DNA from: Flavobacterium flavigenum
Lineage (GTDB): Bacteria > Bacteroidota > Bacteroidia > Flavobacteriales > Flavobacteriaceae
Direction of reading: 5' to 3'
Assembly (NCBI RefSeq): GCF_027111255.2
Contig: NZ_CP114285.2
Location: 5,208,001 to 5,272,000, forward strand
DNA length: 64,000 nt
Of the stretch, positions 1-64,000 are shown in pieces. The notes under the pieces were generated by a model. It was not told the origin of the DNA. It made no database searches and worked only from the letters and a program-made list of their open reading frames with translations. Numbering within the stretch: the first letter of the stretch is position 1; each line of letters starts with the position of its first letter. A program made the position numbers and the translations under genes.

Positions 1-308
1 CTGTGGTAGTTGGGACGAATGTCTTCTAATAACCACTGCATTTCAATATTTCTGAAGGATTCTCTTTCTAATTTTCTGGAGCTTCTTATTCCGTTGATAT
101 AGCCGTACAAATAGGCCTTAAGGAACAACGTGGTATTGTAGCTCGGACGGCCTTCTCTTTTAATGGTCTGTACTGAAAACCCTAGTTTGGAAAGGTCTAT
201 AAACATAACAAATGCATCTATAAACCGCACTTGATTATCGTGAGCTATAGTGTCTTCCAGACTGGAAATACGCATTTGGTTACGAGAAATTCCTGAGATA
301 TGTTGCAT
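1..308 (-). CDS. IS1182-like transposase, N-terminal part (runs off left edge)
   Basis: An open frame runs from an ATG at 308 leftwards to the window edge (about 102 residues visible). It begins MQHISGISRNQMRISSLED and continues with a conserved block reading VRFIDAFVMFIDLSKLGF and then EGRPSYNTTLFLKAYLYGYI. This is the N-terminal (DUF772-type) region of IS1182/IS5-like DDE transposases. The catalytic DDE core would lie beyond the left edge. The right end of the insertion sequence is probably near 390, where the sequence changes into the leader of the next gene, but I could not define its inverted repeat with only one end visible. The family call rests on pattern memory of the N-terminal domain. 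Confidence 0.8.
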   Translation of the reverse strand, partial: MQHISGISRNQMRISSLEDTIAHDNQVRFIDAFVMFIDLSKLGFSVQTIKREGRPSYNTTLFLKAYLYGYINGIRSSRKLERESFRNIEMQWLLEDIRPNYH

Positions 309-395
309 CCTTAAAAATACGAAATTTCCTGCTGTAAGAAAACTTTTTTGCTATATTTGATTCGAATACAAACGGAAGTTTTTTCACAGACTGAC

Positions 396-405
396 GTTGG
401 CTGTA
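396..405 (+). other. Cassette-type site (R'-like) before orphan gene
   Basis: GTTGGCTGTA lies 13 bases before the start codon of the membrane-protein gene. It is the near-exact inverse (9 of 10) of TACAGCTAAC, which overlaps that gene's stop codon at 1100-1109. This bracketing is what gene cassettes of integron type look like (R' before the gene, R'' at its stop). The rest of the upstream site would have been removed by the IS1182-like insertion. This is inference from the pattern; no integrase is visible. Confidence 0.35.
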
Positions 406-418
406 ATTTTTAGAAAAA

Positions 419-1108
419 ATGGTCGATAAGAAAAATATTGAAAAATTAATTATTCAAAATAAAAAAAGCAATCTTTTAACTCATTTTAAAGATTCGCAAT
501 CATATAATATTACAAAATACAGTGGCGAAATTAGAGATAAAGAAATATTAATTTGGAGATCTGCATACTTTAGTAGAGGTGACTACCCAATATTTCATTT
601 AACTTTTGACAACAATAATAAATTGAAAGAAATCAAAATGGAAAAAAATCCATTTAATATCTTTTTGGACGGAGTAACTATTGTAGTATTACTTATATTA
701 ATAGTAACAATATTTATTTCAACTGACTTAAAAACTACATTTTTTGCAATTATTGCAATTACTATAATTGGATTTTTAATGCGATTACTGCTTACAAAAT
801 CTAAAATATTTGAAACTAAAATATTGATTGAAGAGTTAAAGACAACAATAAATAATTTAGATGAATTAAATATTTCCAAACAGAAAAAAGACCAAAATTC
901 AGAAAATAAAGAAGTTAATGAATGGTCTTTTTTCAAGATAATGTCAAGAATACTAATTTATCCATTTTGTGTAATTCTTATATGGTTATCGCTTACTCTT
1001 ATGATACCAGAAGGAAAAATTATAGAAGGAATATTTGCAATCATTGTAGGTCTAGCATATCCAATTTCTGACTTGCTCATAATAATAAATAAAAAAAACT
1101 ACAGCTAA
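419..1108 (+). CDS. Hypothetical four-helix membrane protein (orphan, cassette-like)
   Basis: This is a 229-residue protein that I do not recognise. Residues 1-80 are soluble and polar. Two hydrophobic helices at about 82-104 and 108-127 are followed by a Lys/Glu/Asn-rich loop (about 135-170), and two more helices sit at about 174-196 and 200-222, with a short basic tail. It is probably an inner-membrane protein with a cytoplasmic N-terminal domain. It stands alone, with a leader of only about 13 bases after the GTTGGCTGTA motif, and its stop codon is part of the inverse motif. That fits a mobile gene cassette. It is very AT-rich, more so than the core genes. No function can be assigned. Confidence 0.6.
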   Translation: MVDKKNIEKLIIQNKKSNLLTHFKDSQSYNITKYSGEIRDKEILIWRSAYFSRGDYPIFHLTFDNNNKLKEIKMEKNPFNIFLDGVTIVVLLILIVTIFISTDLKTTFFAIIAITIIGFLMRLLLTKSKIFETKILIEELKTTINNLDELNISKQKKDQNSENKEVNEWSFFKIMSRILIYPFCVILIWLSLTLMIPEGKIIEGIFAIIVGLAYPISDLLIIINKKNYS

Positions 1109-1139
1109 CAATTGCTACAAGAGATTTAAGCAATTGGCT
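1100..1139 (+). repeat. attC-like imperfect palindrome after the orphan gene
   Basis: TACAGCTAAC (1100-1109, containing the stop codon TAA) is followed by CAATTGCT (1109-1116) and, after a 12-base spacer, by its exact inverse AGCAATTG (1129-1136) and GGCT. The fold resembles the outer part of an attC recombination site. The expected terminal GTTRGGC-type box is not found downstream, so the site would be incomplete or diverged. Confidence 0.35.
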
Positions 1140-1190
1140 AATTTAAATGGTCTTGTACTTGGGAAGTTTTGGCAAATACGAAGATAAGGC

Positions 1191-1490
1191 TTAATTTAGC
1201 CCCAAACCTCTTTTAGCAAGGGAACGTTCACTGTCATTGTTGAATGTTCCATCAAAAGCCCTATTTGCAATCACCGTTCGGTTCACAGATTTGGCCAGCT
1301 CGGATTTTTAACGTATTCGGATTGTCCTTTTGCCATTCAGCAAATGCATTTTCAAGCGTTTTCAAAATTTTACTTGGCAGTTGAGCGCAAGCAATTGCAT
1401 ATTTACGATTTTTGTTTTATCGCTTGACTGCTTTTCGGCTTGCTGACCGCAAGCCGAAAGACAATACAATACAAAAATTGTGATTAAAAT
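1191..1490 (-). pseudogene. Broken small lipoprotein gene
   Basis: On the minus strand three short stretches in different frames read as one protein. The first is ITIFVLYCLSACGQQAEKQS, a lipoprotein signal with Cys lipobox. The second is KYAIACAQLPSKILKTLENA and onward to WQKDNPNTL. The third is ELAKSVNRTVIANRAFDGTF, ending in RSLAKRGLGLN before a TAA at 1193-1191. Two frameshifts separate them, one near the KIVNM/KYAIAC junction (about 1398-1405) and one just after NPNTL (about 1305-1312). No ATG precedes the signal peptide. The 5' end abuts the stop codon of the DoxX-like gene, so it was once the second gene of that operon. Function is unknown (about 100 residues when intact). Confidence 0.6.
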
Positions 1491-1491
1491 T

Positions 1492-1854
1492 TCACTTCGT
1501 ATAATTCAGTTTTCTGAAATAATAGTAAGAAACAGCAAGAATAGCAAAAGGTACAAGTGGTGCAATACCTTTTATCCAGCCATCAATAAGAAAATGCGCC
1601 AGACTTGCTGAAAGTAAAAGTATTCCAAATCCAACATACGACCATTCCTTAAACATTATTGGAATTGCAGGAATAAGAATAATTACTGCGCCAACAATTT
1701 TTAGAATGTCTAATTCTAATCCAAAATAACTTGGAAATTCCATTCTGCGAATAGTTTCTTCTAAGTATTCACGTGGTGCAAAATACGAAGGCAAGACAAT
1801 TAAAGCCATAGCTATAATGGTTACTGTCCGATAGATTTTTTTCTCTTTGTTCAT
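1492..1854 (-). CDS. DoxX-like family membrane protein
   Basis: This 120-residue protein has four hydrophobic helices (about 8-26, 47-66, 70-87 and 96-113). The segment LKIVGAVIILIPAIPIMFKEW followed by GFGILLLSASLAHFLIDG is typical of the short DoxX-like (DoxX_2) proteins common in Bacteroidetes. Their biochemical role is unsettled; many sit beside stress or redox regulators. It is transcribed divergently from an HxlR regulator gene, with a shared intergenic region holding symmetric CTAACC/GGTTAG repeats, so it is probably the direct target of that regulator. The gene that followed it is a broken lipoprotein. Confidence 0.75.
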   Translation of the reverse strand: MNKEKKIYRTVTIIAMALIVLPSYFAPREYLEETIRRMEFPSYFGLELDILKIVGAVIILIPAIPIMFKEWSYVGFGILLLSASLAHFLIDGWIKGIAPLVPFAILAVSYYYFRKLNYTK

Positions 1855-1897
1855 CTTTTTTAATTTGTTTCGTTTGAAGTTGCGAAATTATCTATAT

Positions 1898-1954
1898 TTA
1901 CTAACCAATAGTAAGCACTAACCCAACGGTTAGCACTCACTTTTAGGTTAGTAA
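1898..1954. promoter_or_regulatory. Nested operator between DoxX-like and HxlR genes
   Basis: An outer perfect inverted repeat TTACTAACC (1898-1906) / GGTTAGTAA (1946-1954) encloses an inner pair CTAACC (1918-1923) / GGTTAG (1928-1933). There are four half-sites in 57 bases, centred in the divergent intergenic region and ending 17 bases before the HxlR start codon. HxlR proteins are dimeric winged-helix regulators that bind such dyads, so autoregulation and control of the DoxX-like gene is the natural reading (inference). Confidence 0.55.
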
Positions 1955-1971
1955 TGTAATTTTGTTGGATA

Positions 1972-2313
1972 ATGGCAAAGACAATTAAATGTGATTCTTC
2001 AGGTATTCGTGCTATAAAAGATGCGATGGAAACGCTGAGCGGAAATTGGAAACTTCCGATTTTGTTTTCATTGTCGGGCGGTGCAAAACGTTTCAAAGAA
2101 ATTACAAGAGAAATTGATGGCATTAGCGATAAAATGTTAAGCAAAGAATTGAAAGACCTGGAAACAAATCATCTTGTAAAACGAACAGTTGTTGACACTT
2201 TTCCACCAACAGTTCAATATGAAATAACAGCACACGCAGAAACTTTGTTTGAGGTAATGAAAGCATTACGTGATTGGGGACAAAACCACCGAAAGAAAAT
2301 CATAGAAGGATAG
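1972..2313 (+). CDS. HxlR-family winged-helix transcriptional regulator (1)
   Basis: This 113-residue protein has the HxlR core: LSGNWKLPILFSLSGGAKRF, then EITREIDGISDKMLSKELKDL (recognition helix region) and TVVDTFPPTVQYEITAHAETL (the beta wing), ending in a WGQNH tail. The length is normal for the family. The usual N-terminal cysteine is present at residue 7 in IKCDSSG. These regulators often sense reactive electrophiles or aldehydes. It is intact, divergent from the DoxX-like gene, and lies 189 bases upstream of a broken SDR gene on the same strand. Confidence 0.85.
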   Translation: MAKTIKCDSSGIRAIKDAMETLSGNWKLPILFSLSGGAKRFKEITREIDGISDKMLSKELKDLETNHLVKRTVVDTFPPTVQYEITAHAETLFEVMKALRDWGQNHRKKIIEG

Positions 2314-2450
2314 CAATAAGCAATAATTACAAATCGCTAAAAGCCTAGCTATTGTACGATATCGTCTTTTTGTAAATATTTAAAATCATAAAACCAAAGA
2401 ACAAAACCTAATTCTAATTAAAACTCATTTTTTTGCCAAATGACAAATAA

Positions 2451-2476
2451 CTCCATTTTTTATGGAGCCAACTTTG
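2451..2476 (+). promoter_or_regulatory. Operator palindrome and promoter of broken SDR gene
   Basis: CTCCAT (2451-2456) and ATGGAG (2462-2467) form a perfect dyad with a 5-base spacer. It is followed at once by CAACTTTG (2469-2476), a one-mismatch version of the Bacteroidetes -7 element TAnnTTTG, 26 bases before the ATG. A repressor on the dyad would cover the promoter. The second broken SDR gene has the same arrangement at 4302-4336. Confidence 0.45.
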
Positions 2477-2502
2477 CTTATTATTAATTTAAAAATGAAA
2501 TA

Positions 2503-3315
2503 ATGGCAAAGACAGTTTTAGTAACAGGTGCTTCGGCAGGAATTGGAAAAGCAACAGCAATTTATTTGGCACAAAACGGTTACAATGTTTACGGTGCAGC
2601 ACGCAGAACAGAGAAGATGCAAGATTTAAAAATACACGGTATAAAACCAATTTCTTTAGATATTACCAAAGAAGAAAGCCTTGTTGCTTGTGTTGAACAA
2701 ATTTTGAAAGAAGCAGGAAGCATTGACATTTTAGTCAACAATGCAGGTTCAGGGTATTACGGTGCGCTGGAAGATATGCCAATGCGTGATGCAAAATATC
2801 AGTTGGAAGTAAACGTTTTTGGTTTGGCTCGTTTGATACAGTTAGTATTGCCTGCTATGCGAAAAAGGAGCTATGGCAAAATTGTAAACATTTCATCTAT
2901 TGGGGGTAAAGTAACTTTGCCAATGGGCGTATAGTATCACGCCAGTAAATTTGCTGTTGAAGGATTGAGTGACGCACTTCGCAAAGAAGTAAAGCCGTTC
3001 GGAATTGACGTAATTGTGATTGAGCCGGGCGGAACAAAATCAGAAATGACAGGGTTTGGAACAGAATATATGTCAAAAGTTTCGGGTAATACCGCATACA
3101 GCTCTTTGGCAAAAGGTGTAATGAAGATGTATGCAGCAGTAGAGAAAAATGCAGCAGACCCAATTGTTATTGCTAAACTGATCAAGCAAGGCATTGAAGC
3201 AAATCATCCAAAAACAAGATATGTTGGTGCTTCAGGAGCAAAAATGATGTTGTTTTTCAGAAAAATTCTGTCTGATAAAATGTTTGACAAAATGATAATG
3301 AACCAAATGAAATAA
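2503..3315 (+). pseudogene. Short-chain dehydrogenase/reductase with nonsense mutation
   Basis: One frame encodes a classical SDR of about 270 residues: the Rossmann motif TGASAGIG near residue 8, NNAG near residue 82, a Ser in NISSIGGK, and YHASK holding the catalytic Tyr and Lys. The frame is interrupted by TAG at 2932-2934, directly before the catalytic Tyr. SDRs of this group usually have Trp or a similar residue at this spot, so TGG to TAG is the simplest explanation. The downstream half (EGLSDALRKEVKPFGIDVIV to the C-terminus) is intact in the same frame. A truncated protein would lack the active site. It was probably an oxidoreductase in an operon with the following Crp-like gene (4-base gap). 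Confidence 0.85.
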
Positions 3316-3319
3316 AACT

Positions 3320-3836
3320 ATGGATAAACTTATCAATTATTTATTGCAATTCGGAAATTTGAACAAACAGCAAATAGACTTTATTACAAGTATGTCAACA
3401 GAATTAACACTTCGTAAAGAAAACTATTTTTCAGAAGCAGGCAAAATTGCAAAACAGGTTGGATTCATTTTGGAAGGTATTCTCCGGGTTTGCTATTACA
3501 ACAACAATGGCGAAGAGATTACCACGTATTTTATAGACGAAAATAATTTTGTTGTGGACCTGGACAGTTTTGATAACAAAATTCCATCTTCAGGATATGT
3601 GCAAGCCATTACGGACTGCAAACTAATTGTGTTTTCTAAACAAAATTGTCAAAAAATCATTAATACAAAAGATAGAAAGAAGAAGTCCTTTGGTTTCAGA
3701 AGATGCCACAACACGCTATCTGGCGTTTATGGAGAAATATCCCCAGCTCGTCAATCGTATTCCGCTTTCTTATTTGGCCTCCTACCTGGGAGTTACACAA
3801 TCTTCTTTGAGCAGAATCAGGAAAAATATCCGATAA
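3320..3836 (+). pseudogene. Crp/Fnr-family regulator, frameshifted with internal deletion
   Basis: The first frame gives the cyclic-nucleotide-binding-like barrel (residues 1-115, including AGKIAKQVGFILEGILRVCY and TYFIDENNFVVDLDSF). It then continues out of register to 3868. The correct C-terminus is in another frame: RRSPLVSEDATTRYLAFMEK, then RIPLSYLASYLGVTQSSLSR, the helix-turn-helix, ending in IRKNIR at 3836. Relatives have about 20 more residues between the barrel and this part, so the defect near 3660-3680 is a small deletion that also shifts the frame. The regulator is inactive unless the read is in error. It starts 4 bases after the broken SDR gene. Confidence 0.8.
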
Positions 3837-3869
3837 TTTACCGTCTCATTTTTTTAGTAGATACATGAT

Positions 3870-4229
3870 TTAGGACTTCAAACGTCTTAAAATAACGGAA
3901 CGTAAATGCTCTTCATTTTTGTCGCCCCAGTTTCCCAAAACAGAAATTACAGGAATTAGCGTTTTACCAAATTCAGTTAAGCTATATTCTACTTTTGGCG
4001 GTACGACAGGATAAATCTTCTTTGCAATCAATTCGTGTTCTTCCAGTTCCTTTAGCTGAATATTAAGGACACGTCTTGTTGCATCAGGAATTTTCCGCTG
4101 CAGTTCACTTGGGCGTTTATGTCCTTCATTGATAAACCACAACAAACGAATTTTCCATTTGCCATACAGCACTTCGCCAATCAAATCCAGGCCACAATTT
4201 AGGTTTGGTAAAATCTTTCTTTCATACAT
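3870..4229 (-). CDS. HxlR-family winged-helix transcriptional regulator (2)
   Basis: This 119-residue protein contains NCGLDLIGEVLYGKWKIRLL, then KRPSELQRKIPDATRRVLNI and PVVPPKVEYSLTEFGKTLIP, all HxlR hallmarks, with Cys at residue 12. It is intact and divergent from the broken SDR gene at 4355, with 125 bases between them that carry a dyad overlapping the SDR promoter. Its presumed target operon has decayed while the regulator is still open. Confidence 0.85.
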   Translation of the reverse strand: MYERKILPNLNCGLDLIGEVLYGKWKIRLLWFINEGHKRPSELQRKIPDATRRVLNIQLKELEEHELIAKKIYPVVPPKVEYSLTEFGKTLIPVISVLGNWGDKNEEHLRSVILRRLKS

Positions 4230-4301
4230 AAGACAAAATTAAATCAATGTTCCAAATTGTGCAATAGGGGAAAAATTTATCCCTATCTGAATCGTAATTC
4301 C

Positions 4302-4336
4302 GTACTTGTGAGAAGCGTACATAAGTCTCAACTTTG
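4302..4336 (+). promoter_or_regulatory. Operator-like dyad overlapping promoter of second SDR gene
   Basis: GTACTT-GTGAG-AAG-C-GTAC (4302-4320) is a near-palindrome. CAACTTTG (4329-4336), one base off TAnnTTTG, follows 8 bases later and 18 bases before the ATG. The dyad covers the -33 to -13 region, as expected of an HxlR repressor site. A further weak dyad AGGG...CCCT spans 4266-4284. Confidence 0.4.
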
Positions 4337-4354
4337 CCTAAAATAATTTAGCAA

Positions 4355-5147
4355 ATGGAGCAACAATTTAATTTCAACAACGAGTTATCAGGTAGGATTG
4401 CCTTGGTAACAGGAGGTACAAAAGGAGCAGGAAGAGCAATTGCAGAAAGGCTTTTACAAGCTGGTGCAACAGTTATCATCACCGCACGCAACGCACCCGA
4501 AAAAGAAAACACAAACCTGCATTTCATTGCTTCCGATTTAAGCAAGGCAGAAGATGCAAAAAAAGTAGTAAGCAAAGTGCTGTCAACTTATGGAAAGCTG
4601 GATATTCTTGTAAACAACCTTGGTTCTTCAGTAACTCCTGCCGGAGGTTTTGCTGCATTAACAGATGATGACTGGGAATCAACGCTACAGGCTAATTTGC
4701 TTGCCCCTGTACGAATGGACAGAGGTTTTTTACCACAAATGATTGACCGAAAGTGGCGTTATCATTCACATTGCTTCCATTCAGGGCAAACTGCCACTCT
4801 ATGATTCTACATTACCTTATGCTGCTTCAAAAGCAGCATTGATTAACTACAGTAAAAGTCTATCCAATGAAGTGGCGTCAAAAGGCGTTCGTGTGCTCAC
4901 TGTTTCGCCGGGATGGATCAATACAACAGCATCAAAAGCATGGCTGGCGGAAATTGCCAGAAACGCAAATAGTACGGTAGAAGAAGCGCAGCAAGGTGTA
5001 ATGGATGCATTGGGCGGAATACCTTTTGGAAGACCTGCTGAATCTGAAGAGGTTGCAGAACTCGTAGGTTTTTTGGTTTCACCAAGAGCAAATTATTTAA
5101 CAGGGACCAATTTTGTAATAGACGGCGGAACAGTGCCAACAATTTAA
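4355..5147 (+). pseudogene. Short-chain dehydrogenase/reductase, frameshifted
   Basis: The N-terminal frame encodes TGGTKGAGRAIAERLLQAGA (cofactor site, near residue 19), NNLGSS and an alpha/beta Rossmann core up to RGFLPQMIDRK. The reading frame then shifts at 4751-4753. The continuation, in another frame, is SGVIIHIASIQGKLPLYDST, then YAASK (catalytic Tyr/Lys), RVLTVSPGWINT and a C-terminal VIDGGTVPTI, ending at 5147. The intact protein would have about 263 residues, normal for the family. The catalytic residues are separated from the cofactor-binding half by the shift, so it is non-functional as read. Confidence 0.85.
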
Positions 5148-5168
5148 TAATTAAAAAAAATATAAATT

Positions 5169-5483
5169 ATGGACTTACCAAAAGTAGTAGCAGAATTAGT
5201 AAAAACACAAAACAGTTTTGACAGCGTTGCTTATGCCAAATGTTTTACAGAGACAGCCGTGGTTTTTGACGAGGGCAAAACGCATAACGGTAGAAAAGAA
5301 ATAGAAAACTGGATAGAAAAGGCAAATAAAAAATATCACGCAACAATGAAACCCCTTGAATATTCAGAAATTGAGCATACATTGTAAACCGAGGTTTCAG
5401 GGAATTTTCCAGGAAGTCCCATTAGAATGACTTATCATTATGAATTCGAAGAAGGATTAATTCAATCATTAAAAATCGTGTAA
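5169..5483 (+). pseudogene. SnoaL/NTF2-like protein with in-frame stop
   Basis: The frame opens with MDLPKVVAELVKTQNSFDSV, followed by CFTETAVVFDEGKTHNGRKE and IENWIEKANKKYHATM, typical of short NTF2-like (SnoaL) alpha+beta barrels. TAA at 5385-5387 interrupts it, but the same frame continues TEVSGNFPGSPIRMTYHYEF to GLIQSLKIV and ends at 5483, completing the barrel (about 104 residues). AAA to TAA is the simplest cause. It lies 21 bases after the broken SDR gene and was probably co-transcribed with it. Confidence 0.75.
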
Positions 5484-5513
5484 ATTAATATATAAATAAT
5501 ACTTAAAAACTAT

Positions 5514-5564
5514 TAGTAGAAGCAGGGCTGAAGTGTAAACTTCGGCTTTTGCGTTTCTACTAAA
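5514..5564 (+). terminator. Long imperfect hairpin after the decayed operon
   Basis: The arm starting TAGTAGAAGCAGGGCTGAAGT (5514-5534) pairs with ACTTCGGCTTTTGCGTTTCT and onward (5539-5562). It closes the SDR/SnoaL operon. There is no long T-run after it, so it may work as a weak terminator or an RNA-processing hairpin. Confidence 0.45.
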
Positions 5565-5690
5565 CTTTTGTACATTTATCGGGCTAAAGCTTTTTTGTTT
5601 ACTTTCGTCAATAGCCAAGGAAGTTAACCGATACAGTTTTGATAATTCAAAAACGACATAAGACTCCACAATAGTAATAAATAATTTATA

Positions 5691-6611
5691 ATGATTACAC
5701 AAAATTCACAATTTACAAGAGTTGAAGATAACAAGAATGTTTGGTTATCTAAAAAAAACAATCAGGAGTTTAATTTTACGGACTATGGTATACACCCCAC
5801 TATTCTTAGTAACGAAGCTGAGGTTGGACAGGCAATGTTAAATGAGCTTTATAGTACAGCTGCCTCAAAGGAAGGTGATATTAATATAGCCCTTTTGGGT
5901 GGGAGAGGAGCTCAGGAGTTGCATCGTTTACTTGGAGAGTTGGCCAAAACAACAGAACAGGATCAGCTCCTGGCCAGGCTGAATGTCTTTACACAGGATG
6001 CACTTGCGCCTTTGAGTATGAATAATAGTTTTAGTTTTGTGAGGGATTTTGAACGTATTTTAGGTGATGCTTTTTTCAAAAAAATAAAAAGTTTTACACC
6101 GATGCAAACAGATACAAAAGATTTAGAGTCCGCTCTTATAAAGTATTTGAATAAACTGGAAGAATTAGGAGGTTTAGATATATTTTTTATTGGTCATGGT
6201 CCTGAAGAAAATCAGGCATCACATCTTGCTTATATTAAACCCTTCTCGGGAGCGCAGAATCATCATATTGCCGGGATAATTCCAATATCGAGTAGTATTC
6301 TGGAGCATCACATTAGCAAGTTCAAAGCCGGAGGAAGCCTTGTAAATGAAAGTGATGAAAAGGAGTGTCGATCTGCTGAATACATTCTTACTTTAGGGCC
6401 GGCTGCGATATTACAAGCGAGGAAAATCATTCAGTCTCTTGTAGATGCCGATTCTGCTCCTGCTAAAGTTCAAACTTATAAAAACGTGCTTACGACATCC
6501 CTGAGTTCTGATAAGAATGAAGCGTTGGCGCAACTAAATGCAAATCCGGGGTTATGGATCAGGTTGCATCCCAATACAAAGTCTTTTGTCCTGCCTAATT
6601 TAGGGCTGTAA
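5691..6611 (+). CDS. NagB/6-phosphogluconolactonase-fold protein with altered active site
   Basis: This 306-residue protein follows the glucosamine-6-phosphate deaminase/6-phosphogluconolactonase fold. It has a sugar-phosphate loop NIALLGGRGAQELHRLL (residues 65-81), a segment FTQDALAPLSMNNSFSFVRD (100-119) that lines up with the FNMDEY...SY block of NagB, and GHGPEENQASHLAYIKPFSG (168-187) that lines up with the G.G.DGHIAFNEP block. The catalytic Asp-Glu-Tyr and Asp-Gly-His are replaced (DAL and EEN). It is about 40 residues longer than NagB. The fold assignment is moderately secure; the reaction, if any, is unknown, and a sensor or non-catalytic role is possible. It stands alone, with a 79-base gap before its own TACATTTA-type promoter candidate at 5571. 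Confidence 0.55.
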   Translation: MITQNSQFTRVEDNKNVWLSKKNNQEFNFTDYGIHPTILSNEAEVGQAMLNELYSTAASKEGDINIALLGGRGAQELHRLLGELAKTTEQDQLLARLNVFTQDALAPLSMNNSFSFVRDFERILGDAFFKKIKSFTPMQTDTKDLESALIKYLNKLEELGGLDIFFIGHGPEENQASHLAYIKPFSGAQNHHIAGIIPISSSILEHHISKFKAGGSLVNESDEKECRSAEYILTLGPAAILQARKIIQSLVDADSAPAKVQTYKNVLTTSLSSDKNEALAQLNANPGLWIRLHPNTKSFVLPNLGL

Positions 6612-6826
6612 TTTAGAAGAAAGCTATTTAATTCATTTTTATTTGGTTCGGAAGTTTTAAGTTATTGAACATTAAAAATGATTTGATATTAAGTTAGTGG
6701 AAAGATAGTTTGTATTTATGAGGATTTGTTTTGCGTGTTTGTTATCTGGTGGAGAATCCTAAGAATGAACTTAAGTTGGTTGCAAAACCTTTGTTACAGT
6801 AAAAATATTAATATAAAATTAAGGTA

Positions 6827-7030
6827 ATGAAACAAACGAAAAAAAAACCAGCAAAAACGTGCTATAATCATATTGGAGGAAAGCTTGGAACTCTTCTTTT
6901 TGACCAATTTATCAGCAAAGGGTGGATTGAAAAGGAAAAGTTTAGTGACAAACATTTTTTTATTACCGAAAAAGGAGAAAAAGAATTTACAAAACTTGGA
7001 ATAGATCTTTCACAAATACAATCAGAATAA
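6827..7030 (+). CDS. Small winged-helix (ArsR-type C-terminal) protein
   Basis: This is a 67-residue basic protein: KTCYNHIGGKLGTLLFDQFI, then KGWIEKEKFSDKHFFITEKG and EKEFTKLGIDL. It matches the C-terminal half of ArsR-like regulators that read CYDHLAGKLG...LTEKG...LGID. The N-terminal HTH of the long family members is missing, so it is either a stand-alone short form (also seen in other flavobacteria) or a truncated relative. It is 2 bases upstream of the VOC gene and surely co-transcribed with it. Confidence 0.55.
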   Translation: MKQTKKKPAKTCYNHIGGKLGTLLFDQFISKGWIEKEKFSDKHFFITEKGEKEFTKLGIDLSQIQSE

Positions 7031-7032
7031 AC

Positions 7033-7401
7033 ATGAATATCATTACGGATTACGACAATTTTTTTCTGCCTGCCAATAATCTCGATATGGCGAAAGAGTT
7101 TTACATAAACAAACTTGGACTTGAGATTAAGTTTGACTTTGCAAGTAAAGGAATGACAGCTTTTAGAGTTGGCGAAAATGAATCTGCAATTATCGTCAGT
7201 AATAGGCAAAATGCAAAACCCGCAATTTGGTTTACAGTCAACAATGTTCGACAAGCATACGAAGAACTAAAACAAAAAGGAATTGATTTTTTAAGTGAGC
7301 CTTTTGAGATTATGACTGGACTTTGCGTTGAGTTCATCGATCCCTTCGGAAATAAATTAGGTTTAACAGACTACTCTAAGATGTCTAATATAAACAAATA
7401 A
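7033..7401 (+). CDS. VOC-family (glyoxalase/bleomycin-resistance-like) protein
   Basis: This 122-residue protein has one beta-alpha-beta-beta-beta repeat pair: LPANNLDMAKEFYINKLGLE, then GMTAFRVGENESAIIV, NVRQAYEELKQKGIDFLSEP and CVEFIDPFGNKLGLTDY. This is the standard single-chain VOC pattern (dioxygenase, glyoxalase or antibiotic-binding). The C-terminal E of VEFIDPFGN is at the usual metal-ligand position, but the exact substrate cannot be told. It forms a two-gene operon with the small wHTH protein and converges on an HxlR gene. Confidence 0.8.
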   Translation: MNIITDYDNFFLPANNLDMAKEFYINKLGLEIKFDFASKGMTAFRVGENESAIIVSNRQNAKPAIWFTVNNVRQAYEELKQKGIDFLSEPFEIMTGLCVEFIDPFGNKLGLTDYSKMSNINK

Positions 7402-7431
7402 TGATATTTTTTGGAACTAAACTTTACAATT

Positions 7432-7743
7432 TTATGACAAAAATTCCAATTGTTTAAAAACCGGAACCAAAGACTTGCCTCTTTCAGTCAGATAGTATTC
7501 AATATGCAGGGGTTTTTGTTTTATAACAACTTTTTCCAGTAATCCAATTTCCTCAAGCTCTCTTAATGCTGTCGAGAGAGATTGTTTGTTTGCGCCCTCA
7601 ATTTCACGCAACAAACTGCTAAAACGTAAAGGCGATTCAACTGCCAGACGAAAAATCTCAGGCTTCCATTTACCCGATAGCAACTTCAAAAGCCCTTGTG
7701 CAGGACAAGTTTCGGTATCACTAGTCATTTTTTTAGTAGTCAT
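7432..7743 (-). CDS. HxlR-family winged-helix transcriptional regulator (3)
   Basis: This 103-residue protein carries CPAQGLLKLLSGKWKPEIFR, then FSSLLREIEGANKQSLSTAL and KPLHIEYYLTERGKSLVPVF. The Cys in ETCPAQG is the conserved redox-type position. It is the third HxlR regulator within 6 kb. It is divergent from the DsbA-like gene at 7866 (122-base gap), so a role in thiol or electrophile response is plausible. It is slightly short at the C-terminus, ending in FKQLEFLS. Confidence 0.85.
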   Translation of the reverse strand: MTTKKMTSDTETCPAQGLLKLLSGKWKPEIFRLAVESPLRFSSLLREIEGANKQSLSTALRELEEIGLLEKVVIKQKPLHIEYYLTERGKSLVPVFKQLEFLS

Positions 7744-7865
7744 AAATTTTTGACTTATTGCATTTGAATTTTATATAAAGCAATTTTGAACAAAAATAAG
7801 ATTATTTAGCGCATTAAAATAAAAATAGTGCTGAATATAGAACGGCTACAGAGGCAAATTCTAAT

Positions 7866-8855
7866 ATGAACCCAATTAATAAACTTTTAATAACCCTAAT
7901 CATGCATGGCGGTCTATACTGCCAGATACAGATGACTAATAACATGGAAGAAAAAAATAATCCGCTTTTATGCGATCCTGTAGAAGGAATATGTGGAATT
8001 CCAGATAGCGCAGCGAATTCAAAAGTTATATTGCAAAATACAGAGAAACCTATCAGGGTTATATATTTTACAGATCCGATTTGCTCCTCTTGTTGGGGAA
8101 TAGAGCCTCAACTGCGCAAACTAAAACTAGAATATGGTAACAGCATAGAATTTGAATATCGAATGGGTGGTCTGCTGCCGGATTGGAGTTACAATAGCGG
8201 AGGCATCAGCAAACCATCTGATGTGGCACATCATTGGGACGAAGTAAGTATTTATTATGATATGCCAATTGATGGTGATGTTTGGCTGGAAGATCCTCTA
8301 CATTCGTCTTACCCGCCATCCATTGCTTTTAAAGCCGCACAAATGCAGGATAATGAAAAATCAATTTTGTTTTTGCGGATTTTAAGAGAAATGATCTTTT
8401 TAGACAAAAAGAACATTACAAAAATGGAGTATTTGATAGCAGCTGCGAAAAAAGCAGGACTTGATGCAGAAAAATTAAAAGTTGACTGTGAAACAAAGGC
8501 AAAAATAGCCTTTGAAGAAGACTTAAAACTAGCAAAGAAATTAGGAGTAAGAGGTTTTCCAACATTATTCTTTTTTAATAATACAGGAAATAATGAAGCT
8601 ATTTATGGTGCAAAACCATATGCTGGTTACGAATCAGCCATTTTAAAATTATATTCTGCTGCACCAAAAAATCAATATGGAAAAACTTGGGAATCTCTTT
8701 TTGAAAAATATGATTCGCTTACAGCAAAAGAGTTTTCAGAGCTTTCAGGAACACCTCGTAACGAAAGTGAAAATCTTTTAAATGAGCTTTCTGGTAAGGG
8801 GATTTTAGTGGAACTTATCACAAAAAATGGTTCTTTGTGGAGGCAAAAGATTTAA
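7866..8855 (+). CDS. DsbA-family thioredoxin-fold protein (YjbH/SpxH-like)
   Basis: The 329-residue product has a thioredoxin fold with active site CSSC (Cys73 and Cys76, in FTDPICSSCWG) and the cis-Pro loop VRGFPTLFF (around 230). An alpha-helical insertion contains GGLLPDW. This layout matches the FrnE/YjbH group of DsbA-like oxidoreductases. The residues before NPLLCDPVEGICG are not conserved in kind, so the true start may be the ATG at 7944 (MEEKNNPLLCDP), giving about 303 residues and no signal peptide, i.e. a cytoplasmic protein. A C-terminal wHTH-like segment (AKEFSELSGTPRNESENLLN) is seen at about 285-325. It is likely controlled by the divergent HxlR regulator. Confidence 0.75.
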   Translation: MNPINKLLITLIMHGGLYCQIQMTNNMEEKNNPLLCDPVEGICGIPDSAANSKVILQNTEKPIRVIYFTDPICSSCWGIEPQLRKLKLEYGNSIEFEYRMGGLLPDWSYNSGGISKPSDVAHHWDEVSIYYDMPIDGDVWLEDPLHSSYPPSIAFKAAQMQDNEKSILFLRILREMIFLDKKNITKMEYLIAAAKKAGLDAEKLKVDCETKAKIAFEEDLKLAKKLGVRGFPTLFFFNNTGNNEAIYGAKPYAGYESAILKLYSAAPKNQYGKTWESLFEKYDSLTAKEFSELSGTPRNESENLLNELSGKGILVELITKNGSLWRQKI

Positions 8856-8880
8856 AGATATTAATTTTTTTAAAAGAGTT

Positions 8881-8918
8881 AAAAAAACAGTAGTAATGTA
8901 AATCTCTACTGTTTTTTT
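8881..8918. terminator. Bidirectional terminator
   Basis: AAAAAAACAGTAG (8881-8893) pairs perfectly with CTACTGTTTTTTT (8906-8918). A-run and T-run sit on both sides, so it can end both the DsbA-like gene and the converging uvrA. Confidence 0.8.
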
Positions 8919-8934
8919 ATTTGTGTAAGTTTTT

Positions 8935-11766
8935 TTAAACCAGCTCTTTTTTCAAAAACTTAGCTGTATAGCTTTTTTTATTCTGGGCAACTTCTTCCGG
9001 AGTTCCTTTTGCAACCAATTGACCGCCACCTTTTCCTCCTTCAGGGCCAATATCAATAATATAATCGGCTAGTTTAATAACGTCCATATTATGTTCAATC
9101 ACTAATATCGTATTTCCTTTATCAACCAGTTTGTTTATTACTTCCATTAAAACACGGATGTCTTCAAAATGGAGTCCTGTTGTGGGTTCATCCAGAATAT
9201 AAAATGTATTTCCGGTATCTTTTTTTGATAATTCCCCTGCTAATTTAATACGCTGTGCTTCACCACCTGATAGTGTGGTGCTTTGCTGGCCAAGTGTAAT
9301 GTATCCTAAACCAACATCCTGAATTGTTTTTACTTTTCTATAGATTTTCGGAATATTTTCAAAAAACGGAACGGCTTCATCAACTGTCATATCCAGAACA
9401 TCCGAAATTGATTTTCCTTTATATCGAATTTCTAAGGTTTCTCTGTTAAAACGTTTTCCCTGACAGGTTTCACATTCTACATAAACATCCGGAAGAAAAT
9501 TCATTTCGATTGTTCTCACACCTGAGCCTTCACAGGTTTCACAACGACCTCCCTTTACGTTAAAACTAAAGCGTCCTGCTTTATATCCGCGTATCATGCT
9601 TTCAGAAGTCATAGTAAATAAGTTTCGGATTTCTGTAAAAACTTCTGTGTAAGTTGCCGGATTCGAACGGGGTGTACGCCCAATCGGACTTTGGTCAATA
9701 TCAATTACTTTGTCTATATGCTCTAAACCTTCAATCTTTTTATAAGGCTGAGGTTTTTTTACACCATTAAAATAATAAGCATTCAGAATCGGATAAAGTG
9801 TTTCATTAATCAAAGTCGATTTACCGCTTCCGGAAACCCCTGTAACACAAATTAATTTTCCTAACGGAATTTCAATCGAAACATTTTTTAAATTATTACC
9901 TGTTGCTCCGGTCAGTTTAAGAAATTTTCCATTTCCTTTTCTTCGTTCTTTAGGAATCTCCAGTTTCATTTTACCGTTTAGGTATTGAGCAGTAATTGTA
10001 TTTGATTTCAAAGTCTCAGCAGGTGTACCAATACTGATAATTTCTCCTCCGTATTTTCCTGCTTTAGGACCAATATCAATAACATAATCAGCAGTTTCAA
10101 TCATGTCTTTGTCATGTTCCACCACAATAACCGAATTTCCAATATCCCGCAATTGTTCAAGGGATTGAATCAGTTTTTCGTTGTCTCTTTGGTGTAAACC
10201 AATACTTGGTTCATCCAAAATATATAAAACACCAACCAATTGCGAACCAATTTGTGTTGCCAAACGGATACGCTGCGCTTCACCACCGGAAAGTGATTTT
10301 GAACTTCGGCTTAAAGCCAGATAATTCAAACCTACATTCATCAAAAAGTTCAATCGGTCTTTAATTTCTTTTACAACTTCAGAAGCAATTAAAAGCTGTT
10401 TGTCCGTTAAATGACTATTCAGGTCATGAAACCATGCTGTCAAGTCTGAAATATCCATTTCGCACAACTCGGTAATGTTTTTTCCATTTACCCTAAAAAA
10501 CTGTGCTTCCTTTTTTAAACGCGAACCATCGCAAACCGGACAATTTATTTCGTCCATGAAATCTTTTGCCCAGCGTTTTATGCTTGTTGTGGCGCTTTCA
10601 TCATATTGATTTTTAATGAAATTAGAAATTCCTTCAAAATCAATTTTATACTCTCTCGTAACGCCAAGATCTTTTGAGTTGATAGTAAATTTGTCTTTTC
10701 CACCATAAAGAATCATATTTAAAGCTTCTTCAGGAATTTTTTCAATTGGATCCGTGATTTTGAATCCGAATTTTTCTCCAATAGTTTCTAATTGTTTGAA
10801 AATCCAGGACGATTTATATTCGCCAAGCGGAGCAAATCCACCAGCTTTTATTGATAATTTCGGATTCGGAATGATTTTTTTAACATTGATTTCGTGTACC
10901 GTTCCCAACCCGTTACAATGTGGGCAGGCGCCTTTTGGAGAGTTGAATGAAAATAAATTCGGTTCAGGGTTTTGATACGATATTCCGGTTGACGGGCACA
11001 TCAAATTCCGACTGAAATAGCGTACTTCATCCGAATCCTGATCTAAAATTATCAATACATCTTCACCATGATGCATTGCCGTATTGATACTTTCCGATAA
11101 CCTTTTTTGTGTATCGGCATTATCTTCAATTACCATTCGGTCAACAACAATTTCAATATCATGAGTTTTGTAACGGTCCAGTTTCATTCCGGCAACCAAA
11201 TCCTGAACTTCACCATTTACACGCACCTTTAAGAATCCCTGTTTGGTGATTTGCTGAAATAACTCAGCGTAATGTCCTTTTCTGGCTTTAATGACCGGGG
11301 CGAGAATGTTAATTCGTTTTCCGGTATAATCCTGAATAATCAAATCTTTAATTTGTTCATCAGAGTAGGAAACCATTTTTTCGCCTGTGTTATAACTGTA
11401 TGCATCAGCACCTCGGGCATATAAAAGTCTAAGAAAATCGTATATTTCAGTAATGGTTCCAACTGTAGAACGGGGACTTTTACTGGTTGTTTTTTGTTCA
11501 ATCGCGATTACAGGAGAAAGCCCGTCGATTTTATCAACATCCGGACGTTCTAATCCTCCAAGGAATTGTCTGGCATATGCCGAAAAAGTTTCTACATAAC
11601 GACGCTGCCCTTCAGCATAAATTGTGTCAAACGCCAAAGAGGATTTTCCAGAGCCTGACAAACCGGTAATTACAACCAGCTTTTCACGTGGAATTGAAAT
11701 GTCTATATTTTTAAGATTATGAACTCTTGCACCAAGAACTTCAATAGTATTGTCTTTATCTAGCAT
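8935..11766 (-). CDS. uvrA: UvrABC excinuclease subunit A
   Basis: UvrA is the damage-recognising ATPase of nucleotide excision repair. The 943-residue protein has two ABC cassettes: the first Walker [10 protein letters not shown] at residues 35-43, the second GVSGSGKST near 640, and two ABC signatures LSGGEAQRI. It has the zinc fingers expected of the family (CPHCNGLG and the pair CETCEGSG / CETCQGKR). I start it at the ATG at 11766. The frame can be extended to a TTG at 11778, but that lies at or before the start point predicted from the TAACTTTG promoter at 11783-11790. Length is normal. It is a single-gene unit. Confidence 0.97.
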
Positions 11767-11782
11767 AAATTTGAGCAAAACG

Positions 11783-11790
11783 CAAAGTTA
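11783..11790 (-). promoter_or_regulatory. uvrA promoter -7 element
   Basis: TAACTTTG on the minus strand matches TAnnTTTG exactly. It lies 16 bases before the chosen ATG, so the mRNA leader would be about 10 bases. No good TTTG is seen at -33. Confidence 0.5.
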
Positions 11791-11890
11791 CCACTTTGAT
11801 TTGTTCTTTTTAGACTAGGGTGCAGAAGTTTATGTTAAAAATTGTAACAAAAAACACTAGTGTTAACTAAATTTATTCTAAACAATAAAA

Positions 11891-13675
11891 TTATTCAATA
11901 GTCATTGAACGCAGTTTCATTCTATAAGCTTCAAGTGCTATAGATTTAGAAATAAAGCCGTAATATTTATCATTTCGAATAACCGGAAGGAATGCTGATT
12001 TGGTCTTTTCAAACTTTGTCATTACAATTTCCATGCTATCATAAGAAGAAATCGTTGCAGGAGGCATTTTCATTACATCTTTAATCAAAGTGTATTTTAC
12101 GCGGTATGTGTTAAAAATAATTTCTCTGATATCGTTAAAATGTACGATACCAACAAGGTCTTTTTCATTAGTAACAACAGCAAAAACAACCTGATTGGAA
12201 TGCGAAATCAAATCTACTAATTTGTTTAAATTTTCATCTGGATGAACGGTCAGATAATCGGTCTGAATGATAGAATCGATATCAAGGGTAGATAAAATGT
12301 TTGAATCCTTATTGCTGGTAAACGCATGTCCTTTTTTAGCAAGATTTTTTACATCAAGGGAATATTTTTCAAAGCGTTTCGAAATGGCAAAGCTTATTGA
12401 AGATACAATCATTAACGGAATCATTAAGCCGTAGCCACCGGTTATCTCAGCTATTAAGAATATCGAGGTTAGCGGTGCATGGAACAATCCGCTCAAAATA
12501 CCTGCCATTCCTACCATCGTAAAATTGGTGATTGGTAATTTTGATAGACCAATCATGGATATAAATTTTGAAAAGAAATAACCCAGATAAGAACCCAGAA
12601 ATAAAGATGGGGCAAAATTACCTCCATTTCCGCCGCTTCCAATGGTAAGTCCGGAAGCAAAGACTTTGATCATCATCGTAGACCCAACAAATAACAGCAA
12701 AATCCATTCATTATTTCTGAAATCTGCAAACAAGGTATTCTCTAACAGTTTTCCAGGATCCGTTTCAGATAAAGTCCTGATACTTTCATAACCCTCTCCA
12801 AAAAGGGTGGGAAAAACAAAGATAAGTAGTGCCAGAATTGATGATCCAAACAATGCCTTTTTATAAGCATTCATTTTTAATTTCGAAAAATAATGCTCTA
12901 CTTTTTGAAAATTTCGGGCATAATAAACAGCCATAAATCCTGTTAATATTCCTAAAAACACATAAAAAGGAATGTTGTGATAATCAAAAGCTTCCTGTTT
13001 TTTGAAGGATAAAAGGATGGATTCATCTAATACAATAGCAGATACTAAAGCTCCCGTAGCTGCCGAAATCATAATAGGCGTAAAGGCGGAAATGCTTACA
13101 TCCACTAATAAAACTTCTATGGCAAAAAGAACTCCTGCAATAGGTGCGTTAAAAGCTGCTGAAATTCCTGCTGCAACTCCACAGCCAATAAGAAGCGTCC
13201 TGTCTTTATAGGCTAATTTATAGTTTTGAGCAAAGTTTGATCCGAATGCTGCCCCAGTAATCACAATTGGACTTTCAAGACCTGCTGAACCTCCCAAACC
13301 TACAGTTAAGGAGCTGGTTATAATTTGGGCATACATTTGTTTTTTTGGAATTATACCGGCTTTTTTTGCAACTGCATACAAAATTTGGGAAGTTCCTTTT
13401 TCAATACTTCCGTTCAATATTCTGTTTACAACAAAAACAGTAAGCAAAATACCAATAATAGGTAAAATCCCCGAGATAAAACTCCATTTTAAAATTCCGC
13501 TAATATAGGTTGCAAAAGAAAATACGCTATGGGCAAAAGTTTTTAAAATAATTACGGCTAACGAACATGAGATGCCAATCAATACACTTGATAGGAAAAT
13601 AAACTGCTTTGGCGTCATTAATGACTGGGCTAAAGCAATAATGCTTTCTAATTTTCTAAAATATTTTTTAAGCAT
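11891..13675 (-). CDS. ClC-family chloride channel/antiporter with CBS pair
   Basis: The 594-residue protein is a ClC transporter (residues 20-435, about 14 membrane helices) followed by two CBS domains (about 460-590), which in this family bind nucleotides and regulate gating. Visible filters are KGTSQIL (95-100, the GSGIP-type loop), GSAGLESP with the gating glutamate at 134, and GSGGNGGNFAPSLFLG. The second glutamate used for proton transfer in the E. coli exchanger (FxxEE) is replaced: here it reads FAIEV, with Val187. This residue is found in channel-type members, but some bacterial exchangers also lack the Glu. It is monocistronic. Exact ion and mode are not decided by sequence. Confidence 0.92.
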   Translation of the reverse strand: MLKKYFRKLESIIALAQSLMTPKQFIFLSSVLIGISCSLAVIILKTFAHSVFSFATYISGILKWSFISGILPIIGILLTVFVVNRILNGSIEKGTSQILYAVAKKAGIIPKKQMYAQIITSSLTVGLGGSAGLESPIVITGAAFGSNFAQNYKLAYKDRTLLIGCGVAAGISAAFNAPIAGVLFAIEVLLVDVSISAFTPIMISAATGALVSAIVLDESILLSFKKQEAFDYHNIPFYVFLGILTGFMAVYYARNFQKVEHYFSKLKMNAYKKALFGSSILALLIFVFPTLFGEGYESIRTLSETDPGKLLENTLFADFRNNEWILLLFVGSTMMIKVFASGLTIGSGGNGGNFAPSLFLGSYLGYFFSKFISMIGLSKLPITNFTMVGMAGILSGLFHAPLTSIFLIAEITGGYGLMIPLMIVSSISFAISKRFEKYSLDVKNLAKKGHAFTSNKDSNILSTLDIDSIIQTDYLTVHPDENLNKLVDLISHSNQVVFAVVTNEKDLVGIVHFNDIREIIFNTYRVKYTLIKDVMKMPPATISSYDSMEIVMTKFEKTKSAFLPVIRNDKYYGFISKSIALEAYRMKLRSMTIE

Positions 13676-13750
13676 TCTGTTTCGAAAAATTAAGGAGTTT
13701 ACAAATTTAACTCTTAGAATTCAAATTCGTGTAAATTTTGAGTGTAAATC

Positions 13751-14335
13751 TTACAGTGAAAGTAACTTTTGTTTTGACTGGTATTGAATATCTTCAAAAA
13801 AAATGGTGAATTCCTCTTCGAAATCGGTATAATATTGTTTTAATTCTTCGCTGGCAAACTGCATTTTGGATATATTTTTTGACCTTCTGTCCATCTGTGT
13901 CAAAATTTGATGAATTCCTTCAACAGTACGGTAACTCAAAAGCCAGTTTCTTTCAATCATATAGGGCATTAAATCCTGAGTTTTTTCAGTTAATACAGCA
14001 TAATTGTCATGTAATGAATTGTAAAAGCGATTGATGAAATCTTCTAATTTTTCGTCTGAATATTTTGTCCAGTTTTTAGCTAAAAAATGATCGTAAACGA
14101 TGTCAACAATTACTCCTGCGTAATGGTGATATTTTTTATGTAGGCGCTTGGTGCTCTGTCTGAAAACATCATGTGAATCGGTATAAGTATCTATAAAACG
14201 ATGTAAAATAATTCCTTTTTGTATATCATCAGGAAAGTGTTCAAATTGTTTTCCACGGATACCATCAGCCATAAAATTGCCAATTTTAATTAAATCATTT
14301 TCACCTGAAAGATATATATGTGCAAGGAAATTCAT
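13751..14335 (-). CDS. Acyl carrier protein phosphodiesterase (DUF479)
   Basis: The 194-residue protein begins MNFLAHIYLSG, followed by GNFMADGIRGKQFEHFPDDI, ILHRFIDTYTDSHDVFRQS and YAGVIVDIVYDHFLAKNW. These are the metal-binding His/Asp clusters of the AcpH family, HD-like hydrolases that remove 4'-phosphopantetheine from holo-ACP. The length fits AcpH (about 193). It is divergent from glmM, with a TACATTTA promoter candidate at 14389-14396 on its strand. Confidence 0.85.
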   Translation of the reverse strand: MNFLAHIYLSGENDLIKIGNFMADGIRGKQFEHFPDDIQKGIILHRFIDTYTDSHDVFRQSTKRLHKKYHHYAGVIVDIVYDHFLAKNWTKYSDEKLEDFINRFYNSLHDNYAVLTEKTQDLMPYMIERNWLLSYRTVEGIHQILTQMDRRSKNISKMQFASEELKQYYTDFEEEFTIFFEDIQYQSKQKLLSL

Positions 14336-14508
14336 TGTTTTGCCGTATTATAATTTAGGAGGATTTCATAAACTACGAATCATCAACGTAAATGTATAAA
14401 AAACTTTTTAAATCATTTTTGTTAAAAAAAGTTGGTTGTTTATTATAAGCATTAACGATTATTTTGAAATCTTGGTGCCAGAGCATCTAAGTAAACCGAC
14501 AACTTTTT

Positions 14509-14516
14509 TATATTTG
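14509..14516 (+). promoter_or_regulatory. glmM promoter -7 element
   Basis: TATATTTG matches TAnnTTTG exactly and lies 26 bases before the glmM ATG. A TTG-containing -33 box is not convincing. Confidence 0.5.
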
Positions 14517-14542
14517 TAGATAAATAACCTTAACTCACAAAA

Positions 14543-15931
14543 ATGACTTTAATAAAATCGATTTCAGGAATAAGAGGAACAATCGGTGGTAAAGTAGGAG
14601 ATAACCTGACTCCAGTCGATGCTGTAAAATTTGCATCAGCATACGGAACCTTTCTGAAAAATAACACTTCAAAAGAAAAACTGACTGTTGTAATTGGGCG
14701 TGATGCCAGAATTTCAGGTCCAATGATTCATAATCTTGTTGTAAATACACTAATAGGTTTGGGGATTAATGTAATTGACCTTGGACTTTCGACAACACCA
14801 ACGGTAGAAATCGCTGTACCATTGGAAAAAGCGGATGGAGGAATTATTCTAACAGCTTCACATAATCCTAAACAATGGAACGCACTAAAATTGCTGAATG
14901 AAAAAGGCGAATTTTTAAGCGGTGCTGAAGGTGCAAAAATCCTTGAAATTGCTGAAGCTGAAGCTTTCGATTTTTCAGATGTCGATAATTTAGGGGAAAT
15001 TACAGTAAATGATGCTTATATGGATATTCACATTGATGAAGTTTTAAACTTACCATTAGTGGATATTCAGGCAGTAAAAGAGGCAAGATTTAAAGTTGTT
15101 GTTGATGGTGTAAATTCTTCGGGGGGAATTATTATTCCAAAATTACTGGAATTAATGGGCGTTGAAGTTGTAAAATTATATTGCGAGCCAAATGGACATT
15201 TTGCTCATAATCCTGAACCTTTGAAAGAGCATTTAACTGATATTTCTGAATTAGTTGTAAAGGAAAATGCTCACCTAGGAATTGTGGTAGACCCGGATGT
15301 TGACAGATTAGCTTTTATTAGTGAAGATGGAGAAATGTTCGGAGAAGAATATACTTTAGTAGCCTGTGCAGATTATGTTTTAAGCAAGACTCCTGGAAAT
15401 ACAGTTTCGAATATGTCATCTTCCCGTGCTTTGCGCGATGTAACAAAAGCACATAATGGGAATTATGAAACTAGTGCAGTGGGTGAGGTGAATGTGGTAG
15501 AATTAATGAAAAAAAACAATGCCATCATTGGAGGAGAAGGTAATGGTGGGATTATTTATCCTGAATCACATTATGGAAGAGACAGTTTGGTTGGAGTAGC
15601 TTTATTTTTAACACATCTGGCAAACAAAAAAATATCAGTTTCTGCCTTACGTGCTTCATATCCGCAATATTATATGAGCAAAAATAAAATAGAACTGACA
15701 CCTCAAATTGATGTTGATGCAATTTTAGTTGCTATGACTGATAAATATAAAAATGAAGATATTTCAACTATTGACGGTGTAAAAATTGATTTCGCGCAAG
15801 AATGGGTTCATTTAAGAAAATCAAATACAGAGCCTATTATTCGTATTTATACAGAAGCGCCTTCTCAGGAAAAAGCCGATGTTTTGGCACTTCGAATAAT
15901 TGATGAAATAAAAGCAATCGCTGGTATTTAA
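14543..15931 (+). CDS. glmM: Phosphoglucosamine mutase
   Basis: GlmM converts glucosamine-6-phosphate to glucosamine-1-phosphate on the way to UDP-GlcNAc for peptidoglycan and LPS. The 462-residue protein shows the phosphoserine loop TASHNP (104-109, Ser106), the metal-binding DPDVDR (250-255), the sugar loop GGEGNGG and a C-terminal phosphate-binding RKSNTEPIIRIY. It could in principle be a phosphomannomutase of the same superfamily, but the GEGNGGI loop and the length match the Bacteroidetes GlmM group. It is a single gene closed by a strong hairpin. Confidence 0.9.
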   Translation: MTLIKSISGIRGTIGGKVGDNLTPVDAVKFASAYGTFLKNNTSKEKLTVVIGRDARISGPMIHNLVVNTLIGLGINVIDLGLSTTPTVEIAVPLEKADGGIILTASHNPKQWNALKLLNEKGEFLSGAEGAKILEIAEAEAFDFSDVDNLGEITVNDAYMDIHIDEVLNLPLVDIQAVKEARFKVVVDGVNSSGGIIIPKLLELMGVEVVKLYCEPNGHFAHNPEPLKEHLTDISELVVKENAHLGIVVDPDVDRLAFISEDGEMFGEEYTLVACADYVLSKTPGNTVSNMSSSRALRDVTKAHNGNYETSAVGEVNVVELMKKNNAIIGGEGNGGIIYPESHYGRDSLVGVALFLTHLANKKISVSALRASYPQYYMSKNKIELTPQIDVDAILVAMTDKYKNEDISTIDGVKIDFAQEWVHLRKSNTEPIIRIYTEAPSQEKADVLALRIIDEIKAIAGI

Positions 15932-15957
15932 AAATTAATATATTAAGTATTGGAAAT

Positions 15958-15993
15958 AAAAAAAGTTTGATGATTATTTCATCAAACTTTTTT
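15958..15993. terminator. Bidirectional terminator between glmM and SOD gene
   Basis: AAAAAAAGTTTGATGA (15958-15973) pairs with TCATCAAACTTTTTT (15979-15993); the loop is 5 bases. A-run and T-run on the two sides serve glmM and the converging phospholipid operon. Confidence 0.8.
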
Positions 15994-16011
15994 GTTTTAA
16001 AATGGATTTTT

Positions 16012-16791
16012 TTAATACTTTTTAACTTTGCTTAGAGCTGTTTTATAATTTTCGTTTACCTTTTCCCAATTGATCAATTTGTAAAAAGCGTCTATGTAAC
16101 TTCCTTTTCTGTTTTGATAATCAAGATAATATGCATGCTCCCATAAGTCAATTCCCATAATAGGTGTGCCGGGAATTAATGCATTTCTCATTAAAGGGTT
16201 ATCCTGATTCTCAGTAGTTGTAATTTGTAATTTTCCTGCCTTATCTACAACCAGCCAAACCCAACCTGAGCCGAATTGTTTAGTCGCTTCATTTTTAAAT
16301 TGAGTGGTAAGGTTGTTAAATGATCCAAATTCTTTATTAATTGAGCCAGCCAAAGTATCTTTTGGAGTTTGTTCTTTTGGTGTCAAAATATCAAAATAAA
16401 GAGTATGATTGTAATAACCGCCTGCATTTTGACGAAGTTTGGTATTATTCATATCCATTTTTTTAAGGATATCTTCAATAGGCGCATTTTCAAATTCTGT
16501 TGAAGCAATTTCTTTATTTAAATTATTAGTATAGGATAAATAATGTTTAGAATAATGGGTTTCTAAAGTCAGAGATCTTATTGCGGGAGCTAAAGCATCA
16601 TAGCTAAAAGGTAACTTTGTTAAAGCAAAAGAACCTTCATCAGCTTTTACATCTGCAGGAGTTCCAATTATGATTTTTTCTTCTTTTGTGGGTAGAGGCA
16701 CTTCAACAACCTCAATCAACTTTTTATCATTACAGGAAAATAACATCAGTAATGAAGCTGTGAAAGTAAAACGAATCATGTTTTTTTTCAT
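16012..16791 (-). CDS. Exported Fe/Mn superoxide dismutase (lipoprotein)
   Basis: Converts superoxide to oxygen and hydrogen peroxide. The 259-residue product has a lipoprotein signal (FTASLLMLFSC, Cys20) and a linker to about residue 55. The SOD fold follows, with the four metal ligands His79 (ETHYSKHYLSY), His129 (YYNHTLYF), Asp215 and His219 (GIDLWEHAYYLDY). The catalytic core is complete. Signal plus lipobox implies anchoring in the outer or inner membrane facing the periplasm, unlike the usual cytoplasmic SodA/SodB. It is the last gene of the operon LUD-cdsA-psd-ACBP, 7 bases after the ACBP gene. Fe or Mn preference is not decided. Confidence 0.9.
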   Translation of the reverse strand: MKKNMIRFTFTASLLMLFSCNDKKLIEVVEVPLPTKEEKIIIGTPADVKADEGSFALTKLPFSYDALAPAIRSLTLETHYSKHYLSYTNNLNKEIASTEFENAPIEDILKKMDMNNTKLRQNAGGYYNHTLYFDILTPKEQTPKDTLAGSINKEFGSFNNLTTQFKNEATKQFGSGWVWLVVDKAGKLQITTTENQDNPLMRNALIPGTPIMGIDLWEHAYYLDYQNRKGSYIDAFYKLINWEKVNENYKTALSKVKKY

Positions 16792-16798
16792 AATTTAA

Positions 16799-17068
16799 TT
16801 ATATTGATGTTAGCAAATTGATTATTTCAATGTAATTTTCTTTTGCTTCTTCAATAGATATATGACTAATTTGCATCCATGCATTTGTTTTGAACGCGTC
16901 ACGCAAACCAAAATTTTCAGATTGATTGTACACGGCAGTTCCAAACGTAGCTTGTTTGTAATATGCATAAAGTCTTAACTGCACATCTTGTGGCAGTGAA
17001 GCCTGTGTCATTGTCATAGCTTTTTCTACAGCTTCAGAAAAACGAATATCTAAATCTTTTTTACTCAT
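16799..17068 (-). CDS. Acyl-CoA-binding protein
   Basis: This 89-residue four-helix protein has the ACBP motif LRLYAYYKQATFG (Tyr/Lys acyl-CoA contacts) and AWMQISHISIEEAKENYIEI. It would carry long-chain acyl-CoA in the cytoplasm. It is rare in bacteria but common in Flavobacteriia. Its ATG overlaps the psd stop by one base, so the two are translationally coupled. Placement after cdsA and psd suggests a role in acyl supply to phospholipid synthesis (inference). Confidence 0.88.
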   Translation of the reverse strand: MSKKDLDIRFSEAVEKAMTMTQASLPQDVQLRLYAYYKQATFGTAVYNQSENFGLRDAFKTNAWMQISHISIEEAKENYIEIINLLTSI

Positions 17069-17721
17069 TAAGCTTTTGTAGCGATGATTGTTTTACCTCC
17101 AATTGCTTTTTGGCCCAAAACTACATCAATTGGAGTACCTAAAGGTAAAAATAAATCTACTCTTGAACCAAATTTAATAAAGCCCGCATCAGTACCCTGA
17201 ATAACATGGGTTCCTTCTTTAGCATAATTTACAATTCTTCGTGCCAATGCACCGGCAATTTGTCTGTAAAGTATTTGTCCAAATGTGTCGTTTTCTATTA
17301 CAACAGTTGTTCTTTCATTTTCTTCACTTGCTTTTGGATGCCACGCAACTAAAAACTTCCCAGGATGATATTTACTAAATTTTATAATTCCGTCCATTGC
17401 ATAACGAGTTACGTGCACATTAATAGGAGACATAAAAATAGAAACCTGTAAACGTTTGTCTTTAAAAAATTCACCTTCATAAACTTCTTCAATAACCACA
17501 ACTTTTCCATCCACGGGAGCAAGGATGTGATTACTGTTTCGAACTGCAATTCTTTTTGGGTTTCTGAAAAATTGCAGAATTATAATTAAAACTGCTAAAG
17601 CAAAAATTTGCACTAGTTTTTGTAGCCAGTAAATATCAATAAATTGGTCAGCTAATAAAACCACAATTACAGTAAAAACTACACCTAATAAAATGGACGG
17701 TCCTCCTTCTTTATGAAACAT
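17068..17721 (-). CDS. psd: Phosphatidylserine decarboxylase (short archaeal-type)
   Basis: Makes phosphatidylethanolamine from phosphatidylserine. The 217-residue proenzyme has two N-terminal membrane helices (about 8-26 and 34-52), then LAPVDGKV, SIFMSPINVHVTRYA and AGALARRIVNYA. The self-cleavage site is GS at residues 185-186 in FIKFGSRVDLF, where Ser186 becomes the pyruvoyl group. The short form is usual in Bacteroidetes. It overlaps cdsA by 11 bases at the start and the ACBP gene by one base at the stop. Confidence 0.93.
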   Translation of the reverse strand: MFHKEGGPSILLGVVFTVIVVLLADQFIDIYWLQKLVQIFALAVLIIILQFFRNPKRIAVRNSNHILAPVDGKVVVIEEVYEGEFFKDKRLQVSIFMSPINVHVTRYAMDGIIKFSKYHPGKFLVAWHPKASEENERTTVVIENDTFGQILYRQIAGALARRIVNYAKEGTHVIQGTDAGFIKFGSRVDLFLPLGTPIDVVLGQKAIGGKTIIATKA

Positions 17722-18601
17722 AATATAAAATTTGATAAAATAAAAATATAACTGGTGCTACAAATATAACACTATCTAATCGATCTAAAATACCTCCATG
17801 TCCGGGCATGATGGTACCACTGTCCTTTACATCTGCTATTCTTTTAAATTTTGATTCGATCAAGTCACCAATTGTTCCAAAAATACTGGCAATTAAAGCA
17901 ATAATCGTCCAAATCAAAATAGATCTGCTGCTGAATTCAGGATTGGGCTGAATGTAAAATTTTGAAATCAAAAAGCCTGCAAAAGCAGCAAAAACAACCC
18001 CGCCAAGAAAACCTTCTATCGTTTTTTTAGGCGAAATACGTTCAAATAATTTATGTTTTCCAATTGATTTTCCAACTAAATAAGCAAATGTATCATTTGT
18101 CCAGATCAAAATAAATAATCCAATAATTATTTTTGGATTATAATCATTAGTTCCAAAAGAAATTTTAATGATAAAAACAAATGGCAAGGTAATGTATCCA
18201 AGTAAATAAAGGTATTTGGAAGAAGTACTTACTTTCTGTACATTGTCGTAAAATAAGAATAAAATGCATTTTATAGCGATAACAATAGTAACAGCCAGAA
18301 GTATTAAATCGAGTTGTTGAGTATTGGTATCTAGATTTAAGTTTAAATGAAACGAATCTTCTAAAAATAAAGCAGTTTGTTTATTGTAGTGACTTAATAG
18401 TATAATACTCGAGTATAATAAAATACTGAAAAGAATGGAAAAGACTTTATTGAGGTTAACTAAGTTACTGAATTCATAAACAGTAATGAGTAGAAAAATG
18501 CCAAACAGGATAATAAAGCTTTCTGTAGAAAACAAAATAGAAGTTAGTAGTAAAGCAATATAAACAGCACCAGAAATGGTCCTCTTGAGTGTTTCATTCA
18601 T
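17711..18601 (-). CDS. cdsA: Phosphatidate cytidylyltransferase
   Basis: Forms CDP-diacylglycerol from phosphatidic acid and CTP, the branch point for all phospholipids. The 296-residue integral membrane protein has about eight helices, the motif ISPKKTIEGFLGG and the CdsA signature KDSGTIMPGHGGILDRLDS at about 259-277. It starts 1 base after the LUD gene stop and overlaps psd, so these genes form one transcription unit. Confidence 0.93.
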   Translation of the reverse strand: MNETLKRTISGAVYIALLLTSILFSTESFIILFGIFLLITVYEFSNLVNLNKVFSILFSILLYSSIILLSHYNKQTALFLEDSFHLNLNLDTNTQQLDLILLAVTIVIAIKCILFLFYDNVQKVSTSSKYLYLLGYITLPFVFIIKISFGTNDYNPKIIIGLFILIWTNDTFAYLVGKSIGKHKLFERISPKKTIEGFLGGVVFAAFAGFLISKFYIQPNPEFSSRSILIWTIIALIASIFGTIGDLIESKFKRIADVKDSGTIMPGHGGILDRLDSVIFVAPVIFLFYQILYYVS

Positions 18602-18602
18602 C

Positions 18603-19208
18603 TTAAAGGTCCTCTAAGAGCAACAAGTATAAATTTTTTGCAACACTTCCGTATTGAGTAAAATCTTCTTCTTTTGCTTTTTCGAAATATTTTATTGTAG
18701 TAATATTTGTAGGGTAATCTCGTTCGTATTTTCTTTTTATAGCGCTCAGGCCATCACTTTTCATAGGTAGTATTTGGCTTGTTGTTGCTATTATGACAAT
18801 ATTAGCAGGTAATTCGTTTGGTTTGTCTTGCCTAATTTGTTTTGATGAAAATAAAATTGAACCTTCATCAGCAATAAGATTTTCACAGGACGCTAATAAG
18901 AATTTTGGATTTTTAGGGGAAATATAGAGCAATTTATTTTCTTCTAATAAATGAAAAAGAGCAGGTTCGTAACATAAAACCTCATTTTCAAACCAGTCAT
19001 TTTCTTCTAAAATATTTTCAAATTGTTCTTCTACTTCCTGTTTGTTTTCGCAATATAAAAATTTACCTCCATTTTTTTTAAAATTAAAAATGAATTGTTC
19101 ATCTATTGACAAATGACTGTTTGGAGTAGGATTATTTCCATATTCACTTTCATTTTCTTCATCAGATGAAGTATTGGCAGAACCAAATATTTTTTTGAAA
19201 AAACTCAT
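18603..19208 (-). CDS. LUD-domain protein (LutC-like)
   Basis: The 201-residue protein has an acidic, low-complexity N-terminus (SSDEENESEYGNN) and then a LUD (lactate utilisation) domain: NKQEVEEQFENILEENDWFE, CENLIADEGSILFSSKQIR and VIIATTSQILPMKSDGLSAI. LutC-like proteins belong to the LutABC lactate oxidation system, but here no lutA or lutB is nearby and the gene is the first of the cdsA-psd operon, a flavobacterial arrangement. The actual role is unknown. Confidence 0.75.
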   Translation of the reverse strand: MSFFKKIFGSANTSSDEENESEYGNNPTPNSHLSIDEQFIFNFKKNGGKFLYCENKQEVEEQFENILEENDWFENEVLCYEPALFHLLEENKLLYISPKNPKFLLASCENLIADEGSILFSSKQIRQDKPNELPANIVIIATTSQILPMKSDGLSAIKRKYERDYPTNITTIKYFEKAKEEDFTQYGSVAKNLYLLLLEDL

Positions 19209-19245
19209 TTTATGTGAAATACTTTACATGTTAATTGAAAACGTT

Positions 19246-19253
19246 CAAAGATA
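19246..19253 (-). promoter_or_regulatory. Promoter of the LUD-cdsA-psd-ACBP-SOD operon
   Basis: TATCTTTG on the minus strand matches TAnnTTTG exactly, 37 bases before the LUD ATG. It begins right at the T-run of the ftsH terminator, so the end of one unit and the start of the next are fused. A TTTG sits 14 bases upstream, closer than the usual spacing. Confidence 0.5.
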
Positions 19254-19255
19254 AA

Positions 19256-19294
19256 AAAATCTTAATTCAAAAGGGTATTTTGAATTAAGATTTT
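19256..19294 (-). terminator. ftsH terminator
   Basis: AAAATCTTAATTCAAAA (19256-19272) and its exact inverse (19278-19294) form a 17-bp stem with a 5-base loop, followed on the minus strand by seven T. Confidence 0.85.
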
Positions 19295-19323
19295 AAAAAA
19301 TATTACTTAATGTATCGAATAAT

Positions 19324-21249
<1,926 letters not shown>

Positions 21250-21267
21250 TATTAGAGAAAGTTTCTT

Positions 21268-21639
21268 TTAGTATTTGTTTTCGATTGTAGTTATTTTGGC
21301 GTCACCCCAAAGGCTTTCGATATTATAGTATTCACGAATATGCTTTTGAAAAACATGTACCACGATGTGCACATAATCCATAAGAACCCATTCTGCATTA
21401 TCGGTTCCTTCTACATGCCATGGTTTATCTTTTAAGTCTTTCGACACTGTTTTCTGAATGGAGTTTACTATAGCGTTAACCTGTGTGTTTGAACTTCCGT
21501 TACAAATTACGAAATAGTCACAAACTGCCGTTTCTATTTCTCTTAAGTCCAGAATATCGATATCATTTCCTTTTACTTCTTCAATCCCTTTGATTATGTT
21601 CGCCAACAGAACATCATTATTAATAGTCTTTTTCGCCAT
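21268..21639 (-). CDS. rsfS: Ribosome silencing factor RsfS
   Basis: Binds ribosomal protein L14 and blocks subunit joining during starvation. The 123-residue protein has the DUF143 core: ILDLREIETAVCDYFVICNG, STQVNAIVNSIQKTV, KPWHVEGTDNAEWVLMDYVH and VVHVFQKHIREYYNIESLWG. Complete. First gene of rsfS-ftsH, divergent from birA. Confidence 0.95.
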   Translation of the reverse strand: MAKKTINNDVLLANIIKGIEEVKGNDIDILDLREIETAVCDYFVICNGSSNTQVNAIVNSIQKTVSKDLKDKPWHVEGTDNAEWVLMDYVHIVVHVFQKHIREYYNIESLWGDAKITTIENKY

Positions 21640-21655
21640 GAATTATATTTATGAA

Positions 21656-21689
21656 TTTGTAAAGTTACCAAAATTTGTCATTATTTTTG
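21656..21689 (+). promoter_or_regulatory. birA promoter
   Basis: TTTG (21656-21659) and TATTTTTG (21682-21689) with a 22-base spacer fit the Bacteroidetes -33/-7 consensus. The ATG follows 42 bases later. The divergent rsfS promoter candidate TAACTTTA (minus strand, 21660-21667) lies inside the spacer. Confidence 0.5.
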
Positions 21690-21731
21690 AACCTTAACAA
21701 AATATTAAATTAAGTTATTAAAATTATTTTA

Positions 21732-22460
21732 ATGAAACTAATCAAACTCGATGCCATAGATTCAACAAATGACTTTCTTAAGGCATTATCCAGTCAGGAT
21801 GAAATAGATAATTTCACAGTGGTAACAGCTGAAAATCAGACAAAAGGCAAAGGGCAAATGGGTGCCAAATGGGTTTCTGCGGCCGGTAAAAACTTAATTA
21901 TGAGTGTTTTGGTTAAAGATTTTTTATTTGATACGGAAAAGGTTTTTGATCTGAGTTTAATAGTTTCATTGAGTGTAATCGAAACATTAAAAGAATTAGA
22001 TATTCCTCATTTAAGTATTAAATGGTCTAACGACATTATGTCATATAACAAGAAAATAGGTGGCATACTTATTGAAAACACTCTAAAAAGTGATGGCAGA
22101 ATCGTGTCAGTAGTTGGGTTAGGATTGAATGTTAATCAGACGAATTTTGAACATTTGCCACATGCATCATCATTAAAAGTAATTTGTAATAAGGAATTTG
22201 ATAAAGAATCCCTTCCTTTTTTAATCATTGAGAAAATAAAACAAAAAATAGGATTATGGGAAAATAATTCTGCTTTGTATCAGCAAGAATATTTCAATTT
22301 CTTATTCAGAAAAGGAGTGCCAATGCCATTTAAGAATCTTCACAATAAAAATTTCATGGGAATTATTCAGGGTGTTTCTCCAATCGGAAAGCTTCAGGTT
22401 TTACTTGAAGATGATTCTATTGCTGAATTTGAAATAAAGGAGATTCAAATGCTTTATTAG
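21732..22460 (+). CDS. birA: Biotin--[acetyl-CoA-carboxylase] ligase (class I, no HTH)
   Basis: Attaches biotin to the carrier protein of acetyl-CoA carboxylase. The 242-residue protein begins IKLDAIDSTNDFLKAL, then has the biotinyl-AMP loop GKGQMGAKW (39-47), IKWSNDIMSYNKKIGGILIE with the catalytic Lys, and VVGLGLNVNQ. It lacks the N-terminal DNA-binding domain of E. coli BirA, so it is a ligase only. It converges on the SRPBCC gene. Confidence 0.93.
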   Translation: MKLIKLDAIDSTNDFLKALSSQDEIDNFTVVTAENQTKGKGQMGAKWVSAAGKNLIMSVLVKDFLFDTEKVFDLSLIVSLSVIETLKELDIPHLSIKWSNDIMSYNKKIGGILIENTLKSDGRIVSVVGLGLNVNQTNFEHLPHASSLKVICNKEFDKESLPFLIIEKIKQKIGLWENNSALYQQEYFNFLFRKGVPMPFKNLHNKNFMGIIQGVSPIGKLQVLLEDDSIAEFEIKEIQMLY

Positions 22461-22516
22461 TCCGATTTGGTTACTTACTTAAAGTATATATTACAAAATT
22501 ATTGCATAAATGAAAA

Positions 22517-22542
22517 AAAGTCCAATCGTTAGACTGGACTTT
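22517..22542. terminator. Terminator between birA and SRPBCC gene
   Basis: AAAGTCCA (22517-22524) pairs with TGGACTTT (22535-22542), with an A-run before it. It can act for both converging units. Confidence 0.65.
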
Positions 22543-22573
22543 CATTTATAATTCACAACTAATAATTCGATTA

Positions 22574-22966
22574 TTAAAGTTTATTCATATTATTGGCTAA
22601 AGTTTCAATAAACTTACTGATTGGACCTTTAACCATCATGGCCATCATGGCGTTAAATTCACCTTCAAAAAATAACTGAACAGCACTTTCTGAATCCGAA
22701 ATACTATCAATATTTGAAATTAAAGTAAAAGGAAGCTTATCACTTGCAGCACCCAAAACGATTTTATTAGGAGCTATTTTGTCTTTCATTTTAAGTTTTA
22801 TTTCCGGCATCCCTTTTAGTCCAAAAATAAAAGCATCTTCCCCGGTTACTTCAAATTTAGCTATATTATCCGGCATTAATTTTTCAAAACTCTTTACATC
22901 AGACAGTAAACCAAATAATTCCTGGGCTGATTTCTGAACGGTAACTTTTGGACTTTCTAAGTTCAT
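22574..22966 (-). CDS. SRPBCC (START-like) family protein
   Basis: The 130-residue protein opens with VTVQKSAQELFGLLSDVKSF and MPDNIAKFEVTGEDAFIFGL, and ends KGPISKFIETLANNMNKL, the pattern of SRPBCC/polyketide-cyclase-like barrels with a long C-terminal helix. Ligand unknown. It follows pyrE on the same strand by 63 bases, an order shared by flavobacteria, and is likely co-transcribed. Confidence 0.8.
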   Translation of the reverse strand: MNLESPKVTVQKSAQELFGLLSDVKSFEKLMPDNIAKFEVTGEDAFIFGLKGMPEIKLKMKDKIAPNKIVLGAASDKLPFTLISNIDSISDSESAVQLFFEGEFNAMMAMMVKGPISKFIETLANNMNKL

Positions 22967-23029
22967 TTTGTTTTATCGTTTTTTATTATTTTTCTGGTAA
23001 AGTTCCTAAAAGGCAGATTAGACCTTATA

Positions 23030-23674
23030 TTATTCCTGTCTCCACGTTGAAGGACTAACACTCCAGTCTTGTAAAGTTGTTTGCTGATCTTCACTAATAT
23101 ATTGTTTCTGAACAGCTAAACTTAATAAGTTTTCATAATTACTCAATGTAAATAAATCAATATTTGCATTTTTGAAATTTTCTTCAGCAACACTAAAACC
23201 ATAAGTAAAAATGGCTGCCATCCCTTTAATATTTGCACCTTCATTACGTAAAGCTTCTACAGCCATAAGACTGCTGTTACCAGTGCTGATTAAATCTTCG
23301 ACAACAATAACATTCTGACCTTTTTGCAAAAAGCCTTCAACCTGATTTTGTCTTCCGTGTTTTTTCGGTTCAGGGCGTACATATACAAATGGTAATCCAA
23401 GGCTTTCCGCAACAAGAATCCCAATTCCAATAGCTCCTGTAGCAACTCCTGCAATAACATCTGGCTTGCCAAATTGTTTTTCTATGTTTTTCGCAAATTC
23501 ATCACGAATGTAATTTCGGATAATTGGAAATGAAAGAATTAATCTGTTGTCACAATAAATAGGTGATTTCCATCCGGAAGCCCATGTAAAAGGATTTTCT
23601 GGATTCAATTTAATTGCATTTATTTGCAAAAGCAATTCTGCTGTTTTTTCGGCGGTATCTTTATTAAAAATCAT
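23030..23674 (-). CDS. pyrE: Orotate phosphoribosyltransferase
   Basis: Makes orotidine monophosphate from orotate and PRPP. The 214-residue protein (MIFNKDTAEKTAELLLQINA onward) has SGWKSPIYCDNR, KHGRQNQVEGF and the PRPP loop VIVVEDLISTGNSS. I place the start at 23674. The frame can be extended to 23707, but the perfect promoter at 23679-23708 excludes that and homologues begin MIFN. The -7 box ends 4 bases before the ATG, so the mRNA is likely leaderless. The start codon is only 7 bases from that of the divergent Nudix gene. Confidence 0.95.
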   Translation of the reverse strand: MIFNKDTAEKTAELLLQINAIKLNPENPFTWASGWKSPIYCDNRLILSFPIIRNYIRDEFAKNIEKQFGKPDVIAGVATGAIGIGILVAESLGLPFVYVRPEPKKHGRQNQVEGFLQKGQNVIVVEDLISTGNSSLMAVEALRNEGANIKGMAAIFTYGFSVAEENFKNANIDLFTLSNYENLLSLAVQKQYISEDQQTTLQDWSVSPSTWRQE

Positions 23675-23678
23675 AGTA

Positions 23679-23708
23679 CAAATGTATAAAGTTTTTGTGA
23701 ACGACAAA
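23679..23708 (-). promoter_or_regulatory. pyrE promoter inside the Nudix gene
   Basis: On the minus strand TTTG (23708-23705), an 18-base spacer and TACATTTG (23686-23679) form a full-consensus Bacteroidetes promoter. It covers the ATG (23682) and first eight codons of the Nudix gene. Confidence 0.65.
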
Positions 23709-24305
23709 CCACTTTTTTTGACAAATGAAATCTCAAAAGAGACTAATTTTCAATTGTTCCTGTTGGAGAGTATTGATATAGAGCAGCTTATTGTGAAAAT
23801 ATTTCAAAATAAAATTCAAAAGGCCTATTTATACCATCCCGACGAGAAGGAAATAATGAAGACGCTAAAAGCCAAAATACCTGTAAATAAAGCCGGAGGA
23901 GGTTTTGTTTATAATAAAAAAGGTGAAGTTTTGTTTATTTTTAGAAACGGAAAATGGGACTTGCCAAAGGGTGGGACCGAAAAAGGAGAGGAGATTGAAC
24001 AAACTGCTATGCGCGAAGTTGAGGAAGAAACAGGAGTTAATCAACTCCGAATTACAAATAAACTCCAAAAAACCTATCATGTTTTTAAACGCAACGGAAA
24101 ATATAAATTAAAAATCACACATTGGTTTGAGATGTACTCTGATTTTGAAGGAACACCTCAAGGGCAACTAGAAGAGGGTATCGAAAAAGTAGCGTGGCTA
24201 AATCCGGAACAAATCAAAGAAGCGCTTAAAAATTCTTATGAAAACATTAAATTATTGTTTGAAGAGGAAGGAAAACCAATTTTTAAAATTCCAGACTCTA
24301 ATTAA
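23682..24305 (+). CDS. Nudix hydrolase
   Basis: The 207-residue protein has a 65-residue N-terminal region (MYKVFVNDKPLFLTNEISKE) and a Nudix domain. The box is complete: GGTEKGEEIEQTAMREVEEE followed by TGV (about 108-130), matching G-x5-E-x7-REVxEExGV. These enzymes cleave nucleoside diphosphates linked to another moiety; the substrate cannot be inferred. It is divergent from pyrE with interlocked promoters (candidate TATCTTTA at 23656-23663, inside pyrE), which hints at joint control of nucleotide metabolism. Confidence 0.9.
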   Translation: MYKVFVNDKPLFLTNEISKETNFQLFLLESIDIEQLIVKIFQNKIQKAYLYHPDEKEIMKTLKAKIPVNKAGGGFVYNKKGEVLFIFRNGKWDLPKGGTEKGEEIEQTAMREVEEETGVNQLRITNKLQKTYHVFKRNGKYKLKITHWFEMYSDFEGTPQGQLEEGIEKVAWLNPEQIKEALKNSYENIKLLFEEEGKPIFKIPDSN

Positions 24306-24324
24306 TTATCATGACGTGCCACCA

Positions 24325-24373
24325 TTTATCAAAAGCCCCAATCAACTTTGCGTTCATTGGGGCTTTTGATAAA
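24325..24373 (+). terminator. Very strong hairpin after the Nudix gene
   Basis: TTTATCAAAAGCCCCAAT (24325-24342) and its exact inverse (24356-24373) form an 18-bp stem with a 13-base loop. There is no T-run after it; the stem's own T-rich right arm may serve. It could also be part of the repeat that follows. Confidence 0.6.
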
Positions 24374-24744
24374 TGCTGTCGGGCTATCCGCGCTACTTAG
24401 GTAGCTTGCTTCTATCCCTCACGCGAAGTTTTAGAATTTGTTTTGAGTTTTTTGCTGTCAGATTATTGGAAGTATGTGAAAAACTCTCTGATATTTCTTT
24501 GTATTTAAAACCGTAAAATAATTTCTTGGTTATGTAATTGATTTTTTTGTCCTTTAAAGTATATATAATATGATATTTACATGGGTTTTTCATAAATATA
24601 CAAAATGTTTGTAATTGTAATCTAATTGTGCTTTCGATTAGAAAATAGCGTGTTCAAAAATACAAACGTAATAATATGCATTAATTTAAATCATCAGTAT
24701 TTCAGCCTGAAACCTGAAACGAGAAAACCTGAAACAAATTTACC
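24374..24744. other. Intergenic stretch with repeat-like GC-rich block
   Basis: Bases 24374-24425 are GC-richer than their surroundings and include the small dyad GCTAC-TTAG-GTAGC and the phrase TGCTGTCGGGCTATCCGCGC, which resembles interspersed repeats of flavobacterial genomes. The minus-strand open frame over 24393-24593 has no family look and ends inside this block, so I do not call it. At 24706-24735 CCTGAAAC occurs three times. Nothing else is seen. Confidence 0.4.
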
Positions 24745-24752
24745 TACTTTTG
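24745..24752 (+). promoter_or_regulatory. Helicase promoter -7 element, leaderless start
   Basis: TACTTTTG matches TAnnTTTG exactly and ends 4 bases before the helicase ATG, so transcription would start at or next to the start codon. Confidence 0.5.
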
Positions 24753-24756
24753 CAAA

Positions 24757-26106
24757 ATGAATAAAAAACAACATCCAGTCAATATACTTTCGAATTTAGG
24801 AATTGAGAACCTGAATGAAATGCAGGAAATGGCACAAGATGCTATTTTAAATGAAAACAATGTTTTATTGCTTTCCCCAACAGGTTCGGGAAAAACATTA
24901 GCCTTTCTGCTTCCGGTTTTGGAATTATTACAGCACGAAATTTTATCAGTTCAATGTTTAATTTTGGTTCCGTCCCGTGAACTTGGATTACAAATTGAGC
25001 AAGTCTGGAAAAAAATGGGTACCAGTTATAAAGTAAATATTTGCTATGGCGGACATTCGATTGATACAGAAATTAAAAACTTAAGCAATCCGCCTGCTGT
25101 TTTAATTGGAACTCCTGGGAGAATAGCAGATCATATTGACAGAGAAACTTTTCGCACAGATAAAATTCAGACTCTAATTCTGGATGAATTCGATAAGTCA
25201 CTGCAATTGGGTTTTCATGAGCAAATGTCTTTTATTATTGGAAGATTACCAAAAGTGAATAAAAGAGTTTTAGTTTCTGCAACTTCAGATATTGAAATTC
25301 CGAAATACACCAGAGTAGTAAATCCAACCATTTTAGATTTTATTCCGGAAGAAGAGGAAAAAGCAAATCTTTCGTTGAAAATGGTAGTTTCGCCTCTTAA
25401 AGATAAATTAGAAAGCTTATTTAATTTGATTTGTTCCTTAAAATCACAGTCGGCTATTATATTTTGTAATCATCGCGATGCTGCCGAACGTATTAGTGAT
25501 ACTTTAAATGAAAAAGGGATTTATTCAGTTTACTATCACGGTGGTATGGATCAGGAGGAACGGGAACGTGCTTTAATTCAGTTTAGAAACGGAAGCATGA
25601 GTTATTTAATTACTACCGATTTAGCCGCTCGTGGGCTGGATATTCCGGAGATGAAACACGTCATTCATTATCATTTGCCTTTAAAAGAAGATGAATTTAC
25701 CCATCGTAATGGTCGTACCGCACGTATGCAGGCTTCAGGAACAGCTTACATTATTATGCACGAAAGTGAGAAAAAAATGGATTATATTGATTATGGAATC
25801 GAAATCCTCAATGTAGAAAATGCTGCTGTTCTGCCAAAACCTCCTGAATTTCAAACTGTTTATATCAGTGGAGGAAAAAAAACAAAACTGAATAAGTTTG
25901 ATATCGTCGGTTTCTTTTTGCAAAAAGGAAAACTGGAAAAAGATGATTTGGGTTTAATTGAAGTGAAAGATTTCGTTTCGTTTGCAGCTGTAAATTATAA
26001 CAAAGTGAAAGATTTAATTAAAAATGTAAAAGATGAGAAGATGAAAGGAAAGAAATTTAAAATTGAGGTTGCGAGAAAAGTTGTAAAAAAAGAAGAGGGC
26101 AGATAA
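24757..26106 (+). CDS. DEAD-box-like RNA helicase
   Basis: The 449-residue protein has the two RecA-like domains of DEAD-box helicases: Q-motif region with EMQEMAQDAI, Walker A PTGSGKT (41-47), PSRELGLQ, GTPGRIADHI, motif II DEFD (142-145; DEAD is varied to DEFD), motif III SAT (173-175), YYHGGMDQEERERAL, TTDLAARGLDIPEM and HRNGRTAR. The last about 90 residues (KLNKFDIVGFFLQKGKLEKD onward) resemble the DbpA-type RNA-binding domain that targets 23S rRNA, so a ribosome-assembly role is plausible. It ends in a Lys/Glu-rich tail. Confidence 0.92.
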   Translation: MNKKQHPVNILSNLGIENLNEMQEMAQDAILNENNVLLLSPTGSGKTLAFLLPVLELLQHEILSVQCLILVPSRELGLQIEQVWKKMGTSYKVNICYGGHSIDTEIKNLSNPPAVLIGTPGRIADHIDRETFRTDKIQTLILDEFDKSLQLGFHEQMSFIIGRLPKVNKRVLVSATSDIEIPKYTRVVNPTILDFIPEEEEKANLSLKMVVSPLKDKLESLFNLICSLKSQSAIIFCNHRDAAERISDTLNEKGIYSVYYHGGMDQEERERALIQFRNGSMSYLITTDLAARGLDIPEMKHVIHYHLPLKEDEFTHRNGRTARMQASGTAYIIMHESEKKMDYIDYGIEILNVENAAVLPKPPEFQTVYISGGKKTKLNKFDIVGFFLQKGKLEKDDLGLIEVKDFVSFAAVNYNKVKDLIKNVKDEKMKGKKFKIEVARKVVKKEEGR

Positions 26107-26331
26107 ATAAATGTTTTGTTTTTTAACTCAAGTTAAAAAATATATTCTAAATATTGAATTTAATACCTGATGTAATTTATTGATTTTTAAAAAGTTAATT
26201 ATTTTTTGTTCTTTGTTTGTGAAAAAATATATAAAATTCACAATTTAATGTTAATCAAAGTATAGTTTTAGAAGTAATTTTTCATAATTTCGGCGATTAT
26301 TAATAGTATAAAAATTAACCCCAAAGTCATT

Positions 26332-26781
26332 ATGAAAAAGATTATTACCCTTGCCGTTTTACTTTTTAGTTTTGTATCATTTGCACAGATTAAAGTACTT
26401 GAAACTGTACCTGTTGAAAAATTAGGAAAAGTAAACAACAACTACATTCAAAAAATTGGAGATGAATATACTGTTTATTATACTAGTATTGTGAGTGATG
26501 ATGACGATTCTTCAAGCTTAAGAAAATTCTCTTTTAAAAACGTAAATAACGACTATGCAAGTCTTTATAGTATCATTATGAATGGTTTTAATGCGACTCC
26601 CTTATATGATATTAAATTAGAATTGCCTAACAACTATATTTGGTTGCATTACACAGGAAATACTCTTCCTGAAAAAGCTACAGTTCAGTTTATGGTTTCA
26701 AGCAAAGATGCTTCTTCAGGTTCAAGCAATGTTTCTGAGCCTTTCGTAAAAGATCAGATCAATAAATTATTTCAAAAATAA
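26332..26781 (+). CDS. Hypothetical secreted protein
   Basis: The 149-residue protein has a clear signal peptide (KKIITLAVLLFSFVSFAQ, cut after residue 19) and an acidic/serine run DDDDSSS near residue 60. No known domain is recognised. No lipobox and no T9SS domain, so probably periplasmic. It has an upstream gap of 225 bases (AT-rich, no clear promoter) and is closed by a hairpin. Confidence 0.75.
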   Translation: MKKIITLAVLLFSFVSFAQIKVLETVPVEKLGKVNNNYIQKIGDEYTVYYTSIVSDDDDSSSLRKFSFKNVNNDYASLYSIIMNGFNATPLYDIKLELPNNYIWLHYTGNTLPEKATVQFMVSSKDASSGSSNVSEPFVKDQINKLFQK

Positions 26782-26803
26782 TTTGCTTTAAAATAAAATT
26801 TTT

Positions 26804-26838
26804 AAAGAGGCTATTCAGTTTTTTGAATAGCCTTTTTT
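26804..26838. terminator. Terminator after secreted protein gene
   Basis: GGCTATTCA (26809-26817) pairs with TGAATAGCC (26824-26832), flanked by A-run and T-run; usable by both converging genes. Confidence 0.8.
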
Positions 26839-26862
26839 GATTATAAATATTTCTAAAAAGTA

Positions 26863-27378
26863 TTATTTTCTAAAATTCTTATGATTGTGTTTTCGCTTGT
26901 AATGGGTTTGTTTCAAGTGTTTTTTGTCTTCAGAAATCACACTAATTGTACCGTCAATTTCAAGCATGCACAGTTTAACGTCATTAAAGTGTTCTAAGCC
27001 ATGTTCTCGCATTGCTTCTTTTAATTCATCGTTGGAAATGTCTAATTTACTTAAAGTTGTAAAATCAAGTTTTCCATCATGAATCAATACTTCGGGCTTA
27101 TCTAGAAGTAAATCGCCAATAAGCTTGTATTTGTGTGTCAATTTTTTAATTATAAAGTTGATTACAAACAAGACCAAAGCAGCTACCAAACCTCCCCAAA
27201 GACTGGTGTCTGTGCCTACCATTGCGTTTTGAACGGAATTACTAATTAGTAAAATCAGAATAATGTCAGCAGTGTTTAATTGGGATAGCTCTTTTTTGCC
27301 GAATATTCGTATAGCAATTGTCATAAAAAAATAGACGGCAGCACTTCTTAAAATGATGTCTAAATAAGGGAAATGCAT
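26863..27378 (-). CDS. DUF421/YetF-family membrane protein
   Basis: The 171-residue protein has three N-terminal helices (about 8-25, 37-54, 60-80), with RIFGKKELSQLNTADIILIL and LISNSVQNAMVG. A YetF beta domain follows: PEVLIHDGKLD and a core ending CMLEIDGTISVI. The C-terminal tail is rich in Lys and His (KQTHYKRKHNHKNFRK). Function of the family is not settled. It lies downstream of the RimB-RimK gene but behind a terminator. Confidence 0.85.
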   Translation of the reverse strand: MHFPYLDIILRSAAVYFFMTIAIRIFGKKELSQLNTADIILILLISNSVQNAMVGTDTSLWGGLVAALVLFVINFIIKKLTHKYKLIGDLLLDKPEVLIHDGKLDFTTLSKLDISNDELKEAMREHGLEHFNDVKLCMLEIDGTISVISEDKKHLKQTHYKRKHNHKNFRK

Positions 27379-27399
27379 ATTTTTTATTTTAAAGTTAAC

Positions 27400-27439
27400 A
27401 AAAAAGCCTTGTCAAAGTTTAAAACTGACAAAGCTTTTT
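27400..27439 (-). terminator. Terminator of RimB-RimK gene
   Basis: AAAAAGCCTTGTCA (27400-27413) pairs with TGACAAAGCTTTTT (27426-27439) with one mismatch; T-run on the minus strand. Confidence 0.7.
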
Positions 27440-27459
27440 AAATATCTGTATGTTTTAAC

Positions 27460-28830
27460 TTAACTTAATTTAAAATTCTTTTCTATTGCTTTGATCATTT
27501 CCCCGGCAACATCTTTATTTGTAGCGCCTTCAATTCCTTCAAGTCCTGGAGAAGAATTTACTTCAAGCAATAGAGGTCCTTTAGATGAACGAATGATGTC
27601 AACACCAGCTACTTTTAAATCCATTGCTTTTGCGGCTTTAATCGCGATCTTTTTTTCTTCAGCAGTTACTTTTATTACTGATGCAGTTCCGCCCAAATGA
27701 ATATTAGCTCTAAATTCGCCTGGCATAGCCTCGCGCTGAATGGCTGCGACTACTTTGCCATCAATCACAAAACAGCGAATGTCTTTTCCGTTAGCTTCTT
27801 TAATGAATTCCTGGACTAAAATATTTGCGTTTAGACTTTTAAAGGCATTTATTACGCTTTCTGCAGCTTTTTTGGTTTCGGCCAAAACAACGCCTTTTCC
27901 TTGCGTTCCTTCTAGTAATTTTACAATTAAAGGAGAGCCTCCAACCATTTTAATTAAATTGTCAGTGTCTAAAGGAGAATTTGCAAAACCAGTCGTTGGA
28001 ATATCAATACCGCTATTTAAAAGCAGTTGCAGCGAGTACAATTTATCTCGTGACTGTGTTATGGCTGTAGCCGAATTTAAAACAAATACTTTCAAAGCTT
28101 CGAATTGACGGGTCAGGGCACAGCCATAAAAAGTAATACTTGGACGAATTCTCGGAATAATAGCGTCAAACTGGTTTAGTATTTTTCCACCACGATAATG
28201 GATTTCGGGAGTTTTAGCATCCAGTTTCATATAGCATTCTTTGATGTTTAAAAAATGCATTTCATGGCCACGCATTTCGCCGGCTTCCATAATTCTTTTG
28301 TTGCTGTATAATTCGGGATTGCTTGCTAAAAGCCCAATTCGTAATCCGGAACTTGCCTTTTCAGAATTTTGATAAAGTTCTTTTAACGTTTCAGTAGAAG
28401 GTTGTCCCAGCATGTATTTTTCTTCAGGGTCGACTAATACGCGTCCGCTCATTGCTTCACGTCCCAAAAGCATACGAAATCCCATAGAATCCCGATTGGT
28501 CAGTGTCATTTCGATTGGCCATTTTATTTCGCCAAGTTTAATGCTGGTCTGAATTACATAACGATGTTCCCTGAAACCGCTTGAACTTTTTACAATTCTT
28601 TTATCAATCAAAGGAGCTTCACAATGGATTACGGTTTTAATGTTATTCTGAATTGGATTAATATCGAATTTTACCCAATTGGCATCATTTTTTATAAATG
28701 GAGCTATATTGATGGCATGCATTGCCGAAGTTTTTGCGCCTGAATCCACACGAGCCTTAATTGTAGGGATTCCCAGTTCAGGAAATGCGCACCATTCTTC
28801 ACTGCCTAAAATGACTTTGTTTTGAAGCAT
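27460..28830 (-). CDS. Fusion of RimB-like retropepsin protease and RimK-like glutamate ligase
   Basis: The 456-residue protein joins two activities usually found as separate genes. Residues 1-150 are a RimB-type retropepsin-like domain, with active-site loop [12 protein letters not shown] (Asp29) and [15 protein letters not shown]. Residues 160-455 are an ATP-grasp RimK domain: [57 protein letters not shown] and [20 protein letters not shown]. RimK adds glutamate to the C-terminus of ribosomal protein S6, and RimB-type proteases trim it (known from Pseudomonas). A single chain would hold both writer and eraser. Substrate here is inferred. Single-gene unit. Confidence 0.9.
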
Positions 28831-28902
28831 ATATTGTTTTTTATTGTAGAGATTTAATAACCAAAAATAGCTATTTGCTTTATTAAAGATAGTGATTTAT
28901 CT

Positions 28903-28943
28903 AAAAAAATACACCCGTTATGTTATGAAAACGTAACGGGTGT
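28903..28943 (-). terminator. clpC terminator
   Basis: ACACCCGTTA (28911-28920) pairs exactly with TAACGGGTGT (28934-28943); seven T follow on the minus strand (28903-28909). Confidence 0.85.
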
Positions 28944-28971
28944 GTTATTTCTGTTATAAATTTAAACTAAT

Positions 28972-31518
28972 TTATTGATTGGTCGGTTCTTCTGCTTTAT
29001 GTATTTCTACTGAAAGTTCCTGAGAATCATCTTTCAAATCCATTACAATTTCATCACCTGAATGTATTTTTGAAGTGATGATTTCTTCGGCTAACAAATC
29101 TTCAACATATTTTTGGATAGCTCTTTTTAGTGGTCTTGCTCCAAATTGTCTGTCAAAGCCTTTTTCGGCAATAAAAGCTTTTGCTTTATCTGTCAAACTT
29201 AAATTATATCCAAGTTCAGAAATACGAGCGTATAATTTTTTAAGCTCAATCTCGATGATAAGATCAATGTCAGCTTTTTCTAATGCATTAAATACAATTA
29301 CGTCATCAATTCTGTTTAAGAATTCAGGAGCAAAAGTTTTCTTCAATGCATTTTCGATAATGCTTTTAGAATTTTCATCAGCCTGAGCCACTTTAGCAGC
29401 AGTTCCGAATCCAACACCTTGTCCGAAATCTTTTAACTGACGTGCACCAACATTCGAAGTCATGATAATGATTGTGTTTTTAAAGTCGATTTTACGACCT
29501 AAACTATCAGTCAGATAACCATCATCTAAAACCTGAAGCATCATGTTGAATACATCTGGATGTGCTTTTTCGATCTCATCTAAAAGGACAACACAATAAG
29601 GTTTTCTGCGAACTTTTTCAGTCAATTGACCACCTTCTTCATAACCAACATATCCCGGAGGCGCTCCAACTAAACGGGAGATAGCAAATTTCTCCATATA
29701 TTCGCTCATGTCGATACGAACCAAAGCATCTTCAGAATCGAATAATTCTTTTGCTAAAACTTTTGCCAATTGTGTTTTACCAACTCCGGTCTGACCTAAG
29801 AAAATAAATGAACCAATTGGTTTGTTTGGATCTTTAAGTCCGGCTCTGTTACGCTGAATAGAACGTGCAATTTTTAAAACAGCATCGTTTTGTCCGATCA
29901 CTTTATTCTGAATCAATTCAGGTAATTTGGCTAATTTATTACTTTCCGTCTGTGCAATTCGATTTACAGGAATTCCGGTCATCATAGAAACCACATCGGC
30001 TACATTGTCTTCAGTAACTTCAATTCTATTGCTTTTAGAATCTTCTTCCCATTGTTCCTGAGCAAGGGCTAAATCTTTTTCAATACGTTTTTCATCATCA
30101 CGAAGTTTGGCAGCCTCTTCATATTTTTGCTTTTTGACAACCATATTTTTGTTCTCACGCACTTCTTCTAACTGGCGTTCCAGATCCAAAATTTGCTTTG
30201 GAACGTCAATATTAGTGATGTGTACACGAGATCCGGCCTCGTCCATAGCATCGATAGCTTTGTCTGGTAAAAAACGTTCAGACATATATCTGTTGGTTAA
30301 TTTAACGCAGGCTTCAATTGCTTCCTGAGTATAAGTTACATTGTGATGGTCTTCGTATTTGTCTTTTACATTGTTCAAAATGGCAATTGTTTCTTCAACA
30401 GAAGTTGGTTCCACAATTACTTTTTGGAAACGTCTTTCTAAAGCACCATCTTTTTCAATATATTGTCTGTACTCATCAAGAGTGGTAGCACCAATACATT
30501 GTATTTCACCTCTTGCTAATGCTGGTTTAAACATGTTTGAGGCATCAAGTGAACCAGTTGCTCCGCCGGCACCAACAATAGTATGTATTTCATCAATAAA
30601 AAGAATAATATCGTCGTTTTTCTCAAGCTCGTTCATTACGGCTTTCATTCTTTCTTCAAATTGTCCTCTATATTTTGTTCCGGCAACTAAGCTTGCCAGG
30701 TCAAGGGTAACAACGCGTTTGTGAAAAAGAATACGCGATACTTTCTTTTGGATTATGCGCAAAGCCAGTCCTTCTGCGATAGCAGATTTACCAACTCCCG
30801 GCTCTCCAATAAGGAGTGGGTTGTTCTTTTTTCTTCGGCTTAAGATTTGAGAAACACGTTCAATTTCTTTTTCGCGTCCTACAACAGGATCCAGTTTTCC
30901 TTCTTCGGCCATTTCTGTTAAATCTCTCCCAAAATTATCTAATACCGGAGTTTTCGATTTTTTGTTTGACTTATTGGCTGGATTGTTAAAACTACTTTCT
31001 TTTAAACTGTCATCTTGTCCTGGATCATCGTTATATGATTCGTTTTTTGGCAAGTTTTCTAAGAATTCTTCTTCGTTTGGCGTCATATTTAAATATTGTT
31101 CTTTAGCTATATCATAATCTATTTTTAGCTTATTCAATAGCTTGGTTGTTGGGTCGTTTTCGTTTCGCAAGATGCATAAAAGCAGGTGTGCCGTGCTAAT
31201 CGACGAGCTTTGAAATACTTTAGCTTCAAGGAAGGTTGTCTTCAGGGCTCTTTCGGCCTGTCGGGTAAGATGAAGATTCTTCTTTTCGGTGTTTACTTCA
31301 ACGCTGTGGTTGGCCGGACTCAGTATTTCTACCTTCCTGCGTAAATGGTCTAAATCGACTGCCAGGTTATTAAGTATATGAATAGCTTTTCCGTTACCAT
31401 CTCTTAAAATGCCCAGCATTAGATGTTCAGTACCAATAAAGTCGTGCCCTAAGCGAAGAGCTTCCTCTTTACTGTATGTAATAACATCTTTTACTCTTGG
31501 TGAAAAATTATCATCCAT
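28972..31518 (-). CDS. clpC: ATP-dependent Clp protease ATP-binding subunit ClpC
   Basis: AAA+ unfoldase that feeds ClpP. The 848-residue protein has the double Clp_N repeat (residues 1-150), first Walker A GEPGVGKS, a UVR/coiled-coil linker ([20 protein letters not shown]), second Walker A GQTGVGKT and a C-terminal D2-small domain. The UVR linker separates ClpC from ClpA and ClpB. Residues 155-190 are a low-complexity polar linker. It is monocistronic and divergent from gyrA. Confidence 0.95.
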
Positions 31519-31727
31519 AATATATAATTGGTATTGTAAATTTAATGAATTAGTGATTGAAAAACAAAAACCATACCTTTCAGAAACACCTGTCAGCTAA
31601 TAGACAAAAAAAATAGTAATAAAACAGTTAAAAAAGGCTTAATTTATTAACTAAAACGCAAAAAAAAGTTGTTAATAAATCATTGAAATATCTGTAAGGA
31701 AATAGCTGAAAAAATTTCAAAAAAACG

Positions 31728-31735
31728 TATCTTGG
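31728..31735 (+). promoter_or_regulatory. gyrA promoter -7 candidate
   Basis: TATCTTGG differs from TAnnTTTG at one base, and lies 39 bases before the ATG. The 256-base clpC-gyrA gap holds nothing else that I recognise. Confidence 0.35.
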
Positions 31736-31774
31736 CACGCTTTGAAAATTAATATAATTATTTAATATAACATT

Positions 31775-34417
31775 ATGTCTGAAGGAGAAAAGTTAATTCC
31801 TATTAACATCGAAGAAGAAATGAAATCAGCTTACATCGATTATTCGATGTCGGTAATCGTATCAAGGGCACTTCCGGATGTTAGAGATGGCTTGAAACCG
31901 GTACATCGAAGAGTTCTTTACGGAATGTATGACTTAGGAGTAACATCAAGATCAGCCCACAAAAAATCTGCGAGAATCGTGGGAGAAGTTCTGGGTAAGT
32001 ATCACCCTCATGGGGATACATCTGTTTATGATGCCATGGTTCGTATGGCTCAGGAATGGAGTATGCGTTATCTTTTAGTTGATGGTCAGGGTAATTTTGG
32101 TTCTGTAGATGGGGATAGCCCTGCAGCAATGCGTTACACTGAGGCCAGAATGAAAAGGATTTCGGAAGAAATTATGGCAGATATCGAAAAAGAAACTGTT
32201 GATTTTCAATTGAACTTTGACGATACATTATATGAACCAAAAGTAATGCCTACAAGAGTTCCTACCTTATTAGTTAATGGAGCAACAGGTATTGCAGTTG
32301 GTATGGCAACCAATATGCCTCCACACAATTTAACAGAAGTTATCAATGGTACTCTGGCATACCTTGATAATAACGATATTGAAGTAGACGAATTAATGAC
32401 ACATATTAAAGCTCCGGATTTTCCAACCGGTGGTATAATATATGGTTATGAAGGCGTACGTGAAGCATTTAAAACCGGTAGAGGGCGTATTGTAATGCGT
32501 GCTAAAGTCGGTTTTGAAGAAGTTGACGGAAGGGAATCTATCATTGTTACTGAAATTCCGTATCAGGTTAATAAAGCTGATATGATTAAACGTACAGCAG
32601 ACCTGGTTAACGAGAAGAAAATCGAAGGTATTGCGAATATCCGTGACGAATCTGACAGAAACGGTATGCGTATCGTTTACATCTTAAAGCGCGATGCAAC
32701 TCCAAATGTAGTTTTAAATACCTTATATAAATTTACACAATTACAGTCTTCTTTCAGTGTAAATAATATTGCATTGGTAAAAGGCCGTCCTCAAATGCTG
32801 AATCTGAAAGACATGATTCATTATTTTATTGAGCACCGCCATGATGTTGTAGTTAGAAGAACGCAGTTTGAATTGCGTAAAGCAGAAGAAAGAGCTCATA
32901 TTTTAGAAGGATTAATTATAGCATCAGACAATATTGATGAAGTAATTGCAATTATCAGAGGTTCTAAAAATACAGAAGAAGCACGTGAGAAATTAATTGA
33001 GAGATTCAGTTTATCAGACATTCAGGCTCGTGCAATTGTTGAAATGCGTTTACGACAGTTGACTGGTCTTGAACAGGATAAATTAAGAGCTGAGTACGAA
33101 GAGTTGATGAAATTAATAGAGCATTTAAAAGCTTTATTGGCAGATGTTAATTTGAGAACCGACTTAATTAAGGAAGAACTTGTTGAAATCCGTGATAAAT
33201 ATGGAGACGAGCGTCGTTCCCAAATTGAATATTCTGGTGGAGACGTAAGTATTGAAGATTTAATTGCCGATGAAAATGTAGTAATTACAATTTCGCATGC
33301 AGGTTACATCAAACGTACAAACTTAACAGAATACAAAACTCAAAATAGAGGAGGAGTTGGTCAAAAAAGTGCCGGGACAAGAGATCAGGATTTCCTTGAG
33401 CATATGTTTGTAGCTACAAATCATCAATATATGATGTTCTTTACGCAAAAAGGAAAATGTTTCTGGATGCGTGTTTATGAAATTCCTGAAGGAAGTAAAA
33501 CGGCAAAAGGAAGAGCAATTCAAAACCTTGTAAATATTGAAAGCGATGATAAAGTAAAAGCTTTCATTTGTACACAAGACTTAAAAGATAAAGATTACAT
33601 CAACAGCCATAATTTGGTTATGGTTACGAAACAAGGTCAGGTTAAGAAAACATCTTTAGAGAAATATTCTAAGCCTAGAGTAAATGGTGTAGCAGCTATT
33701 ACTATTAAAGAAGGTGATGAGTTGATGGGGGCACAGTTAACAAACGGAGAAAGCCAAATTATCTTAGCTGTAAAATCCGGAAAACTGGTTCGTTTTGAAG
33801 AAACGAAAACGCGTCCAATGGGAAGAACAGCTTCTGGAGTTCGCGGTATCACACTAAAAGATGATACTGATGAAGTTATTGGTATGGTTACTGTTGATAA
33901 AAATGATATTAATGATTCACAAATTCTGGTTGTAACTGAAAATGGTTATGGTAAACGTACTAAATTAGTTGATGAAGATGGTGAAGATGTTTACAGAATT
34001 ACAAACCGTGGAGGTAAAGGAGTTAAAACGCTAAATATCACTGAAAAAACAGGAAAATTAATCTCTATTAATGCTGTAACGGATTCTGATGATTTGATGA
34101 TTATCAATAAATCAGGACTGACAATCAGAATGGCGATTGAAGATTTACGTGTTATGGGGCGTGCTACCCAGGGTGTAAGACTTATTAATTTAAAAGGGAA
34201 AGATTCTATTGCAGCTGTTACAACTGTGATGAAAGATGAAGTTGATGAAGTTGTTGTAGATGAAGACGGAAATGTTATTGAATCCGGAATTGAAAGGGTT
34301 AAACCCGATTTAGAAGTTCTTGAAGATGACAGTGCAGCCGAAGATGATGAAGACGATGATTCTGAAGAAGAAGTTGAAGATGAGGATGATGCTGAAGAAG
34401 AGGAATCTGAAGAATAA
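31775..34417 (+). CDS. gyrA: DNA gyrase subunit A
   Basis: Cuts and rejoins DNA in negative supercoiling. The 880-residue protein has the DNA-gate domain with catalytic Tyr121 ([10 protein letters not shown]), the quinolone-region motif [12 protein letters not shown] with Thr82 and Asp86 (the wild-type residues in Flavobacterium), and six C-terminal beta-pinwheel blades, including the GyrA-box region [12 protein letters not shown] (QRRGGxG type). The last about 45 residues are an Asp/Glu/Ser tail ([19 protein letters not shown]...). Length is normal for Bacteroidetes. The TPR gene follows by 40 bases. Confidence 0.97.
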
Positions 34418-34457
34418 AATGAACCACACAAATTAAAATTAATACAAATTGAATATT

Positions 34458-35726
34458 ATGAAAAGTAAATATGTAATACTTGCATCAGCATTATTTATTT
34501 CAGTAGCTACTTTTGCTCAGAAAGATCAGATAAAAAGTGCTGAAAAAGCATTAAAAGGCGGAGATGCACAAGGTGCGCTTGCACAATTAAAGGACGCGGA
34601 AAATCTTATTGTAAATGCAAAAGATACAGAGCAGGCACAATATTATTTTATTCAGGGAAATGCTTATTTAGATCTTGCAAACAAAAAAGTAGAAGAAGGG
34701 AAAAATTTATCTCTTGCTGCAGAAAGCTATAAAAAGTTAATTGAAATTGAGAAAACATCCGGAAAACAAAAATTCTCAACTCAGGCTGCTGCTTCAATTG
34801 CTCAAATTAAAGGATTGTTAATTAATTCAGCTATTGCGGATACGCAATCAAATAAAGCTGCTGAAGGAGCAAAAAAATTGTATGATGCTTACTCTTTGGA
34901 TAAAAAAGATACCATCAATTTATATTATGCAGCTTCTACTTATGTAAACGCTCAGGATTATGATGCAGCTTTACCAATGTACGAAGAGTTGAAAAAATTA
35001 AATTATTCAGGAAAAGGAACAAGCTATACAGCTGTAAACAAAGTTTCTGGTAATGAAGATGGTTTTAATAATGAAAAAGACAGAGATTTAGCTGTAAAAT
35101 TAGGAACTCATGAAAAACCTAAAAAAGAAGTTATTCCTTCTAAAAGAGGTGAAGTTTACAAAAATTATGCATTAATTTTAGTTCAGAAAGGAAGAACTGA
35201 AGATGCTAAAAAAGCTTTGGCTGATGCAAGAAAAGCTAACCCGGAAGATTCTTCTTTAATCCTTTCAGAAGCTAATTTATATTTAGAAACTAAAGATTAT
35301 GATACTTATAAAAAGTTAGTTGGAGAAGCTTTACAAAAAGATCCAAATAATAAGGAGTTAATTTTCAACCTTGGTGTATTAAGTGCAAATGCTAAGAATG
35401 CTGCAGATGCTGAAAAATATTATTTAAAAGTGATTGAAATAGATCCTAATTATGCAAATGCTTATCTTAATCTTGCTGCATTAAAATTAGAGGCAGAAAA
35501 GCCAATTATTGACGAAATGAATAAATTGGGTACTTCTGATAAAGATATGAAGCGTTATGATGTATTGAAAAAACAAAGAGAAAATGTTTTTAAAAGCGTA
35601 ATTCCATATCTTAAAAAAGCAAATGAATTGGATCCAAAGAATGAAGATGTTTCTAAAACATTATTAGGAGTTTACAAAGCTCTTGAAATGACTGCTGAGG
35701 CCAAAGCGTTAAAAGCAACAATGTAA
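34458..35726 (+). CDS. Secreted/periplasmic TPR protein
   Basis: The 422-residue protein has a signal peptide (MKSKYVILASALFISVATFAQ; the first 21 residues) and several TPR-like helix pairs, clearest at KGRTEDAKKALADARKANPE, NNKELIFNLGVLSANAKN and DPNYANAYLNLAALKLEAEK. I use the ATG at 34458; the frame could start at TTG 34449 but the signal peptide fits the ATG. It is 40 bases after gyrA and probably co-transcribed. A scaffold role in the envelope is likely; partner unknown. Confidence 0.85.
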   Translation: MKSKYVILASALFISVATFAQKDQIKSAEKALKGGDAQGALAQLKDAENLIVNAKDTEQAQYYFIQGNAYLDLANKKVEEGKNLSLAAESYKKLIEIEKTSGKQKFSTQAAASIAQIKGLLINSAIADTQSNKAAEGAKKLYDAYSLDKKDTINLYYAASTYVNAQDYDAALPMYEELKKLNYSGKGTSYTAVNKVSGNEDGFNNEKDRDLAVKLGTHEKPKKEVIPSKRGEVYKNYALILVQKGRTEDAKKALADARKANPEDSSLILSEANLYLETKDYDTYKKLVGEALQKDPNNKELIFNLGVLSANAKNAADAEKYYLKVIEIDPNYANAYLNLAALKLEAEKPIIDEMNKLGTSDKDMKRYDVLKKQRENVFKSVIPYLKKANELDPKNEDVSKTLLGVYKALEMTAEAKALKATM

Positions 35727-35749
35727 TAGTTTAAACAAATAAAAATGCA

Positions 35750-35781
35750 AAGCCGTCTAAAATATTTAGGCGGTTTTTTTT
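35750..35781 (+). terminator. Terminator of gyrA-TPR unit, hit by IS256 element
   Basis: AAGCCGTCTAAA (35750-35761) pairs with TTTAGGCGGTTTTTTTT (one G-T pair). The IS256 element's target duplication (35777-35784) starts inside this T-run. Confidence 0.8.
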
Positions 35782-35784
35782 ATT
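35777..35784. repeat. Left target-site duplication of IS256 element
   Basis: TTTTTATT is repeated exactly at 37125-37132, on the other side of the element. Eight bases is typical of IS256-type insertion. Confidence 0.8.
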
Positions 35785-37124
35785 GGTAGTGTCTCACTAA
35801 CTGTGTAAGTTAAAAAATGATGGGGTTATTAAATCACCATCATTTTTTTTAACTTTAACTTTTACACAGTCTTATGAAAAAAGAAGATTTATTATCAGAT
35901 GAATTTTTAAAACAATTCAAAACAGGTGAAGACCTAAACGGTTTTCTGGCTCAATTACAAAAACGAGGAATAGAAGCTATTCTATCGGGGGAGCTGGATT
36001 CTCATCTAGGATATGAGAAACACGAAAAGACAGCTTCATCGAATTCTCGTAATGGTTTTTCCAATAAGAAAATAAAAACTTCATTTGGAGAATCAGACAT
36101 TCAGGTTCCCAGGGACAGGGAAGCTTCTTTTAATCCCATGATTATTCCAAAACGTCAAAGCATGATTGATGGATTAGAGAATGTAATTATCTCTCTTTAC
36201 GCCAAAGGAATGACTGTTAGTGATATTGAAGAACAAATAAGAGAAGTCTATAAATTTGACATATCAACCTCCACTATTTCCAGAATTACCGAATCAGTTT
36301 CCAATGATATAACAGCTTGGCAAAATCGCCCGTTAGAACCTGTTTATTTAATCGTTTGGATGGATGGGATTGTCTTTAAAGTTCGAGAGAACTCAAAGGT
36401 TATTAACAAAACTATTTATCTTGCTGTTGGTCTGAATCGAGAAGGAAAAAAAGAAGTTTTAGGCATGTGGTTAGGCAAGAATGAAAGTGCCAGCTTTTGG
36501 TTAGGGGTTTTAACAGATTTAAAAGCCAGAGGTGTTGAGGATATATTAATTACAGCTACAGATAACCTAAACGGCTTTACTCAGACTATTAAAAATGTAT
36601 TCCCTGAATCACAGACTCAAATCTGTGTAGTACACCAAATACGTAACTCAGCGCGTTATGTAGTATGGAAAGATAAAAAGGAGTTCTCTAAAGATATGAA
36701 GCAGATTTATGATGCTCCAACTAAAGAAGCTGCTAAAGCTGCTCTTGAAGATTTTGCCTTTAAATGGAATCAAAAATATCCTTATGCCGTTAAATCCTGG
36801 CAGGAAAACTGGGAAGAACTTACAGTCTTTTTTGACTTCCCTATAGAAATTAGGAAAATAATTTATACCACTAATCTAATTGAAAATCTAAATGGAAAGG
36901 TTAGAAAATACACCAAAAATAAATTATCATTCCCCACAGATGAAGCTGTTTTAAAATCTGTATATTTGGCTTTAAGAGAAGCTACCAAAAAATGGACAAT
37001 GCCAATCCATAATTGGGGATTAATACTCAATCAGTTCTTAACTATATTTGAAAAAAGGGTTCAACTTTAATTAAAAAGTCAAACCCCGTTATTTTTAAAC
37101 TTACACACTTTTAAGGACAGTGTC
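35785..37124 (+). mobile_element. Complete IS256-family insertion sequence (1340 bp)
   Basis: The ends GGTAGTGTCTCACTAACTGT (left) and, inverted, GACACTGTCCTTAAAAGTGT (right) align without gaps through a shared TGTGTAAG (16 of 25). They continue with similar AT-rich sequence to GGGGTT on both sides. One transposase gene fills the element. The exact 8-bp duplication implies a simple, fairly recent insertion. Confidence 0.9.
35874..37070 (+). CDS. IS256-family (mutator-type) transposase
   Basis: The 398-residue DDE transposase is intact. Catalytic residues are Asp164 ([10 protein letters not shown]), Asp230 (TATDNLNGF) and Glu337 ([15 protein letters not shown]); the CVVHQIRNS block (251-259) between D and E is the family's C-x2-H motif. 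The N-terminal DNA-binding part contains the LGYEKHEK and [12 protein letters not shown] blocks of IS256 proteins. A dyad in its leader (ATGATGGGGTTATTAAATCACCATCAT) may limit read-through translation. Confidence 0.95.
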
Positions 37125-37132
37125 TTTTTATT
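37125..37132. repeat. Right target-site duplication of IS256 element
   Basis: TTTTTATT, an exact copy of 35777-35784. The AT-rich stretch from here to 37375 shows no gene. Confidence 0.8.
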
Positions 37133-37375
37133 TGCAGCCACACAAAAAAAATATGATTTGCTAATATCTGTTTTTAAATGCATGCTTATTTATGCAATAA
37201 AATAAAATACTTCAATTTACTTTTCTGTGTTAGCATAAGCGTCTTTGATGATTGTATTACTTTTATATTTAATCATTATATTGCCATCTACTTTTAATAG
37301 TAATAAAATTAATTTTACAGTTATTTATCTTTTGGAGTACTTTTAACGGTTTTTTCTAAAGTTTTATTATGAAAA

Positions 37376-37408
37376 AAAAGAGAGCATCAAATTTTGATAC
37401 TCTCTTTT
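37376..37408 (-). terminator. Terminator after His-rich protein gene
   Basis: AAAAGAGAGCATCAAA (37376-37391) pairs with TTTGATACTCTCTTTT (37393-37408) with one mismatch; the minus strand then reads a T-run. Confidence 0.75.
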
Positions 37409-37428
37409 ACTAAAATTAAGATAACGTT

Positions 37429-37938
37429 TTATCTCCTTCCGTGACCATGATCATCACGTCTTTCGTGTCTGTCATGTCTATCATGTCTGTGATCTCTATC
37501 ATGATGTTTATAGTTTTTATGGTGATCACGGTGACGGTCATTATACGCATATCCAGGTCGTGGTTCGTAACATCTTTGTGGAGCCCCGTGGTATCCTTTA
37601 TAATATTTTACTTTATGTCTGTCAAAATATTTATAAGGAGTTCTTCCGTGGTAGTCATTTAAAACTACTTTGTAGCCTCCATATAAGTCGTAATTTCTGT
37701 AAGGTCTTGGCAAATAAGAGGTTCTAACCCATCTTCCTCCTCCAAAATAAATGAATTGTGAAGCACGTACATCATAATAAGCTTCAATATCCGGAAGATA
37801 ATAATATTCTACTTCAGAATATCCAACTGGTCCCCACGCAGGCGGTGTTCCTATGTTTACATTTACAGATACCTGAGCTTGTGTCGAATTTGCAACGATT
37901 AGAAATAATCCTACGATTGCTATTTTGATTGTTTTCAT
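37429..37938 (-). CDS. Secreted His/Arg/Asp-rich protein
   Basis: The 169-residue protein has a signal peptide (KTIKIAIVGLFLIVANSTQAQ, cut near 22), a Tyr/Gly/Pro-rich middle (YYYLPDIEAYYDVRASQFIY; GGGRWVRTSYLPRPYR), and a C-terminal 50 residues dominated by His, Asp, Arg and Lys (DRHRDHHKNYKHHDRDHRHD...). Similar small envelope proteins are common in flavobacteria. The tail could bind metal ions or nucleic acid, but no evidence goes beyond composition. Single gene. Confidence 0.75.
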   Translation of the reverse strand: MKTIKIAIVGLFLIVANSTQAQVSVNVNIGTPPAWGPVGYSEVEYYYLPDIEAYYDVRASQFIYFGGGRWVRTSYLPRPYRNYDLYGGYKVVLNDYHGRTPYKYFDRHKVKYYKGYHGAPQRCYEPRPGYAYNDRHRDHHKNYKHHDRDHRHDRHDRHERRDDHGHGRR

Positions 37939-38106
37939 TTTTAATACTTTTTAAATGTTAATCTATATGTGGATATCCATATATTATGCCAAAACATAAA
38001 AACAAAATGTGTTTTGACTGTAAAAAACAATCTAAAAAGCAATAGTTAAATCGTATCTTGTTGATTATTAATTTGTTTTAATCAGAAAGAAAAAACAGAA
38101 AAATGC

Positions 38107-39939
38107 TTATTTATATTCCACAATTTTAGGTTTTCCTAATTCAAAAGACTGAATTCCGATGTCCTGAGTTTCAAATGTGTTTGTTTTAAAGATACTTTCG
38201 CCCTCAAACGGGATGGTAGGATAATATGAAATTGAAAGCTGAAATGCACTAAAAACAAGATAATCATTACTTATTAAAACTCCGACACCAATTTTTGAAA
38301 AATATTTATTTTGCAGCAATCCTGATGAACTGTTTCCTAATACAGCAATAGAATAATTAAAATAGGGATTCAGCCTAAAGCCTAAAACTTCTTTAGGAGC
38401 ATATGTCTGAGTTTGTAATGTTAGTACCATTTTGCTTTTTCCGTAATATGCTGCATTAAAACCGGCAAGGCCATAGTTTTCATTTATTGTAAGCTGATCT
38501 CCCACAGAGCTAGCTCTGTTGATTCCTATAACCATTTCTGGCTTAATAAATTGTCTTAACTTCCAGTCTCCTAACGTCAATAGACTAGTAAAATAATTTG
38601 CTTTTAATGAAATAGAGGTCTGATATGTCTTAGATTGATTAAAAAAAGTGCCAATCTCAAAGTTAGTACTCAAAAAACCCCATTTGTAATAGTCACCAAA
38701 AGAAGCCTGTGCACCTACGTAGGGGCGCCATATTTTATTTTTATACTGATAACCAAGTGTTATCCCATAGATTCTTCCAATTGGAATGTCTTCGGTAAAA
38801 CCATTTCTAAAAATATAATTATCTTTCACGAATTCCCTTGTATTTATTCCAAAACCCATTAAAACTTGTTTTTCATCAGAAAAAAAATTAATAGTATCAA
38901 ATTCAATGTTAGGTTTTTCAGTGTAATCAATGTTTAAAAAGCGTCCGGACAAAATCAAATTAGTGGTTCTCTCCTTTTTTTTAGGATTTACCCCAGTTAT
39001 GTTAAATGCTTTCCCAGCCCAAAAATCATGCGAATTATACTTAAATGGCTGGTATTCATATTTTAATGTTGCATCCTGTAATGTGTCTCGTCGATATTGC
39101 TGTTCCATTATAATACCACCAGCCCATTTGGCCAAAGGAGAATAAAATGGTCTTTCGACAGCAATACCTTTGATATAGTTGTCATCTAAATCATTGAAAT
39201 ATTTAAATTTTGTAGTAACAAAAGTGTTTTTAATGTTGGGTATTGTATATAGAGCATTATGACCATTATGTCCATCCTCAAATCTGTTAGAAAATTTATA
39301 TTCTAGCTGCTGTCCGGAACCAAAAAAGTTACGGTCATTAAATCCAATACCAATCCGCGAACTTGATATTGAAAATTTTGGAATTAAGCTCCAGGTATCA
39401 AGAACACGAACCGTAATATCAATCGAGTCATTTGTTGGAGAAACCAATTCCTCAGATATATTTACCTTACTTACGAATTTTTGGGATCTTATTATACGTT
39501 CAGTTTCTTTTATTTTATAAGTGTCGTAAGCAGAGTTTTTTCTAAAAAGTAATAAATTCTGAATTGCAAATCTTTTCGTCTTGAGGTGTAATTTATTTCC
39601 TGTTCTTTCTCCCCAATTTTTAGGAACCATAGTAGAATCTGTATCAGATTGTCCAAAAGGATCTAAGGTTATAATTCTGATGTTGCGAATAATTTTTCCA
39701 TCTACATTAGGCAAGTGTTCCTTTTCGACTAATGTTTTGTTCTTTTTTTTTATTTTAGCAGGCTTGAAAATTATTTTTCTTAAAAAATTAGTAAACTTAC
39801 TTTTTTCAGAAAGCTTTTTAATTTTATGATATTTCTCCTGGCTATCTTTTTTAGTGTGTTTTTCTTGCGAAAAGGTGCTTTGGGAAAAACTCCAAAGAAA
39901 AATTAAAAACAAGAATATTTTTAAAAACCTGTAAGACAT
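38107..39939 (-). CDS. Outer-membrane barrel protein (BamA/TamA-like, one POTRA)
   Basis: The 610-residue protein has a signal peptide (SYRFLKIFLFLIFLWSFSQS, cut after TFSQ), a Lys-rich linker, a POTRA-like domain (about 80-190, with KIIRNIRIITLDPFGQSDTD and VNISEELVSPTNDSIDITVR), and a beta-barrel to the end. It looks like a BamA-superfamily member, possibly for folding or surface transport. I use the ATG at 39939, because TAACTTTA (-7 like) lies 6 bases upstream; the frame opens earlier, at 39978, but that region would lack a good signal peptide start. Partner not known. Single gene. Confidence 0.75.
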   Translation of the reverse strand: MSYRFLKIFLFLIFLWSFSQSTFSQEKHTKKDSQEKYHKIKKLSEKSKFTNFLRKIIFKPAKIKKKNKTLVEKEHLPNVDGKIIRNIRIITLDPFGQSDTDSTMVPKNWGERTGNKLHLKTKRFAIQNLLLFRKNSAYDTYKIKETERIIRSQKFVSKVNISEELVSPTNDSIDITVRVLDTWSLIPKFSISSSRIGIGFNDRNFFGSGQQLEYKFSNRFEDGHNGHNALYTIPNIKNTFVTTKFKYFNDLDDNYIKGIAVERPFYSPLAKWAGGIIMEQQYRRDTLQDATLKYEYQPFKYNSHDFWAGKAFNITGVNPKKKERTTNLILSGRFLNIDYTEKPNIEFDTINFFSDEKQVLMGFGINTREFVKDNYIFRNGFTEDIPIGRIYGITLGYQYKNKIWRPYVGAQASFGDYYKWGFLSTNFEIGTFFNQSKTYQTSISLKANYFTSLLTLGDWKLRQFIKPEMVIGINRASSVGDQLTINENYGLAGFNAAYYGKSKMVLTLQTQTYAPKEVLGFRLNPYFNYSIAVLGNSSSGLLQNKYFSKIGVGVLISNDYLVFSAFQLSISYYPTIPFEGESIFKTNTFETQDIGIQSFELGKPKIVEYK

Positions 39940-40003
39940 GCTAATAAAGTTAGCGTAAATTATTGATTTTTTTATCATATAATTAAACTGAGCAAATAAA
40001 TAT

Positions 40004-41104
40004 TTAGTTTTCAGTTTTTAATTTTTTAATACGCCAGGTAAATTTTTTTGGCATATGATTTCCCATAACATAGCCCCAAGGTTCTAAAGATTCTATTCTG
40101 TCAAAAATAATTTTTAAAATAGCGAGTAATGGTATCGCTAAAAACATCCCTGAAATTCCTGCAACACCACCTCCTATAGTAATCCCTATTATCGAAACCA
40201 TAGCATTTATTTCGACTTTTGAGTTGATGATTAAAGGTACAAGTATATTATTATCAATAAGCTGAACAATTATGTTTACTACAAGAATACCTATAATCAT
40301 AGATATTTCGGGTGTTCCTGAAAGAGAAGATAAGATGGTTAAAATACCTGCAATCATAATTCCGATGTAGGGAATTAAATTTAAGATTCCAGTCATAAGT
40401 CCAAGTAAAATAAAATATTTTGCTCCTATAATCCATAGTCCTAACCCTGTCAAAATAGAAACTACAAACATTTCAAATATAAGTCCCAAGATGTAATTGT
40501 TTATCGAAATTTTTATTTGAGTAATGATTTGTTGCAATTTCGCATGGTCTTCTTTATCGAATAATTTTGCTAAAAAAAGAATAAAATGAGTCTTATATAA
40601 TAGGAATAAAAATGTAAAAACAACGACAAGCATACAATTAAACAAGACTTCACTTAATGATCCTATCGCCATTCCTATAGTTCCGTATCCATTTTGTACA
40701 GAATCGCTGGTTACTTTTTCAATGTACTTTTTTTGTTCCCATATACTGATTTGAAATTGTTCATGGATATAAGACTGGACATTATTAAAAAATGATATTG
40801 CATTCTTTTTAATGATATCAAAATCATTTGCAATGTCAGTAACCTGATAAGAAATGAAAGCTAGGATTGCAGCGATACAAAGTACAAAAATCAGGACTGA
40901 GAGAAATGAAGCAATATAAATAGGTAATCGTAATTTAAAATGCAAGAAAGAGTGTACCGGCAATAGTAAAACCGTAAACATAAATGCCAGCATCACTGGA
41001 GTTATTATATTACTACCGATGTAGGTTATTGCTCCAATACAGATCAAACTTAACAAAATAAATGTAAGTTTTGCATAAAATGGCAATTGTAAAGGTTGGT
41101 TCAT
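40004..41104 (-). CDS. AI-2E-family transporter
   Basis: The 366-residue protein has about eight membrane helices in the AI-2E (TqsA/PerM) pattern: a pair near the N-terminus, a long periplasmic stretch with NNVQSYIHEQFQISIW (about 105-140), and the family core NLIPYIGIMIAGILTILSSL followed by LVPLIINSKVEINAMVSIIG. Substrates in this family include small signals, but also Na+/H+ in some members; the one here is unknown. It ends the operon-like run 44578-40004, after a 105-base gap from MscS. Confidence 0.88.
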   Translation of the reverse strand: MNQPLQLPFYAKLTFILLSLICIGAITYIGSNIITPVMLAFMFTVLLLPVHSFLHFKLRLPIYIASFLSVLIFVLCIAAILAFISYQVTDIANDFDIIKKNAISFFNNVQSYIHEQFQISIWEQKKYIEKVTSDSVQNGYGTIGMAIGSLSEVLFNCMLVVVFTFLFLLYKTHFILFLAKLFDKEDHAKLQQIITQIKISINNYILGLIFEMFVVSILTGLGLWIIGAKYFILLGLMTGILNLIPYIGIMIAGILTILSSLSGTPEISMIIGILVVNIIVQLIDNNILVPLIINSKVEINAMVSIIGITIGGGVAGISGMFLAIPLLAILKIIFDRIESLEPWGYVMGNHMPKKFTWRIKKLKTEN

Positions 41105-41209
41105 TTTTTGATTTTTTAAACTAAAGTTGTGCTAAACAAATTTTAAAATTTATTTGTTTTAAATCGTTCCAGCTTTTAAATTTTAGTTTATAAAATTCCC
41201 ATCAAAGGG

Positions 41210-41740
41210 TTAATCAAAAAATTCTTTGTCCTCATATACTGGAGGCATAATCGAAATTCCTTTTTGTAACAGAAGATTGTTTGGGTAGATAATTTTTTCC
41301 CCTTCTTTAGTTTTTAAATTCACATGAAAAGCATTGATATCCTCTATTTCTGCTTCAATAGGGAAATCTTTATCGTGGATTTTTATGGTATCACCAATTC
41401 TAAAAGGAAATGAAAAAAATAAGATCATTCCGGATGTTATATTGCTTAAAATAGACCACTGTGCAAACATAGCAACACCAATTACAGTGGCAATGGAAGA
41501 AACTGTTATAAAAATATCTTTCGTCTCAACCCCCCAAATAACAATCAAAGCTATTGTTGCCAAAATATTCATTAAAACATGAATGTATTTAATAACAAGA
41601 TTGGTACGGTGTTCTAATAAGTGAGTAGTACTGGCGTATCTGCGTACCAATTGCGCAATAATAACCCGTAGTGCAGCTAAGGCTAATAGCAGAATTATAG
41701 TGGTTAGGATTTCCTTGCTATATTCTTTAAATGAAAACAT
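41210..41740 (-). CDS. Small mechanosensitive ion channel (MscS family)
   Basis: The 176-residue protein has three helices, including the pore-lining TM3 (SSIATVIGVAMFAQWSILSN) and a beta domain (FPFRIGDTIKIHDKDFPIEA, DINAFHVNLKTKEGEKIIYP). The C-terminal alpha/beta cage of E. coli MscS is absent, so it is a short form. It protects against osmotic downshock. It sits 10 bases after maf. Confidence 0.88.
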   Translation of the reverse strand: MFSFKEYSKEILTTIILLLALAALRVIIAQLVRRYASTTHLLEHRTNLVIKYIHVLMNILATIALIVIWGVETKDIFITVSSIATVIGVAMFAQWSILSNITSGMILFFSFPFRIGDTIKIHDKDFPIEAEIEDINAFHVNLKTKEGEKIIYPNNLLLQKGISIMPPVYEDKEFFD

Positions 41741-41750
41741 AAATTTAATT

Positions 41751-42335
41751 TTACTCTAATATACTCAAATATTCGTAAACCTTTGCAGTTGGAAGCCCCA
41801 TAACATTGGTATATGAACCTTCAACTTTTGCAACAGCCATAAAACCAAGCCATTCCTGTATTCCATAAGCTCCGGCTTTATCATAGGGTTTGTAGTTTTC
41901 AATATAATATAAAATAGTTTCGTCTGATAAATTATTGAAAGTGACTTTTGTAATATCGTGTAAAAGGGTAGCAGCAGAGCTGGTTTTAAAACAAACAGAT
42001 GTAATTACTTCATGAGTTTTTCCCGACATCGATTTTATCATTTCGAAAGCTTCTTTATGATTTTTAGGTTTCCCTAATGCCCTGCTTTCGTGCCATACAA
42101 TAGTATCACTGGTAATTAAGATTTCATTCTGTTTTAATTCTCCATCAAAGGCATTTGCTTTTAAGAGTGCTAAAAAGTCTGTAATTTCAACTGCTTTTAA
42201 TTCTGGAGGATATATTTCTTCAACATCTTTTAACCTGATTTCGAAGTCAAGATCCAGGTCTTTAAAAAATTGCTGTCTTCGTGGTGAGCCTGATGCTAGG
42301 ATTAGCTTGTATTTTTTTAGTTTTTCTTTAAGCAT
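41751..42335 (-). CDS. Maf-like nucleotide pyrophosphatase
   Basis: The 194-residue protein carries the Maf signature LILASGSPRRQQFFKDL (11-27), TSDTIVWHESRALGKPKNHK and SYTNVMGLPTAKVYEYL. Maf proteins hydrolyse dTTP, UTP or modified NTPs, giving house-cleaning or septum-related effects. It overlaps the UbiA gene by 8 bases, so they are coupled. Confidence 0.92.
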   Translation of the reverse strand: MLKEKLKKYKLILASGSPRRQQFFKDLDLDFEIRLKDVEEIYPPELKAVEITDFLALLKANAFDGELKQNEILITSDTIVWHESRALGKPKNHKEAFEMIKSMSGKTHEVITSVCFKTSSAATLLHDITKVTFNNLSDETILYYIENYKPYDKAGAYGIQEWLGFMAVAKVEGSYTNVMGLPTAKVYEYLSILE

Positions 42336-43254
42336 TATAATGAATGTTTAAGGTAATAACCACAATTGATAGAACTCCGAAAAGTAGAATGAGTTTGAGT
42401 ACAGTGCTTAAATGATTGAACTCCTTTTTTGACTTTGCAGTAAATGTTTTGATTATAAAGTAAAGCAGTGGTGCCAAAACCAATACAAATGCATATAAAG
42501 TAGCTATAAATAGCCCATTTTCTACAAGATAATTTTTAATATAAAGCAATAATGAAATAAAAGGGATTATAGAAAGAACAGAAGCAATTTTTGCTGTTCG
42601 GCTAATACCAATAGCAATAGGAAGTGTATTCATTCCCTGATTATAATCTCCGTTAACATCTTCTATGTCTTTGATTATTTCCCTGATAAAATTAATCATA
42701 AAAGCAAATATGGCATAATCCGTTAAAATAGAAAACAAACTGGTCATTTGTGCTTTGTTTTCTGCTATTGTTGCCGGAAAAATATCGAAAATACCAATAA
42801 TGATAACGCTCATTGCTAATAAAAAAGCTACAACAAGATTCCCTAAAACCATAATTTGTTTTAAGGTTGTGGAATAAAAATAAAGCATTGAAGCGATTAA
42901 TATAAAAATAGTTGCAAATCCCGGTCTCTGTATCACATTCGATAAATAGAAACCAATTCCAACGCCAGTAATATTAAGGACGATATAAATGTTATAACCT
43001 AAAGATTCTGATACGGTTTTTCCAATGATAACATCCTGAGGTTTGTTTATCTGATCCGTTTCAGTATCAAAAATGTTATTAATTACATAGCCGGCCCCTG
43101 CAATTAAAACGGTACTTAAAACTAATAGAGCATATTGCCAGTCAGACAAGGCTAAGGGGATATTTTGACCTTTTAAAAAAGCATAACGAAATATAACCTG
43201 CATAAAAGCAAGCATTAACAGATTTTGATAACGAATAAGTTTGAGGTATTTCAT
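42328..43254 (-). CDS. UbiA-family prenyltransferase
   Basis: The 308-residue protein has about nine helices and the two Asp-rich motifs: NNIFDTETD (N60, D63, D67) and DIEDVNGDYNQG. Relatives in flavobacteria are named geranylgeranylglycerol-phosphate geranylgeranyltransferase, but the acceptor cannot be told from sequence. It lies between KdsC-like and Maf genes, in an operon common to the group. Confidence 0.85.
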   Translation of the reverse strand: MKYLKLIRYQNLLMLAFMQVIFRYAFLKGQNIPLALSDWQYALLVLSTVLIAGAGYVINNIFDTETDQINKPQDVIIGKTVSESLGYNIYIVLNITGVGIGFYLSNVIQRPGFATIFILIASMLYFYSTTLKQIMVLGNLVVAFLLAMSVIIIGIFDIFPATIAENKAQMTSLFSILTDYAIFAFMINFIREIIKDIEDVNGDYNQGMNTLPIAIGISRTAKIASVLSIIPFISLLLYIKNYLVENGLFIATLYAFVLVLAPLLYFIIKTFTAKSKKEFNHLSTVLKLILLFGVLSIVVITLNIHYNA

Positions 43255-43305
43255 TTTGATTTGAAGGTTTGGATTAACAATTAATAATTAAAAGCGGATA
43301 ATTAT

Positions 43306-43833
43306 TTAGTCGTGTTTTCCATTAAAATATTCCATCCATTTTCCCTGCACTTTCATGACTTGTTCGATAACATCACGTACAGCGCCTCTTCCGCCTTTAA
43401 CATGCGAAACGTAACGACAGATATTCTTAATTTCAGGACTTGCATCTTGCGGGCAGGTTGGTAAACCTACTAATTTCATAACATGAAAATCAGGAATATC
43501 ATCGCCCATGTATAACACATTTTCCGGTTTTATGTTATGTGTTTCAGTATACTGTTTAAAAGTCTCTACTTTATCAGGAGTTCCTAAATGTATGTCTGAA
43601 ATCCCTAAATTACGCAATCTTATACGAACACCTTCATTGCTTCCGCCTGAAATAATACATACATTAAAACCACTTTCTACAGCAGCTTTCATTGCGTAAC
43701 CATCGCGGATATTCATGGTGCGAAGCATTTCTCCTTCATTGGTTACAAAAACGGAACTATCTGTAAGTACGCCATCAACATCAAAAACAAACGTTGTGAT
43801 GTCATTCATTATTTCTTTAAAGTGTTTTGCCAT
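43306..43833 (-). CDS. KdsC-like HAD phosphatase
   Basis: The 175-residue HAD protein has motif I FDVDGVLTD (Asp18 and Asp20), motif II in CIISGGSNEGVRIR and motif IV VLYMGDDIPDFHVM. Without a cap domain it matches KDO-8-phosphate phosphatase (KdsC), for the LPS core sugar KDO. Its substrate here is inferred. It overlaps the DUF2520 gene by 17 bases. Confidence 0.88.
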   Translation of the reverse strand: MAKHFKEIMNDITTFVFDVDGVLTDSSVFVTNEGEMLRTMNIRDGYAMKAAVESGFNVCIISGGSNEGVRIRLRNLGISDIHLGTPDKVETFKQYTETHNIKPENVLYMGDDIPDFHVMKLVGLPTCPQDASPEIKNICRYVSHVKGGRGAVRDVIEQVMKVQGKWMEYFNGKHD

Positions 43834-44578
43834 TATGTTGTATAGATTGTGTTAAGAGTTTATAGATATTTCTTTGGTTTTCATCAGTCAGATAATTAAG
43901 ATGCGCCTCAATAGTAGTAGAATCATGTCGTTTCGCCGGCCCTGTCTGTGCATCAGCAGGACTAAGGAATTTTATTTTATCTGCAGTTTCAAGAATTAAA
44001 GGTTTTAAAATATCAAAAGGAACCTGATTGTTTTCACAAATTTCCTGCCCTATTTGATATAAATGATTCGTGAAGTTGTTCACAAAAACAGCCGAAACAT
44101 GCAATGCTTTTCTTTGCTCTGAACTAATTGAAAAAACGGCTTCCGAAATACTTTTTGCTACGGTCTCTAAAATAGTGTAGTCTTCCGGATTTTTTGCTTC
44201 CAGACAAATTGGGATAATTGAGAAATCAACAGATTTTGCTTTAGAAAAAGTTTGTAAAGGATAAAAAACGCCTTTTCTGTTTTTTGAGTCTAAAACATCA
44301 ATCGAAGTTGTGCCAGATGTATGAACAACCAATTGGTTTTTAAAGGGAAGATGTTCTGAAACCTCTGAAATAGCATCATCAGAAACAGAAATTATATATA
44401 AATCGGATTCATGCAAATTGGCAAACTCTGTAACAATTCGATCAGCATTCACTAAGTTAAGCACTGATTCTTTTTTTCTGGAAAAGACTTGTACAATTTC
44501 AATCTGTTCACTTTTAGTGAAAGCTTTTATCAAATGTTGTGCAACATTTCCGGAACCAATTACTGTTATTTTAATCAT
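43817..44578 (-). CDS. Rossmann-like and DUF2520 domain protein
   Basis: The 253-residue protein has an N-terminal Rossmann domain (KITVIGSGNVAQHLIKAFTK) and an all-alpha C-terminal DUF2520 domain (LHVSAVFVNNFTNHLYQIGQ, with GPAKRHDSTTIEAHL near the end). It resembles pyrroline-5-carboxylate/6-phosphogluconate-type reductases; no substrate is known. It heads the operon DUF2520-KdsC-UbiA-Maf-MscS. Confidence 0.85.
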   Translation of the reverse strand: MIKITVIGSGNVAQHLIKAFTKSEQIEIVQVFSRKKESVLNLVNADRIVTEFANLHESDLYIISVSDDAISEVSEHLPFKNQLVVHTSGTTSIDVLDSKNRKGVFYPLQTFSKAKSVDFSIIPICLEAKNPEDYTILETVAKSISEAVFSISSEQRKALHVSAVFVNNFTNHLYQIGQEICENNQVPFDILKPLILETADKIKFLSPADAQTGPAKRHDSTTIEAHLNYLTDENQRNIYKLLTQSIQHNGKTL

Positions 44579-44782
44579 AACGCAAAATTAGCATTTTTTT
44601 AAAGAAATTGAAACGTCAAAGTTTTGAATTGCGCTTTATAAAATTTGAAGGCAGACAATATAATAAGTCTTTAAAATTGAATTGTAATAGAAAACCTGTT
44701 TAATTAGGAATGCTTTATTTTCAGAGTACTCTTTTTGGTTTTTATTAACAAAAGACAAATACTGCAAATCAACATTTTTAAG

Positions 44783-44790
44783 TACTTTTG
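44783..44790 (+). promoter_or_regulatory. ccsBA promoter -7 element
   Basis: TACTTTTG matches TAnnTTTG exactly, 32 bases before the ATG at 44823. A start at the earlier in-frame ATG (44790) would lie before the predicted transcription start, which supports the later start. Confidence 0.5.
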
Positions 44791-44822
44791 TGCCACTTTT
44801 ATACACAGTAATTCCTTCAAAA

Positions 44823-47800
44823 ATGGATAAAAAAATATTCTCTTTTTTGTTTTCTACAAGATTAATGGCCATTCTTTTTTTAACATTTGCAATTGCAATG
44901 GCCGTCGGAACTTTTATCGAAAGTAAATACAATACTGATACAGCCCGAATTTTAATTTACAACACCTGGTGGTTTGAAGCTATAATGGTGTTTTTTATGA
45001 TTAATTTCTTCGGAAACATCAAACGCTATCAGCTATTGAAAAAAGAAAAATGGGCAACTTTATTACTTCATGTTGCTTTTATTTTTATTCTTTTAGGAGC
45101 ATTTATTACACGTTACATCAGTTATGAAGGTATGATGCCAATTCGCGAAGGAGCTGCTGAAAACCAAATCTATTCAGATAAAACATTTTTAACCGTTTTT
45201 GCAGATGGAGAATACAAAGGAGAAATGAAACGCAGGACTTTTGAGAAAAGTCTTTTGTTTTCACCCGTAACCAATAATGATTTTACGCTTTCAGGTCAAT
45301 TTGATGAAACACCTTTTGAAGTTAGTTATGTGAATTACATCATGGGGGCCAAAGAAACCATAAAACCCGATCCAAAAGGAACTTTATATATTAAATTAGT
45401 TGAAGCCGGAGCCGGTGGGCGTGAAGAACATTTCTTAAAAGAAGGAGAAGTTCAAAATATCCATAATGTTTTATTTGCTTTGAATAAACCAACAGATGGT
45501 GCGATAAATATTAATACAACCGGAAAAGAATATACCATTCAGACTCCTTTCGAAGGTGATTTTATGCGAATGGCAGATCAGTTAAAAGGAAAGGTAACCA
45601 AAGATAATGTACAGCCTTTAATGATGCGTTCTTTATACAGTATTGGTGATATCCGGATCGTATTTCCGGATCCAGCAGTAAGAGGAGTTGTTGATTATGT
45701 ATCGAATAATGACTACAAAGCTAAATCTCATACTGATGCTTTAATCGTAAAAGTTAAAGCAGAAGGTCAGGAAAAAGAAGTACGCCTTATGGGATCGAAA
45801 GGAAGTGTAGGAGAGCCTCAAACTGTCAAAATTGGAAAAATAGAATACAGTTTATTCTACGGAAGTAAAGCATATACTTTGCCTTTTAAAGTAAGATTAA
45901 ACGATTTCATTGCTACTAAATACCCGGGAACAGAAAAAAGTTATTCTGCATTTGAAAGTAAGGTTACGGTTCAGGATTCAACAGAAACTTTTGATGCCAG
46001 AATTTACATGAACCATGTTTTAGATCATAAAGGATATCGTTTTTTTCAATCAGGATTTGATCCGGACGAAAAAGGAACAATTTTATCTGTTAACCATGAT
46101 TTTTGGGGAACGTCAATTACTTATTTAGGTTATTTTATGCTCTATTTTGGTATCATGGCTATTATGTTTACCAAAGGTTCTCGTTTTACAGATCTAAAAC
46201 GTAAACTTGAGAAAGTAAAAGAGAAAAAAGCAAAATTGATTACAATTTTAGTTTTGATGCTAAGTTTTAACGGTTTTGCACAAGAGCCTCATGTACATGC
46301 ACCTGGAGATAATCATAATCACAACCACACGCACGCTCATAATGAAGATCCAAACGATCACGCTAATCATGTAACACGCCCGCCAAGCCAGAAGCAAATA
46401 GATTCATTACTGAATATTTATAAAGCACCTGAAGCTCACGCTGCAAAATTTGGTCGTCTGATTATTCAGGATGCAGGTGGAAGAATGAAGCCTATTAATA
46501 CTTTCTCGTCTGAATTATTACGAAAAGTAAGCCACAGTGATACATATAACGGAATGAATTCTGATCAGGTATTCTTATCAATGACACAATATGGCCAGGT
46601 TTGGATTCAGGTTCCTATTATTTATTTAAGAGCAGGAAACGATAGTATCAGGAAAATCATTGGAGTAGATAAAGAGGCAAAAAACGCCCCTTTTGTGAAA
46701 TTTTTTGATCAGAATGGTAATTACAAATTATCTCCTTATTTAGATGCAGCTTATAAAGCAGCAAACCCAAATCAGTTTGAAAAAGATTTCATTGAAACAG
46801 ATAAAAAGGTCAACTTGATGGAATCTGCTTTAATGGGGGGTATTTTAAAAATATTCCCGGTTCCAAATCATCCTGGCGATAAATGGATTTCATATATGGA
46901 ATTAGATCATGCAGGTTTAAAAGGAATGGAGGCAACGTATACCAAGCAGATTTTACCTCTTTATTTTAACGCTTTAAATAATGGTTCTATTTCAAAAGAT
47001 TTTAAAACTGCAGATGATTTAGTCGAAAGTATCAACGGTTTTCAAAAGAAATTTGGAGCTAAAGTACGCCCGAGTGAAGAAAAAATTGATGCTGAAATTG
47101 CATACAATAAATATGATGTTTTTCAAAAATTAACATATTGGTACATTACAGCAGCAATCATCATGTTTATTTTTACAATCGTAAATATCTTTTTTGAAAA
47201 AAAATGGATTCGTTTTTGTGTAAATGCATGTCATATTGTTATTGGATTTTTCTTCGCATTGCACACTTTAGGCTTAATTGCACGTTGGTATATTTCAGGA
47301 CACGCTCCGTGGAGTAATGCTTACGAATCTATCATATATGTAGCTTGGTCAACAATGTTTTTTGGATTAGCTTTCGATAGAAAATCAAAATTAACTGTTG
47401 CTTCATCAGCTTTTGTGACAGCGATGATCTTAATGTCAGCATATTTGAACTGGATTGATCCGGAAATTGCAAATTTACAGCCTGTTCTTAATTCATATTG
47501 GTTAATGATTCACGTTGCGGTAATTGTAGCAAGTTACGGTCCAACTGCATTAGGATTTATACTTGGTTTTGTGTCATTACTATTAATTTTCTTTACAACA
47601 GAAAAAAACAAAGCCAAAATGGATTTAAACATACAGGAAATCACATACATCAACGAAATGGCATTGACAATTGGTTTGATTATGTTGACCATAGGGAACT
47701 TTCTTGGAGGACAATGGGCCAATGAAAGCTGGGGACGTTACTGGGGTTGGGACCCAAAAGAAACCTGGGCATTGATCTCAATTATGGTATATGCTTTTAT

Positions 47801-48038
47801 AATCCACGCCCGTTTTGTACCTGCATTACGAGGAAAATGGACATTCAATCTGATGAGTATGTTTGGTTTTATATCCATTTTGTTCACCTATTATGGTGTG
47901 AATTTTCACTTAGTTGGTCTGCATTCATACGCGAGCGGAGAAGCAAAATCCCTTGACTGGATATATTATTCATTAATTGCGATTTCAGTGATAGGGGCTA
48001 TAACGTATCCTAAATACCGAAAATATTATAAAAAATAA
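44823..48038 (+). CDS. ResB-CcsA fusion, cytochrome c maturation (system II)
   Basis: Carries haem across the membrane and joins it to cytochromes c. The 1071-residue protein has a ResB half (residues 1-465; helices at about 14-33, 50-67, 78-96 and near 435) and a CcsA half with about seven helices. The haem WWD motif WGRYWGWDPKETWAL lies near residues 970-985, and HAPWSNAYESIIY before it. Between the halves is a hydrophobic stretch AKLITILVLMLSFNGFAQ (about 470-487) that looks like a signal peptide, directly followed by a His-rich run (HVHAPGDNHNHNHTHAHNE). I start at 44823. It is an independent gene with a hairpin terminator. Confidence 0.92.
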   Translation: MDKKIFSFLFSTRLMAILFLTFAIAMAVGTFIESKYNTDTARILIYNTWWFEAIMVFFMINFFGNIKRYQLLKKEKWATLLLHVAFIFILLGAFITRYISYEGMMPIREGAAENQIYSDKTFLTVFADGEYKGEMKRRTFEKSLLFSPVTNNDFTLSGQFDETPFEVSYVNYIMGAKETIKPDPKGTLYIKLVEAGAGGREEHFLKEGEVQNIHNVLFALNKPTDGAININTTGKEYTIQTPFEGDFMRMADQLKGKVTKDNVQPLMMRSLYSIGDIRIVFPDPAVRGVVDYVSNNDYKAKSHTDALIVKVKAEGQEKEVRLMGSKGSVGEPQTVKIGKIEYSLFYGSKAYTLPFKVRLNDFIATKYPGTEKSYSAFESKVTVQDSTETFDARIYMNHVLDHKGYRFFQSGFDPDEKGTILSVNHDFWGTSITYLGYFMLYFGIMAIMFTKGSRFTDLKRKLEKVKEKKAKLITILVLMLSFNGFAQEPHVHAPGDNHNHNHTHAHNEDPNDHANHVTRPPSQKQIDSLLNIYKAPEAHAAKFGRLIIQDAGGRMKPINTFSSELLRKVSHSDTYNGMNSDQVFLSMTQYGQVWIQVPIIYLRAGNDSIRKIIGVDKEAKNAPFVKFFDQNGNYKLSPYLDAAYKAANPNQFEKDFIETDKKVNLMESALMGGILKIFPVPNHPGDKWISYMELDHAGLKGMEATYTKQILPLYFNALNNGSISKDFKTADDLVESINGFQKKFGAKVRPSEEKIDAEIAYNKYDVFQKLTYWYITAAIIMFIFTIVNIFFEKKWIRFCVNACHIVIGFFFALHTLGLIARWYISGHAPWSNAYESIIYVAWSTMFFGLAFDRKSKLTVASSAFVTAMILMSAYLNWIDPEIANLQPVLNSYWLMIHVAVIVASYGPTALGFILGFVSLLLIFFTTEKNKAKMDLNIQEITYINEMALTIGLIMLTIGNFLGGQWANESWGRYWGWDPKETWALISIMVYAFIIHARFVPALRGKWTFNLMSMFGFISILFTYYGVNFHLVGLHSYASGEAKSLDWIYYSLIAISVIGAITYPKYRKYYKK

Positions 48039-48056
48039 TATATGTTATTTATGTAG

Positions 48057-48088
48057 AAAGGTTCAGCTGTTATGGTTGAACCTTTTTT
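48057..48088 (+). terminator. ccsBA terminator
   Basis: AAGGTTCA (48058-48065) pairs with TGAACCTT (48077-48084), followed by T. Confidence 0.8.
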
Positions 48089-48127
48089 GTTTATCATAAT
48101 GAAGTTTATTAAATTTGAAATTTTAGG

Positions 48128-48356
48128 AGCTATTTCCTGCTGTACACTATATCTTTTGTAGCGAACACCGCTACAAAAGGATGACGTTCCCATCAGGGCT
48201 AAATAAGAAATTTAGGTTTTTTTATCGCCTCTATGCTATTGATTATTAATGACAACAAGGCCTTATGGATGATAGAGCTTAGAATGATTTAGGTATTAAA
48301 GATTTTGTTTTCATAAGCCAACAAGAAAGGATTCGTGCAGGAGCTGGGGCTCTGTA
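48128..48356 (+). repeat. Interspersed repeat copy A (core hairpin plus right half)
   Basis: The core is a hairpin CTTTTGTAGCG (48153-48163) / CGCTACAAAAG (48169-48179), then CCCATCAGGGCTAAATAAG and a 150-base tail. The tail (AATTTAGGTTTTTTTATCGC, GACAACAAGGCCTTATGGAT, TTTTCATAAGCC) is shared with copies C and D. The left terminal repeat of C and D is not present. The stem differs from other copies but pairs perfectly. The rest of this 450-base gap (48357-48488) holds a weak trace of the small repeat family at 48430-48486. Confidence 0.7.
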
Positions 48357-48488
48357 GATTAATATAGCGGAGAGATTTTTTAAATAATTTATTCTAAAGA
48401 TAATCAAAAACTGTAATTGTCTGGTTAAGAAAGCCTGGTAATCAATTTAGCGCAGATAATATTGTGCGATTTGTACGTCTGTGGGGCT

Positions 48489-49298
48489 TTAATTTTCAAT
48501 CCAGCTATAGAATTTGATGTTGTTCCAGCCATAAATAGAAATACTCACTCCATCATTTTTTTTAATATTTTTAGCAGCATAATTGTTTAAAATAGCCGCC
48601 AGTTTGCTAAATTCCTGTGCATTACTATATTTAAAAAATTTGCTAGGATGATTGACCCAATTTCCACTAGTTGTTTCAGGATAAGGGATTCTTCCTTCGC
48701 CTTCGAACTCAAATTCTGTAAAATCCGGATTTTGCTTTATTAAGGCATAAAAATCATTATAAATTTGTGTGTTATCTTTATTTGTTCCGCAAAGGTAGGC
48801 AAATGAGTTTGTCGGGATTCTAAAAGTTTTGTTGTATAGTGAAGTTGTGAAATGCTTTTCGAGGGATGTAATAGCTATCTTTTGGTCATTAATCTCTATG
48901 GAATACTGATCAATTTTATCTCCGTTTATAAACGTAATTTTATTTGTGTTTTCCGGTAAGTCAATGTAGGATATTGCTGGTCCAATTGCAGTAAAACAGC
49001 CATTCGGTTCTGCTATTTTGTCGAGTCGAACGATGAGTTCGTTTCCTTTTGCAAACTGAGTAGTACTTATACCAAAATTGATGCAGGGAAATTCCTCTTC
49101 GGTAATTAATTTTAATTTTAAAACAGGTGATTGTGAGAAGTCTGTAGGATATACTTCCTCCGGCATAAAATTAATAGCCGGTACATTTGAAGTTTTGGTA
49201 ATGTATTCACGATAGTCGGAATTATCGATCTTGTTGTCATCAGAACTGCAGGCATTAATCATAAATCCAATCAGAATCAGTAATGTAATTTTTTTCAT
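48489..49298 (-). CDS. Hypothetical lipoprotein
   Basis: The 269-residue protein has a lipoprotein signal (KKITLLILIGFMINACSS, Cys17). The mature part has two pairs of Cys (FPCINFGI, PNGCFTAIG) and Trp/Tyr-rich segments near the end (SGNWVNHPSKFFKYS). No domain is recognised. It stands alone between repeat copies A and B. Transfer is possible but not shown. Confidence 0.65.
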   Translation of the reverse strand: MKKITLLILIGFMINACSSDDNKIDNSDYREYITKTSNVPAINFMPEEVYPTDFSQSPVLKLKLITEEEFPCINFGISTTQFAKGNELIVRLDKIAEPNGCFTAIGPAISYIDLPENTNKITFINGDKIDQYSIEINDQKIAITSLEKHFTTSLYNKTFRIPTNSFAYLCGTNKDNTQIYNDFYALIKQNPDFTEFEFEGEGRIPYPETTSGNWVNHPSKFFKYSNAQEFSKLAAILNNYAAKNIKKNDGVSISIYGWNNIKFYSWIEN

Positions 49299-49436
49299 AA
49301 GAGTTGTTTTATCTACATAGATGATTTTTTTTACAAAAAGTTGCGTATAAGCTATGTATAAAATAGGATATTAATTTTAATACTTGCCTGTTATTTATAA
49401 TATTAGCACTAACGTTGTGAATCTGTACGGTCGGAA

Positions 49437-49655
49437 TCTATAATAGATATTTTAAAAACGATATAAATCGTTCCAGCCCACGCTCCCGAACGAATCCTTT
49501 CTTGTGGCTTTTAAAACCTAAATTTCATCATGAGCAAAAAATTACTTTTCATAATGACTTTTAGTCCCGCTGTCCTTCCAATCTTTTATTTTTTAAAGAA
49601 AAAAATAAAAGGATTTTCCCTCCCATCGGGGCTAAATAAGAAATTTAGGTATTAA
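49437..49655 (+). repeat. Interspersed repeat copy B (left half)
   Basis: Starts with the terminal repeat CCCGAACGAATCCTTTCTTG (one mismatch to copy C's CGCACGAATCCTTTCGTG part), passes through TAGTCCCGCTGTCCTTCC and the AT-stem hairpin (CTTTTATTTTTT 49583-49594 / AAAAAATAAAAG 49600-49611) and ends at GGGGCTAAATAAG. The right part is missing; the next gene ends directly after it. A trace of the small repeat family lies at 49403-49435. Confidence 0.7.
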
Positions 49656-50411
49656 TTAGTAAAACAGATAATCTGCAACATAGTCATCATCTTTATTAAT
49701 ACTGGTTGGGAAATTATTACTATTATATTCTAAAGAGTTAGTTGTATATTTTGTATTTGGTTCTGATGAATAACTATACGATATTTGGTTCTGCATATTT
49801 CCTGAATTGGTTGAAAATCCGCTATTATGCATAGAATCATAAAAAAATCCAAATAAAATTAACTTATTATAACCAGTAACATTCTTTAAAGGATGGTTCT
49901 TATTATCATAATGAAATATGATTGAACTTTTAGGTGAATTTCCAGTCAAAAATTCGAATTGGCTTATTTCCTGATTGTCTATTTTAAATCTGCCTGTATA
50001 ATTGTAATAGCTGTTATAATCTGCAACATATGAAAACTCTACTGTCCCATTGGCGTTATAAATAAAATCAACAGTTACAGGTGCATCAAGATATTTTTTA
50101 AAACGTTTAAGTGTCCCGTCAGGATAGTATTCAAAATTAACGTATTGTAACAATTCATTTTCACTATTTGGATTTTGATACCATTCTATTTTTACTATAT
50201 TGTCGCCCTGATATGTGAATACTTTTTTTTGTCGGTTACTTTTTTGCTGTAGTAATTTGTTTCCATCATAAGTAAAAATAGTTTCATAAGTTGTACCGTA
50301 ATTATGTGTTACTATTTTCTTCAATAAAATGTTTGAGGAATCAGTTGTGTTATTATCATTAGTACATGATAAAAAGAATGAAAGGCATAGTAAAAAAATA
50401 ATTTTCTTCAT
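49656..50411 (-). CDS. Hypothetical lipoprotein with RHS/YD-like strand repeats
   Basis: The 251-residue protein starts at the ATG 50411 (KKIIFLLCLSFFLSCTND, Cys16 lipobox). The frame can be read further up to 50585, but that part is repeat DNA. The mature part has successive beta strands of the form YDGNKLLQQKSNRQKKVFTY, YYPDGTLKRFKKYLD and YNANGTVEFSYVADY, like RHS/YD-type or DUF4595-like folds of Bacteroidetes surface lipoproteins. Function unknown. It is preceded by repeat copy c. Confidence 0.65.
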   Translation of the reverse strand: MKKIIFLLCLSFFLSCTNDNNTTDSSNILLKKIVTHNYGTTYETIFTYDGNKLLQQKSNRQKKVFTYQGDNIVKIEWYQNPNSENELLQYVNFEYYPDGTLKRFKKYLDAPVTVDFIYNANGTVEFSYVADYNSYYNYTGRFKIDNQEISQFEFLTGNSPKSSIIFHYDNKNHPLKNVTGYNKLILFGFFYDSMHNSGFSTNSGNMQNQISYSYSSEPNTKYTTNSLEYNSNNFPTSINKDDDYVADYLFY

Positions 50412-50459
50412 AGGTTTGGTTTCGGATTTACTGGATAAGATATGGATAGGAATGCATTT

Positions 50460-50532
50460 TGTACTCGCAAAGTAAAGCAAAAATAATTTGCCCCACGCTC
50501 CGATAGCGCAGAATTGCATTCTGTGCCCACCA
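50460..50532 (-). repeat. Small palindromic repeat, copy c
   Basis: On the minus strand: GGGCACAGAATGCAATTCTG, with stem CAGAAT-GCA-ATTCTG (50509-50523), followed by CGCTATCGG and then GCTTTACTTTGCGAG near the distal end. Same family as 50664-50729, 58064-58180 and 58642-58716. Confidence 0.65.
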
Positions 50533-50663
50533 ACTAAATAAGAAAATTGTCTTATAATCTGATAAAATGTCAAACAAAACCACATCTAAAATATTTTCTA
50601 AACCTAATATAATTTAGTGCTGAAGTATAATATTTGTATTAAACAATTCTACATGTTTTGTTA

Positions 50664-50729
50664 GCTTTACTTTGCGGGCACAGAATACAATTCTGCGCTA
50701 TCATTGTGCATAAATCTGCGCGATTGGGG
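50664..50729 (+). repeat. Small palindromic repeat, copy d
   Basis: GCTTTACTTTGCGGGCACAG, with stem CAGAAT-ACA-ATTCTG (50681-50695), then CGCTATCATTGTGCATAAAT and CTGCGCGATTGGGG. Inverted relative to copy c. Confidence 0.65.
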
Positions 50730-50756
50730 TATTTTGTAAACGATGTAAATCGTTCC

Positions 50757-51066
50757 AGCCCATGCTCCCGCACGAATCCTTTCGTGTGGCTTTTGAAACC
50801 TAAATTTTATCATGAGCATAAAATTACTTTTCATAATAGCTTTTAGTCCCGCTGTCCTTCCAATCTTTTATTTTTTAAAGAAAAAAATAAAAGGATTTTC
50901 CCTCACATCGGGGCTAGACAAGAAATTTAGTTTTTTTATAGCCTTTATGTTATTGATTAATCAGGACAACAAGGTCTTATGGATGATAGAGCTTAGAAAT
51001 GATTTAGGTATTAGATATTCTATTTTCATAAGCCCGCACGAAAGGATTCGTGTGGGATTGGGGCTT
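50757..51066. repeat. MITE-like repeat copy C (310 bp, complete)
   Basis: Long terminal inverted repeats (about 40 bp): CCCGCACGAATCCTTTCGTG at the left (50767-50786) and CGAAAGGATTCGTGTGGGA at the right (51039-51057). In the middle lie TAGTCCCGCTGTCCTTCC, the AT-stem hairpin (50865-50876 / 50882-50893) and the tail shared with A and D. It has no coding capacity. This is the best full copy in the window. Confidence 0.75.
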
Positions 51067-51078
51067 TAAGTTTGCCTA

Positions 51079-51603
51079 TCACGTTGGTTTAGTAGCAGTT
51101 CTCTGTCTTATTTCCACTTGGCAATTAATTCCTGATCGATTTAGATCATCAGCGATTTCTTTAAATTTTGGAAAATGGTTATTCCAAGCTTTTGATTCAT
51201 CAAAGATTATTTTGTCATCTTTATTGACTAGTTCCATTAGTTCTTTTGTAGGGCACTTAATAGCCGATTTAAGTTTTGAAATATCTTTTTTTCTATAAGG
51301 AATTTCTAAAAGCCAGTACTCTTCAATATTTTGAATTTTTAGTTCAAAATGATGAATCCAATCAACGAAAGGAGCAGATCCTTCAAATTCAGCAATTTTT
51401 CCATCTTTACTAATTAGCAAACGTCCAACTCCGATCCAATTCGTTCTTTGATTCCAATCCAGATGCTTTTCTTTTTCTTTACACCACAATAATGAGAAAC
51501 AGTATTTATGTTCCTCAATTCCCTCTGTTAAAACAATCATTTCTTCTTCAAAATCTTGCTGATTAATCCAATAATTTGCCTTTTCTATTATTTGAGTTTT
51601 CAT
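51079..51603 (-). CDS. Possible immunity protein (YrhB/Imm35-like), orphan
   Basis: The 174-residue protein starts at the ATG 51603 (MKTQIIEKANYWINQQDFEE; the frame can be extended to 51756 but upstream residues look like noise). It has a strand-rich core, YCFSLLWCKEKEKHLDWNQR, VGRLLISKDGKIAEFEGSAP, like YrhB/Imm35 immunity domains. Its C-terminal half (LKSAIKCPTKELMELVNKDD) resembles the ribosomal L7/L12-type helix motif seen in related proteins. No toxin gene is adjacent. The domain assignment is by pattern only. Confidence 0.5.
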   Translation of the reverse strand: MKTQIIEKANYWINQQDFEEEMIVLTEGIEEHKYCFSLLWCKEKEKHLDWNQRTNWIGVGRLLISKDGKIAEFEGSAPFVDWIHHFELKIQNIEEYWLLEIPYRKKDISKLKSAIKCPTKELMELVNKDDKIIFDESKAWNNHFPKFKEIADDLNRSGINCQVEIRQRTATKPT

Positions 51604-51737
51604 TAGGATTTTAAGAATTTCTACTACAGTGAATTTGTGAAAAAAACTTCGTTTGTATTTGATCAAATATAACAAAAAGTTTTGCCAAAATAAGAATTCC
51701 CACGCTCCTACATGAAAGGATTCTTGTGAGAGGAAAA

Positions 51738-51775
51738 TATAAAAAAACACTTGCAAAACGTTTTTACAAGTGTTT
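51738..51775 (-). terminator. Terminator of the NHL-T9SS gene
   Basis: AAACACTTG (51745-51753) pairs with CAAGTGTTT (51767-51775); the minus strand then has a T-run. Confidence 0.75.
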
Positions 51776-51843
51776 AATTAAATTTTTATCTAAATAATCT
51801 TATCGCTTATTTACGATTTGATCTATTGTAGTAGTATAAGGAA

Positions 51844-52884
51844 TTATCTTATTATTATCTTTTTTGAGATATTACCTATCTTTAAAATATAATTTCCTGT
51901 TTGTAAATCGGAGACAATTAATTTATCTTCTACAATCTCTGATGCATTATAGGATTTAACAAGTCTTCCGTTTATGCCAAATAATTCAATTTTTTTTGAA
52001 TTCAAATCGATATTTTTAATGTAAACAAATTCACTGGAAGGATTGGGGTAAACAACCAGTTCATTTTGTTTATCAATATCATTCAATCCTAAGGTAGGTA
52101 AAGATATTTTGCTAACTTTATTTAAACCTGAACCTTGTCTGGCAACATATAATTCATTATTTCTTATTGTTATCCCATAAGCACTTCCTAGGCCAGATGA
52201 AAAAACACTTTGCGAGCCGTCTGCACCACCATTTGCCAAAAGATAAATACTTCCTCCAAAGCCAGTAGAGACATATAAATCTCCATTAGTATTTAACGTT
52301 AAATCATAAGGACTATTAATCCCTGTTATAAGATCAGTGACAGTTCCGGATGGTGATATTTTTACTACTTTATTTGCAGAGCCCCCACAAGCGACAAGTA
52401 AGTCACCGTTGGCATCAAAAGTAAGACCCCTAGGGGTTTTTAAACCTGATTTAAAAGTTGTTATGGTACCGGATGGAAAATCAATTTTTTTAATATTTCC
52501 AGGTCCGCTTTCTGAAAAATAAACAGCTCCTGAAGCATCAATTGCAACGCCATAGGCATTCCCAATTGCAGAATAATTGGTAATTGTTCCTGCCTGAGTT
52601 ACTTTTGCTACACTAGTAAAGAACTCGCTGGGAGCCCAAATATTACCGTTACCATCTAAAGTAATTTGATTGGGAGAGCCTTCTAAGCGATTCGTAATTG
52701 TTGTTTTATTACCTAATAAATCAACTTTAATGATCTTGTAATTTAGATAATCTCCAATAAATAAATTTCCTTGACTGTCAAATACGATTCCCGATGGGGG
52801 ACTGATAGAAGTAACGTAGTCTGTAACAGTTTGTGCACTTACTGTAAATGCACTAATTAAAAAAAAAAGTAAAGTTTTTTTCAT
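51844..52884 (-). CDS. Secreted NHL-type beta-propeller with T9SS sorting domain
   Basis: The 346-residue protein has a signal peptide (KKTLLFFLISAFTVSAQ, cut near 18), five to six propeller blades of about 40 residues (SPPSGIVFDSQGNLFIGDYL; GNAYGVAIDASGAVYFSES; LKTPRGLTFDANGDLLVACG; INSPYDLTLNTNGDLYVSTG) and a C-terminal type A sorting domain (ELVVYPNPSSEFVYIKN ... SDLQTGNYILKI). It should be exported across the outer membrane by the type IX system and anchored at the surface or released. Ligand unknown. Single gene, with its own terminator. Confidence 0.88.
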   Translation of the reverse strand: MKKTLLFFLISAFTVSAQTVTDYVTSISPPSGIVFDSQGNLFIGDYLNYKIIKVDLLGNKTTITNRLEGSPNQITLDGNGNIWAPSEFFTSVAKVTQAGTITNYSAIGNAYGVAIDASGAVYFSESGPGNIKKIDFPSGTITTFKSGLKTPRGLTFDANGDLLVACGGSANKVVKISPSGTVTDLITGINSPYDLTLNTNGDLYVSTGFGGSIYLLANGGADGSQSVFSSGLGSAYGITIRNNELYVARQGSGLNKVSKISLPTLGLNDIDKQNELVVYPNPSSEFVYIKNIDLNSKKIELFGINGRLVKSYNASEIVEDKLIVSDLQTGNYILKIGNISKKIIIR

Positions 52885-53178
52885 TTTTGAATATGTTAAT
52901 TAAGTTGCTAAATTAGTAATTAAATTCTTATTTAGAAAAGCACAAACATTTATAATTATATTAATTTTTTGACAAAATTGTAAAGCATTATTGCTGAGCT
53001 ACTTAAAATTTAAGTTACGATATTGAACGAAATTTTCTGAATTGTATAATCCTTCTATTTGAAAATCCGCTCTTTCAAGTGTTGTTATCAAAGCTGCGAA
53101 AATCTCTCCGGCTTTGCGCCATTTTAAATTTTGTTATAAACGAAAACTTGTCAAAAGTCTCCGATTTTTAAACTAAAA

Positions 53179-53263
53179 TCAATACAGATTATATTCTGTA
53201 AATGATTTTAGGTTTAAAACGCCTACAACAGGAGTATCTGCTTTTTGAACAGTTAATAATCCC
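53179..53263 (-). pseudogene. C-terminal remnant of RAYT transposase
   Basis: On the minus strand it reads GLLTVQKADTPVVGVLNLKS then FTEYNLY and TGA (53181-53179), nearly the same as GLLTVEKADNPVVDVLNLKS FTKYNLY in the copy at 56504. Everything upstream of GLL is cut away by repeat D. Confidence 0.7.
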
Positions 53264-53562
53264 AGCTCCCGCGAATCCTTTCGTGTGGCTTTTGAAACCT
53301 AAATTTTATCATGAGCAGAAAATTACTTTTTCACAATAGCTTTTTAGTCCCGCTGTCCTTCCAATCTTTTATTTTTTAAAGAAAAAAATAAAAGGATTTT
53401 CCCTCCCATCGGGGCTAAATAAGAAATTTAGGTTTTTTTATCGCCTCTATGCTATTGATTATTCAGGAAAGCAAGGTCTTATGGATGATACAGCTTAGTA
53501 TGTTTCGGTATAAGAGATTCTGTTTTCATAAGCCCCCACGAAAGGGTTCGTGATGGAGAGGG
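53264..53562. repeat. MITE-like repeat copy D (299 bp)
   Basis: Left terminal repeat CCCGCGAATCCTTTCGTG, right terminal repeat CCCCACGAAAGGGTTCGTG, with the TAGTCCCGCTGTCCTTCC core and the AT-stem hairpin (53366-53377 / 53383-53394) and the same tail as copies A and C. It lies where the RAYT gene body should be. Flanks AACAGTTAATAATCCC and GGGATTATTACTGTT are themselves inverted. Confidence 0.7.
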
Positions 53563-53633
53563 GATTATTACTGTTTAAAAACACTTCGTAAAAAGTACGG
53601 AGACTTTAAGAGGTTTAGAATTATAAGGTGGTC

Positions 53634-53673
53634 AAAAAAAAAATTGCGCAAAGTCTATCTTGACATTTGCGCA
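53634..53673 (-). terminator. Terminator built from the repeat arm
   Basis: TGCGCAAA (53645-53652) pairs exactly with TTTGCGCA (53666-53673), and ten T follow on the minus strand. It lies 53 bases after the stop codon of the delta-60 gene, so the mobile-element arm provides its terminator. The same segment at 57277-57300 is degenerate. Confidence 0.65.
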
Positions 53674-53725
53674 GCTTTTTATAAGGAATACTTCAGAGAG
53701 TGAAACCACCAACTACGCCCAGCAC

Positions 53726-56233
53726 CTACTTTTTAACAAACCGCATCACACCATCGCCCAGTTCCGTGCTCACCCGCATTAGATAGCTTCCATTAGCAAG
53801 TGTTGTAACATTCACACCACCTTGGGGTCCGGGTATTACATTTTCAAGTACCGACTGCCCTAAAAGATTATACACTGTTACCGACTGAATATTAGCTTGT
53901 TTGGGATTACTGATAAATACCATATCGCCCGCAGGAACAGGATAAAGCGCCAATTCAATCGTTTCAAATGATATAGTATGCAAAGACGTCTGCACCGTCA
54001 CCACCGAAGTATTCGTCACAACAGGGAGATTGTAGTCAAAATAAATCGAAGCTGTATTCTCTAGCGCAGCACCTTCTGCAAGTGAATTCAATGAACGAAT
54101 TTTAAAAACCAAATAGCCATCATTATTCTCATCAGCAAACCCAAGCTGTATGTTGCTGAACATAAACTCGACCTGATTACCTTGTATCACGCGGGTAGTA
54201 AAAGGATGGCTACCGTCTACCGGACTCAAACTAGCGATATCAAATTTAGTGGTATCAATCATATCGGTCACCTTAATATTTTGCGCCGATGCAGTACCCA
54301 AATTCTCGAATCGGATGCGGTAATACATATAATCACCTACATGTTCGGGGCGTACATGGTCACCTCCGAGGCAAATTTTATCGTTAGGGTCAAACGAATT
54401 TACTACCGTTTGTTCCAATGTCGCTTCATTATTCGTCGCAACTTCGTCTTGGGCAATGTTTACCTCTGCTGAAAATTTCAATACATCATTGCTGTTCAGT
54501 GGTGGCGTATCGGTAGGGGTGTTCAAGTTTAATTTTACAATATATTCAACTTCAGATAACGGTAATAAACCCGCAATATTCCATGTCACAGAGCCAAAAC
54601 CTGCGCTTGCGGCCAAAGGGGTACTTTGGATGTATTCCGCCCTAGCGGCATCGTACGCAAATCGTACAGTACCTGTTGCCGTTTGATTGCCATTGTTCTT
54701 AACCAAAACTTTATAATAGGCATCAAAACCTGGTCTCGCTGTGTTAATTGGCACTATCACAACCGACAAATCATGGTGGATTCCAACTGCGGTCACACAG
54801 AAATTCTGGTTTGCATAATTCGTTGCCGATGGCATATTCAGACTGATACTTGATGGCGAAACGCTGAACCAAGTCGAATTGTCAAGTATGGGCGTGATAA
54901 CACTTGTGCCATTTTTGAGCATTACGCTATGGTAACCATTGGAACTGGAATAATAAAAACTTTGGTTCGTACCGTTTACCAGTTTGTACTTAAGATACGG
55001 AAATCCGGGATCGGCATCCGTACACCCATTATTTTGCATGTCCAATCGGGTATAGCCGTTTACAAGGTAGCTATCTGTACCGAGCAAGCGAATCATGTTG
55101 GTCTTATTAAACTGACCTCCAATATCTCCATAATCACCACAGTGCAAGATCATACCGTTAGGTTGCTGCACTACCCTGCGTACCTCCGAGTATTCTGTAA
55201 CCCTAACGCTAGTACCAGCCGTCGATGGCGAAAAAGAATAAGTTACTGAACCGTTTGGTAACAGCATAGCAATACCATAAATACTGCTCGCGCTAAAATT
55301 ACCTCCAATCAGGATATTGCCGTTAGGTCGCACCAAAATGTCATTTATTACAGGATCTGTGTCATATATTGGGGATGTAAACGTGTTGTCATAACTTCCG
55401 TCGGGGTGCAGTCGTGCTAAGCTCTTAGAATTGTTACCGTCGCAAGAATCGAACCTTCCGCCCACCAGTATTTTTCCGTCAGGCTGTAATGCCAATGAAG
55501 ACGTATAACCATTACGACCTGTAAAACCGCTGTTGATATCAAATGTTGGATCTATTGTGCCGTTGGCATTTAGTTTCTCAAGATGGAGGGACGTCCCAAC
55601 CCCTCCAGGGTCCGGCATGCGTATTGAGCCGGCTACAATCAACTTGCCATCTGGCAATACCAATACGGCAATGCACTGCTCTATTTCGGGATGCTCATCA
55701 TAAAAAGTGGTATCTAAAGCACCATCGGCGGTCAGGCGAAGCAGTTTTTTAGAAGAGTCATTTCCAACCAGTAGCTTCCCGTCTGGCAACAAGTTCAAAC
55801 AGTAGATATAAGAAGACGCTGGCAAAGCTGGCGTGTCGAAGGTTGTATCAATACTACCGTCGGTGTTTAGCCGAATCATAGGTTTGATTACACCTGCTAC
55901 AGTAAATTGGGACCCCAATATAATTTTGCCATCAGACTGTATCACTATCGGACATTTATGATTATTTGCCGTATTATCGGTCAATACCTTAAAAGTAGCA
56001 TCACTTGAACCGTCTCCATTGAGTCGTTCTATGGTTCGCGTCCATCCCGTTTTGGAATCATATTGGGTAGCCTCAATGACAATTTTGCCGTCGGACTGAA
56101 GCGCCATATCGTTGACTTGTTTTTCATAATTATTCCAAACCGTAGCAGGAATGAATCCCGGATCGGCACTAGCCGCATTTTGCGCTTGAGATAAAGCAGG
56201 AAGCAATAAAAGTAAAAGTAATAGTTTTCGCAT
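53726..56233 (-). CDS. T9SS-secreted protein with delta-60 repeats
   Basis: The 835-residue protein has a signal peptide (RKLLLLLLLLPALSQAQ) and, from 19 to about 385, a run of delta-60 repeats (LQSDGKIVI; VIQSDGKIILGSQF; LLPDGKLLVGND; LQPDGKILVGGRFD; DGSIDTTF), which form a propeller. A DUF-type repeat region follows (FDPNDKICLGGDHVRPEHVG ... SIYFDYNLPVVTNTSVVTVQ, about 620-755), and a T9SS type A sorting domain ends it (ELALYPVPAGDMVFISN ... LANGSYLMRVS). Such proteins are secreted and surface-exposed. Its GC and codon use are visibly higher than the flanking genes, suggesting transfer. Confidence 0.88.
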   Translation of the reverse strand: MRKLLLLLLLLPALSQAQNAASADPGFIPATVWNNYEKQVNDMALQSDGKIVIEATQYDSKTGWTRTIERLNGDGSSDATFKVLTDNTANNHKCPIVIQSDGKIILGSQFTVAGVIKPMIRLNTDGSIDTTFDTPALPASSYIYCLNLLPDGKLLVGNDSSKKLLRLTADGALDTTFYDEHPEIEQCIAVLVLPDGKLIVAGSIRMPDPGGVGTSLHLEKLNANGTIDPTFDINSGFTGRNGYTSSLALQPDGKILVGGRFDSCDGNNSKSLARLHPDGSYDNTFTSPIYDTDPVINDILVRPNGNILIGGNFSASSIYGIAMLLPNGSVTYSFSPSTAGTSVRVTEYSEVRRVVQQPNGMILHCGDYGDIGGQFNKTNMIRLLGTDSYLVNGYTRLDMQNNGCTDADPGFPYLKYKLVNGTNQSFYYSSSNGYHSVMLKNGTSVITPILDNSTWFSVSPSSISLNMPSATNYANQNFCVTAVGIHHDLSVVIVPINTARPGFDAYYKVLVKNNGNQTATGTVRFAYDAARAEYIQSTPLAASAGFGSVTWNIAGLLPLSEVEYIVKLNLNTPTDTPPLNSNDVLKFSAEVNIAQDEVATNNEATLEQTVVNSFDPNDKICLGGDHVRPEHVGDYMYYRIRFENLGTASAQNIKVTDMIDTTKFDIASLSPVDGSHPFTTRVIQGNQVEFMFSNIQLGFADENNDGYLVFKIRSLNSLAEGAALENTASIYFDYNLPVVTNTSVVTVQTSLHTISFETIELALYPVPAGDMVFISNPKQANIQSVTVYNLLGQSVLENVIPGPQGGVNVTTLANGSYLMRVSTELGDGVMRFVKK

Positions 56234-56741
56234 GTTTCAGATTTTGACCAAAGATAGTAAAGTAATGATATGAAACGCATTTAAATTGCAAGTGATGTGG
56301 AAGTTGAACTGGCTCGTTTACAACGAGTCCCTATTTACTTTTGAAAACCAAATAAAGCGTTTGCAACGCGGCTTTTTAGATAGATTACCTAAATATTAAA
56401 ATTTATATTGACCATTTATTTTAGTAGTTACAAACTCCCTGCGCCATTTTAAATTTTGTTATAAATGAAAACTCGTCAAAAGTCTCCGACTTTACAACTA
56501 AGTTCAATAAAGATTATATTTTGTAAATGATTTCAGGTTTAAAACATCTACAACAGGATTATCTGCTTTTTCAACAGTTAATAATCCCGAATTATCAACA
56601 TGATTACTTGCACTTGAATAAATATAATCTGATGGTTTTGCCACAAGACCAGACCACAAAAGGATTGAAATGTATATAATCTAATTTATACCACATAAAA
56701 TCATTTGAATAAATTTCTTCAGCATGATTTCCGTATTGCCA

Positions 56742-56771
56742 CCCGAGCCTGAAAGGCGAACTGACGAAGTA
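56742..56771 (-). repeat. 30-bp insertion inside RAYT gene, in frame
   Basis: TACTTCGTCAGTTCGCCTTT followed by CAGGCTCGGG sits between TTC (Phe) and TGG (Trp) of the conserved YQF-W motif, adding YFVSSPFRLG. It resembles short interspersed flavobacterial repeats. Relatives have YQFW without it. Confidence 0.55.
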
Positions 56772-56834
56772 GAATTGATAGTCTTTATTTCTGCTGTGGC
56801 TTTGTGTTGCTAATTTAAAACGTTCCAACATCCA

Positions 56835-56862
56835 TTGGCTTCGCCGAACCACTTCGTTAGGT
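56835..56862 (-). repeat. 28-bp insertion inside RAYT gene, frame-breaking
   Basis: ACCTAACGAAGTGGTTCGGC followed by GAAGCCAA lies between GAA (Glu) and TGG (Trp) of the conserved SRKE-WML motif. It brings a TAA and shifts the frame. Its inverse contains the mini-hairpin GGC-TTC-GCC. It shares an ACTTCGT-type core with the 30-bp insert. Confidence 0.55.
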
Positions 56863-57357
56863 TTCTTTTCTACTCTCGGGACTGTTTTGTATTTTTTCTA
56901 AAATTGATTTTGCGGTAAATTTTTTAAAATCCCGAATCAAATCAGATAGTTTTCCTTCTTCTGATTGTACAATTAAGTGAATATGATTACTCATAATTAC
57001 ATAACCATACAAAATCATGCCTTTGTTTTTAATGCAATAGTCTAAACTTTCTATGACTATGTCCCTATAAGTTTGCCTTGTAAAGATATCAATCCAGTCT
57101 ACGACTGTAGCAGTTATAAAATGTGGTAAGGTTTGGTCACGAATTACGTATCCTTCTTTCATTTTAAGTTTTTTTTATAAATATAATGTTTTTGTATTTA
57201 TAGCTGTTTAAAAAATATTTCGTAAAAAGTCGGAGACTTTTAAGAGGTTTAGAGTTTATAATTGTGTTAAAAAAATTGCGCAAAGTCAGAGACATTTGCC
57301 AGTTTTTTATAAGAACACTTCGGAGAGCGGGGGAGAACACTTCATAGAACAGGGAAC

Positions 57358-58032
57358 TTAACTTTTTAATTTGAAGCTTTTTAAAGTGTTAGTGATTGTA
57401 TTCTTAAACTCAGTTATGTAATAATCAGAAACTTTAGAATTAATTAGTTTTTTACTGTCTAAATCATAAACAGGATTTTCAAATTTTTCCAGTTGAAGCG
57501 TATTAAGATTTACTTTGTTATTTGTAGGAGGGATCATTAATTCTTTAGTTAAGTTATTGAAATGATAGATTCTAAAATTTGAAAAGAAAAATGCTTTATT
57601 TACACTATATGAATTTATTGTAAAAATTGAAAAATTATGCTCAGTATAGAAAAATAAATCTGTTGCATAAAAAGGATCGTAATGAGTTAGCTTTCTATAG
57701 ATTATTAAATCTTGTATGGAATTATTTGTGCAAAAACTGGAAAGTGTTTCTATCACACTTTTATCAATTTTTCTTAAATCATTTAATTTTTCAATATTAG
57801 CAAAATCATATTCTAAAAATTTATGATTAATCTGTTCTTCAGTTAAAAGTTTTTCGGTTAAATCCTTTATATTAAAATCTAAGGAGTATTCTATATTAGT
57901 TTTTATCTTACTTAATTTGTCAGAATTAAAATATCCCATGCTTTCATTTATGTTGCTGATGATTCCAACTTGGCAATAAAAAAATTGAGAGCATAAAATT
58001 AATATTGCGGATAAATGTAATTTATTATGCAT
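57358..58032 (-). CDS. Hypothetical secreted protein
   Basis: The 224-residue protein has a signal peptide (HNKLHLSAILILCSQFFYCQ); Cys19 gives a possible but weak lipobox. The mature part is rich in Asn, Lys and aromatic residues and shows no known domain. Repeat copy e lies directly upstream. AT-rich. Single gene. Confidence 0.6.
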   Translation of the reverse strand: MHNKLHLSAILILCSQFFYCQVGIISNINESMGYFNSDKLSKIKTNIEYSLDFNIKDLTEKLLTEEQINHKFLEYDFANIEKLNDLRKIDKSVIETLSSFCTNNSIQDLIIYRKLTHYDPFYATDLFFYTEHNFSIFTINSYSVNKAFFFSNFRIYHFNNLTKELMIPPTNNKVNLNTLQLEKFENPVYDLDSKKLINSKVSDYYITEFKNTITNTLKSFKLKS

Positions 58033-58063
58033 TTTAATTTTTTAAATGTTTATAATTGTGCAG

Positions 58064-58180
58064 GACAATTCTGCGTTATCGTTACTCGTTAGCGCAGTTT
58101 TGTAAACTGTGCCCACTCTAATTGGCAATTAAACATTTTGCCTGCTTACTTTGCGTGCACAGAATACAATTCTGCGTGAT
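58064..58180. repeat. Small palindromic repeats e' and e
   Basis: Two inverted copies. At 58095-58109 CAGTTTTGTAAACTG (minus strand CAGTTT-ACA-AAACTG) and at 58160-58174 CAGAAT-ACA-ATTCTG. Loop and flanks (GGGCA before, CGC after) are shared, but the stem differs at paired positions. Confidence 0.7.
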
Positions 58181-58185
58181 CGGGA

Positions 58186-58605
58186 TTATTCTGTAGCCGT
58201 TGAGTCTACACTGACTGCCATAGTATCAATTGCTTCTGAAGTATTTTCATAGCTGTTTATTTCATTATTATTAAAGGCATTTTTTACTTTTTCAGAAAGA
58301 AACACATTTCCAAATAGTCCATATCCAATGCTTTTACTTTCGCCTTTCCATGTGATTTTAGTAATTGAAAACAAAATGTAATTGTCTCGCATTACAGAAT
58401 TTTCAATTATCTTTTCAGCCAATGAGCTTCCAAACAAAACTCCTAATCTTTCCATATCAGATTCATTTTCTGATATAGAATTTTGAACAACTTGATTTAT
58501 AACTGATTTTACAGCTTGCTTGTGTTCTTCATTGCTAGGGTTAGTAAAAACTGCTATCAAAAGAATAATAGCAAAAATTATAACTATTTTGTTGGATTTT
58601 TTCAT
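58186..58605 (-). CDS. DUF4359-like membrane-anchored protein
   Basis: The 139-residue protein has one N-terminal helix (KIVIIFAIILLIAVFTNPS) and a periplasmic domain with TNPSNEEHKQAVKSVI and NYILFSITKITWKGESKSIG, YGLFGNVFL, similar to DUF4359 proteins. Function unknown. It lies between repeat copies e and f. Confidence 0.6.
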   Translation of the reverse strand: MKKSNKIVIIFAIILLIAVFTNPSNEEHKQAVKSVINQVVQNSISENESDMERLGVLFGSSLAEKIIENSVMRDNYILFSITKITWKGESKSIGYGLFGNVFLSEKVKNAFNNNEINSYENTSEAIDTMAVSVDSTATE

Positions 58606-58641
58606 AATATTTTCAATTTAATTTTTGTTTTTTTTAATTCC

Positions 58642-58716
58642 GATAGCGTCGGGTTTACTTTGTGGGCACAGAATGCAATTCTGCGCTATCGTTAAGTGTA
58701 AATCTGAACGATCGGG
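58642..58716 (+). repeat. Small palindromic repeat, copy f
   Basis: GGGTTTACTTTGTGGGCA, stem CAGAAT-GCA-ATTCTG (58669-58683), then CGCTATCGTTAAGTGTAAAT and CTGAACGATCGGG. The most complete copy of this family. Confidence 0.7.
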
Positions 58717-58795
58717 TTAATTGTCTGTGTATATGTTTGAATTTATTGACACAAATTCATATTCGTTATTATTTTATTTGAAAACATTTTGACAA

Positions 58796-59557
58796 TTATC
58801 TTTGACGAAACTTAAAGTTATCAATTTTATCCATTTTAAAAATTAGAGTTTCATCTTTTTCTTTGTCAAATAAGAATAGATTCTTTTTTGTTTCTCCTAT
58901 GTATATTAGTTTATTATTTGTTTCAATAACTTTTTCGCCATATGTAAAAAATATCAATTTAGATTGCTCATTTTCATATCTTAATTTATATCCTTTCTCT
59001 ATAGAATTTGATATTGTAGATAGATTAAATAAAATAAGTGCAATAAAACCTATGTAAATTATAAAAGAAGAAAAAGTATTGTGATTTTTTACAAGTGTTT
59101 TTAAGATTGTCTTTTCTGATAATATATATATTATGGCGCATATTATATAAGCTATTGGGTAAATCAACCCGATATAATTTTTAAAAATTAGGGCTATAAT
59201 TACATAAATAATGAGAAAAAAAATTATAATCCATCCTAAATTATTATTTATAAAATTTTTAGGTTTTGAGATTTCATGTTTCAATCTTTCTAAATTATAA
59301 TTTTCTATTTCATTTTCTTCTTTTGATATTTTGTCATCGACAAAATATGAAATGGTTATAATTATTAATATTAATAAAATAATTAGGATGGCCTTGTTAA
59401 AGAATAGTAATGGGATTTCAGATATTTCTAAATAATTAATTATCTCTATATCGAAAAAATAATAATAAGATTGAAGATGAATGTATCCAAGAGTAGTGAG
59501 GATAATAAAAATTAAAGGAAAAGATTTTATAATTGTATCAAGTTCAGCTTTTAGCAT
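58796..59557 (-). CDS. Hypothetical membrane protein
   Basis: The 253-residue protein has about five helices: 12-30, 46-70, 108-127, 129-147 and 160-180. Residues 75-105 are a Glu/Asn-rich loop, and a soluble C-terminal 65 residues (KGYKLRYENEQSKLIFFTYG, NKLIYIGETKKNLFLFD) end it. No family is recognised. AT-rich. Single gene. The 378-base gap after it (59558-59935) contains repeat copy E and the RND terminator. Confidence 0.6.
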   Translation of the reverse strand: MLKAELDTIIKSFPLIFIILTTLGYIHLQSYYYFFDIEIINYLEISEIPLLFFNKAILIILLILIIITISYFVDDKISKEENEIENYNLERLKHEISKPKNFINNNLGWIIIFFLIIYVIIALIFKNYIGLIYPIAYIICAIIYILSEKTILKTLVKNHNTFSSFIIYIGFIALILFNLSTISNSIEKGYKLRYENEQSKLIFFTYGEKVIETNNKLIYIGETKKNLFLFDKEKDETLIFKMDKIDNFKFRQR

Positions 59558-59785
59558 TTATTATTGTTAATTAAATTATGTTTTCTTTTCACGTTCAATG
59601 GATACTTGCTGGTAACTTACTTATATCAGCCATAAAATGGCATAAATTAGTTCTTTTTTGTTGGCTTTGTGCTAAAAGTTAGTAATGATTAATGTTGCTA
59701 ATATAGGAAAAAGTTTTATAAATTATTAGTTGCACATTATTAGGAATAGGTCGAATAACAAAACATATGTTAAATTGTAAATCGC

Positions 59786-59863
59786 CTAGCCCTGATAGAA
59801 GGGAAAATCCTTTTGTGCCGGGGTTCGGCACAAAAGATTCTAACGAATAGCAGGAACCAGCTC
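59786..59863 (-). repeat. Interspersed repeat copy E (core hairpin)
   Basis: On the minus strand: GGAGCTGGTTCCTGCTATTC, then the hairpin CTTTTGTGCCG / CGGCACAAAAG (59826-59836 / 59810-59820 on plus), then GATTTTCCCTTCTATCAGGG and CTAGG. It is the same core as copy A with a different stem. Confidence 0.7.
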
Positions 59864-59871
59864 CAAACAAA

Positions 59872-59907
59872 AAAATGCCGCAAAACCCTAAAGTCTCACA
59901 GCATTTT
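59872..59907 (-). terminator. Terminator of the RND operon
   Basis: AAAATGC (59872-59878) pairs with GCATTTT (59901-59907); the minus strand then has a T-run. Confidence 0.7.
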
Positions 59908-59935
59908 CAAACAAATCAATAATTAAGCGTACAGC

Positions 59936-61015
59936 TTATTCCTTTATAGCATCCCCTTCTTTAGTTTCTTCACTGGCGATTTTTACCAGTTTGTCTTTCG
60001 GGTTCAGGTTTCCGAATATTTCAATTTTATCGTCGATTTCCCTTCCTTTTTTGACATCAACTCTTGTGGCTTTGTGATTGACCACTTTGATGACAAACAT
60101 CCCTTCCGCAGCATTTACCAAAGCCGATTTTGGCACTACAAAAGTGCTGTCTTTTGCGTTAAGCGGTAACAAAACTTCGGCTACCATTCCCGGTAATAAG
60201 TTTCCTTTGGTGTTGTGAACGTCCATTTCTACACGTTCAGAACGTAGTTTCAAATCCAAAGCGCCAGACATTCTGGTAATCGTGGCTTTAAAAGTTTCCG
60301 GCAATGATTTTACGTTAAAACTCATTTCGTCGCCGTTGTGTAAATATCCCGTGTACAATTCCGGTACTGAAACCGCCAGACGCAGTTTGTTTTGCTGCTG
60401 AATCGTCAATAATGGCGAACTTGAAGAAGGACCAACGAACGTTCCTAAATTCACGTTTCTCGCTGCCACGACACCGTCAAAAGGCGCACGGATTTCAAGA
60501 TAACCTTTCATAATTTTCACTTCTTTATGAGCGGCAATTGCTGCCTGATATTGCGCGTAATCCGAGTTTTTCTTTCCGCTTGCCATTTCAAGGTCGTTTT
60601 TAGAAATCGTTCCTTCGACTTTGCTCGTTTCGTACAAACGGTTGTAGGTACTTTTGCTGGTAGCGTAAATAGCTTCCATCGATTTTAGTCTGGATTCGGC
60701 TGCAGCCAGCTGTGAACTGATTTCAGGTGCTTCAAGAACGATCAAAAGCTGTCCTTTGGTGACTTTCGAACCAATATCAACTTTTAATGTTTTGACGAAA
60801 CTGCTTACTTTGGCATACAAATCGACTTGCTGAAAACCGGTTAATTCGGCCGGTAGACGCAATTCGGTCGTCAGTTTTTCTTTGGCTAACAGAAACGTTT
60901 CTGTTTTCGGTTCTATTTCTGCTGTAACAACTTCTTCTTTCTTAGAATTACAGCTGTTCAGGAAAAATAATGCTGCAAAAAACAGCGGGCTGTATTTTAT
61001 AATTTTAGTGTTCAT
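59936..61015 (-). CDS. RND efflux periplasmic adaptor (MFP/HlyD type)
   Basis: The 359-residue lipoprotein (PLFFAALFFLNSC, Cys22) has the adaptor layout: lipoyl half VDLYAKVSSFVKTLKVDIGS KVTKGQLLIV, a short alpha hairpin (about 90-160, SQLAAAESRLKSMEAIYATS), second lipoyl half IRAPFDGVVAARNVNLGTFV, beta barrel and membrane-proximal domain (KSALVNAAEGMFVIKVVNHK). It bridges the inner-membrane permease to a TolC-like channel. It follows the permease by 234 bases, which carry a 139-bp repeat. No TolC gene is visible in the window. Confidence 0.92.
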   Translation of the reverse strand: MNTKIIKYSPLFFAALFFLNSCNSKKEEVVTAEIEPKTETFLLAKEKLTTELRLPAELTGFQQVDLYAKVSSFVKTLKVDIGSKVTKGQLLIVLEAPEISSQLAAAESRLKSMEAIYATSKSTYNRLYETSKVEGTISKNDLEMASGKKNSDYAQYQAAIAAHKEVKIMKGYLEIRAPFDGVVAARNVNLGTFVGPSSSSPLLTIQQQNKLRLAVSVPELYTGYLHNGDEMSFNVKSLPETFKATITRMSGALDLKLRSERVEMDVHNTKGNLLPGMVAEVLLPLNAKDSTFVVPKSALVNAAEGMFVIKVVNHKATRVDVKKGREIDDKIEIFGNLNPKDKLVKIASEETKEGDAIKE

Positions 61016-61075
61016 TTTTTGGTTTTATATAATGAATATGTTTTAAGCTTTTGGGTGAAAGTGAATAAAATTTAA

Positions 61076-61214
61076 TTTAACACATAGAATCATAGCTCTT
61101 CTTTACGGGTAAAGGCGTTTCACTTTTTTCAATGCACATAGCTATGTGTGAAAACTAGTTTTTTCTTTTACCTTTTTTATTTATAACTTAAATCTATTGT
61201 TTCTATGTGTTAAA
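61076..61214. repeat. 139-bp palindromic interspersed repeat
   Basis: Ends are exact 14-bp inverted repeats, TTTAACACATAGAA (61076-61089) and TTCTATGTGTTAAA (61201-61214). Near the centre is the perfect palindrome CACATAGCTATGTG (61135-61148). It resembles a repeat family I recall from flavobacterial genomes, but a copy count is needed. Confidence 0.7.
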
Positions 61215-61249
61215 AAATAATTGCACTCAACGGGTTATGACTTTCAACT

Positions 61250-64000
61250 TTATGACTTTCCAACTTTCGACTTATTTATTGATGAAATATAATGGATGCT
61301 TTCTTCGTCTTCAGGATCTAAAGAAACAGATTGTGTCGTTGTTTTTTCCTGTGCCCACGCAAATATCTGAGGCAGGATCAGTAATACGGCAAAGGTCGAA
61401 AACAATAATCCGCCGATAACCGCTCTTCCTAACGGAGAAACCTGATCGCCTCCTTCGCCATGACCAATCGCCATTGGCAGCATTCCGGCAATCATCGCTA
61501 CCGAAGTCATGATAATCGGACGAAGACGCAGTGCCGCAGCTTCACGGGCTGACTCTAAAGCGTTTCCGTTTATTTTGCGCAGCTGTTCGGCGTTTGTAAC
61601 CAGTAAAACGGCATTCGCAATCGAGACCCCAACTGACATAATGATGCCCATATACGATTGTAAATTAAGCGTTGAACCTGTAAGGGTCAGCATTAATAAC
61701 GCACCCAAAACTACCGCCGGAACTGTGGTTAAAATCACCAGCGACACCTTGAACGACTGGAAATTAGCGGCCAACATTAAGAAGATTACAAAAATGGCGA
61801 CCAATAATCCTGTTTGTAAACTGCTTAATGTTTCGCTCAATACTTTACTCAGTCCGATTGGCGTGACAAACAAGCCACGTGGTAATTCGCCTAATGAACT
61901 GATCGCCGCATCTACATCTTTCGCTGCCGTCCCCAAATCGGTTTGATTGATGTTTGCTGTCACTGTAATGTATGGCATTGCCCCTAAATTGTCATTTTCA
62001 CCGCTCACATAACCAGGTGTAATTTTTGCCACGTCACTCAAAACAGGACGAAGCGAGTTTTTCAATACCGGAATTTCACCAATATCAGTTTTGCTTTTCA
62101 TTTGATTCAACGGAACCTGAACCTGAACGTTTACAGATAAACCGGTTCGCTCGTCAATCCAAGTATTTTTTTCGGTATATCGTGATGATGAGGTCGAAGC
62201 AATCAGCGAACGCGAAATATCATTCATATCGACGCCCAGTTCGGCAGCACGGGTTCTGTCAATATCGATATTCATGGCCGGATAATGAATTGGCTGACCA
62301 ATTTGTACATCCCTGAAATAGTTTATTTTCTGTAATTTTTGAACGATTTGATTCGCGTACAATTCATTTCGTTTTTTGTCTTTCCCAGCAATTCGGATTT
62401 CAATTGGAGTAGGAGAGCCCTGACTCAAAACCTTATCCGTTAATTCGATAGGCTCAAAAGTCATTTTTACATCAGGTAGCACCTTTTTGATTCTTGCCCT
62501 GAATTCATCTTTAAACTCATCCATGTCAGCATGGTAATCTTTTAAACTTACCTGAAAAACCGCTTCATGCGAACCTGCCATGAACAGATAAATCGGGTTG
62601 ATGGAGAATAAAGAGGGATGCTGACCCACATATACCGAAGATATTCCGATATGCTCGTTGCCTACCATTTTTTTAAGTTCTTTCAAAACTACAATGGCTT
62701 TTTCTTCGGTACGTTCCAAACGGGTTCCGTCGGGAGCACGCATTCTCAGCTGAAACTGACTCGAATTTACTTTCGGAAAAACATCTTTTCCAATAAAGCT
62801 GATGAAAACTATCGCCAGTACGGTTGCAGAAACCAGATAAATGATACTCGTTGCTTTTTTATGAATAAATAAACGGTCTAACAATCTCATAAAACGGATT
62901 CTGAATCGCTCAAAACCACTGACTTTTCCGTTGCCATCTGTATCCGTTCTTTCAACGTAATCTTTTTTCTGGGTGATCAGTTGTTTTTCAGATTCCGGTG
63001 TTAATCCGCAGGCGTTAAATTCGGCTTCATCATCTGTAATTTCAGGTGTGTGCTCGTGTTTTGGATGCGCTATCATCAGCCAGTTTGCCATTACAGGAAC
63101 AAAAGTCTGTGATAGTAAAAACGAAATCACCATTGAAAATCCAATTGCCAAAGCCAACGGCAGGAATAACGCTCCGGGAATACCAACCATAGTAAACGCA
63201 GGTGCAAAAACGGCCAGGATACAAAGCAGGATCAGTAATTTTGGTAAAGCGATTTCCTGACAGGCATCCCAAATGGCGAGTGCTTTTGGCTTGCCCATAT
63301 CGAGATGCTGGTGGATATTTTCTATCGTAACGGTACTTTCATCTACCAGAATTCCAATCGCCAGAGCCAGTCCGCTTAAAGACATTAAGTTAATGGTCTG
63401 TCCGAATAATTTCAGAAATAAAACTCCGGAAATAATCGAAATTGGAATCGTTAAAATTACAATTAACGCCGCACGTCTGTCACCTAAGAATAATAAAACC
63501 ATTAATCCCGTTAAAACCGCTCCGATAATTCCCTCTGTAATTAAACTTTTAACCGAATTGATTACATAAACCGACTGGTCAAATTCGTATGATAATTGTA
63601 CATCTTCCGGAAGTGTACTCTGGATTTTAGGTAATTCCGATTTTAATTTCTGAACCACATCCCAGGTCGAAGCATCTCCGGCCTTTGCAATACTGATATA
63701 AACCGAACGTTTCCCGTTAACCAAAGCATGTCCGTTCGTAACATCGGCACCGTCTTTTACGGTGGCAACATCACCTAATTTCAGGTTCTGAACCCCGCCT
63801 TTAAATAACGGAATCTGCTCAAAATCTTTAATTTCTTTAATGGTATTATTGGTCGGTGTCAGATAGTTGGTATTTCCGATTCTCACGTTTCCGGATGGCG
63901 CCGTCTGATTGTTGATGCGAATCGCTTCCACAATCTGATCAGGTGTCATATTGTGCGAACGCAGTAAATCAGGATCAACGTTAACCTCTACTGTTCTTGG
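61250..64000 (-). CDS. RND efflux permease (runs off right edge)
   Basis: About 916 residues are visible; the frame is open to the edge (17 residues before the Met at 63949: PRTVEVNVDPDLLRSHN). It has the RND layout with 10-11 of 12 helices, two large periplasmic loops and a proton-relay helix reading ALAIGILVDESTVTIENI (Asp retained, the second Asp of AcrB replaced by Glu). A cytoplasmic insertion (ITDDEAEFNACGLTPESEKQ) follows the first bundle. Drug versus metal specificity is undecided. Missing N-terminus: about 100-150 residues beyond the edge. First gene of a permease-adaptor operon. Confidence 0.92.
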   Translation of the reverse strand, partial: PRTVEVNVDPDLLRSHNMTPDQIVEAIRINNQTAPSGNVRIGNTNYLTPTNNTIKEIKDFEQIPLFKGGVQNLKLGDVATVKDGADVTNGHALVNGKRSVYISIAKAGDASTWDVVQKLKSELPKIQSTLPEDVQLSYEFDQSVYVINSVKSLITEGIIGAVLTGLMVLLFLGDRRAALIVILTIPISIISGVLFLKLFGQTINLMSLSGLALAIGILVDESTVTIENIHQHLDMGKPKALAIWDACQEIALPKLLILLCILAVFAPAFTMVGIPGALFLPLALAIGFSMVISFLLSQTFVPVMANWLMIAHPKHEHTPEITDDEAEFNACGLTPESEKQLITQKKDYVERTDTDGNGKVSGFERFRIRFMRLLDRLFIHKKATSIIYLVSATVLAIVFISFIGKDVFPKVNSSQFQLRMRAPDGTRLERTEEKAIVVLKELKKMVGNEHIGISSVYVGQHPSLFSINPIYLFMAGSHEAVFQVSLKDYHADMDEFKDEFRARIKKVLPDVKMTFEPIELTDKVLSQGSPTPIEIRIAGKDKKRNELYANQIVQKLQKINYFRDVQIGQPIHYPAMNIDIDRTRAAELGVDMNDISRSLIASTSSSRYTEKNTWIDERTGLSVNVQVQVPLNQMKSKTDIGEIPVLKNSLRPVLSDVAKITPGYVSGENDNLGAMPYITVTANINQTDLGTAAKDVDAAISSLGELPRGLFVTPIGLSKVLSETLSSLQTGLLVAIFVIFLMLAANFQSFKVSLVILTTVPAVVLGALLMLTLTGSTLNLQSYMGIIMSVGVSIANAVLLVTNAEQLRKINGNALESAREAAALRLRPIIMTSVAMIAGMLPMAIGHGEGGDQVSPLGRAVIGGLLFSTFAVLLILPQIFAWAQEKTTTQSVSLDPEDEESIHYISSINKSKVGKS

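What the first reader, a model, noticed from the sequence alone, without database searches (positions are those of the whole stretch)
56504..57162. RAYT gene broken by two REP-sized insertions next to Trp codons
RAYT enzymes are thought to move REP hairpins. Here the gene itself carries a 28-bp and a 30-bp insertion, each directly before a TGG codon of a conserved motif (SRKE-WML, YQF-W). They share an ACTTCGT core. One breaks the frame; the other adds 10 residues in frame. The mobile unit of such a system may be inserting in its own gene, a form of self-limitation.
Basis: partly seen in the sequence, partly recalled or inferred. Interest (0 to 1): 0.7.

Follow-up and report, generated by a model that had tools for sequence, protein, structure and literature searches.

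The report
Hairpin mini-elements repeatedly invading RAYT genes
A dead transposase gene in a Flavobacterium carries two tiny hairpin DNA elements, and the same two kinds of element have landed, independently, at the same codons of related transposase genes in other species, so short hairpin DNA seems to target these genes repeatedly.

Summary
The window's RAYT gene (minus strand, 57162-56504) carries a 28-nt insert after SRKE and a 30-nt insert after YQF. Intact homologues (95% identical over the first 100 residues) lack both. A third lesion, a 1-nt frameshift after HFNP, shows that the gene is decayed.

The inserts are two different families of short hairpin elements. Each has a 3-4 bp stem supported by compensatory changes. 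Copies are dispersed in other Flavobacterium genomes.

The main finding is recurrence. Family 1 sits at the same E|W boundary in five RAYT genes (G000, G168, G185, G192, G212). In each of those genomes it is the only convincing copy. Family 2 sits at the same QF|W boundary in four RAYT genes (G000, G089 and two different RAYTs of G231). A survey of about 110 RAYT genes found no other kind of insert of 15 nt or more. A tree and the differing flanks indicate independent events.

"Its own mobile unit" is not supported. The gene is flanked by unrelated REPs, and RAYTs with different flanking REPs carry the same insert. REPs inside RAYT genes are known (subclass 2.4, in frame). Recurrent insertion of foreign hairpins at fixed codons appears undescribed. 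What moves the elements is unknown.

The parts
56504..57162 (-). RAYT (REP-associated tyrosine transposase, HUH/Y1) pseudogene remnant
   Evidence: NF047646 E=8.9e-16 on the N-terminal piece, PF01797 over its cut-off; homologous to intact 199-211 aa RAYTs
56857..57162 (-). open N-terminal part (101 aa, HUH motif SNHIHL), ending SRKET* because of insert 1
56837..56864 (-). insert 1: 28-nt hairpin element AAACCTAACGAAGTGGTTC-GGC-GAA-GCC at the E|W codon boundary (ends ambiguous by 1-2 nt)
   Evidence: absent from intact homologues; same site in G168, G185, G192, G212; stem covariation
56742..56771 (-). insert 2: 30-nt hairpin element TACTTCGTCAGTTC-GCC-TTTCA-GGC-TCGGG at the QF|W codon boundary, in frame
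   Evidence: absent from intact homologues; same site in G089 and in two RAYTs of G231; stem covariation
56654..56660 (-). third lesion: 1-nt net insertion (frameshift) just after HFNP
   Evidence: net +1 offset in the profile scan; comparison with L006
56479..56493 (.). flanking REP palindrome AAAGTCTCCGACTTT, 3' side of the RAYT
57226..57240 (.). flanking REP palindrome AAAGTCGGAGACTTT, 5' side of the RAYT
   Evidence: related 27-nt REP folds at -12.8 kcal/mol, z -6.8
57282..57296 (.). further degenerate copy of the same REP (AAAGTCAGAGACATT)

Best explanation
The gene is a RAYT inactivated by two non-autonomous, REP-like hairpin mini-elements of about 28 and 30 nt that belong to two different families and are not the REPs flanking this RAYT. 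Each family inserts at its own fixed spot in RAYT genes (family 1 at E|W, family 2 at QF|W), in the same orientation in nine of ten cases, and without a clear target-site duplication. Shown here: the inserts; their dispersed copies in other genomes; the covarying stem; repeated, phylogenetically independent insertion at the same codon; and the absence of other insert kinds. Inferred: the hairpins are joined into single-stranded DNA by an HUH/Y1 transposase (another RAYT or IS200-like enzyme acting in trans) that reads a short target (GAATGG or CAATTYTGGCAA). RAYT genes are hit preferentially because these codons keep the target sequence constant, because the sites may be exposed or bound by the transposase itself, and because losing a RAYT costs the cell little. 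The result is a dead RAYT that then decays.
For: Intact homologues without inserts. Family 1 at the identical site in G000, G168, G185, G192 and G212, whose N-terminal parts are 49-86% identical where comparable, with different flanking codons, so not copied as one tract. Family 2 at QF|W in G000, G089 and G231-C17, and in a different RAYT subfamily, G231-C62. In a search of 389 genus genomes for any 17-45 nt insert at the two sites, only these families turned up in RAYT genes. In the profile scan of about 110 RAYTs, the only net insertions of 15 nt or more belong to these families. The tree forces one change per insert-bearing row. In G000, G168, G185, G192 and G212 the RAYT copy is the only convincing family-1 copy; all three G231 copies of its family-2 variant are in RAYT genes. 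Finding 5 of 26 family-1 copies in RAYT genes has a probability of about 1e-11 even if only a tenth of the genome tolerated inserts. Covariation of the stems: 0 of 500 shuffles reach the observed score.
Against: No mobilising enzyme was identified, and no insertion was caught as a polymorphism. The short target strings are not rare enough to explain the RAYT preference alone: about 2,400 GAATGG and about 13 CAATTYTGGCAR per genome. The element folds are weak on their own (z -0.2 to -2.0). One family-2 copy in G231 sits at another place in the gene, inverted. In G168 and G212 the downstream half is otherwise intact, which also fits retained function.
Confidence: 0.62

Rival explanations
1. Self-limitation: the inserts are this RAYT's own cognate REPs, transposed by the RAYT into its own gene.
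For: RAYT genes are hit repeatedly; family 1 carries a nearly invariant GTGG like the GT[AG]G foot of REPs; REPs inside subclass 2.4 RAYT genes are published (PMC6006769).
Against: The flanking REPs of these genes are different (AAAGTC...GACTTT in G000 and G168; GCGTTTGCAACGC-type near G212), and none of the RAYT loci held is flanked by insert families 1 or 2. Two unrelated insert families lie in one gene.
Confidence: 0.12
2. Tolerance only: the elements insert anywhere, and RAYT hits survive because RAYTs are dispensable; shared sites are chance plus a weak target preference.
For: Several insert-bearing RAYTs are otherwise decayed (G000, G089, G192, G185, G231); most non-RAYT copies lie outside long ORFs.
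Against: Dispensable intergenic DNA is far larger, yet in five genomes the sole family-1 copy is in a RAYT at the same codon. Chance of three of three survey hits at one site is about 3e-6.
Confidence: 0.12
3. The inserts are kept because the gene still works: the ribosome bypasses or shifts frame over the 28-nt hairpin, and the 30-nt insert adds a tolerated 10-residue loop.
For: Insert 1 plus flank is open in the +1 frame in all five genes (KPNEVVRRSQ-W and variants). Downstream halves of G168 and G212 show dN/dS of about 0.03-0.06 against intact relatives. In-frame REP inserts are published for subclass 2.4 RAYTs.
Against: Insert 1 puts TAA two codons after the insertion point with no evident take-off or landing match. 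G000, G089, G192, G185 and G231 carry further disabling lesions. The low dN/dS values equally fit recent insertion.
Confidence: 0.08
4. One insertion event spread between RAYT genes by horizontal transfer and recombination.
For: Insert sequences in G000 and G192 (family 1) and in G000 and G089 (family 2) are identical.
Against: Codons immediately flanking the inserts differ between the genes; nearest relatives of each lack the insert; the tree requires separate gains.
Confidence: 0.06

Closest known systems
REP insertions inside tnpAREP genes of subclass 2.4 (RAYT group 4), Quentin et al. 2018, PMC6006769
   Different: There the inserts are the gene's own REP types (canonical long or double foot), keep the frame, and fall in a length-variable region. 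Here they are two families that do not flank the gene, at fixed codon boundaries, and one breaks the frame. The RAYT motifs here (NHIH, WQ, YIHLNP / YIHQNP) look like subclasses 2.1/2.6 rather than 2.4.
Intragenic REPs / CGTC- and GTAG-tagged palindromes, Di Nocera et al. 2013, PMC3733652 (including Rickettsia RPE)
   Same: 20-40 nt palindromes inserted in coding genes, sometimes several per gene; one case at about the same site in two species' recB genes.
   Different: Targets there are diverse genes and often stay in frame; no recurrent hits on transposase genes at one codon are described in the passages read.
REP/REPIN-RAYT systems (Nunvar 2010, PMC2817692; Bertels and Rainey 2011, PMC3116915)
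   Same: RAYT gene flanked by REP palindromes; REPs or REPINs are thought to be moved by the RAYT.
   Different: The inserts are not the flanking REPs and are single hairpins in one or a few copies in these genomes.

Membership tests
RAYT (REP-associated tyrosine transposase) | matches the RAYT family profile | tested here: met
   NF047646: window N-part 58.1 bits, E 8.9e-16 (fragment, below the whole-protein cut-off of 80); intact homologue L006 102 bits, over the cut-off
RAYT (REP-associated tyrosine transposase) | HUH motif and Y motif in an intact protein | tested here: not met
   HUH (SNHIHL) present, but the Y motif part is cut off by insert 1 and the following frameshift: a pseudogene of the family
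RAYT (REP-associated tyrosine transposase) | gene flanked by REP palindromes | tested here: met
   AAAGTCnnnGACTTT on both sides
REP element (inserts 1 and 2) | short (20-40 nt) dispersed hairpin | tested here: met
   28 and 30 nt; dispersed copies; compensatory changes in the stem
REP element (inserts 1 and 2) | GT[AG]G foot next to the hairpin | tested here: inconclusive
   Insert 1 has a nearly invariant GTGG three nt before its stem; insert 2 has none
REP element (inserts 1 and 2) | flanks its cognate RAYT gene | tested here: not met
   none of 137 RAYT-containing loci (some overlapping) has insert 1 or 2 as a flank; they occur only inside the genes
CGTC-tagged palindrome | invariant CGTC end, stem of 8-9 bp, CCA tail | tested here: not met
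   Insert 2 has CGTC in many copies but also CATC and CGCC; its stem is 3-4 bp
REP-in-RAYT inserts of subclass 2.4 | insert is the gene's own REP and keeps the frame | tested here: not met
   Insert 1 breaks the frame; neither insert matches the flanking REPs

The most novel reading that the evidence does not exclude
These are RAYT-homing mini-elements: non-autonomous hairpins of about 30 nt that specifically target conserved sites in RAYT genes (and, for family 1, in REP palindromes), that is, a parasite of the REP-RAYT system that destroys transposase genes, possibly by using the RAYT protein itself bound near its gene.
Probability: 0.35. Interest if true: 0.8.

Novelty: new variant of a known kind. 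Interest (0 to 1): 0.6.

Why it matters
How REP-like hairpins move is an open question, and direct insertion events with known empty sites are scarce. Here there are about ten insertions with intact homologues as empty sites, which gives element ends, orientation, lack of a clear target duplication, and a candidate target sequence. It also suggests a natural route by which RAYT genes are silenced: recurrent inactivation by hairpins from other repeat families rather than by the gene's own REPs.

Tried and rejected
Counting k-mers in 864 kb of the genome showed that neither insert is an abundant repeat of this genome. A shared ACTTCGT core as evidence of one family was rejected, because the two stems, loops and target sites differ and the core is inverted between them. 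Rfam gave no match. A first any-insert search at the E|W site was [12 protein letters not shown] (it demanded GAAAG and missed GAGAG) and was repeated in reverse orientation. In the tree the row labelled G185 is a neighbouring RAYT, not the insert-bearing fragment, so it is not counted as evidence; independence of G185 from G192 rests on 79% DNA identity of their downstream parts. Translational bypass was considered and kept only as a weak rival. CGTC-REP membership was tested and not met.

Full report
OBSERVATION. The minus strand from 57162 to 56504 encodes a RAYT remnant. NCBIfam's REP-associated tyrosine transposase model hits the N-terminal piece at E 8.9e-16 and the intact homologue L006 above the cut-off. 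Homologues 91-95% identical over the first 100 residues read ...SR[KR]EWMLERF...YQFWQYGNHAEEIY...YIHLNPV... without interruption. The window gene has 28 extra nt between E and W (stop TAA plus frameshift) and 30 extra nt between F and W (in frame, YFVSSPFRLG). A profile scan gives net offsets of +28, +30 and +1. The +1 is a third lesion after HFNP at about 56654-56660, so this is a decayed gene.

COPIES. In its own 5.43 Mb genome insert 1 has no other convincing copy (16-mer hits with 2 mismatches equal the reversed control). Insert 2 has one other copy with 1 mismatch, in an intergenic region upstream of an efflux-adaptor-like gene. Across 299 genomes of the genus, family 1 has 26 copies in 12 genomes and family 2 about 75 copies in 45 genomes, with zero hits for the reversed control patterns. 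Alignments show a short stem with compensatory changes in both families: family 1 GTTC-[GGC/GAC/AGC]-GNA-[GCC/GTC/GCT], family 2 GTTCG-[C/A/G]C-TTTCA-G[G/T/C]C-TCGGGT. No shuffle reached the observed covariation. These are dispersed hairpin elements, not random DNA.

RECURRENCE. Five of the 26 family-1 copies lie in RAYT genes, all between E and W of SR[KR]EW: G000 (window), G168, G185, G192 and G212. G185, G192 and G212 correspond to records named Flavobacterium salmonis CIP 111411, Flavobacterium sp. H122 and a Flavobacteriaceae MAG. In each of the five genomes the RAYT copy is the only convincing one. Family 2 lies between QF and W in G000 and G089 (identical 30-mers), in G231 contig 17, and in a different RAYT subfamily of G231 contig 62 (the latter's C-terminal piece hits NF047646). 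G231 contig 17 has a second, inverted family-2 copy about 100 nt upstream in the same gene. Searching 389 genomes for any 17-45 nt insert at the two sites found only these families in RAYT genes; the other matches listed did not look like RAYT genes. A profile scan of about 110 RAYT genes found no other net insertion of 15 nt or more.

INDEPENDENCE. Codons immediately next to the insert differ between the genes, for example AGTAGAAAAGAA, AGTCGAAGAGAA and AGCAGACGTGAA. Each insert-bearing gene has closer insert-free relatives, and a tree of the first 100 residues needs one change per insert-bearing row (the row labelled G185 must be ignored because it is a neighbouring RAYT). G185 and G192 are 79% identical in DNA downstream, so at least four and probably five family-1 events and four family-2 events at the shared sites are inferred.

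ENDS AND TARGETS. The family-1 ends that fit all sites are G^[AAACC...GYY]^A, with no clear duplication. RAYT sites read GAATGG; other copies sit inside other palindromes, including the loop of the REP that flanks this RAYT type (AAAGTCAGG^AGACTTTG in G090 and G226) and GTCG^AAATGAC REPs in G209, which has about 18 copies. Family-2 RAYT sites all read CAATTYTGGCAA. Such strings occur about 2,400 (GAATGG) and about 13 (CAATTYTGGCAR) times per genome, so sequence alone does not explain the preference for RAYT genes.

WHOSE ELEMENTS. The window gene is flanked by AAAGTCTCCGACTTT palindromes, and the G212 gene by GCGTTTGCAACGC-type repeats. Insert families 1 and 2 are not found as flanks of any RAYT locus held. 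So the inserts are foreign to these RAYTs' flanking REPs, which speaks against the strict self-insertion idea. No enzyme that moves them was identified.

FUNCTION. Insert 1 truncates the protein before its W and Y motifs. In G168 and G212 it is the only lesion and the downstream half looks constrained (dN/dS 0.03-0.06 against relatives). This fits recent insertion and does not exclude retained function. In G000, G089, G192, G185 and G231 the genes carry other lesions. The most economical reading is insertion, loss of function, then decay.

KNOWN OR NEW. [quoted passage not shown] REPs in other genes, once at about the same site in two species, are published (PMC3733652). I found no description of foreign hairpins recurring at one codon of RAYT genes in the papers searched; the library is incomplete. 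I rate it a new variant of a known kind.

Noticed in passing
L002:1500-1950 (own genome, G000:C1:4097206 onward): The paralogous RAYT is cut off exactly after NKDYQF, the insert-2 codon, by a different REP-like palindrome (CCCCTGCTGGCGTGAG... GGCTCGTGCCCACAAC). A direct repeat of part of it lies about 700 bp upstream, and a gene resembling a tyrosine recombinase follows.
   Followed up: partly
L105 (two copies) and L097 (two copies): Family-1 elements sit inside the tetraloop of the REP hairpin that flanks this RAYT type (AAAGTCAGG^AGACTTTG), so REP palindromes are targets too.
   Followed up: partly
L014 and L017 (G201, G215): Two RAYT homologues carry the same kind of stop codon, at the Q of the YQFWQ motif (YQFW*YGNH), right at the insert-2 site.
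   Followed up: no
window 56357-56369: A second REP type (GCGTTTGCAACGC), which flanks a different RAYT subfamily in other genomes, lies near this RAYT.
   Followed up: partly
G209 (loci L103, L108-L113): About 18 family-1 copies, most inside another REP/REPIN type (GTCGAAATGAC), possibly copied as composites.
   Followed up: partly
L147:470-520: Second, inverted family-2 insert after EP(E) in the same RAYT of G231 as the QF|W insert.
   Followed up: partly
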